From positions 1 through 28,088 of the IMG/VR virus record IMGVR_UViG_3300037226_000066: a DNA stretch of 28,088 nucleotides; one strand, given 5' to 3'. Both the position numbers and the translations under genes were made by a program. Positions 1 to 28,088 of the stretch are shown one piece after another. A model generated the notes under the pieces. The model was not told the origin of the DNA, ran no database searches, and saw only the letters and a program-made list of their open reading frames with translations. Position 1 is the stretch's first letter. Each line of letters begins with the position of its first letter. This DNA is from a virus.

Positions 1-246
1 AGTCCCGGTGGTAGTTGAGCGCAGCGCTTGCCCCACGGCTGTCGGCTTGGGCGAGCCCAGTACCGTCACCACGCCGCCGTCAGCGGTCGCCAGGTAGCCA
101 GCTTCGGTTTTCTTCGGGACAGAACGCCCGGTCTGTGGATTCTCGTACAGAACACTACCCAGATTTGCGAAGACTAACCCCCCACAGATCGCCAAGGCGA
201 CGGTCGCCGCGAGCGTAAGTGGGAGACTGATTTTTCGCTGTGCCAT
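1..246 (-). CDS. Partial tail fibre-like protein with N-terminal hydrophobic segment
   Basis: The frame is open from an ATG at 246 to the window edge (82 codons, no stop), so the C-terminus is missing. An AGAGGAAACC ribosome-binding site sits just upstream and overlaps the stop of the preceding gene. Residues about 7-30 form a hydrophobic stretch after a basic MAQRK start, which looks like a signal peptide or membrane anchor. The end of the visible part (SPKPTAVGQALRSTTTG) resembles the linker that often precedes repeats in phage tail-fibre and appendage proteins, where 'P-TAVGQ-L-S' is common. Position as the last gene seen of the tail operon fits this. The family is inferred; a membrane-linked lysis or host-interaction protein is an alternative. 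Confidence 0.5.
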   Translation of the reverse strand, partial: MAQRKISLPLTLAATVALAICGGLVFANLGSVLYENPQTGRSVPKKTEAGYLATADGGVVTVLGSPKPTAVGQALRSTTTGT

Positions 247-255
247 TGGTTTCCT

Positions 256-2823
256 CTATTGGTGATTGAAGACGAAGGCGGGGGCTACGGGGCGCCAGAC
301 TCCGCCCATGCAGATGAGCTGAAAGCAACTGTATTGAGGAAGATCCAGGTTGGGTGGTGGATTATCTCCAGAAGCTGCGCCCATTCCCATCATGCCAAGA
401 TCAATACGATAGAACCCTGGGTGCCCAGTCATGTCGCCACAGTTGATGATGGTTCGGAAAGACCCAAAGTCTGGATTGCTTGGGTACGTGTCAGACGCCT
501 CCAGGATGAATAGGATCAATGGGACACTGGAGTAGTAGCCATCCCGAGCAGAGATTCCAAACAACGGCTCCGTGCCTCTCAATTGCACCACCGTCATGTA
601 GTTGGACGGCAGGGTCAGGAACCCAGAGACAGTAGTCACAGCCACAGGGTCGGGTGGCTCGATATCGCTCATGGGGTGCGCGAGGAGTGGCGCGTTCGCG
701 GGGGTGAGGAACGTCCCGCGGTTGTAGAGCGCCTGGTGATCGGCCGCCCCACCTCCCGAGCCGACAAAAAGCGTGTCGAAGTAGCTGGCATTGTCCCCGC
801 CGCAGCGAACCTCAAAGACCTCGTCGGTGAGTGATCCGCCCGTGACCCGCAAGATCAGGTCGGCACGAAGTCGACGCGCACTGGTCCCGGATAGCCCCTG
901 CACATAGATGGGGAGTTGGAACGTCTGGTAGCTCGACGAGAGAGTGGGAGCGCTCGGCCACGGCGTCGACTGGTAGAACAAACCATTGGTCACGTCGTAC
1001 AGCATCGCCTCGTACGCGATGGTGTTGTCGCCGGGGTAGAGGTGATAGGTGAGTCCACCGTGGGCATTGCGTACCCGCACCCGCAGATTCGCCAGCACCA
1101 GGCCGGCGGGCCACGAAGTCAGGCCTGGTTCTCCTGGTGGTGAGTCGAACCAGATATAGCTCGGCGACGTTCCGGGATGCCCCACGTCGGCCGCGTGAGC
1201 CTCGTCACTCGGGTTCGTCGTGGCGAGCAAATAGCCGGTCTGTGGATCACCGGGAGCCGCTCGCGGAAGATCGCTGCCCTGCCCGGTCAGATAGTAGCGT
1301 TTGGTCAGTGAGGGGATGGGCTGCGCGGCATGTTGGTGGTCATCGTTCGATTTGCGCAACGACGTGCCCGCCGAGCCCATCCCACTGTCAGTCGTCGGGA
1401 GGGCGGTCGAGACCGGCAGCTCGATGTTCTGGACGCCACCGCCAACATTCGTGACCGTGATGCTCCCGTCGGTCGACTCGACGCTGTCGCTGGTTCCGCC
1501 GGGCGCCGCTGCGATCTGAACAGTTTCATGCGGCTCGCTGCCCGCCTTCGTGATCGTGATGTTGGTGCCCGCCGAGAGCTTGGCGAACAGGTAATCTGCG
1601 ATGTCGCCCGCATCGACTGAGACCTTGTGATCGGACGCTCCAGTTGGGTTTCCGCTGGGCGTAAACAGGGTGTCGAACCACGAGGCATTGTCCCCGCCGC
1701 AGCGAACCTCGAAAACCTCGTCGGTGATCGAACCACCGGAGACCTGCAAAATCAGGTCGGCCCGCAAGCGCCGAGAACTCGAACCGGACAACCCTGTCAC
1801 GTACAAAGGCAACTGAAACGTCTGGTAACTCGATGAGAGGACCGGGGCGCTCGGCCAGGGAGACATCTGATAGAAGTACCCGCCCGTGGCATCGTACAAC
1901 ATCGTTTCATATGCGATGCTGTTGTCTCCGGGATAGAGCTTGTACGTCATGCCACCATGGGCATTGCGGACTCGTACCCGCAAATTGCCCGTGACGATGC
2001 CGCTGGGCCAAGACGCGAGACCGGGTTCACCAGGTGGAGAGTCGAACCAAAGATACAGCGGGCTAGCGCCGGGGTGACCGACATCAAGAGCATGCGCCTC
2101 GTCGCTCGGGTTGGTCAGAGAAAGCAGGTAGCCGGTTTGTGGATCTCCCGGATCGGCCCGGGCCAAGTCTGATCCTTGCCCGGTCAGGTAGTAGCGCTTC
2201 GTCAGGTTCGGCGCGGGCTTGGCGAGTACCGCGAAATTCACCCGCTTGCCCGCGACGTCGTCTGTGATGGTGACGCTACCGTCGGTCGACTCGACCTTGC
2301 CGAACAGGTACTGCGGATCGTCGTCGTACATGTCCGACATCACCTTGAAGGTGTCGGTCGTCCCTCCGCCGGCTCGAATCTTGGTGAGCCAGCGGTTCAG
2401 CATCTTGATCCAGCCCTGGACCACCATCGGATCGAAGACGTCCTCGTTCGATTCCCCCGGACCGAGCAGTCTCAGCGGGCGGTTGCCTGGGGCGAGGAAG
2501 CTCTCCAGAATGGCCACTCCTCCACCGATCGCGAGAGCATCAGGCGCCCCACCGTTGACGATGCACTGGACGATATACGTCCCCACCACGTCGACCGTGA
2601 ACGACGCCACCTGAGCAGTCCCGAGGTAGCGTGGTTCCGGCCCGGGCCCGCCCGCCGCCGAGCCCTCTGGCCTTCCGACGAGCCGCCAGATGTAGGAGTT
2701 GGCCCCGACGTTGTCGGTGAGGGAAACCGTGACGACGTCGTTGACCGCCAAGTCCTGACGCCACTCCGCGACGGACGCATCGCCGTTTCGGCTGAACTGG
2801 AGAGTGGCGGACTGGAACCCCAT
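256..2823 (-). CDS. Tail fibre / receptor-binding-like structural protein with duplicated domain
   Basis: This is an 855-residue protein starting two bases after the upstream gene ends. Residues about 25-105 look like an Ig/PKD-type beta sandwich (alternating hydrophobics and a conserved YIWRLVG strand). A block at about 177-387 (VESTDGS... to ...CGGDNASWFDTLF) recurs at about 448-686 with high identity, so the protein carries an internal tandem duplication. The C-terminal 160 residues are different and rich in G, P and aromatic residues. Low charge, many Ser/Thr/Gly and predicted beta structure, together with location at the end of the baseplate module, suggest a fibre or adhesin that contacts the host surface. 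No enzymatic motif is seen. The family is not recognised; the function is inferred from position and architecture. Confidence 0.65.
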   Translation of the reverse strand: MGFQSATLQFSRNGDASVAEWRQDLAVNDVVTVSLTDNVGANSYIWRLVGRPEGSAAGGPGPEPRYLGTAQVASFTVDVVGTYIVQCIVNGGAPDALAIGGGVAILESFLAPGNRPLRLLGPGESNEDVFDPMVVQGWIKMLNRWLTKIRAGGGTTDTFKVMSDMYDDDPQYLFGKVESTDGSVTITDDVAGKRVNFAVLAKPAPNLTKRYYLTGQGSDLARADPGDPQTGYLLSLTNPSDEAHALDVGHPGASPLYLWFDSPPGEPGLASWPSGIVTGNLRVRVRNAHGGMTYKLYPGDNSIAYETMLYDATGGYFYQMSPWPSAPVLSSSYQTFQLPLYVTGLSGSSSRRLRADLILQVSGGSITDEVFEVRCGGDNASWFDTLFTPSGNPTGASDHKVSVDAGDIADYLFAKLSAGTNITITKAGSEPHETVQIAAAPGGTSDSVESTDGSITVTNVGGGVQNIELPVSTALPTTDSGMGSAGTSLRKSNDDHQHAAQPIPSLTKRYYLTGQGSDLPRAAPGDPQTGYLLATTNPSDEAHAADVGHPGTSPSYIWFDSPPGEPGLTSWPAGLVLANLRVRVRNAHGGLTYHLYPGDNTIAYEAMLYDVTNGLFYQSTPWPSAPTLSSSYQTFQLPIYVQGLSGTSARRLRADLILRVTGGSLTDEVFEVRCGGDNASYFDTLFVGSGGGAADHQALYNRGTFLTPANAPLLAHPMSDIEPPDPVAVTTVSGFLTLPSNYMTVVQLRGTEPLFGISARDGYYSSVPLILFILEASDTYPSNPDFGSFRTIINCGDMTGHPGFYRIDLGMMGMGAASGDNPPPNLDLPQYSCFQLICMGGVWRPVAPAFVFNHQ
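766..1482 (-). repeat. Second copy of duplicated fibre domain
   Basis: This encodes residues about 448-686 of the fibre protein and repeats the block at 1663-2295. It carries a somewhat longer linker between the VESTDGS motif and the LTKRYYL motif, including a DDHQHA segment. Confidence 0.85.
1663..2295 (-). repeat. First copy of duplicated fibre domain
   Basis: This encodes residues about 177-387 of the fibre protein. It shares long identical stretches with the second copy, such as LTKRYYLTGQGSDL, FDSPPGEPGL, SSSYQTFQLP and VFEVRCGGDNAS. The two copies start about 813 bases (271 codons) apart. The DNA has diverged mostly at third codon positions, which points to an old duplication kept under protein-level selection. 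Confidence 0.85.
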
Positions 2824-2825
2824 GG

Positions 2826-4361
2826 CTAGCGACCGAGGCGGGGGATGTTCATGTTGAAGCCGGTGGGTCGGATATTGAGGATCATGGTGCTCGACGACGT
2901 GATGCCGGACGTGGCGGTGAACTCCACGTTGTCAGAAGCTGGCCGCACGATTTTTGCTCGTGCGCTCTGCACCTGCGTGCCGAGTTGAGCGGCCGGGACA
3001 TTCAGCACCTGCGGCCCACCCACACAGGAATTGATCATGAACACGCCCAGCGGCCCCGAGGTGATGATGATGTCGGCCTGGATCTCCACTACCGTACTGG
3101 GGGCTGGGATCCCCGCAAGATTGAAGGCGGTCAGGCTAGGACCTCCCCCACCACCGAACCCGGTGACGTTCGCCTCGTAGAAACCTTGAATCGAACATCC
3201 TCCAGAAGTCGGGTATCCCGACACTGGCGTGTGGGCCTGTGGGTACACCCAGTCGCCATCGTAGAACAGCGACTTGCCCCGGTTACTGTTCGCGACCTTG
3301 AACGCCACGCCGACGTAGAGCGCAGCGGCACGGGGGATGGTTCGCCCGTTCCACGCCAATGTAGCAGTCGGGTATCCGAGGGCATCGGGCACGACCGTAC
3401 TTTCGATCATGACAACGGGCAATGTCAGGCTCACTGGGAAGTTGCGACCGCCGCACAAGTAGAGGTACGTCGGCATGTCGTTGCCCGCTGGAGCACTACC
3501 AGGGGTGTGCGCAGTGTCGGCCGCGGCGGAGAGGCCGTAGCCCGCTCGGTTGAACGTGAGAAGTTCGCCGTCGATCACGAGGCGGTTCACCGCCGTGCTG
3601 GCATCCACCTGCGCTGAGTCGCCGGCCGCGTCGGTCGCGTAGCCCCACACTGGCACGCAGCCCTTGAGAATGCCGTGCTGAGAACTGCCGGGGAATTCAA
3701 TTCGTCGCTGTGATCGGCGGGTGGGGATGAAGGCCGTTGAGTCCGCCGACGCAGCGGGGAGGTACACGTCGATCAGCCCCAGAGAGCCTGCGGGAACCGC
3801 TGGAGGTGTGGGAAGCGCGGCGGCCGTCCCCACTGCCACGCTGATGGTCGCCAGCGGGTTGGACGTCTTGTAGACGTTGGCCGGAACCAAGATTCGCGTC
3901 GCGGGGTCAGTCAGAATATTGCGACTTTGCAGATCGGTCAACGAGTCGGCCGGCGTCGCGTAGATGGTGCAGACCTTCGGGTTCGATGGGTCCGGGTTCC
4001 CGATACTGACTGTCTGGGCCGCCCAACGCAAAAGCTGATAGGTCGACTCGTCGGCCGCGGGCGTTCCAGCCACGTACAACTCGCCCTCACCCGCCCCCAG
4101 GTTCATGCTGAACGAACTGGCGATCCCGTCCAAGGACGGCGGCTTGGTCAGGCCGGAGATCGGGACCGCGTTGGTCGAGCGAGCGCTGGCTGAGAAATCG
4201 TCGAACGCATTGCTGGCGGGATTGTAGAAGTCCGGGCGTACAGCACGAGATGCGTCGGCGTCCTGTGCTTCCCTGTTGGCGAGTTTCCCGATGCGGTTTA
4301 GGTCGGACGAGATGACCTGCTCGCGATTCGACTGATTCATTCTGCTGCGCATACCTGGCAT
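2826..4361 (-). CDS. Tail/baseplate-associated structural protein, unknown family
   Basis: This is a 511-residue protein when started at ATG 4361, which has a GAAAGG ribosome-binding site six bases upstream and begins 10 bases after the preceding gene stops. In-frame ATGs at 4352 and 4340 are possible but lack this spacing. The N-terminus (MNQSNREQVISSDLNRIGKL) is polar and helical. The rest is rich in Ala, Gly, Thr, Pro and small hydrophobics, typical of beta-rich virion proteins, with a glycine run (VTGFGGGGGPSL) late in the protein. It lies between a J-like baseplate gene and the fibre gene, so a role linking baseplate to fibres is plausible. I do not recognise the family and see no catalytic motif. 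Confidence 0.6.
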   Translation of the reverse strand: MPGMRSRMNQSNREQVISSDLNRIGKLANREAQDADASRAVRPDFYNPASNAFDDFSASARSTNAVPISGLTKPPSLDGIASSFSMNLGAGEGELYVAGTPAADESTYQLLRWAAQTVSIGNPDPSNPKVCTIYATPADSLTDLQSRNILTDPATRILVPANVYKTSNPLATISVAVGTAAALPTPPAVPAGSLGLIDVYLPAASADSTAFIPTRRSQRRIEFPGSSQHGILKGCVPVWGYATDAAGDSAQVDASTAVNRLVIDGELLTFNRAGYGLSAAADTAHTPGSAPAGNDMPTYLYLCGGRNFPVSLTLPVVMIESTVVPDALGYPTATLAWNGRTIPRAAALYVGVAFKVANSNRGKSLFYDGDWVYPQAHTPVSGYPTSGGCSIQGFYEANVTGFGGGGGPSLTAFNLAGIPAPSTVVEIQADIIITSGPLGVFMINSCVGGPQVLNVPAAQLGTQVQSARAKIVRPASDNVEFTATSGITSSSTMILNIRPTGFNMNIPRLGR

Positions 4362-4371
4362 GGTGTACCTT

Positions 4372-5844
4372 TCACTGCATTGGGCTGACCCAGAAGGTGC
4401 CGACGAGCCGCATGGAACTGGCGACACTGCTCTTCACGAGACCTTGGATCTGAGTGACCCGCTGGCTGAAGTAGCCGATCTTTTCGAGTTCAAACGTCCT
4501 GAGTGGCATCCCGTCGGTGTTCGTCTTCCAGCCCGAGTCGAGAACGGTCGAGTCCGACAACGTGATCTGAACCTTGTAGGCGTCGGTCGTCGGATCGAGA
4601 ATCAGTGCCCGGCCTGGGACGTCGCATGTCACGAGCCCATCGCGCAGTAGCCAAGATCCACTGGTGGGCGTGAACGTGAACGCGACTACCCCGGTTGGCG
4701 ACGGAGTGACTGAGTCGGTGGCCGACAGGACATCCACGCACTCGACGTAGGTGTCGAACTGGATGCCGCCCGCCTTCTTAACCCGCGCCTCTTCTTGAAT
4801 TGCCCGCAGGGACGCGCGCAGCACGGGGTGCAGTCCGATGTCCGGGTATCCCCACACCGGATCGTCGCAGAATCCGTCATCACAGTACAGGACCGAGCCG
4901 TCCGGCTCTTCAAGTGGGCCATCGACGGCCAGGCGGAAGTAGGCACGACCCTCCCGAATCGAAGGCGTCTCGCACGTGCGGAACGGTTCCTTGCCTGGAA
5001 CGTCCACGCCCAACGGATCGTCGCAGAAGCTGTCGTCACAGAAGACCGAGTCGGCGAACACCAGATTGATGGCCGTTCGCGCGTCGTCGGTCGCCTGGTC
5101 GCGCATGGGTTCCACCATGTAGACCGGCGGAAGGTTGCCCTGCGACTGCGCGCCATGGACCGCCTCTTGAATCGCGATCGGTGTGACGGCGTCGGGAATT
5201 GCACGGACCCTCAAGCGGTACGCTTCGCCGTCCTCATTGGGCTGGCGATGGCATCCTCTCTCGTCGCCGTGGGCCGAAAGCCAGTCCATCTTGGCTCCCA
5301 CGATGGTGGTGGAGGCCGCGTAAGTGAGGGTGCCTTCTCCGACCCCGAGCAGGTAGACGCCGAGGGTGTCCTGCACGACTCCGTCATCGGGCGACAGGAT
5401 GACGTCGAGAGTGTCGCCTATTGACAAGACGTCGTCGAACGCCGGATCGACCGTGTTGACCAAGTCGATCCATCGAAGTGATTGGAGCGGCAGCGTGATG
5501 CTGGTCTGGTGGGCCGCGACCGGGACATCCAGGCTCACCATCAGCTCGACGCCCGTGCTGGTCACGAACTTGTAGCCCTTGGGGATCGTGGCGGTGGCGA
5601 TCGAATCGACGCGGGTCAAGGTCAGGTTGCACCGACCCGGACATCCCGAGGGGGCCGTCGAGATCATGCCAGCATCGACCTGCTCCATCAGAGCACTGCT
5701 GGTGGCCTCGAAAACCGCAAGCTTGCTGGCGATGATGGCCTGACCATCTGGCTGGCGGAGCATGCCGTTCAGCCAGCCGTCGTCGGTGGTCCGGCGCAAC
5801 AGCGCCAAGACTTCGGACTGCGTGATGGGGCCGGACTCGCTCAT
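4372..5844 (-). CDS. Second baseplate J-like / wedge protein with CDD motifs
   Basis: This is a 490-residue protein whose ATG overlaps the stop of the J gene upstream (ATGA). Residues about 70-145 (IPKGYKFVTSTGVELM, then a D/V-rich strand pair) and about 195-240 (RQPNEDGEAYRLRVRAIPDAV, then IQEAVHGA) follow the layout of the Baseplate_J family: an early beta region, then an 'E-D-YR-R' helix segment. An unusual motif occurs twice, VFCDDSFCDDP at about 267-277 and LYCDDGFCDDP at about 319-329. Such closely spaced Cys-Asp-Asp units could bind a metal or simply cap beta turns. Context between J and a fibre-region gene supports a baseplate wedge role. The family assignment is by pattern only. Confidence 0.55.
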   Translation of the reverse strand: MSESGPITQSEVLALLRRTTDDGWLNGMLRQPDGQAIIASKLAVFEATSSALMEQVDAGMISTAPSGCPGRCNLTLTRVDSIATATIPKGYKFVTSTGVELMVSLDVPVAAHQTSITLPLQSLRWIDLVNTVDPAFDDVLSIGDTLDVILSPDDGVVQDTLGVYLLGVGEGTLTYAASTTIVGAKMDWLSAHGDERGCHRQPNEDGEAYRLRVRAIPDAVTPIAIQEAVHGAQSQGNLPPVYMVEPMRDQATDDARTAINLVFADSVFCDDSFCDDPLGVDVPGKEPFRTCETPSIREGRAYFRLAVDGPLEEPDGSVLYCDDGFCDDPVWGYPDIGLHPVLRASLRAIQEEARVKKAGGIQFDTYVECVDVLSATDSVTPSPTGVVAFTFTPTSGSWLLRDGLVTCDVPGRALILDPTTDAYKVQITLSDSTVLDSGWKTNTDGMPLRTFELEKIGYFSQRVTQIQGLVKSSVASSMRLVGTFWVSPMQ

Positions 5845-6977
5845 TGGAACGTGACCCCTGAGGGGAGAATTCTAATCATCTGTGTCACGTCGGTTGGCAC
5901 GACATCGCCCACCGGATAGACCAAGCTCGCGTCACTGAGAATGACTCCCGGAACTGCCTTGGCCGAGGCCAGGAGGGACGATCTGTACAGCACGCCATTA
6001 CCCGGGCCCGGGGCCAGGAACTGTGAGACCGCAACTGTGACCGCGCGGACACGAGACGTCGCCAGGTCTTCGTCGAAGCCGGTCTGGAAGGCGAGTTTCC
6101 ACGTGATCGTTTGGAAGAACACGGTTCCACCGCTAACCACCACCGGCATGCCGCCGGCCCGGTAGCTCAAGAGCTTGTCCGACACCGCTTGAATCATGGC
6201 GGAGGTGGCGTTGCCCGAGCGATCGCCGATCACCAGTTGCACGATGCCCGCTGGAAAGCCTCCCTGAGGGTTCAGAATCTCGGTGGCGGTTGCGACCGCG
6301 ACGCCAGGAACCTGCTTGGCCCCGTATTCAATTGCCCCCAGAACTCCCCTGCTGAGCGTCGGGAAGAAGCCCCGGTATCGCCCCAGAAACTCGATGTCGC
6401 TCTCGGCATCGGTGCCGCCGGCAGCAGACGCCGGGTTGTGGACCGTGAGAGTCGAGTCGAAGGGCGTGCTCGAGAACGCCACAATCCCCGCCCCGGTTGT
6501 GGGGTCGTAGGCCGGGACGTTCTGGTCAGCTCCTGATAGCACCGACGTGGCCGCCACCGTCACAGTCATGGTGGCATCGTGGAAGACTGCATCCGTGTCG
6601 AGGGCGAACTGCGTACCGTCGGCCGCCTGCACGACCGAGCCGGAATCGACGACGCCCGGCGTGGCGACACTCGGCGAAGGGCGGGACAGCGCCAAGTCCA
6701 CGTGGGCCGGAGTAGCACCGAATCGCGTGAGGCCCGAGCGGTCGTAGATGACGCGGTCAAGCTGTGAACCGCGGGCCGTCTCGGCAAACGCTCCCCGCAT
6801 GGCAGCGGCGCCGCGGGTCGACACCTCTTCGCCGATGACCGCGTCGGTCCCCACCGCCAGATTCAGATCGCTTCCTGGGATGTCCACCACCGCGGGATTG
6901 ATGCGGATGCCCGGCGTGGAGGCGATGGCCCGTCGCCCAACCGAGAAAAGGTCGGCCCTGCTCGCAAATAGACTCAT
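5841..6977 (-). CDS. Baseplate J-like protein
   Basis: This is a 378-residue protein with clear Baseplate_J features. Residues about 113-145 (SGSVVQAADGTQFALDTDAV) match the family's 'G-V-AADG-FAL' region. Residues 187-203 (GGTDAESDIEFLGRYRG) are the signature 'GG-D-ES-EFL-RYR' segment, followed by the helix that leads to the 'QVPGVAVAT' strand. The C-terminal half alternates beta and helix as in phage J (P2) and T4 gp6-type wedges. It forms the outer ring of the contractile-tail baseplate. Start and stop each overlap a neighbour by four bases, so it is translationally coupled on both sides. Confidence 0.88.
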   Translation of the reverse strand: MSLFASRADLFSVGRRAIASTPGIRINPAVVDIPGSDLNLAVGTDAVIGEEVSTRGAAAMRGAFAETARGSQLDRVIYDRSGLTRFGATPAHVDLALSRPSPSVATPGVVDSGSVVQAADGTQFALDTDAVFHDATMTVTVAATSVLSGADQNVPAYDPTTGAGIVAFSSTPFDSTLTVHNPASAAGGTDAESDIEFLGRYRGFFPTLSRGVLGAIEYGAKQVPGVAVATATEILNPQGGFPAGIVQLVIGDRSGNATSAMIQAVSDKLLSYRAGGMPVVVSGGTVFFQTITWKLAFQTGFDEDLATSRVRAVTVAVSQFLAPGPGNGVLYRSSLLASAKAVPGVILSDASLVYPVGDVVPTDVTQMIRILPSGVTFQ

Positions 6978-7807
6978 GGGGCCGTGATTCCTCCGTCAGG
7001 GGTTGCGCTGATGGTATCGTTCATTTGTTGGCCCGTCGAAGTCTTGGCTTTGATGGTCAGCTCGAGGATGCCCCGCTGGTCCATCACGACAGAAGTTTCC
7101 GACGACGCCACGTCGGGCTGAGCTGCGATCTGCTGCTTCAGATCTGTCCGCAGCCCACCCAAGATGCTGACCGTTGCTGGCTTCTTGATGTCGTACTTGA
7201 GCCCGAAGTTTTTTAGGAACGAGAACTTTCCCAGCCCCGTCAAAGCGATCCGCCAGATCCGTTTGCGGGTTCCCGGCAAGCCTTCCTGGCTCGCCCAGTC
7301 GCCCGCGCTGTCCACCATGATGCCGCCGGCGAAGGGGTCACTGGCGAAGTCGACCAACCCGATCTTGCGGCGAATCTGTTGGGCTCGAGCAGGCCGAGCG
7401 GCGCCGATGAAAGCCGCGGAGTACGGGGATCCGATGGCCGTTCCATCGGCTGCCACCACGGGAGACTTGACGGTCACGAGGTACTGCAGCCCGACCACCA
7501 TCGATCGGTCGGTCTGGATGTCCAGGGCGAACTCTGTGTCTGAGGTCAACCCGAACGCCGGCCACGCCACGACGTCGGGCTTGACCCCCACGACCATGAG
7601 GTTCGCCCCGGTCCCCGCCGTGATCTCGACGCCGTAGTTGGCCGGGTTGCGCCCGTCGTCAATGGCGGATCCGCTTCGGTGCTTGGGTTCCTGCGTGAAC
7701 ACGACCCGCACGATCTGGCCACCAACCGCGATGGCCCGGCTGACGGCAAAGCTCCCGCTGAGCCCCATGGGGTGGCCGCCCACCTCTAGTCCTGCGCGAT
7801 TTGGCAT
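6974..7807 (-). CDS. Baseplate/tail protein of unknown family
   Basis: This is a 277-residue protein started at ATG 7807 (MPNRAGLEVGG), eight bases after the spike gene stops. The frame is open further up, to an ATG at 7900, but that would overlap the spike gene by 85 bases, so I prefer 7807 although no strong ribosome-binding site is visible. The product is beta-rich in its first 160 residues. A central basic segment (RPARAQQIRRKIGLVDFASD) precedes a helical region ending in DLKQQIAAQPDVASSE, typical of the 'helix then beta' end of wedge proteins such as gpW/gp25-like proteins. It sits between the spike and J genes, the usual place for a gp25-like wedge. Function is inferred from order. Confidence 0.5.
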   Translation of the reverse strand: MPNRAGLEVGGHPMGLSGSFAVSRAIAVGGQIVRVVFTQEPKHRSGSAIDDGRNPANYGVEITAGTGANLMVVGVKPDVVAWPAFGLTSDTEFALDIQTDRSMVVGLQYLVTVKSPVVAADGTAIGSPYSAAFIGAARPARAQQIRRKIGLVDFASDPFAGGIMVDSAGDWASQEGLPGTRKRIWRIALTGLGKFSFLKNFGLKYDIKKPATVSILGGLRTDLKQQIAAQPDVASSETSVVMDQRGILELTIKAKTSTGQQMNDTISATPDGGITAP

Positions 7808-7815
7808 TGGGTTGG

Positions 7816-8631
7816 TCAAGCGCCTACCTTTGCGATAGTCGAAAGGGTCGTCGGCAGAGCGTCCGAGGCTCCCTGGATCGCCTGTAGATATTGGGTCCAC
7901 GGAGGATCCGGGAGATTAATCCCGCTGGAGTGCAATGTCCCCTGAATTGCATTCAGAGCATCGTGGATCGCGCCAAAGGCAACCACCAGTTGCGCGTTCT
8001 GCGCCGTTCCCTTGGCGACGAAATCCACCGCCGGCACCGCGCCCTCCATTGTGATGAGGGTGCTGGTCTTCACGTAGACCGAGCCGTCCGCTTTGAGTCG
8101 TACGTCGGCGCCGTTCTCATTGCTGACCTCAATGGTCCCGTCCTGCTGCAACGCCAGCTTGGCCCCGCCGGCCGTGCGGACATCGATCGGAACGTTCTTG
8201 GCGTAGACCAGCAGACGGTTGTTGTCGAAGATCGGTTTTCCGTTCTCGGTCGGCTGCCGCTTGGATCGGCTCTGCATGATGTGGGTGATGACCGGAGTGA
8301 ACAAGTCCCCGTCCGGGCACTCCACCAGCACGATGTCACCCGGGCGAATCGGCGCCATGATGGTGACGTCTCCACACTGAATGCCGGCGTACTTGCAAGT
8401 GCAGGGCTGCCCCAGGGGTTCGAGCTCCACGTCCACATCCACCCCGGCCGAGTCGCAGTAGATCGCGAGCTTGTCGGTCGGGTCCATCTTGCCGCTTTCG
8501 GGGTCGATGGTGCACACCGTCCCGAAACTACACCAGTAGCGCTGGTCCATGCCGGGCGCCGCCAATGCCTTGCCGAGCATCTGGGCGTTGATGTCGCGTC
8601 GGATCGCAGTGCCGAAGTTGTGCCGGCTCAT
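7816..8631 (-). CDS. Baseplate spike protein (gpV/gp45-like, OB-fold)
   Basis: This is a 271-residue protein started at ATG 8631, which overlaps the hub gene's stop (ATGA). Residues about 30-120 look like the OB-fold base of contractile-tail spikes, with the typical 'IRPGDIVLVECPDGD..PVITHI' pattern at 95-117. Residues about 148-196 (DVRTAGGAKLALQQDG, then TIEVSNENGADVRLKADGS) are short beta repeats of the kind that form a triple-stranded beta-helix needle. The C-terminal 70 residues are helical. Five cysteines lie in residues 34-86. It would form the trimeric tip that punctures the host envelope. The preceding gene is the hub it would dock to. Confidence 0.75.
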   Translation of the reverse strand: MSRHNFGTAIRRDINAQMLGKALAAPGMDQRYWCSFGTVCTIDPESGKMDPTDKLAIYCDSAGVDVDVELEPLGQPCTCKYAGIQCGDVTIMAPIRPGDIVLVECPDGDLFTPVITHIMQSRSKRQPTENGKPIFDNNRLLVYAKNVPIDVRTAGGAKLALQQDGTIEVSNENGADVRLKADGSVYVKTSTLITMEGAVPAVDFVAKGTAQNAQLVVAFGAIHDALNAIQGTLHSSGINLPDPPWTQYLQAIQGASDALPTTLSTIAKVGA

Positions 8632-10784
8632 GCGACCACCTGTCGAAGCGCCACGTCTTCGATGGACGCGGTCCTCTGTTGCTGCGCACTGAGCGCCTTC
8701 GCCTTGGCGGACAGCGGCTTCTTCTTCCGCGCGTCGTTCATGGCCTGGCTGTCCTGGTCCATGTTGGCAGGGTCGTTGCTCGGCATGTAGTTCGCCAGCT
8801 CCATCGAGCAATGGAAGAACTCGTCGTCGGCCTTGAACTGCAGGCGGATCCCCTTGCAGTAGTAGACGGTCGGCAGTTTGGCCGCCCGGTAGGCCGCCTG
8901 AATCTTCTGGGCCGTGCCCAGTAGCTTGTTGGTGTCCAGTGACCCGTCAGTGCGGAACGTGCCCCAGCGGTCGTTCTGCTTGGTCAGCAGGTCCACGATC
9001 TGATCGCCCTTGAGGTCGTAGAACTCCGACAGGCTGCAAATCGTCAGATCGGAACTGTCGGTCGACTTCTTCGCCACCGTCACGTGAACGGGGCTGCCGG
9101 CGCAGAGGCGCAGGATGTCCGGGCTCTCGTTGTGGTTCTCGACGAGGGCACCCGCGGCCGCGCTCGCCACCGGATCGATGTAGCTGGCCAGCTCGTCGGT
9201 CTCCAGCCCCATCGTCAGCTCGGCCCGGGTCAACTGGTGGTACAGCGAGACGGCCGCCCGGTCCAGTGCCTCCTGGTTGCGGACCCCCTTCAAAACAAAG
9301 GTGCGGATCACGTCGATCTTCCCGCCGCCCTTCTCGGTCATCTTGTGGGCTGAGCGTCCCTTCCCCTTGGGCTTCTTCGGGTTGTGCTTGGGGAATCGGG
9401 AAGACATCACCCGCAGGGTGTCAGAGGCGTCTGGGTTGTAGGCCCGCACTTCAACGGCCGTGGGCCGTACCTTCCCCATGTGGCGCGCCAGCTTCATCTT
9501 GGCCAAGTTGTGGCCCCACACCATGAAGCGGACGTCTGAGGTGAAGGTGCCGCCACCGCTGTTGTAGCCGAAGTCCCGCGAGAACCCGTCCCGCGCCCCG
9601 CCCTTGATCTGAACGGCGCTGGTGATGTCGTCGTAGAACGCCTCGGGTGGCGTCACCAGCAGGCAGTTCACCGGGTCGATCATCGCCAGTCCGTCGGTGC
9701 CCGCTGAGGGATTGGGGAATGGCGGCAGGCTCGGCTTGTACATCGGCATGACGCCACACAGCTCGCACGCCTGCGTGATGAGGTCCCAGATCGACATCCC
9801 ATCCTCGGTCACGGCCTTGGGCGGCATCATGGGGGAACCAGCCCCGGCCGCGTCTCCCTGCCCCGATGGGTCTGCGGCTTCGCCCGTGGGGTCCTGCTGG
9901 GCGTTCGCGTCCTGGGTGGGAGACTGCCCCGCGCCGGCGTTGCGGCTCTTGGCGGTCTGGAGAGAGCGCAGGAGGGTCTTGCGGTCGAGCGTCGGCTCTT
10001 TCTCCTTGGGGCTCGCGTACCAGTAGGCACGGAACGGGTAGCCCCCGGTGTCACCTGAGGTCGGCGGGTACAGGGACAAGATCCGGTTGATGTAGACGGT
10101 CAACAGTTCCGAAGACCCCTGGATGCGGTACGCCTTGGCGTGCTGGTTGATCTTCCCATCGATCAGCGTCCCGATGTAGCTACGCGCCTTGATGTGCACC
10201 GTGTTGCTGGCTTCGTCGGCCTCCATCTCGGTCAGGTCCACATAGCCGTTGAACCGCAGCACGCTGGTCTTCGACGGCACCGGCGCGAGGCACCAGTTCT
10301 CGGGGGTGGCGAAGTCTCCGGACTTCACGGTCCCCACCCACGCCTCGACGCGAATCTCTCGCACGATCAGCGGGTTCAGCGGCATGTCGACGAAGGGGAA
10401 GCTGGCCTCCAGTGTATCGGCCTCACGAAATCCCTTGTCCTCGATGGTCAACTCCATGGGGGATGTCGCGAAGTCGACCGAAAACTCATCGGATGGTCCG
10501 TTGTCTCCGGCTGAGGACTTACCGCTTCTCTTGGCGGCGCTCTGCCGCAGGCTCGCCGAGGTCTTCAGCAGGTTGAGCGTCGACAGCTTGGAATACTTTC
10601 CGACTGCGCCCTCCTGCGATAAGAACAAGTCGGTGAGCTTCGCCTGGTTGAGCTGCAGCTTCATGCCAGAGGAGTACGGATCGGCTCCATCCTGGGCGCT
10701 GGAATCGTCGGTCTGACCGAAGTCCTCCAGCCGCACGTGGAGGCGTAGAAGACACGCCGGTCGGTAGAGGCGCGGTTCGCTCAC
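8628..10784 (-). CDS. Baseplate hub protein (gpD-like)
   Basis: This is a 718-residue protein started at GTG 10784, which overlaps the stop of the LysM gene (GTGA) and has a GGGGGGA run upstream. A GTG at 10799 is also possible. The beta-rich N-terminal part (ELTIEDKGFREADTLEASFPF, then VREIRVEAWVGT and LRFNGYVDLTEM) matches the layout of late-control gene D / gp27-type hubs, in which two barrel domains bind the spike. A disordered, Q/N/D/G/P-rich insert lies at about residues 275-325. The C-terminal tail is basic and helical. At 718 residues it is much longer than typical gpD (about 350-400), so it probably carries additional domains. Adjacency to the spike gene supports the call. Confidence 0.65.
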   Translation of the reverse strand: MSEPRLYRPACLLRLHVRLEDFGQTDDSSAQDGADPYSSGMKLQLNQAKLTDLFLSQEGAVGKYSKLSTLNLLKTSASLRQSAAKRSGKSSAGDNGPSDEFSVDFATSPMELTIEDKGFREADTLEASFPFVDMPLNPLIVREIRVEAWVGTVKSGDFATPENWCLAPVPSKTSVLRFNGYVDLTEMEADEASNTVHIKARSYIGTLIDGKINQHAKAYRIQGSSELLTVYINRILSLYPPTSGDTGGYPFRAYWYASPKEKEPTLDRKTLLRSLQTAKSRNAGAGQSPTQDANAQQDPTGEAADPSGQGDAAGAGSPMMPPKAVTEDGMSIWDLITQACELCGVMPMYKPSLPPFPNPSAGTDGLAMIDPVNCLLVTPPEAFYDDITSAVQIKGGARDGFSRDFGYNSGGGTFTSDVRFMVWGHNLAKMKLARHMGKVRPTAVEVRAYNPDASDTLRVMSSRFPKHNPKKPKGKGRSAHKMTEKGGGKIDVIRTFVLKGVRNQEALDRAAVSLYHQLTRAELTMGLETDELASYIDPVASAAAGALVENHNESPDILRLCAGSPVHVTVAKKSTDSSDLTICSLSEFYDLKGDQIVDLLTKQNDRWGTFRTDGSLDTNKLLGTAQKIQAAYRAAKLPTVYYCKGIRLQFKADDEFFHCSMELANYMPSNDPANMDQDSQAMNDARKKKPLSAKAKALSAQQQRTASIEDVALRQVVA

Positions 10785-12076
10785 GGGGCGTCCCCCCACG
10801 TATTCGTCAGATCCGCGGAAGTGGAAGTGTGGCGGGGAATGTAGATCGGAGGCGCCCCGGTGTCGCTCGGCCCGGTGGGGGTGGCCGGGACTTCCGACGT
10901 GTCGAGATCGTTGTAGTCAGCAATCAGGAGCCACAAATCAGGATCCCCGTAGAACTTGACCGCCAAGTCGCGGAGGTCGCTGCCGGCTGATGGGCGCTCG
11001 ATCGCAATAACGTCCGGGACCTGCTGGGCAGCAAGCTTCGCCGAGGCCACGGCCGCCTGTTCGGCCAGCAGGTCCCAGACCTGAATCAGGGAATCTTGGG
11101 ACGTCTGACCGTCGAGGCGTTCGAGTGGATCGTCGTGTGGGTACATGGCGAGCTTGGCCTCGCCGGCCTGCTGGCGGAAGATCATCCCCGTCTCGCGAAA
11201 ATCCTGGCCGAGACCCGCGCCTTCCTTGCCTGGCCACAGACCACAGAAATCGTCGTAGGCCGCACGCCCGTTCGCGCACGCGAGCACGACGCGCGAGCAA
11301 ACTCCCTGGATTCGCTGATTGATGGAGCTGGGTAACTCCGCCACCTGAGACAGCATACTGCTCGCCCCGTCCACCACGTTGATGGCATCCACAATGGAGT
11401 TCTGGACGTCGTCGAGGGCGTCGTTAATGGTCAGCATGACGTCCGCGCCCTTGCCGATGAGCTGCCAGGCGGCATCGATCCAAGACGTCGTTTCGTTTTC
11501 GGCGTCCTCCAGTTCGTCGCTCAGTGCTGAGAAGTCCCAGCTCGAAGCGAAGCCTTCGGCGGCGAACGTCGGCGGCTTGGTCTGGATGACCTCGCCTCGC
11601 CATTCCCACTCGCACGACCACTCGACGTCCTGTGCCCGCTGGTACTTGGGCGTGAACTTCTTGATGAGCCCGCGGCGAACCACCGCCGGGTCTTCACCGT
11701 TGGTAAGTTGCCGCCCGCCCCAGCGAACCTCGACCGGGATGCCTCGCTCGCACAGATACTCGAACTGCAGGACGAGTTGCCGGGCCCCGCCTTCCCCGAG
11801 CGTGACATCCATCCAGTGGCCCATCCACGTCGAGGGCGGTTTGATGGGTCCGCCGACCTGCTGGGTCGCCACGGGGTTGCCGGGATAGTATTTCGTCGAC
11901 AGCCGCTGCTCGGTGGGGAACTCCATGCCCTTGAAGGGCAGGGCGTCGCCTATCAATGCAATGGGGCCGAGTTCTCCCTCCAGCGGGACGATCTCGACGC
12001 GCCCCTGTGACATGGAGTCGCGGTCGACGGTAACGTCGACGGCATTGAGATCGGCCAAAAGAGGAAGGGTTGCCAT
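10781..12076 (-). CDS. LysM-domain tail/baseplate protein
   Basis: This is a 431-residue protein whose ATG overlaps the tape measure stop (TAATG). Residues about 355-415 form a LysM-type domain: 'SDLRDLAVKFYGDPDLWLLI', then 'ADYNDLD', and a closing 'PPIYIPRH'. This is the usual 'D-L..IA-K-YGDP-LW-IA-N...IP' pattern. The N-terminal 180 residues are beta-rich with many tryptophans (WSCEWEWRG). The middle is amphipathic helix. In contractile-tail phages such a gene, placed between tape measure and hub, encodes a baseplate component (T4 gp53-like or PBSX XkdP-like) that links the tail tube tip to the hub. Binding of peptidoglycan through LysM is possible but not shown. Confidence 0.75.
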   Translation of the reverse strand: MATLPLLADLNAVDVTVDRDSMSQGRVEIVPLEGELGPIALIGDALPFKGMEFPTEQRLSTKYYPGNPVATQQVGGPIKPPSTWMGHWMDVTLGEGGARQLVLQFEYLCERGIPVEVRWGGRQLTNGEDPAVVRRGLIKKFTPKYQRAQDVEWSCEWEWRGEVIQTKPPTFAAEGFASSWDFSALSDELEDAENETTSWIDAAWQLIGKGADVMLTINDALDDVQNSIVDAINVVDGASSMLSQVAELPSSINQRIQGVCSRVVLACANGRAAYDDFCGLWPGKEGAGLGQDFRETGMIFRQQAGEAKLAMYPHDDPLERLDGQTSQDSLIQVWDLLAEQAAVASAKLAAQQVPDVIAIERPSAGSDLRDLAVKFYGDPDLWLLIADYNDLDTSEVPATPTGPSDTGAPPIYIPRHTSTSADLTNTWGDAP

Positions 12077-13893
12077 TACCCCACCGCCGGGATGCCGCTT
12101 GCCCGCGGGTTGTTGACCATGTCGACGATGTCCCTGGGCACATTGTGGAAGACGCGGTCAGGATCTGCCTGCTTGAAGTCCTGCGTGATCTCAAGATGGG
12201 CGACGTTGATGTTGGTGATATCCTTGCCGGCCAGCGCCCGGCCGTTCTTGCCCAAACTGGGATTGCCCACCAGTAGCTGGGCGGCGAAGTTGTTCAGGAG
12301 CGTCGTGATCCTCCCGGCCGCTTCCTCCAGCATGCCCGGAGCCTGCACATTCTTGGCCGACGCGCCCTTGATGCCGTACATGGCGATCTGCTTGGCCGCG
12401 AGTTCCGGCTGCATCGCGCGGAGCTCACCCGCCACCGTGTTTCTGTCGAGTGACTGCCCGGGCTTCAATCCGTAGGCCTGGAAAGCTGTCTTCAGGTGAC
12501 TGAACGTCTTCTCGACTGATTCCTCGTGCAGTGCCGACGACATCGCCTTGGCTCCGGCCGTGAGGGCGTTCATGGCCCTTGGCGCAGAGGCCTGCTTCGC
12601 CATGCCCTCGTCCTGTTTCGACAGTGCCCACTTGGCCAAGGCATCAAGCCCGATATAAAGGCCGCCGAGCGCCTCCGTGACCATCCCGGCCCGGGCCGCC
12701 ACATTGGTGAACTTTCCCACAGTGTCGGACAGGCTGGGTTTCAGCTTGTCCCCGATGGCGGCGGCGGTCGTGGACCCCAGCGCAGCAGCTGTGCTGCCGC
12801 TCACGTTGACGGTCCCGGCCTTCACGTTCATCACTCCGGCCACGCCTCCCGCTGCACCACCGGTGCCACCTGCAGCAGCGCTCGCCCCGAACACTCCCGC
12901 GACCCCCTGCATGGCCCCGGTGAATTTGGTGGCCACGAAGATGCCCGCGATCGTCTTCCAGTGGTCGGCGATGAAGGCCGTCGCGTCCTTCAGGTAGCCG
13001 AACGCCGTAACGAGCTTGCCGCCCCACTCGGCCGCCGCGCTCTGGCCGCCTTCCCGCACCTTGCCCAGCTCGTGCGCCCACTCGCTGAAATCCTTGGTCA
13101 CCTCTTTGAAGACCGGGCCCGTCAGATCGCGGGTCAGCTCGTCGATGGACTCGCGGACGTCGAACATGGATCCGGCGATGCCCTTCCCCATCCCCTCGGC
13201 CGCGGGCATCAAGTCCCCCATGGCCTTCTGCAACTTCTGGAAGCGCTTCTCCTCACTGAGCTTGCCGAAGGCCTTCAGATCACCTACCGACTCCTTCATC
13301 TTCTTGCTGAAGTCGTCGGAGCCCCTGGCCCTCCCGGTCGTGGCCATGCGGTAGACCTGCGTGGCGGCGAACTCGGCATTGACCCCGAGCACCTTCTGGA
13401 CCGCCCCGAACTTCTCGGTCAGATCGATCTGCTGTTCTTGGTTCAGATTGTGGCGCGCACCGAGCGCGTAGGTCGACTTGTAGATGTCGGCCAATTCGCC
13501 GCGGGTCATCTTCAATTTGCCTTCGGACGCCTCCAGCTTCGCGACAATCTCAGTCCCGGCTTCGAGCGACTCGTTCCACTTCTCCTGACCAGTGGTCCCC
13601 TTCTTCCAGCCGCCGAACGTGTACTGAACGCCTGCTATCTTCTTGGCGGCGTTCTCCAGCTCCAGATTCGCCTCGCCGGCCTTGTTGGCAATCTCGCGCA
13701 GCCCGAACCCCAGGCCTACCATGGCGAGACCCGACATGGCCGCTCGATGGGTCATGTCGCCAAGCTTGCGAGTCGCCCCCTCGGCAGCATGATGAACATG
13801 CTCGAACGACTTCGCCATCCGGTCGGCTGGCGCCGTCGCGTGGTCTTGAACTGTGAAGTCAAGACCCTCAACCTGTGTGACGTTGTCGGACAT
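12076..13893 (-). CDS. Tail tape measure protein
   Basis: This is a 605-residue, mostly helical protein rich in Ala, Lys, Glu and Gly. It has hydrophobic segments at about residues 50-65 (MSGLAMVGLGFGL) and about 325-350 (IAGIFVATKFTGAMQGVAGV), the latter followed by a Gly/Ala-rich region. This is the usual layout of phage tape measure proteins, which set tail length and may form a channel in the host membrane. At roughly 0.15 nm per residue the tail would be about 90 nm long. It begins 18 bases after the end of the frameshift extension of the tail chaperone, the invariant neighbour of tape measure genes. No clear ribosome-binding site precedes its ATG, so coupling to the chaperone frame is likely. 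No lysozyme or peptidase motif is seen. Confidence 0.88.
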   Translation of the reverse strand: MSDNVTQVEGLDFTVQDHATAPADRMAKSFEHVHHAAEGATRKLGDMTHRAAMSGLAMVGLGFGLREIANKAGEANLELENAAKKIAGVQYTFGGWKKGTTGQEKWNESLEAGTEIVAKLEASEGKLKMTRGELADIYKSTYALGARHNLNQEQQIDLTEKFGAVQKVLGVNAEFAATQVYRMATTGRARGSDDFSKKMKESVGDLKAFGKLSEEKRFQKLQKAMGDLMPAAEGMGKGIAGSMFDVRESIDELTRDLTGPVFKEVTKDFSEWAHELGKVREGGQSAAAEWGGKLVTAFGYLKDATAFIADHWKTIAGIFVATKFTGAMQGVAGVFGASAAAGGTGGAAGGVAGVMNVKAGTVNVSGSTAAALGSTTAAAIGDKLKPSLSDTVGKFTNVAARAGMVTEALGGLYIGLDALAKWALSKQDEGMAKQASAPRAMNALTAGAKAMSSALHEESVEKTFSHLKTAFQAYGLKPGQSLDRNTVAGELRAMQPELAAKQIAMYGIKGASAKNVQAPGMLEEAAGRITTLLNNFAAQLLVGNPSLGKNGRALAGKDITNINVAHLEITQDFKQADPDRVFHNVPRDIVDMVNNPRASGIPAVG

Positions 13894-13911
13894 GTTGGGC
13901 TAGCTGGTTTT

Positions 13912-14447
13912 CTACTTTTTTTCCGCCTCTACCAGCCGCCCGAGGGCCTCTTTGATCTTGATGATTTCAGAGCGTGGACGGCTGAGGATCCTGTCGAAAT
14001 CTTGGTGTGCGTATCGGGCTATGTAGACGACGTCGTCCCAAAGGGAATCGAGGAGCTGGGCGCTTAGACCGTGGTCTTTCCGCTGGCTAAAAAATCGTCA
14101 GCTTCGACCTTGCTGGGCAGGGCCACGCGAACGAACCCTCGGATCACCATGTCCCGAACCTTGTTGGAAAGGCCCATGAACACGTTCTCGATCTGGTTGT
14201 CGGTCCACGAGAGGGGATTGCCATCGACGGCGCAAAGCGCTCGCTTGGCTCCCTCGACCTCGAATGACCCGCCACCGCGTTCTTTGGCTTCCAGCGCCGC
14301 TTTCTCTTCGGCGAACGTGAGCTGTCGGATCGTGACCGAGTGGGGGTCGGTTTCAGTGCGGGCTGTTTCGGGAACCGTGAACGTGGTGCGGGGTAAGCGG
14401 TCGAGTGCCGCTGCGGCGCCTGCCGCGAGATTCATGACGTCTGACAT
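13912..14447 (-). CDS. Tail assembly chaperone, -1 frameshift fusion (G-T type)
   Basis: The product is predicted to be about 178 residues: residues 1-120 from the 14447 frame, then a switch at T TTT TTA (14094-14088) into the -1 frame, adding 58 residues and ending at TAG 13914-13912. The extension reads as real protein (DSLWDDVVYIARYAHQDFDR in its first half; EIIKIKEALGRLVEAEKK at the end). It has no ATG, GTG or TTG of its own, and the same frame is closed by TGA two codons upstream of the slip. In lambda (G/GT) and P2 (E/E', T TTT TTG) such a fusion protein bridges the tape measure and tube subunits during tail assembly. The position directly before the tape measure gene fits exactly. The size of the frameshifted fraction is unknown. 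Confidence 0.85.
14064..14447 (-). CDS. Tail assembly chaperone, unshifted form (G type)
   Basis: This is a 127-residue protein with a GGAGG ribosome-binding site six bases before ATG 14447. It is small, acidic-to-neutral and helical after residue 40, with conserved-looking segments VTIRQLTFAEEKAALEAKE and DNQIENVFMGLSNKVRD. It ends DDFLASGKTTV after crossing the slippery heptamer without shifting. It lies between the tail tube and tape measure genes, the standard site of the tail chaperone. It coats the tape measure before tube polymerisation and is absent from mature virions in studied phages. Confidence 0.8.
   Translation of the reverse strand: MSDVMNLAAGAAAALDRLPRTTFTVPETARTETDPHSVTIRQLTFAEEKAALEAKERGGGSFEVEGAKRALCAVDGNPLSWTDNQIENVFMGLSNKVRDMVIRGFVRVALPSKVEADDFLASGKTTV
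14088..14096 (-). other. -1 ribosomal frameshift site, T TTT TTA
   Basis: On the minus strand the chaperone codons are GAT TTT TTA, giving the heptamer T TTT TTA in the X XXY YYZ phase required for tandem -1 slippage. Both tRNAs re-pair well (Phe on TTT; the A-site tRNA on TTT with a third-base mismatch). P2-like phages use the near-identical T TTT TTG at this gene. No strong downstream hairpin was confirmed by eye. Confidence 0.8.
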
Positions 14448-14475
14448 GGTGGCCTCCAGGTCTGTTGGTTGTTGG

Positions 14476-14916
14476 TTAGAACGCGGGGATGTAGCGGTCA
14501 GTCTTGGCCGCGAACGATTGGGTCAGGAACGATTCGCGTCCCGCATTGGCGAGCTTGCCTGGGTCGCTGAATCGCAGGTCAGGCAGCGTGATGCGGATGA
14601 TCTGCCCCGAGGGGAACATGATGCGATACCCGAGGTTGATCTGGAGGTTGTTGGCCTGGCCAGACCGCGCCCGCTGGTAGATCGCGTATTGCATGCGGAA
14701 GATCTCACTGCCCTCAGGCTCGACGCTGAAGCTCACGTCCACCGCCTTGAAGACCTCCCGATGACGCTCGGCCGCCTCACCGAGGAAGCCTTCGGACAGC
14801 AGCGTGAACTCCGGGCCGAAGTCCAGATTCTTGATCGCGGTGGTCTCCGCCAGCATCAGGCCGGACTGCGTGAGCCGCAGTGTCGTGTCTCGGCCAAGAA
14901 CTCGGTAGTCAGACAT
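14476..14916 (-). CDS. Tail tube protein
   Basis: This is a 146-residue protein with an AAGGAG ribosome-binding site before ATG 14916. It follows the sheath gene and precedes the tail chaperone, as tube genes do in contractile-tail phages. The size is typical. The sequence alternates beta strands (SDYRVLGRDTTLRLTQSGL at the start, VFKAVDVSFSVEPEGSEIF and YRIMFPSGQIIRITLPDL in the second half) with one helix (FRMQYAIYQRARSGQ), consistent with the tube fold that stacks as hexameric rings. The call rests on gene order, size and fold pattern. Confidence 0.78.
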   Translation of the reverse strand: MSDYRVLGRDTTLRLTQSGLMLAETTAIKNLDFGPEFTLLSEGFLGEAAERHREVFKAVDVSFSVEPEGSEIFRMQYAIYQRARSGQANNLQINLGYRIMFPSGQIIRITLPDLRFSDPGKLANAGRESFLTQSFAAKTDRYIPAF

Positions 14917-14931
14917 TGGGATCTCCTTGGG

Positions 14932-16770
14932 TTAGGTCGAGGGTGCGACCTGGGCGATGATGACTGTCGGCCCGATCATGGTGTTGATGACGATGTCGTT
15001 CATGTCGCCGTTCATCTGCACGAAGGCAGAGAACAGGTAGACGCCGTGACCGTTCAAGGTGTCGTTGTTGCCGGCGGCGGCGCCGTCGAGAACTCGGTAG
15101 TCCTTGGCGCGCGGGTCGCCCACTGGCGGATTGACCAGCCCGTCCAGGTAGGTCGTCATGTCGGTCGCGAAGGCGTCGGCTCTTTGAGAAGTGCCGGGCT
15201 TCTTCGAGTAGGGAGCCGCCAAACCGAAGATCACGTCCTGGATTTCATCGGCGAAGCTGCGGCGGTTGTCGGCGACCCGGTTCGACGCCGTCAGGGGGTT
15301 GGCAGCCGTCACTCCGCTGTAGAACCACCAGCCGGCCGTGCGGTCTTTGACCAGCCACGCGACCCCCGCGGCCCGCAGCGCCACGTAGTCAGCTTCCACC
15401 AGGGGATTCGCCGCGAAGCAGGCCTCTTGAGCGTCGATGACTTGAATCGTCGCGTTCTCGGGATTCCCGACGCTGGTCTGGTATTCGGACTTGCCGTCGT
15501 TTGCCAGGTTGACCTTCATGGCCGCACGGGCGCCACAGGCGCTCACGGTGATGTCGGCGTTGAGTTCCTGGCTGAAGACCTGCTGGAAGGGACCGGAGAT
15601 CCAGAAGCGATCTGCGTCGTCGCCGGTGATGCTGTCTGCGCTGATGAGCCCTGTATAGACGCCCTTGGCAGTCACGGCCTGCGATCCCGTCGTCCCGAGC
15701 GCTGGGGCAGTCGTCACGCACGCCACGCGCCCGCGTCCCGTCTTGCTGGCTGCGGTGACGTTGGCCCAGAGGTTCGCCCGCATCTGCTTATTGCCTTCGG
15801 GGGTCATGCCGTTGCTCTGGAAGTTTCGAGCCGACCAGATGGCCACGATGTCGTTCGTCGCGTCCACGCCAGGAAGGGTCTTGGTGATGGCCGCCGCATA
15901 GTTCAGGTTGATGCGGTTCGAGAGGGTGTCGGGGCTCGGAGCCGCACCGCCGGCCGCTGGAGCGAAGATTGCCGTGGCCGCCGCTGCCGCATTGAGGGTC
16001 GCGGGCGTGCCGGACAGCACGGTTCCGGCGTTCACGCCTGAGAGTGGGTTGCTCGCCACGATGCCGTCGACGATCGTGTTGATGCCCGCGATGGCCTTGG
16101 TGGTGCCCTTGACGAAGAAGCAGGTGATGCCGGTGGTGGGGCTGGACGAATAGGTCAGGGCGCCTGACGCTGGGTCCTGCACGAAGTTGATCCCGAGGGC
16201 CAGCGTTCCAGCGCAACTCGTTCCCGATGGGATCGTGATCTGCTGAGAGGTCGCGATCACGACGGTCGCGGTCCCAATGCTGTTGTCGGCGAACCGGGTG
16301 CCCGACGGGATCACGATGTCCTTGTTGGTCTTTCCACTCGTGAGATCCGCCGCATTGACGGTGAGTGAGCACGAGATGAACGCCTTGGCGACGCTGCTGT
16401 TCGCCACCACCATGTCGCAGTCGACCCGCTGGATGACGAGGCCAGAAAACGTCTTGCCCTTCAGCTCGGCCCACAGGTTCCCGTCGAACGTGACACCAGA
16501 GCCGTCCTGTGCGGCGCTCGAAGGATCCACGCCGCTCTGACTGAGAAGGGTGAAGCTGTTGGGATTTCCGACGAAGTAGTTCAGAATGTCGCTCGGGGCC
16601 GTCACCTTGGTGGGAGTGAACGGGCCCTGAAGGCACTCGCCCACCACGCAAGCGTTGACTCGGCCCGGCCCGACCGGCTGATTGACGCCTGCGCCGTCGA
16701 TGGCCACGAGACGTTCCAGCTCTACGAGCTTGGCCAGCGTCGGCATCTGGGTTGTACGCAAAATGAACAT
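14932..16770 (-). CDS. Tail sheath protein
   Basis: This is a 612-residue protein with an AAGGAG ribosome-binding site before ATG 16770. The N-terminus (LVAIDGAGVNQPVGPGRVN, then CVVGECLQGPF) follows the sheath pattern of a short arm, then 'V-G-A-GPF' strands. A beta-rich, Thr/Ser/Ala-rich domain of about 200 residues in the middle is likely the surface-exposed insertion that varies between phages. The C-terminal part (DVIFGLAAPYSKKPGTSQRA, the YLDGLVN segment, then VQMNGDMNDIVINTMIG) corresponds to the conserved end domain that links sheath subunits. Position before the tube gene is diagnostic. It forms the contractile outer cylinder of the tail. Confidence 0.85.
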   Translation of the reverse strand: MFILRTTQMPTLAKLVELERLVAIDGAGVNQPVGPGRVNACVVGECLQGPFTPTKVTAPSDILNYFVGNPNSFTLLSQSGVDPSSAAQDGSGVTFDGNLWAELKGKTFSGLVIQRVDCDMVVANSSVAKAFISCSLTVNAADLTSGKTNKDIVIPSGTRFADNSIGTATVVIATSQQITIPSGTSCAGTLALGINFVQDPASGALTYSSSPTTGITCFFVKGTTKAIAGINTIVDGIVASNPLSGVNAGTVLSGTPATLNAAAAATAIFAPAAGGAAPSPDTLSNRINLNYAAAITKTLPGVDATNDIVAIWSARNFQSNGMTPEGNKQMRANLWANVTAASKTGRGRVACVTTAPALGTTGSQAVTAKGVYTGLISADSITGDDADRFWISGPFQQVFSQELNADITVSACGARAAMKVNLANDGKSEYQTSVGNPENATIQVIDAQEACFAANPLVEADYVALRAAGVAWLVKDRTAGWWFYSGVTAANPLTASNRVADNRRSFADEIQDVIFGLAAPYSKKPGTSQRADAFATDMTTYLDGLVNPPVGDPRAKDYRVLDGAAAGNNDTLNGHGVYLFSAFVQMNGDMNDIVINTMIGPTVIIAQVAPST

Positions 16771-16773
16771 GGT

Positions 16774-17466
16774 CTAGCTCCTTATGCCGTTGGTGAACGT
16801 GCTGGTGGTCGTCGAGATGGTCCGGCCGTCTCCCGTCTGAAGAACTTCCGTGACCGTCGGGGTAAATGGATAGACGGCGCCGAGTTGCACTTTCGGCGCC
16901 TGCATGGAAATGACGAAGCTGGCCTCGCGCTGGTTCCGCACGGCCGCGTCTTCGGAGTCGGTGTTGCTGCCCTTCTGCAGAGCCGCCCGGGCGGTGAGCC
17001 CCCAGTATTCGGGCAGGTCGAGCAGCAGCCCGTAGGGCGGGACGCTCGGGTTCATGGTGACGTTCCTGGTCTGGAACGCATCTTCGATCGCCAGCTTCAG
17101 CAACGACCGCATGGCGGTGCTGCCGGCTCGAATCTGCAGGTCGAACTCGTCGATCATTTCGGCCGTCTTGTACAGGCCGAAGCTGGGCGGATCGTTCGGC
17201 CCGGTGTCCTTGCTCTCAATTGTGTCCTCGAGCAGCTTGGGCGCTCCGCCTGAGTCCGAGTAGGTCCACTCGGGAGGTGCCATCACGCAGGCAGCAGGAG
17301 GATCGTACTTGTCCTCTTGGGTCGGCCACTCGTCGAACACGTGCGCGAAGTGAACCCGCTGACCACCGATGTCTCGATCGATGGCCTCGATGACCCGGCT
17401 AAGTGCCAGCGCACAGGCATCCCGCACGTCCATGCATGCCGATTGAGAGTAGTCCCCGGCGCGCAT
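16774..17466 (-). CDS. Tail terminator/connector-like protein
   Basis: This is a 230-residue protein started at ATG 17466, which shares one base with the preceding stop (TGATG). The frame stays open further upstream inside the neighbour, so the overlap start is preferred. The N-terminal helix (DVRDACALALSRVIEAIDRD) is followed by mixed beta and helix, with a second clear helix at AEMIDEFDLQIRAGSTAMRS. It lies between an HK97 gp10-like gene and the sheath, where the tail terminator or neck-tail completion protein is encoded in myoviruses. The size fits. No specific family motif is recognised. Confidence 0.5.
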   Translation of the reverse strand: MRAGDYSQSACMDVRDACALALSRVIEAIDRDIGGQRVHFAHVFDEWPTQEDKYDPPAACVMAPPEWTYSDSGGAPKLLEDTIESKDTGPNDPPSFGLYKTAEMIDEFDLQIRAGSTAMRSLLKLAIEDAFQTRNVTMNPSVPPYGLLLDLPEYWGLTARAALQKGSNTDSEDAAVRNQREASFVISMQAPKVQLGAVYPFTPTVTEVLQTGDGRTISTTTSTFTNGIRS

Positions 17467-17966
17467 CAGTCGTGCCCACCCTGGAATTCGGCGCCCACGA
17501 TCGCGAGCCTGGCGGCGTGTCGGCATGCCTCGACGATTCGCTTGCTGGCGCGCTCGAACACTCGCAGACCCTTGGGCTGCCAAATGCCGCGGCGCTTGAT
17601 GGCCGCGGCGATGGCGTAGGCGGCGGAACGCTCCATGCCGTGCCGCTGCGCCCAGCCCATGAGGGCCTGGATGCCGGCCTTGCCGACGCCGAAGCCCGGC
17701 CGGCGACCACCATCAACGATAGACGCCTTGGGATCTTTCGAGTAGATGCGACCACCGTCGTCAATCGCCATCGTGAACCACGAGTTGGCGTAGGTGCGTC
17801 GGTCAACTGGAGGGCGCGGCTTGGTGGCGTTGATCTCCTCGTTGACGATCACTCGTCCCCGTTGTTGCAACGTCTGCCGCACCCCTCTCACGGCCGCCGC
17901 GTGGCGCTCTCTGGGAATTCGTGAGATGTAGCCGCCCAAGTCTCGAAGCTGCACGTGGCGAATCAC
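17466..17966 (-). CDS. Neck / head-tail connector, HK97 gp10-like or virion morphogenesis type
   Basis: This is a 166-residue basic protein overlapping the upstream gene by four bases (ATGA). The layout matches gp10-like/gpS-like tail completion proteins. It has an N-terminal helix (AAVRGVRQTLQQRGRVIVNE), then 'PPVDRRTYANSWFTMAIDDG' and 'GRIYSKDPKASIVDGGRRPG'. This is the usual 'P-DTG-L-SW ... I-N-A-Y-EGR' order, followed by a C-terminal amphipathic helix. It contributes to the neck joining head and tail. The neighbours support this. Confidence 0.6.
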   Translation of the reverse strand: MIRHVQLRDLGGYISRIPRERHAAAVRGVRQTLQQRGRVIVNEEINATKPRPPVDRRTYANSWFTMAIDDGGRIYSKDPKASIVDGGRRPGFGVGKAGIQALMGWAQRHGMERSAAYAIAAAIKRRGIWQPKGLRVFERASKRIVEACRHAARLAIVGAEFQGGHD

Positions 17967-18547
17967 GACGCCACCTCGGGCTCAACCTCGTAGGAGGTCG
18001 ACTGCTTGGTCAGATTCACGCGCCAGTGCAGCCCGGTGCGGTTCAGCATCGGGACACCACTCGGCACGTACCGCCGCGGCTTGGTGGGTGGGCACGTGTT
18101 GCGGCGCTCCCGCACTTCCCAGAAGAACTCGACGTTGCCGGCGCTCGTCTGTGGTCTCACCGGATCGGCCATGTCGGGCGTGGTGCCCAGTAGGTCAGCC
18201 TCGCTGAACCGCTGGCTGATACGATCGATGAAGAGTCCGCCGCCTTCCGTCTGGCCGAAAGCCGACGCGGCGAACGTGGTGCTGAGCATGTCCTGGACGC
18301 GCGGGGTCGGCAGGATCTCGATTCGCGACGTCTCGACCGGCCGCCCGAGTCCTCGCTTTCCCGGCCAGCGCCAATGCACCAGGAATACCTGATAGGGACG
18401 GACCCCGAGATCAGTGGCAATCTGGCGGATGCGATCGCATGTGGGGCCGAGCGAGTCAGCCAACGAACGCCGCGGCGTCTCGGGATGCACCTGTCCCGCG
18501 ATGGCCGGAATCTCGGCCAAGACGTCGCTCGGAGAAGTGCGGTCCAT
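17963..18547 (-). CDS. Neck-region protein, unknown family
   Basis: This is a 194-residue protein starting at ATG 18547, which shares its first base with the preceding stop (TGATG), and ending in a four-base overlap with the gp10-like gene. Segments of note are SLADSLGPTCDRIRQIATDL (helix), YQVFLVHWRWPGKRGLGRPV (aromatic/basic strand pair) and GLFIDRISQRFSEADLLG. It lies in the neck gene block, so a head-closure or stopper role is plausible. I do not recognise the family. Confidence 0.55.
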   Translation of the reverse strand: MDRTSPSDVLAEIPAIAGQVHPETPRRSLADSLGPTCDRIRQIATDLGVRPYQVFLVHWRWPGKRGLGRPVETSRIEILPTPRVQDMLSTTFAASAFGQTEGGGLFIDRISQRFSEADLLGTTPDMADPVRPQTSAGNVEFFWEVRERRNTCPPTKPRRYVPSGVPMLNRTGLHWRVNLTKQSTSYEVEPEVAS

Positions 18548-18945
18548 CAGGAGGCGTCCCCCGCGATGAAGTAGCTGACGGTGGAGTTGGTCCCGATGAA
18601 CTTGATGGCCGTGAAGGCGTCGTCGGGGTTCGGCTGGTGGAAAATCTGCATCCCGCCACCGCTGAGGGGAATCTCTTGATCGACACCGGCGGCGCTCGTC
18701 AACAGCATCTTCGCGCTGTCACCGGTCGCGCGAACGATCAGCACCCGGACCTTAACGACGTTCTCCAATGGAAGGACGAACGGCGCCAGTAACGTCGCGC
18801 CGCTGATGTCGTCCTGACTGGTCTTGCTGGCCTCGTAGGCCGCGCAGAAGCTCGTATCGAACGGCCCGCAGGCGAGCCCAATGGAACAACCACTCGATGC
18901 GGTTCCGATCGCAATCCCAGAGTGCTTCACGATCACGGGGCTCAT
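18547..18945 (-). CDS. Small virion-region protein, unknown
   Basis: This is a 132-residue protein started at ATG 18945 (TGATG overlap). A GTG one codon upstream gives an equally good four-base overlap. It is beta-rich and hydrophobic with few charges. Segments such as VIVKHSGIAIGTASSGCSIG and VVKVRVLIVRATGDSAKMLL suggest a compact beta-sandwich, similar in style to capsid decoration or stopper proteins. Position is between a head-completion-like gene and the neck genes. Confidence 0.55.
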   Translation of the reverse strand: MSPVIVKHSGIAIGTASSGCSIGLACGPFDTSFCAAYEASKTSQDDISGATLLAPFVLPLENVVKVRVLIVRATGDSAKMLLTSAAGVDQEIPLSGGGMQIFHQPNPDDAFTAIKFIGTNSTVSYFIAGDAS

Positions 18946-19358
18946 CACGCCACCCCGATCATGCCGGTCTGAACCTTGCCACCGAGCGACTGCAGCGCCT
19001 TGAACCGCGCCGAGAAGGGGTAGATCGTACAGTGCAGGGTGTCCGATAGGCGGGCCACTTGCCGCATATACTCGCCCTCCAGCATGTTGGTCTCGTTGGC
19101 GTTCAGCTCGATGCCGTCGACCTTGCTGGCCTGCATGCGAATCTGGGCGTCGACGATGGCCCCGTCGATCATGTCGAGTCGGGCCACCAGCTCGCGAACA
19201 AGCGACTCAGCCGCCGGCAGCAACAGCACGAAGGACCGTTCCAGCAGAGTCATCAGGGGACTGTCGAGGGGAACGCCGGCCGACAACGAAGGGCCAGCCG
19301 AAAGGTTCGGATAGCCCATGTGGTAGCGGATGCGGACCTTTTCCCCGTCGCTCAGCAT
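18945..19358 (-). CDS. Head-completion / connector-like protein
   Basis: This is a 137-residue protein that starts one base after the upstream stop. The opening DGEKVRIRYHMGYPNLSAG, with 'RYHLGYP', is a recurring start of small phage head-tail connector proteins. A long helical part follows (FVLLLPAAESLVRELVARLD to MLEGEYMRQVARLSDTLHC). An adaptor role between portal and tail is inferred from position and helical content. The recollection of the opening motif is from general familiarity, not a search. Confidence 0.5.
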   Translation of the reverse strand: MLSDGEKVRIRYHMGYPNLSAGPSLSAGVPLDSPLMTLLERSFVLLLPAAESLVRELVARLDMIDGAIVDAQIRMQASKVDGIELNANETNMLEGEYMRQVARLSDTLHCTIYPFSARFKALQSLGGKVQTGMIGVA

Positions 19359-19359
19359 G

Positions 19360-19737
19360 TCAGGTGACCGGCTCCGTGCGTACCTGGTTCAGAATCTCGC
19401 GGAACCCCGAGTTGCTGTAGACGTTGGCGTCGAGCACGTCGCCGGCGGTGAACCGGCAAGGGTAGCCACCGATGATGACCTTGGCGCTCTGGAGCACGCG
19501 CACCCGCGTGCGTGGGGCTTCGACGACGGGCATCTTGATGTCGTCCGGCGTGGTGTCGCCCATGAAGTTCTGCGCCACCGTGACGTCCAGTGCCTCGACG
19601 GGCGAGTGCTCGGCCTGGAACTCTTCGACCGTCACCGCCACCCCGGCGAGGGGATCTTCTTTGACGGCCGCGGCAGGGGCCACGCCCTCGCCCGGCTTGT
19701 CCTTCTTCTTGGCTGACCTATCGCTCATCAGGCTCAT
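19360..19737 (-). CDS. Small head-region protein, unknown
   Basis: This is a 125-residue protein with an AGGAGA ribosome-binding site seven bases before ATG 19737. This is the first coding signal after the structured-RNA region, so translation restarts here independently. The first 35 residues are charged and low complexity (SDRSAKKKDKPGEG). The remainder is a small beta-rich domain (RTRVRVLQSAKVIIGGYPCR, then FTAGDVLD), which resembles short 'FTAGDV' barrel-like domains seen in virion accessory proteins. The function is unknown. Confidence 0.6.
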   Translation of the reverse strand: MSLMSDRSAKKKDKPGEGVAPAAAVKEDPLAGVAVTVEEFQAEHSPVEALDVTVAQNFMGDTTPDDIKMPVVEAPRTRVRVLQSAKVIIGGYPCRFTAGDVLDANVYSNSGFREILNQVRTEPVT

Positions 19738-19739
19738 GG

Positions 19740-20270
19740 GGTTTCTCCTGGTCGAAAAGAGGCGGGACGTAGGACTCCAGCGCGTGCAGATACATGCTTT
19801 GTCCCAGCACGATGGGGTCTGCTCTTGCGAGAGCCGAACGTCATGGCCGAAGCCACCGGCCGACGAAAATCATCGGGGCCGCCAGAGGGGGACGCGGTTC
19901 CGTGGCCACAGGCCAGGGTCTGCGTTCCCCGAACGCAGCACAACATCTCGGACACGGCACGAGGCCAGTTCGAGTTCGCCATCAAAAACGGGCGCATCCG
20001 CTGAGTGACCAGACCAAGCGAGCGCGTATCCGTAACCATCAGGCGACAAGTGCTGCTAACCGGCATGTTCGTATAGGCGAGCGCCGAAGCACCGCCACCA
20101 CGTCGGCGGGCCAGAACACAGCGACACGATCGCGTGTGTTTACGACTCGAAAAGAGTCCAGGCCCATTTATTGGCCCGAAGGCCAAACTCGACGATGGCA
20201 TACCCGCCGGCTCAAGAGCCGTTCGTGTCGGGTATGCCTCGTGTCCAAACATAGCTCCTCTGAGACGAGG
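19740..20270 (-). ncRNA. Candidate large structured RNA downstream of the capsid gene
   Basis: This gap of about 530 bases lies between the capsid stop and the next ribosome-binding site. No frame gives a convincing protein, but the minus strand is packed with hairpins. They include a 10-bp helix 20238-20229/20206-20197 enclosing a 6-bp hairpin 20221-20216/20213-20208. A TTGGCC stem with TTCG loop lies at 20186-20171, GACTC/GAGTC at 20158-20144, and a bulged 10-bp hairpin at 20140-20115. A bulged 8-bp stem with TTCG loop lies at 20096-20076, and a perfect 8-bp stem at 19938-19920. Further stems are at 19915-19903, 19876-19860, 19856-19843 (TTCG loop) and 19834-19821. Three stems contain G-U pairs valid only on this strand. 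The style resembles GOLLD/ROOL phage RNAs; class membership is not established. Confidence 0.7.
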
Positions 20271-20274
20271 TTGG

Positions 20275-21699
20275 CTAGACGTGCTCGCAAACGACGCAGC
20301 GCTTATAGCGCGCAGAGTCACCAGTCGCCGCGTCGGTGCGGGTCGGCCAGTCCATGATGGTCTTCCACACGCCGGTCACGAGATCGCCCATCACGTTGAC
20401 AGGCGCCCGAAGGTAGCACTGCACGCGATCGACGTTCACTTCCACTCCGTTGTTGGTGAGCTGGCTGAAGTCGCCAATCTCGCCGTTGATGCCGGCCTCA
20501 GTGATGAGCCCGCGCAGGTCCGCGTAGTACTCGTAGATGGCCTCGGCGCCGATGAAGATGGGGCGCTGCACTTCCGTGCTCGGGATCGCGCTGACGGTGG
20601 CGCCAGTCGTGAACTCGCCTCCGAAGCGCTCGCCCGTTCGCGGGTTGCCGTTGTAGGTGTTCTGCAGGCCGCCCGCGATGGTGGACTTCTTCGGGGTCTC
20701 GGTGTCGTTGAACACCAGGGTGCCCAGCACGTCGCCCAGCGTGAACTCCTTGTACCAGTAGTAGTCGGGCAGCGAGGTCAGGAGTCTCTGCGCCTCGTCG
20801 CTCGCGAAGAGCTGGTTCTTGGAGTAGCTGTTGAAGTGCGAGTGGTAGAAGCCGTCGGGCATCTTGGGGACGTTCGAGTCCTCCAGGCGAGCGACCGCCT
20901 GGCGGAACATGTCGAACGTGAACACCGAGGCCGCCAGAAGACCGTCGACCGACAGCATGGTCGATGCCGGCCGCACGATGAACGAGCAGTCGTCCGACCA
21001 GACCGGATCACGTACTGCCAGCGTCACGGTTTCCGTCACCGTCAGAACGCCGGGGCCCGTCTCGTCTCCCGAGTACGTCGGGGTGAACCCCGTCGCGGTG
21101 GCGTCGTGGGTGACACCGCCGTTCTTGTAGTGGATCTTGAGCGGGTTGGTGACCGAGATGGCCGCGAACTGCACGGGCGAGCCGGCCGACAGGTCGGGGC
21201 GGCGCGCGGTCGTGAGACCGTTCAACCGAGCGACCGTGATGGTGGTGCCGGACGCCTGCACTGCCGTGCAGACCGTCTGCCCACTCAGACCGGCGTTGTA
21301 GAGACGGTCACGCACGCAGCGGTTGAGCGACTGCGCGGCATGCAGGCCGAGCTGATGCACGTTGTTGGTGAACAGGTTGGCGATCGCCACGATGCTCGTC
21401 GGCATGCTGGTGTCGGGGCACCGACCGGCATACTGATGGAGCTGCATGTTCCACTGCTCTTTTTCGTAGTCGATCGCTTCCGGCTCGTCGCGCGGGTTCA
21501 ACGGGTTGGTGGTGGGGGCCATCAAACCGTTCCCCGTGAAGACGAACTGATCGCCGGCCTGGCCGGGCTGCAACACGGGGGCTGCTTCGCCGCGGAACAG
21601 GTTGCGCGGGTACAGCGCGTCCTTCATCTCGCGGATGAGGGCGTTGTCTTGCACGAGGGCGCGAATCGTCGGATCTTGCTGAATGACTGAGAAGTCCAT
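20275..21699 (-). CDS. Major capsid protein
   Basis: This is a 474-residue protein with an AGAGGAA ribosome-binding site before ATG 21699. It follows a scaffold-like gene and opens the virion block. Features consistent with an HK97-fold capsid subunit of the N4 gp56-like type are an N-terminal helical part (TIRALVQDNALIREMKDALY) and a 'LGLHAAQSLNRCVRDRLYNA' spine helix. Later come 'DMFRQAVARLEDSNVPKM' and 'FYHSHFNSYSKNQLFASD' (P-domain-like region), and a late 'PIFIGAEAIYEYYADLRGLI' segment. The C-terminus ends KRCVVCEHV with a CxxC pair, which is unusual. The family call is by pattern; gene order strongly supports it. Confidence 0.8.
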   Translation of the reverse strand: MDFSVIQQDPTIRALVQDNALIREMKDALYPRNLFRGEAAPVLQPGQAGDQFVFTGNGLMAPTTNPLNPRDEPEAIDYEKEQWNMQLHQYAGRCPDTSMPTSIVAIANLFTNNVHQLGLHAAQSLNRCVRDRLYNAGLSGQTVCTAVQASGTTITVARLNGLTTARRPDLSAGSPVQFAAISVTNPLKIHYKNGGVTHDATATGFTPTYSGDETGPGVLTVTETVTLAVRDPVWSDDCSFIVRPASTMLSVDGLLAASVFTFDMFRQAVARLEDSNVPKMPDGFYHSHFNSYSKNQLFASDEAQRLLTSLPDYYWYKEFTLGDVLGTLVFNDTETPKKSTIAGGLQNTYNGNPRTGERFGGEFTTGATVSAIPSTEVQRPIFIGAEAIYEYYADLRGLITEAGINGEIGDFSQLTNNGVEVNVDRVQCYLRAPVNVMGDLVTGVWKTIMDWPTRTDAATGDSARYKRCVVCEHV

Positions 21700-21749
21700 G
21701 GGTTCCTCTTTCTGTGTTGGTGATTCCTGCTAGCCCCCGTGCCCCTGCC

Positions 21750-22592
21750 TTACCCCAGCCCGGTCGATGCGCTGCGAAGGCCCTTGTTGCGCTTGTAGGC
21801 TTCGAACTGCTGCTTCGTCATCGACATGACGTCGACCTTGCCGGCTGCACCGGCTGCCGCGGCGGTGGCGCCTGGCCTGGGCGCCGTGTGCGATCCTGGG
21901 ATAGCCCCGGTGGTTCCTGTGGTCGCAGGGACCGTGACTTCTCCGAAAAGGTGCGGGTGCTGCTCGCGAAGGCCATTGAAGTACGCCTTCTCGTCGAGCT
22001 TCGCCAACTCCTCTTCGCTCTTCCCTTCCTGCGCCCGAAGGTACAGGGTGATTGCGTAGTCGGTATCCCGGATGCCGCACCCGAAGGCGATGCGCTCCAG
22101 ATTGGCCTTGGCCTCGATGGCGTTGGCCCGGTTTTCCGCCTTGCGCCTGCGCTGCTTTTCGATCGTCAGTGCCCGTTCACGCTGTTCGTCTGCGCGCTTC
22201 CACTTGGTCCGATCCTGCTCGTACTTCGCCATGGCCTGACGGTCATTGCGATTCTTGGGCGGGAGCGGAGGCTGTTCGGTCGTCGCGGGAGCCGCTGGCG
22301 GCTGGACCGGTTGTCGGCCCTTGGGCGCTACCCGCAAGGCATCCAGGTGCTGGAGCATGGCCGCGTGGTTGGCGAAGCCTCGTTCCGTTGCCTGTTTGTC
22401 CAGCTCAGCCTGAAACGCCAGTCTTCCCTTCGTCTCTGCCTTCTTCAATCGCTCGGAGAAGACACGACTCGGGAGAACGACGTTCTTGCCTTGCTGTGCG
22501 GGTTGTTCCGCCGGTGTCGGCGGGACCACTGCTGGGGTTTGGGTGGGCGGTGGATTTGCTGCTGGTGTCTCTACTGCTACTGGCTCTGGCAT
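21750..22592 (-). CDS. Capsid scaffolding-like protein
   Basis: This is a 280-residue protein with an AAGGAG ribosome-binding site before ATG 22592, immediately upstream of the capsid gene. The N-terminus is a Pro/Ala/Thr-rich disordered tract (about residues 1-35). A long charged helical region follows (KRADEQRERALTIEKQRRRK, then AENRANAIEAKANLERIA). The short C-terminal helix VMSMTKQQFEAYKRNKG is of the kind that contacts capsid subunits in scaffold proteins. Composition and position are typical of scaffolds, which direct procapsid assembly and leave before DNA packaging. No protease motif is seen. Confidence 0.7.
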   Translation of the reverse strand: MPEPVAVETPAANPPPTQTPAVVPPTPAEQPAQQGKNVVLPSRVFSERLKKAETKGRLAFQAELDKQATERGFANHAAMLQHLDALRVAPKGRQPVQPPAAPATTEQPPLPPKNRNDRQAMAKYEQDRTKWKRADEQRERALTIEKQRRRKAENRANAIEAKANLERIAFGCGIRDTDYAITLYLRAQEGKSEEELAKLDEKAYFNGLREQHPHLFGEVTVPATTGTTGAIPGSHTAPRPGATAAAAGAAGKVDVMSMTKQQFEAYKRNKGLRSASTGLG

Positions 22593-22610
22593 GACTCGCT
22601 CCTTGTGGGG

Positions 22611-22766
22611 CTACTCGTTTTCGTCGCGGTCATCCGGCTGTATCGTCGCCGTCGTCACGAGTGACGACTTCAACGGGCGGGCGCTCGCAAGTATTCGAGT
22701 CACGTTGTGCGGGACAGAGGCGCCCTCGGTGGATCCGAGGCTGGCGTATGTCCCGCGAAAATTCAT
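22611..22766 (-). CDS. Small 51-residue protein, unknown
   Basis: Starting at ATG 22766, the frame encodes 51 residues (MNFRGTYASLGSTEGASVP ... IQPDDRDENE) and ends 18 bases before the scaffold gene. The upstream part of the same frame overlaps the preceding gene and is not needed. The ribosome-binding site is weak. The composition is protein-like and it fills an otherwise empty 190-base gap. A 6-bp hairpin lies near its start (22726-22742). The function is unknown. Confidence 0.5.
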   Translation of the reverse strand: MNFRGTYASLGSTEGASVPHNVTRILASARPLKSSLVTTATIQPDDRDENE

Positions 22767-22786
22767 TGCTTCAATCGCTTCGGCGG

Positions 22787-23554
22787 CTACTCCGACATGG
22801 GGCGCAGAAGGCACGAGACCTTCTGCGACAGGTCGCTCTTGGCGTAGATCACGTCGCACGCCGTGACGGCGTCGACGATCGCGAACGTCAGGTTGACGCT
22901 GCCGTCCCAGTACACTTCACCGGTGACGGGCGCGCGGCTGGAGTTGCGAGTGATCGTCTTCACGCCCGTGGTGGTGCCCGCGGTCGCGTTGACGGTGATG
23001 AGACCGTTGGTGGTCGGAGCTTGGGCCAGTGCCACGGCGACGCCGGTGCCGGGCGTCACGCTGATGCCCGTTTGTGTCGCGCCGCCGATAGTTCCGGCGG
23101 TGTTGATGGTCGCCATCTCGGAGCGCAGAGCGCTGATGTCGACCACGGCCGCGTTCTGCTTGGTCGCAATGGCGCTGATGTCGACCACGGCCGCATCCAG
23201 CTTGGCCTTGACGGCGATGAGGTCGGTCACCGCCGCGTTGACCTGGGTCTTGAGACTGTTCACCAACGCGGCCACGATGGATTGATCAGGGGATGCGTAG
23301 GCGGCGGAAGCGGGGCTCACCGCAGTGGCAGCCGAGACTCCGGTAGCCGTGATGGTCGTGACGCCAGTGGCGGTCGGGGTGATGGCACCCGTGGCCGTCA
23401 CGGCCGAGATGGTCGTGTTGGCGTTGCGGGTGTCGAGCAAGATCGACAGGATGTCGCCCAGAGGCGCCTTGACAATGGCGTCCGACACCACGCCGAGCTT
23501 GGTGCTGTTCAGGTTGTCGCGGACGGTGCTGACTTTCGTGGTCGTGCTGGACAT
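22787..23554 (-). CDS. Head-associated fibre/decoration-like protein
   Basis: This is a 255-residue protein with a GAGGAG ribosome-binding site before ATG 23554. Residues about 45-80 are Thr/Ala/Val-rich with a repeating 'TATG' motif. Residues about 90-150 are a heptad-like helical stretch with the repeated unit AAVVDISA, which suggests a trimeric coiled coil. The last 90 residues are beta-rich (GEVYWDGSVNLTFAIVDAVT). A coiled-coil stalk followed by a beta head is typical of head fibres and decoration trimers. Position just before the scaffold and capsid genes fits. The exact family is not recognised. Confidence 0.55.
   Translation of the reverse strand: MSSTTTKVSTVRDNLNSTKLGVVSDAIVKAPLGDILSILLDTRNANTTISAVTATGAITPTATGVTTITATGVSAATAVSPASAAYASPDQSIVAALVNSLKTQVNAAVTDLIAVKAKLDAAVVDISAIATKQNAAVVDISALRSEMATINTAGTIGGATQTGISVTPGTGVAVALAQAPTTNGLITVNATAGTTTGVKTITRNSSRAPVTGEVYWDGSVNLTFAIVDAVTACDVIYAKSDLSQKVSCLLRPMSE
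23130..23194 (-). repeat. 23-bp direct repeat in coiled-coil gene
   Basis: The + strand has GCGCTGATGTCGACCACGG plus CCGC at 23130-23152 and again, identically, at 23172-23194. The offset is 42 bases (14 codons), two heptads. It encodes the repeated AAVVDIS unit and suggests growth of the stalk by unit duplication. Confidence 0.85.
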
Positions 23555-23593
23555 GTGAGAATTCTCCTCAGTGGTTTGGGTTCCCCGTCGCGA

Positions 23594-23743
23594 CTAGTCG
23601 GTGCCGCCCGAGGTCGGTTTGAACGGCAAGGGCCGCTCCTTCAGCGGCATGGCCGTGGAAGCTGTGTCGGTGCTCGGCTCTTCGCTCTTGGGAGAGCCGT
23701 GAGTGGCGTCGTATTCCTTGATCGGATCGCGGTTCTCAGACAT
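23594..23743 (-). CDS. Small 49-residue protein, unknown
   Basis: This starts at ATG 23743, with a GAGGAGATCCCA ribosome-binding region just upstream. The longer open frame above it overlaps the preceding gene and lacks such a site. The product is hydrophilic and probably disordered (SENRDPIKEYDATHGSPKSE ... FKPTSGGTD). It belongs to a run of short genes at the head of the late operon. The function is unknown. Confidence 0.6.
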   Translation of the reverse strand: MSENRDPIKEYDATHGSPKSEEPSTDTASTAMPLKERPLPFKPTSGGTD

Positions 23744-23756
23744 TGGGATCTCCTCG

Positions 23757-23969
23757 TTACTTGCTGCGCTTCGCGAACGGCAAACGACGCTCGCTCGCTG
23801 GCTTGGTGCTACCGAGCAATGGTTTTTCAACTTGTGCCTGTGCGGATGCGCCCGGCCCGACCGGATGACCGTCGGGAGCCGCGTGCTGGACGTCCGACTG
23901 AATCCTCGACCCCGAAAGCGCCATCGCCCGACGACGGCCAGGAGACAGGGAACTCTGGTTCAGGCTCAT
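23757..23969 (-). CDS. Small 70-residue basic protein, unknown
   Basis: ATG 23969 overlaps the preceding gene's stop (ATGA) and has an AAAGGAAA ribosome-binding site. The product is basic and Ser/Pro/Ala-rich (SLNQSSLSPGRRRAMALSG ... ERRLPFAKRSK) and is likely disordered. It ends 13 bases before the next gene's start, so the next ribosome-binding site lies in that gap. The function is unknown. Confidence 0.6.
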   Translation of the reverse strand: MSLNQSSLSPGRRRAMALSGSRIQSDVQHAAPDGHPVGPGASAQAQVEKPLLGSTKPASERRLPFAKRSK

Positions 23970-24232
23970 GTGCGTTTCCTTTCGGGGGCCACGAAAATCG
24001 GCTTGTTCCGCGGATAGCCCGGGATGGTCGACGACAACGCCTGGGGCTTGACGACAATCTTGGTGTCGGGCCCCTTGCCCTCGACCTTCAGGCCGCTCTC
24101 GGGCGCGGGGTTCTCTTCGCCGTCCGGTTCCTGGAGGAACCGCGGGTCAGCCTGAGTGGCCGTTCGTGACAAGTCACTGTTGACCGTCCCGATGGCCGAC
24201 TCGGCCTGTGGCCGCTTGAGGTTGCTCGGCAT
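23966..24232 (-). CDS. Small 88-residue protein, unknown
   Basis: This starts at ATG 24232, which shares one base with the preceding stop (TGATG); a GTG one codon upstream is an alternative. The sequence is polar and Pro/Glu/Lys-rich (RFLQEPDGEENPAPESGLKV ... GYPRNKPIFVAPERKRT). No domain is recognised. It is translationally coupled to its neighbours on both sides. Confidence 0.6.
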   Translation of the reverse strand: MPSNLKRPQAESAIGTVNSDLSRTATQADPRFLQEPDGEENPAPESGLKVEGKGPDTKIVVKPQALSSTIPGYPRNKPIFVAPERKRT

Positions 24233-24777
24233 CACTCGGCCTCGCCCTTGTCGGGCTCTTCCTCTGGCGGTCCCTCGGCGGGGCCGCCGGATTCACCGTC
24301 GTCCTGCTCCTCGCCTTCATTCTCTTCCCCACCTTCCTCGCCACCCTCTTCCTGCTGCTTGCGAACCGCGCGGCACCAGCCGACGAACCCGTCGACGTCT
24401 TCAAGGTCGAGCTCTTCGCCGAGCTTGCGGAAGTCCTTCTTGCCCGCTTCCTCGGTCCATGCGCAGAAGGCGTGAATCTTGTCGGCGTCGACTTCCTCTT
24501 CGAGCTGCTCGACGCCTGCCTTTGGTTGAGCGTCGGTGCCCGTGCGGAACTCGTCGATGATCTCGTTGATGGTGGCGACCGCCGCCTTCAGGTCGGCCGT
24601 GACAGTCTCGACGGTGGCTTCCTCGTCGGAACCTTCGTCGCCCGTCTCTTCCTCGCCAGCCTCTTCATCCGCTTCGCCTCCCGGCTGTTCCTCCTCGTCG
24701 TCGTCCGCCTCGGGAATCGACGTCTGGGAGTCTTTCATCAAGTCCTTGAGCTTTCGCGGATCTACAGCGCTGGTCAT
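24232..24777 (-). CDS. Highly acidic protein opening the late operon
   Basis: This is a 181-residue protein started at ATG 24777, with a GAGGT ribosome-binding site eight bases upstream; a GTG at 24801 is weaker. Two long Glu/Asp-rich low-complexity tracts, at about residues 24-55 and 145-181, flank a helical core. The core contains 'TADLKAAVATINEIIDEF' and 'ADKIHAFCAWTEEAGKKDFR'. Net charge must be strongly negative. Such proteins can act as scaffolds, DNA mimics or chaperones of basic proteins; none of these is shown here. It is the first gene of the leftward operon. Confidence 0.6.
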   Translation of the reverse strand: MTSAVDPRKLKDLMKDSQTSIPEADDDEEEQPGGEADEEAGEEETGDEGSDEEATVETVTADLKAAVATINEIIDEFRTGTDAQPKAGVEQLEEEVDADKIHAFCAWTEEAGKKDFRKLGEELDLEDVDGFVGWCRAVRKQQEEGGEEGGEENEGEEQDDGESGGPAEGPPEEEPDKGEAE

Positions 24778-24943
24778 GATCGTGTACCTCAAAGGAACCA
24801 CGACCGAAAAAGAGCGTCAACAAATCGGCGAGTGATTGCAGGCAGTTAGACGACATAGCTCAATTGCCACTTGAACAATTGCGCGAGGTTACAATGCGCG
24901 TTGCTTTACAAACGTAGAAACGACGTATAACGTAGCGTCTCGC
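24778..24943. promoter_or_regulatory. Divergent intergenic region, likely promoters
   Basis: This separates the leftward late operon from rightward genes and is visibly AT-richer than its surroundings. It has CAATTG twice (about 24861 and 24876) and ACGTA three times (24912, 24923, 24930). On the + strand a TATAAC -10-like box at 24926-24931 has TTTACA as a possible -35 at 24905, with a short 15-base spacer. If used, transcription would begin within a few bases of ATG 24944, giving an almost leaderless message. No convincing sigma-70-like promoter is seen for the minus strand. Confidence 0.35.
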
Positions 24944-25297
24944 ATGGCCACAAACTCACCGCCGGCCGCTGTCATTCGAGCCGCGAGAACACTTGAACGC
25001 TACGAGGTGCGCGAGCTGCTGAGGGTCGCGCCGAATCGGGATGCCAGCCTCGTGGGGCCGGCCCGGCTACTCGATGCGCTCAGAGCCTGGCGCGCGGTGT
25101 TTGATCCGCCGAAGGTACGTGTCCGGCGGTTCGACATCGCTGCGCTGAAGCGCGCTCGCGGCTATTCACTTGGGGCGCGCGCAGGCGATGGCGGCGAAAC
25201 TGGTAAGGGTGCCGGCTCGCAAGGTGCAGGACACCGTGGGCCGCTCGCGCAAGTACGAGGCGGTCGACGCTCCGCTCTTGTTCCCGAAGTGAAGTAA
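24944..25297 (+). CDS. Unknown protein, possibly frame-disrupted
   Basis: The open frame encodes 117 residues. The first 70 (AARTLERYEVRELLRVAPN ... VRVRRFDIAALKRARGY) look like a normal helical protein. The rest (GARAGDGGETGKGAGSQGAG onward) is Gly/Arg-rich and unlike protein, while the +1 frame over the same bases is protein-like. This suggests that the true C-terminus lies in the other frame, through a one-base indel, programmed shift or sequence error near 25150-25165. There is no ribosome-binding site before ATG 24944, consistent with a very short leader. The function is unknown. Confidence 0.45.
   Translation: MATNSPPAAVIRAARTLERYEVRELLRVAPNRDASLVGPARLLDALRAWRAVFDPPKVRVRRFDIAALKRARGYSLGARAGDGGETGKGAGSQGAGHRGPLAQVRGGRRSALVPEVK
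25149..25292 (+). CDS. Alternative-frame coding segment downstream of 24944 gene
   Basis: After a TGA at 25146-25148 this frame reads ALAAIHLGRAQAMAAKLVRV, then PARKVQDTVGRSRKYEAVDA and PLLFPK, ending at TGA 25290-25292. The amino-acid mix is much more natural than the overlapping frame. It could be the displaced C-terminus of the 24944 gene, or an independent 34-residue gene from ATG 25188 without a visible ribosome-binding site. Confidence 0.4.
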   Translation, partial: SALAAIHLGRAQAMAAKLVRVPARKVQDTVGRSRKYEAVDAPLLFPK

Positions 25298-25330
25298 CCA
25301 GTCCGGTCGATGGTGACCTGGCCGCGCAAT

Positions 25331-25364
25331 CGGTCCGCGGTTTTCGGGCTGAATTCACGGACCG
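25331..25364. promoter_or_regulatory. Inverted repeat upstream of HTH gene
   Basis: CGGTCCG at 25331-25337 and CGGACCG at 25358-25364 are perfect inverted copies with a 20-base spacer. They lie 36 bases before the preferred start of the HTH gene. This could be an operator for autoregulation or a leader hairpin. The 7-bp length is modest, so chance is possible. Confidence 0.3.
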
Positions 25365-25399
25365 TACGCCATTTTCACGAGCGCGAGAAGGTGCGCGTG

Positions 25400-25621
25400 A
25401 TGTTGGACATGAGTGATACGTCATCGTCAAGTTGCAGAGCCTTCCTGAGCGATACGCAGATCGCGGAGCTGCTCGCCGTGCCCGTCGCGACCGTCGGGTG
25501 GTGGCGCCGGGTTGGTAAGCTGCCCTATCTGCGGGTCGGCCGCTACCCACGCGTGCGTCGCGCCGATTTCGACGCTTTCCTTGAGGCGCGGACGGTGCCG
25601 AGGTCGAGGGTCCGGCCGTGA
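25400..25621 (+). CDS. Small HTH DNA-binding protein (excisionase / MerR-type)
   Basis: This is a 73-residue protein started at ATG 25400 (MLDMSDTSS); ATG 25409 is possible and the frame is open back to 25310. The core reads FLSDTQIAELLAVPVATVGW, then WRRVGKLPYLRVGRYPRVRR, then ADFDAFLEA. This is the standard winged-helix pattern of excisionase-like (HTH_17) proteins: 'L-t--eia--L-vs--Tv--w---G-lP---vG---r--r-dl--fl'. Such proteins bind DNA as Xis factors or small repressors. The gene overlaps the CHC2 gene by four bases (GTGA), so the two are co-translated. Regulation of the adjoining divergent region is plausible but not shown. Confidence 0.75.
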   Translation: MLDMSDTSSSSCRAFLSDTQIAELLAVPVATVGWWRRVGKLPYLRVGRYPRVRRADFDAFLEARTVPRSRVRP

Positions 25622-25989
25622 GCCTCGCGGATTTGTCAGACAGAGCCCGAGAACTGCGCCGTCTTCTGGTTGATGCGCGCGACGTTTGCCATCGCCTTGG
25701 GCTCGACGAATCGGCCAGGCCGCAGGCAAGGGGATTGCTCATTCCATGCCCCTGGCACAGTGAGCGCACCCCGAGTTGCTCCGTGCGATGCGGAGCCGAT
25801 GGAACGCTCGCCGTCCACTGTTTTGGCTGTGACGTTGGCGGCGATGTTTTCGATCTCGTCGCGGCGGCGCACGAATGCCAAGGCCGTCGCTATGCGGAAG
25901 AGAGCCGCGAAGAAGCTGCGGATGCCTTGACATCGCGCCACGCCTTCCACCGGGCCCGGGCCGCCTTGCGCGCGCGCTTCTTTCGCTGA
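25618..25989 (+). CDS. Stand-alone CHC2 zinc-finger (primase-type) protein
   Basis: This is a 123-residue protein starting at GTG 25618 within the HTH gene's end. Residues 44-71 carry the zinc ligands C44-x2-H47 and C68-x2-C71 in the setting IPCPWHSERTPSCSV...VHCFGCDVGGDVFDLV. This is the CHC2 zinc ribbon at the N-terminus of DnaG-type primases, which recognises template DNA. The catalytic TOPRIM domain is absent: the protein ends about 50 residues after the ribbon in an Arg-rich helix. It may act with a primase polypeptide encoded elsewhere, or as an independent DNA-binding factor. The last 100 bases overlap a convergent gene. Confidence 0.75.
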   Translation: MSLADLSDRARELRRLLVDARDVCHRLGLDESARPQARGLLIPCPWHSERTPSCSVRCGADGTLAVHCFGCDVGGDVFDLVAAAHECQGRRYAEESREEAADALTSRHAFHRARAALRARFFR

Positions 25990-26081
25990 GCCGGCGTGAG
26001 CTTCGCGGCGCTGGCCTTGCCGCCCTTCGATGCGCCCAGCTTGGCCAGCACGCGAGCGGCATTGGTGGTAGCGGTCGTCAC
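25890..26081 (-). CDS. Small basic 'KGG'-type protein
   Basis: This is a 63-residue protein starting at GTG 26081 in a four-base overlap (GTGA) with the upstream gene. The sequence LAKLGASKGGKASAAKLTPA followed by QRKKRARKAARARWKAW belongs to a common type of very small basic phage/bacterial protein with 'LG--KGGKARA--L---R---A-KAA-ARW'. Its role is unknown; nucleic acid binding is plausible from the charge. Its 3' end overlaps the end of the convergent CHC2 gene by 100 bases, so either gene may be slightly misread there. Confidence 0.6.
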   Translation of the reverse strand: MTTATTNAARVLAKLGASKGGKASAAKLTPAQRKKRARKAARARWKAWRDVKASAASSRLSSA

Positions 26082-26287
26082 AGGGGAGCCTTGTTACCGC
26101 CGGTCCACCCCGGTGGGCAACCATTCCACGATGGCGGATCGGGCGGTGGGAGGACGTCGCCATAGTCTGGCATCGGGACAGCGGCCACGCGCATCCCCAT
26201 CTCCGCGGCCCGCGCTTCAGCCACGGCACGATCGTCCCATGCGGAGTCGGGGCCGGTGATACAGTGGACGACGTAGATGGTCTTCAT
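26078..26287 (-). CDS. Small 69-residue protein, unknown
   Basis: ATG 26287 overlaps the stop of the methyltransferase gene (ATGA); the longer upstream frame lies inside that gene. The product starts with a beta strand (MKTIYVVHCITGPDSAWDD), then a helix (RAVAEARAAEMGMRVAAVP), and ends in a Pro/Gly/Trp-rich tail (DPPSWNGCPPGWTGG). No family is recognised. Translational coupling suggests a link with the methyltransferase. Confidence 0.6.
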   Translation of the reverse strand: MKTIYVVHCITGPDSAWDDRAVAEARAAEMGMRVAAVPMPDYGDVLPPPDPPSWNGCPPGWTGGNKAPL

Positions 26288-26982
26288 GGGGTGCACACGA
26301 TGTCGTACTCGTGCTTCCCGTCGGCTGGGTTGAACGGCGCGCCCGTCCTGATGTCGGCACACCGCGGGTACTCCAGCCACAGCAGCTCCTGCCACAGGTC
26401 GCGGATCGTGAACCCGGCCGCGGCCAGTCCGGACTGGTGCACCTCCATGACCATGATGGGACGACACCGTAGAATCGTCAGGCGAGCCCCGCGCAGCGCC
26501 AGTACCTCGTGTCCTTCGACGTCCCACTTGATCAACGCAGGCGACAGACCGAGACTGTCCAGTGGGATGACCTTGATCGGCACGTCGCCACCGGCCGCAA
26601 TCTGGCTTGCTCCGACGTTGCTGCTCTTCGCGATGGTCAAGTCAGCCTCGCGGTCGCTCAGCCCGCAGTTGTACATCCGCACGTTCAAGCCGCCGCAGTT
26701 CTCCCGCAGACACGCGAAGCTCTCGGGCTGCGGCTCGAATGCATGAACCAACTCGGCCTTGGTGGCGTACAGTGCCGCGTGGTCGCCCAGTGAGGTGCCA
26801 GCATCCACGACAGTCGAGCCCTCGGGAATGAGCTTTAGCACTAACTCCGCCAGGCCCGCGCGGTCGGCGTCGAGCCGCTTGTCTTCTTCGATCCACCGGC
26901 TCAGGTGCGTGTCGTCTTTGAGGATTGCGATCTGCTGCTCGCCTTCCTTGCCGGGGATTGTGCCGGACACGTGGATGATCAT
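26284..26982 (-). CDS. FkbM-family methyltransferase
   Basis: This is a 232-residue protein started at ATG 26982 (MIIHVSGTIPG), which has a weak GAGAT site. Residues 58-73 (VVDAGTSLGDHAALYA) are the SAM-binding motif I. HAFEPQPESFACLREN at about 80-95 is the second strand with its acidic ribose ligand. IKWDVEGHEVLALRGA at 151-166 is the FkbM hallmark 'iK-DvEG-E--vL-Ga', followed by MVMEVH. FkbM enzymes O-methylate sugars and small molecules. In phages they often accompany glycosyltransferases, and one begins at the right end of this window, so modification of glycans or virion proteins is plausible. The substrate is unknown. Confidence 0.85.
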   Translation of the reverse strand: MIIHVSGTIPGKEGEQQIAILKDDTHLSRWIEEDKRLDADRAGLAELVLKLIPEGSTVVDAGTSLGDHAALYATKAELVHAFEPQPESFACLRENCGGLNVRMYNCGLSDREADLTIAKSSNVGASQIAAGGDVPIKVIPLDSLGLSPALIKWDVEGHEVLALRGARLTILRCRPIMVMEVHQSGLAAAGFTIRDLWQELLWLEYPRCADIRTGAPFNPADGKHEYDIVCTP

Positions 26983-27030
26983 GGGTTCATCTCGCTTGGC
27001 ATAGGCATAGCGACATGATACGCTTCGCAT
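26983..27030. promoter_or_regulatory. Short divergent intergenic region
   Basis: The 48 bases between the leftward methyltransferase start and the rightward small regulator start must hold at least one promoter. It contains a tandem GGCATA-GGCATA and a TGATAC -10-like box, but no clear -35. The 43-residue ribbon-helix-helix-like protein encoded beside it is a candidate local repressor. This is inference from layout. Confidence 0.3.
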
Positions 27031-27162
27031 ATGGAAAAGCACCTACTATCTTTTTCGAAGCCGGCCGACACGTGGTTGCGCAAGGAGGCCGCCCGCCTAG
27101 GAATACCGCTGACGGAGCTGGTGCGAAGGCTCGTGGATGAAAAGCGAGTGGCTAGCCGATGA
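27031..27162 (+). CDS. 43-residue ribbon-helix-helix-like regulator
   Basis: ATG 27031 opens a 43-codon frame: MEKHLLSFSKPADTWLRKEA, then ARLGIPLTELVRRLVDEKRV, then ASR. A short N-terminal strand (LLSFSKP) followed by two helices (ADTWLRKEAARLG and PLTELVRRLVDEK) is the CopG/Arc ribbon-helix-helix layout, in which paired strands read DNA. It ends in an ATGA overlap with the HNH gene, so the two form one translational unit. No strong ribosome-binding site is visible. Autoregulation of this unit is plausible. Confidence 0.65.
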   Translation: MEKHLLSFSKPADTWLRKEAARLGIPLTELVRRLVDEKRVASR

Positions 27163-27845
27163 GGATCTGCATCTGCGATAACGAATCCGTGCGTCTCTCG
27201 AAAATCAGGCAGCGTTTCTTTGCGAAGACGAAGCTTGCCGATTCCATCAGACCGGGCATGACGACTCCGTGCCTGGAATGGCAGGCGGCGCTGGATCATC
27301 ATGGGTATGGGAGACTCAGCAGCCGTCTAGGACGCGTCGGCAGCTGGGAAAGTGCCCACCGCGTAGCATGGGAGTTGGCTCACGGTCCAATCCCCGAGGG
27401 GCTGAAGGTGCTGCACAAATGCGACAACCCGCCCTGTGTTGCCGATGAGCACTTGTTTCTCGGAACGATGAAGGACAATACCAGGGACATGATGGCGAAG
27501 GGCCGGCAAAGTGCTCCGCCTCATTTCTGCGGCGAAGAGCACTGGTCACGTCGGCGCCCGGATCGCATAGTGCGCGGCGATGCGCATTGGTCCCACTTAC
27601 ACCCAGAGCGCATGGCGCGCGGAGAACACAGCGGCTCACGCTTGCATCCGGAGTCTCGCCCACGCGGAGAAGGGCACAGTAGATCCAAACTGACCGATGA
27701 GAAGGTGCGCTCTGTCTTCCAGCTTCGCGCCCAAGGATGGACCGTACTTCGACTTGCCGCCGACTTCGGGGTGTGTGTTAGGAACATCTACGACATCCTC
27801 GCTCGCAAGACGTGGAAACACGTGGAATTGGAGGTGCAATCTTGA
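27159..27845 (+). CDS. HNH homing-type endonuclease with tandem repeats and C-terminal HTH
   Basis: This is a 228-residue protein. The HNH core runs from AHRVAWELAHG (H67) through LHKCDNPPCVADEHLFLGT (H86, C88, D89, N90, C93, H98) to DNTRDMMAKGR (N107). This is the 'HR--w-l-hG-ip-g--v-H-CdnP-CvnpeHL-lgT--dN--Dm--kGR' form common in phage homing endonucleases. Residues 125-169 are three 15-residue repeats beginning G-E/D, similar in style to NUMOD-type DNA-contacting motifs. Residues about 178-215 (LTDEKVRSVFQLRAQGWTVL, then RLAADFGVCVRNIYDILA) are a helix-turn-helix. Catalytic residues look intact. It overlaps its neighbours by four bases on each side. Confidence 0.85.
   Translation: MRICICDNESVRLSKIRQRFFAKTKLADSIRPGMTTPCLEWQAALDHHGYGRLSSRLGRVGSWESAHRVAWELAHGPIPEGLKVLHKCDNPPCVADEHLFLGTMKDNTRDMMAKGRQSAPPHFCGEEHWSRRRPDRIVRGDAHWSHLHPERMARGEHSGSRLHPESRPRGEGHSRSKLTDEKVRSVFQLRAQGWTVLRLAADFGVCVRNIYDILARKTWKHVELEVQS
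27531..27665 (+). repeat. Three tandem 45-bp (15-residue) repeats in HNH gene
   Basis: These encode GEEHWSRRRPDRIVR, GDAHWSHLHPERMAR and GEHSGSRLHPESRPR; a fourth, partial unit begins GEGHSRSK. Key positions are G1, the acidic residue at 2 (and E/A at 3), S5 or S6, P9 and R15. The unit probably wraps along DNA between the nuclease core and the HTH. Confidence 0.8.
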
Positions 27846-28088
27846 AAATTTTCTGTGTGGGTTTCCCACACACTCAGACCATCGACCCGCGCGACGAAGA
27901 GCTGATCAACCTGTGCCCGTTCACCGAACAGGTCTGGTACTTCGCCAAGATGATGGTCGACCGCGGGCACGAGGTCATTCACATCGGCATGCCGGGTAGC
28001 AACCCGCCCAAGGGCTGCGAGCACATCGACGCCATGACGGACGACTGGTGGCGCATCCTGTACGGCACCCGCGACAAGCTCGACCCGT
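27842..28088 (+). CDS. Probable glycosyltransferase, N-terminal part
   Basis: The frame is open from TTG 27842 to the window edge (82 codons). The TTG start is supported by a strong GGAGGTG ribosome-binding site seven bases upstream and a TTGA overlap with the HNH stop. The next in-frame ATG is far inside. The product starts KIFCVGFPHTQTIDPRDEEL (first Rossmann strand), then has CPFTEQVWYFAKMMVDRGHE (helix) and VIHIGMPGSNPP (second strand). This is the opening of GT-B fold glycosyltransferases, many of which occur in large phages. Acceptor and donor cannot be seen. The call is by fold pattern and the truncated part would be needed to confirm it. Confidence 0.55.
   Translation, partial: MKIFCVGFPHTQTIDPRDEELINLCPFTEQVWYFAKMMVDRGHEVIHIGMPGSNPPKGCEHIDAMTDDWWRILYGTRDKLDP
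27854..27872 (+). other. Perfect 8-bp hairpin just inside the glycosyltransferase gene
   Basis: TGTGTGGG TTT CCCACACA forms a perfect inverted repeat with a three-base loop, 12 bases after the TTG start codon. In RNA it would be a stable hairpin close to the initiation site and could lower or couple translation. It could also be a protein-binding palindrome next to the HNH gene. Confidence 0.6.

Follow-up and report, generated by a model that had tools for sequence, protein, structure and literature searches.

A large structured noncoding RNA downstream of the major capsid gene in one clade of uncultured phages

We conclude with near certainty that a noncoding RNA of about 488 nt is encoded on the late strand between the major capsid protein (MCP) gene and the next gene, that it is strongly selected in one clade of uncultured phages, and that it has ten or more conserved helices along with a three-way junction, the long-range closing helices P5 and P7, and an H-type pseudoknot. 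The RNA was studied in a 28,088-nt stretch of viral DNA (the window) and in its relatives. A large, highly structured late-strand RNA had been proposed in the first-pass annotation of this stretch, and conservation, covariation and the analysis of coding potential bore the proposal out.

Locus and distribution of the RNA

A 537-nt gap separates the MCP gene of the window from the next late gene, and both flanking genes lie on the minus strand. The features of the locus are as follows.

20275-21699, minus strand: MCP gene, the upstream neighbour (weak PHROGs major head protein match, phrog_1357, E 3e-5)
19755-20242, minus strand: structured RNA of about 488 nt, bounded by the conserved helices and the trailing U-run; ends approximate
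20192-20242, minus strand: P1 hairpin (20242-20229/20206-20192) with a bulged A, a near-invariant bulge ACACGAA (20228-20222) and an inner hairpin
20171-20186, minus strand: P2 hairpin with a UUCG loop
20108-20165, minus strand: P3 three-way junction, formed by P3 (GGGCC/GGCCC), P3a (20158-20144) and P3b (20140-20115)
20059-20107, minus strand: P4 helix with the P4a hairpin (UUCG, 20096-20076) and a 3′ bulge with ACGAA
19935-20056, minus strand: P5 domain, made up of the P5 closing helix, the P5a arm (20046-19976) and the P5b hairpin (19974-19947)
19887-19930, minus strand: P6 hairpin, variable, and shorter in L030, L033 and L041
19761-19883, minus strand: P7 long-range helix, GGCGG (19883-19879) with CCGCC (19765-19761), which closes the 3′ domain
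19860-19876, minus strand: P8 hairpin; the first loop bases are CUAG, AAUU or UUAA in most members and AUUU in the window
19843-19856, minus strand: P9 hairpin, with UUCG in the window
19766-19842, minus strand: P10 arm with P11 (19822-19819/19789-19786); contains the pseudoknot
Stem 1 CCC/GGG (19816-19814/19805-19803) and stem 2 (19811-19806/19798-19793), minus strand: H-type pseudoknot in the P10 arm
19755-19760, minus strand: U-run after P7, found in one form or another in all 16 sequences of the alignment
19360-19737, minus strand: next late gene (125 aa), with a GGAG-type ribosome-binding site at about 19748-19745

A scaffolding protein match was found at 21750-22592 (E 1.6e-5), and the 125-aa next late gene gave no family match. 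No tRNA was detected in the 28,088 nt searched, no sigma-70-like promoter in a scan of 19300-20800, and no terminator-like match to the consensus at the 3′ end of the RNA. Upstream of the head genes the window also carries an FkbM-type methyltransferase gene (26284-27042, minus strand; PF05050) and, on the opposite strand, an HNH endonuclease gene (27159-27845, plus strand; PF13392).

Using a sequence profile built from members, we found the RNA in all 34 IMG/VR contigs that encode an MCP at least 60% identical and reach past it; in one of them (L013) the profile match is only partial and the contig ends there. Five capsid loci that end inside the capsid gene (L011, L021, L022, L023 and L025) were left out of this count. 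The same profile matched none of 38 loci with a more distant MCP, taken from the best 80 of 139 relatives, with L115, L125, L139 and L152 set aside as the contig or the match stops too early. The MCP search of IMG/VR yielded 24 loci, or 36 when run as an alignment. A pattern of the RNA itself matched 32 IMG/VR stretches and a looser pattern 41, the latter adding two new members (L074 and L079) and seven matches judged to be chance (L072, L073, L075-L078 and L080), which are without window-like capsid or neighbour genes and by eye unlike the RNA. By contig name, compared by eye, the 32 + 2 contigs with the RNA are the same 34 as those with capsid loci reaching past the MCP. Patterns for P4a and P9 returned 26 and 12 stretches, all within the known set. 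Thus four pattern scans of IMG/VR and one of prokaryote genomes gave no true copy elsewhere; the single RNA-pattern match in the prokaryote genomes (L081) was by eye unrelated coding DNA and was judged chance. Capsid patterns matched 52 stretches of those genomes, none of which encoded a relative, and DNA searches of named phages and plasmids gave no match. Kromp and phiKX1 encode distant MCPs (27.6% and 23.8%), followed by 58 nt in Kromp and by an overlapping gene in phiKX1.

Each of six large contigs (6/6) carries one copy of the RNA. Between the window and its relative L003 the RNA is 99.6% identical, compared with 95.4% for the MCP, 91.5% for the scaffold and 95.0-98.6% for the next four genes; against L008, L015 and L018 the RNA is 2 to 6 points more identical than the MCP.

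We also considered whether the minus-strand frame at 20321-19734 is a protein-coding gene, a reading that we regard as exceedingly improbable. In 8 of 12 representatives a frame stays open across 480 nt, and tblastn matches it in relatives at 41-99%. However, substitutions are spread evenly over the codon positions (31/32/29 for L008, 49/45/48 for L015, 50/52/51 for L016 and 51/52/47 for L018), and even the most uneven pair (L019, 61/47/57) is without a third-position excess, whereas the MCP gene shows a third-position bias in the same pairs (95/78/156 for L008, 120/87/186 for L015). Frame-shifting indels of 1, 2 and 14 nt and stops in L016, L018, L030 and L041 break the frame, and neither PHROGs nor Pfam matches it. 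A conserved frame bearing synonymous changes, which would have spoken against the RNA, was looked for and not found, and the coding reading was rejected on the even codon positions, the frameshifts and the stops.

Comparative evidence for the fold

The proof of the predicted fold is comparative, not energetic. Folding against shuffled controls had been suggested at the outset, and for the minus strand of the window the result agrees weakly with a structured RNA (z -2.38; 2 of 100 shuffles fold as well), but the plus strand gives a stronger signal (z -6.28; 0 of 100), which goes against the strand assignment. In 12 sequences both strands lie below their shuffles, z running from -1.9 to -7.1 on the RNA strand and from -3.3 to -11.3 on the opposite one. 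As energy is weak and favours the plus strand, it was dropped as proof of strand or fold. The strand is given instead by the wobble pairs: consensus helices of 13 sequences contain 145 G-U cells versus 32 A-C cells, an excess from which the RNA is assigned to the minus strand, as had been claimed from the stems of the window.

The structure was built from 16 of 18 distinct sequences, aligned in four segments and folded jointly; the near-duplicates L002 and L017 were excluded. Covariation was then measured on a sequence-only MAFFT alignment of 13 sequences against 500 shuffles by five measures. Results showed two-sided changes in 88 of 157 pairs, compared with 44.2 +- 4.1 in the shuffled alignments, so that the covariation anticipated in homologues was indeed found. 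Likewise, 90.8% of the consensus-helix cells of these 13 sequences can pair (79.9% when shuffled, 37-42% when slid), and the covariation score is 0.355, vs. 0.163 when shuffled. No shuffle (0/500) reached any of the five measures, in a test that leans towards the structure because the consensus came from overlapping sequences. P1 is misaligned in the 13-sequence MAFFT alignment, where only 60.8% of its cells are paired.

A second test assumed no structure: all column pairs were scored with our own R-scape-like script under two tree-based nulls. Among the 20 top covarying column pairs, 15 are consensus pairs, as are 3/3 pairs at E<=0.05 and 5/6 at E<=0.5, the power of this test being limited by about 13 lineages. 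Finally, two domain covariance models were built from 10 sequences each, with L041, L074 and L079 held out. These three scored 101-117 bits with the 3′ domain and 116-127 bits with the 5′ domain (E 3e-21 to 8e-29), and matches to non-members did not exceed 19.9 bits. For the 3′ domain, sequence alone gave the held-out three 59-83 bits, less than the covariance model.

Individual helices can be followed in the same way. P2 pairs in 98.7% of its cells, with two-sided change in three of six pairs, and P7 in 98.3%, with two of five pairs changed on both sides; in P4 six of nine pairs show such changes. At 20063, in the 3′ strand of P4, the minus strand of the window reads C against T in L002 and L003; the C makes an A-C mismatch with 20103 and is private to the window contig among the close relatives compared. 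In the pseudoknot, two-sided change affects five of six pairs in stem 2 and none in stem 1, and across members stem 2 occurs as CGUGCU/AGCAUG, CGUCGU/ACGACG, CGCUGG/CUGGCG, CGGCGU/ACGCUG and CGUAGG/CCUACG. L030 and L035 carry an extra hairpin-like insertion of ~18 nt between P1 and P2, seen only in that lineage among the aligned sequences.

Most stems read from the window alone recur in homologues. The helix 20238-20229/20206-20197 is part of P1, which extends it to 20242-20229/20206-20192; the hairpin 20140-20115 is P3b; the three UUCG hairpins are P2 (20186-20171), P4a (20096-20076) and P9 (19856-19843); and the stem 19876-19860 is P8. Two other stems did not survive the comparison. The 8-bp stem 19938-19920 has all eight pairs only in the window and L003; the remaining 14 rows keep between 0 and 6 of them. 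The 11-bp pairing 20246-20236/19965-19950 is complete (11/11) in the same two sequences and keeps 4 to 7 of 11 pairs in the other 14. The latter had been proposed as possibly closing the core; it is not conserved, and conservation marks out P5 and P7 as the long-range helices instead.

Two further contacts are suggested by loop sequences. The P8 loop, which had been noticed before the test, opens with a palindrome (CUAG, AAUU or UUAA) in 11 of 12 representatives, while the group of the window has AUUU. Among 394 ungapped four-column stretches of the alignment, P8 alone combines at least 10 palindromic rows with more than one palindrome. In PMC12286853, symmetric kissing loops are argued for OLE and GOLLD from such palindrome switching, and loop L21a of GOLLD switches palindromes like the P8 loop. 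The P8 loop is a lead for a self-pairing contact that the RNA may make. In addition, the P3b loop UCGUGU (20129-20124) is the complement of ACACGA in P1 and almost that of YACGA in P4, the three sequences being near-invariant. UCGUG may make a tertiary or intermolecular contact with CACGA (P1) or YACGA (P4), one that lies beyond the reach of covariation because the sequences involved are too invariant.

Known RNAs and a second structured spacer

GOLLD and ROOL are abundant RNAs that form RNA-only cages, and GOLLD often lies near tRNA islands. The pRNA of phi29 is a phage-made RNA of about 174 nt for head filling, and Rfam includes a family for it as well as one for the Mu-gpT-downstream motif, which a 2017 survey of 224 motifs reportedly described as a structured RNA after a phage capsid gene. 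We searched the window and eight further loci with Rfam 15, and nothing reached a gathering score. In 19650-20350 a permissive scan listed four plus-strand matches, each scoring far short of its gathering threshold; GOLLD had no match at gathering score, nor was it listed at E up to 10 in this interval. No match was found to the Rfam models of ROOL, group I/II introns, HEARO, phi29 pRNA or the Mu-gpT-downstream motif. The last of these motifs is likewise a structured RNA after a capsid gene, from which the present RNA differs by the lack of an Rfam match. It differs from GOLLD and ROOL in lying in the head operon, again without an Rfam match, and from GOLLD in not being near tRNAs: only 2 of 20 loci have a tRNA, over 6 kb away.

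At the same time there are likenesses. In PMC12286853, whose GOLLD, ROOL and OLE profiles were taken from Rfam, GOLLD and ROOL are likewise large, elaborate, pseudoknotted phage RNAs of function not known, GOLLD often exceeding 800 nt and ROOL measuring 659 nt in a solved example; the same source describes self-association of phi29 pRNA. GOLLD accumulated in lytic growth and was dispensable in one prophage, according to PMC7567579. The same paper describes a noncoding RNA of phage ICP1 (~800 nt), that phage's most abundant transcript, which is likewise large and without tRNA neighbours but adjoins a lysis cluster. No description of the present RNA was recognised in the literature consulted, including the accessible portions of PMC12286853, PMC7567579, PMC8040213 and PMC7698491. 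On these comparisons we have filed the RNA as a putative new family among the large structured RNAs of phages, distinct from both GOLLD and ROOL.

A second spacer, here called type II, occupies the same slot in three neighbouring phages with MCPs 44-45% identical (L114, L116 and L117). About 355 nt follow the MCP gene and fold more stably than shuffled versions (z -4.8 to -6.5). In L116 type II spans about 5435-5790 and has compensated hairpins and a possible H-type pseudoknot. L114 and L116 are 76% identical here, and of 127 pairs compared between them 17 differ on both sides, 9 differ on one and 6 are broken. A type II pattern matched these three contigs only in IMG/VR. Models of the RNA from the window clade (type I) gave 11.3 bits (E 1.3) on L114 and nothing on L116 and L117, and since they do not recognise type II, we do not call the two homologous. 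The spacer of L113 (MCP 46%) is shorter and looks hairpin-rich, and in L118 and L120 (MCP 43% and 42%) an ORF of >200 aa starts within ~75 nt of the MCP stop.

Possible roles of the RNA

The RNA always occupies the same late-operon slot on the same strand, a position that a cis element fits as well as a processed RNA. Its presence tracks one capsid clade, which points to head assembly or capsid-gene expression. By analogy, we tentatively lean to an RNA that acts in trans over one that acts on the mRNA carrying it. It would be transcribed within the late head mRNA, released by host nucleases that its compact ends bring to a halt, and accumulate late in infection; it could then act in trans during particle production, the mode assumed for GOLLD and ROOL, perhaps after dimerising or assembling further via the P8 loop. 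The negative promoter and terminator scans, and the lack of the P8 palindrome in the group of the window, count against this reading.

There is a substantial chance, though, that the RNA is a cis element of the late mRNA, in which the fold and U-run would block exonucleases or slow the polymerase, keeping capsid mRNA above downstream mRNA, or would set translation of the next gene. Its fixed position in the clade, after the MCP gene and immediately ahead of the next gene's ribosome-binding site, agrees with this, as does the conserved U-run after P7. Yet a fold with every segment constrained exceeds the needs of a simple barrier, and the terminator scan leaves the 3′ end unmarked. Moreover, L079 has a gene between the MCP gene and the RNA (9166-9702, plus strand), an HNH endonuclease by PHROGs (phrog_3106, E 4e-25) for which Pfam gives no match, so contact of the RNA with the MCP stop is not needed. 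This arrangement was seen in L079 alone, and the adjoining HNH gene, together with the large size and the pseudoknot, would suit a mobile or self-processing RNA such as an intron, a HEARO-like element or a ribozyme. We consider such an origin very improbable, as the RNA matches no Rfam family, is intergenic and keeps to one site with one copy per contig (6/6), with the HNH gene seen only in L079.

A packaging or virion RNA like phi29 pRNA, which would bind proheads or the portal and be needed for filling heads, would suit the place of the RNA in the head operon, between the capsid and later head genes, its match to one capsid clade contig by contig, and the possible self-pairing of P8. We nevertheless judge this role improbable: the RNA is missing next to more distant capsids of this family (0/38, from the best 80 of 139 relatives), Rfam gave no family match, and no packaging enzyme was found in six contigs. 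There terminase was sought with three Pfam models and phrog_2, which we took to be the terminase family and which is probably the wrong one because it matched in 11 of 14 control genomes.

Returning to an RNA that acts in trans, a bolder version of it, which we rate as rather unlikely, is a new self-assembling class of phage RNA, encoded in the head operon one-to-one with a capsid clade, which might form oligomers via the P8 loop and help build the virion; type II would then answer the same need in a second way. The finding itself is an RNA of GOLLD/ROOL-like size, without an Rfam relative, that tracks one capsid clade, and as a compact family with a covariation-supported fold it is ready for structural work.
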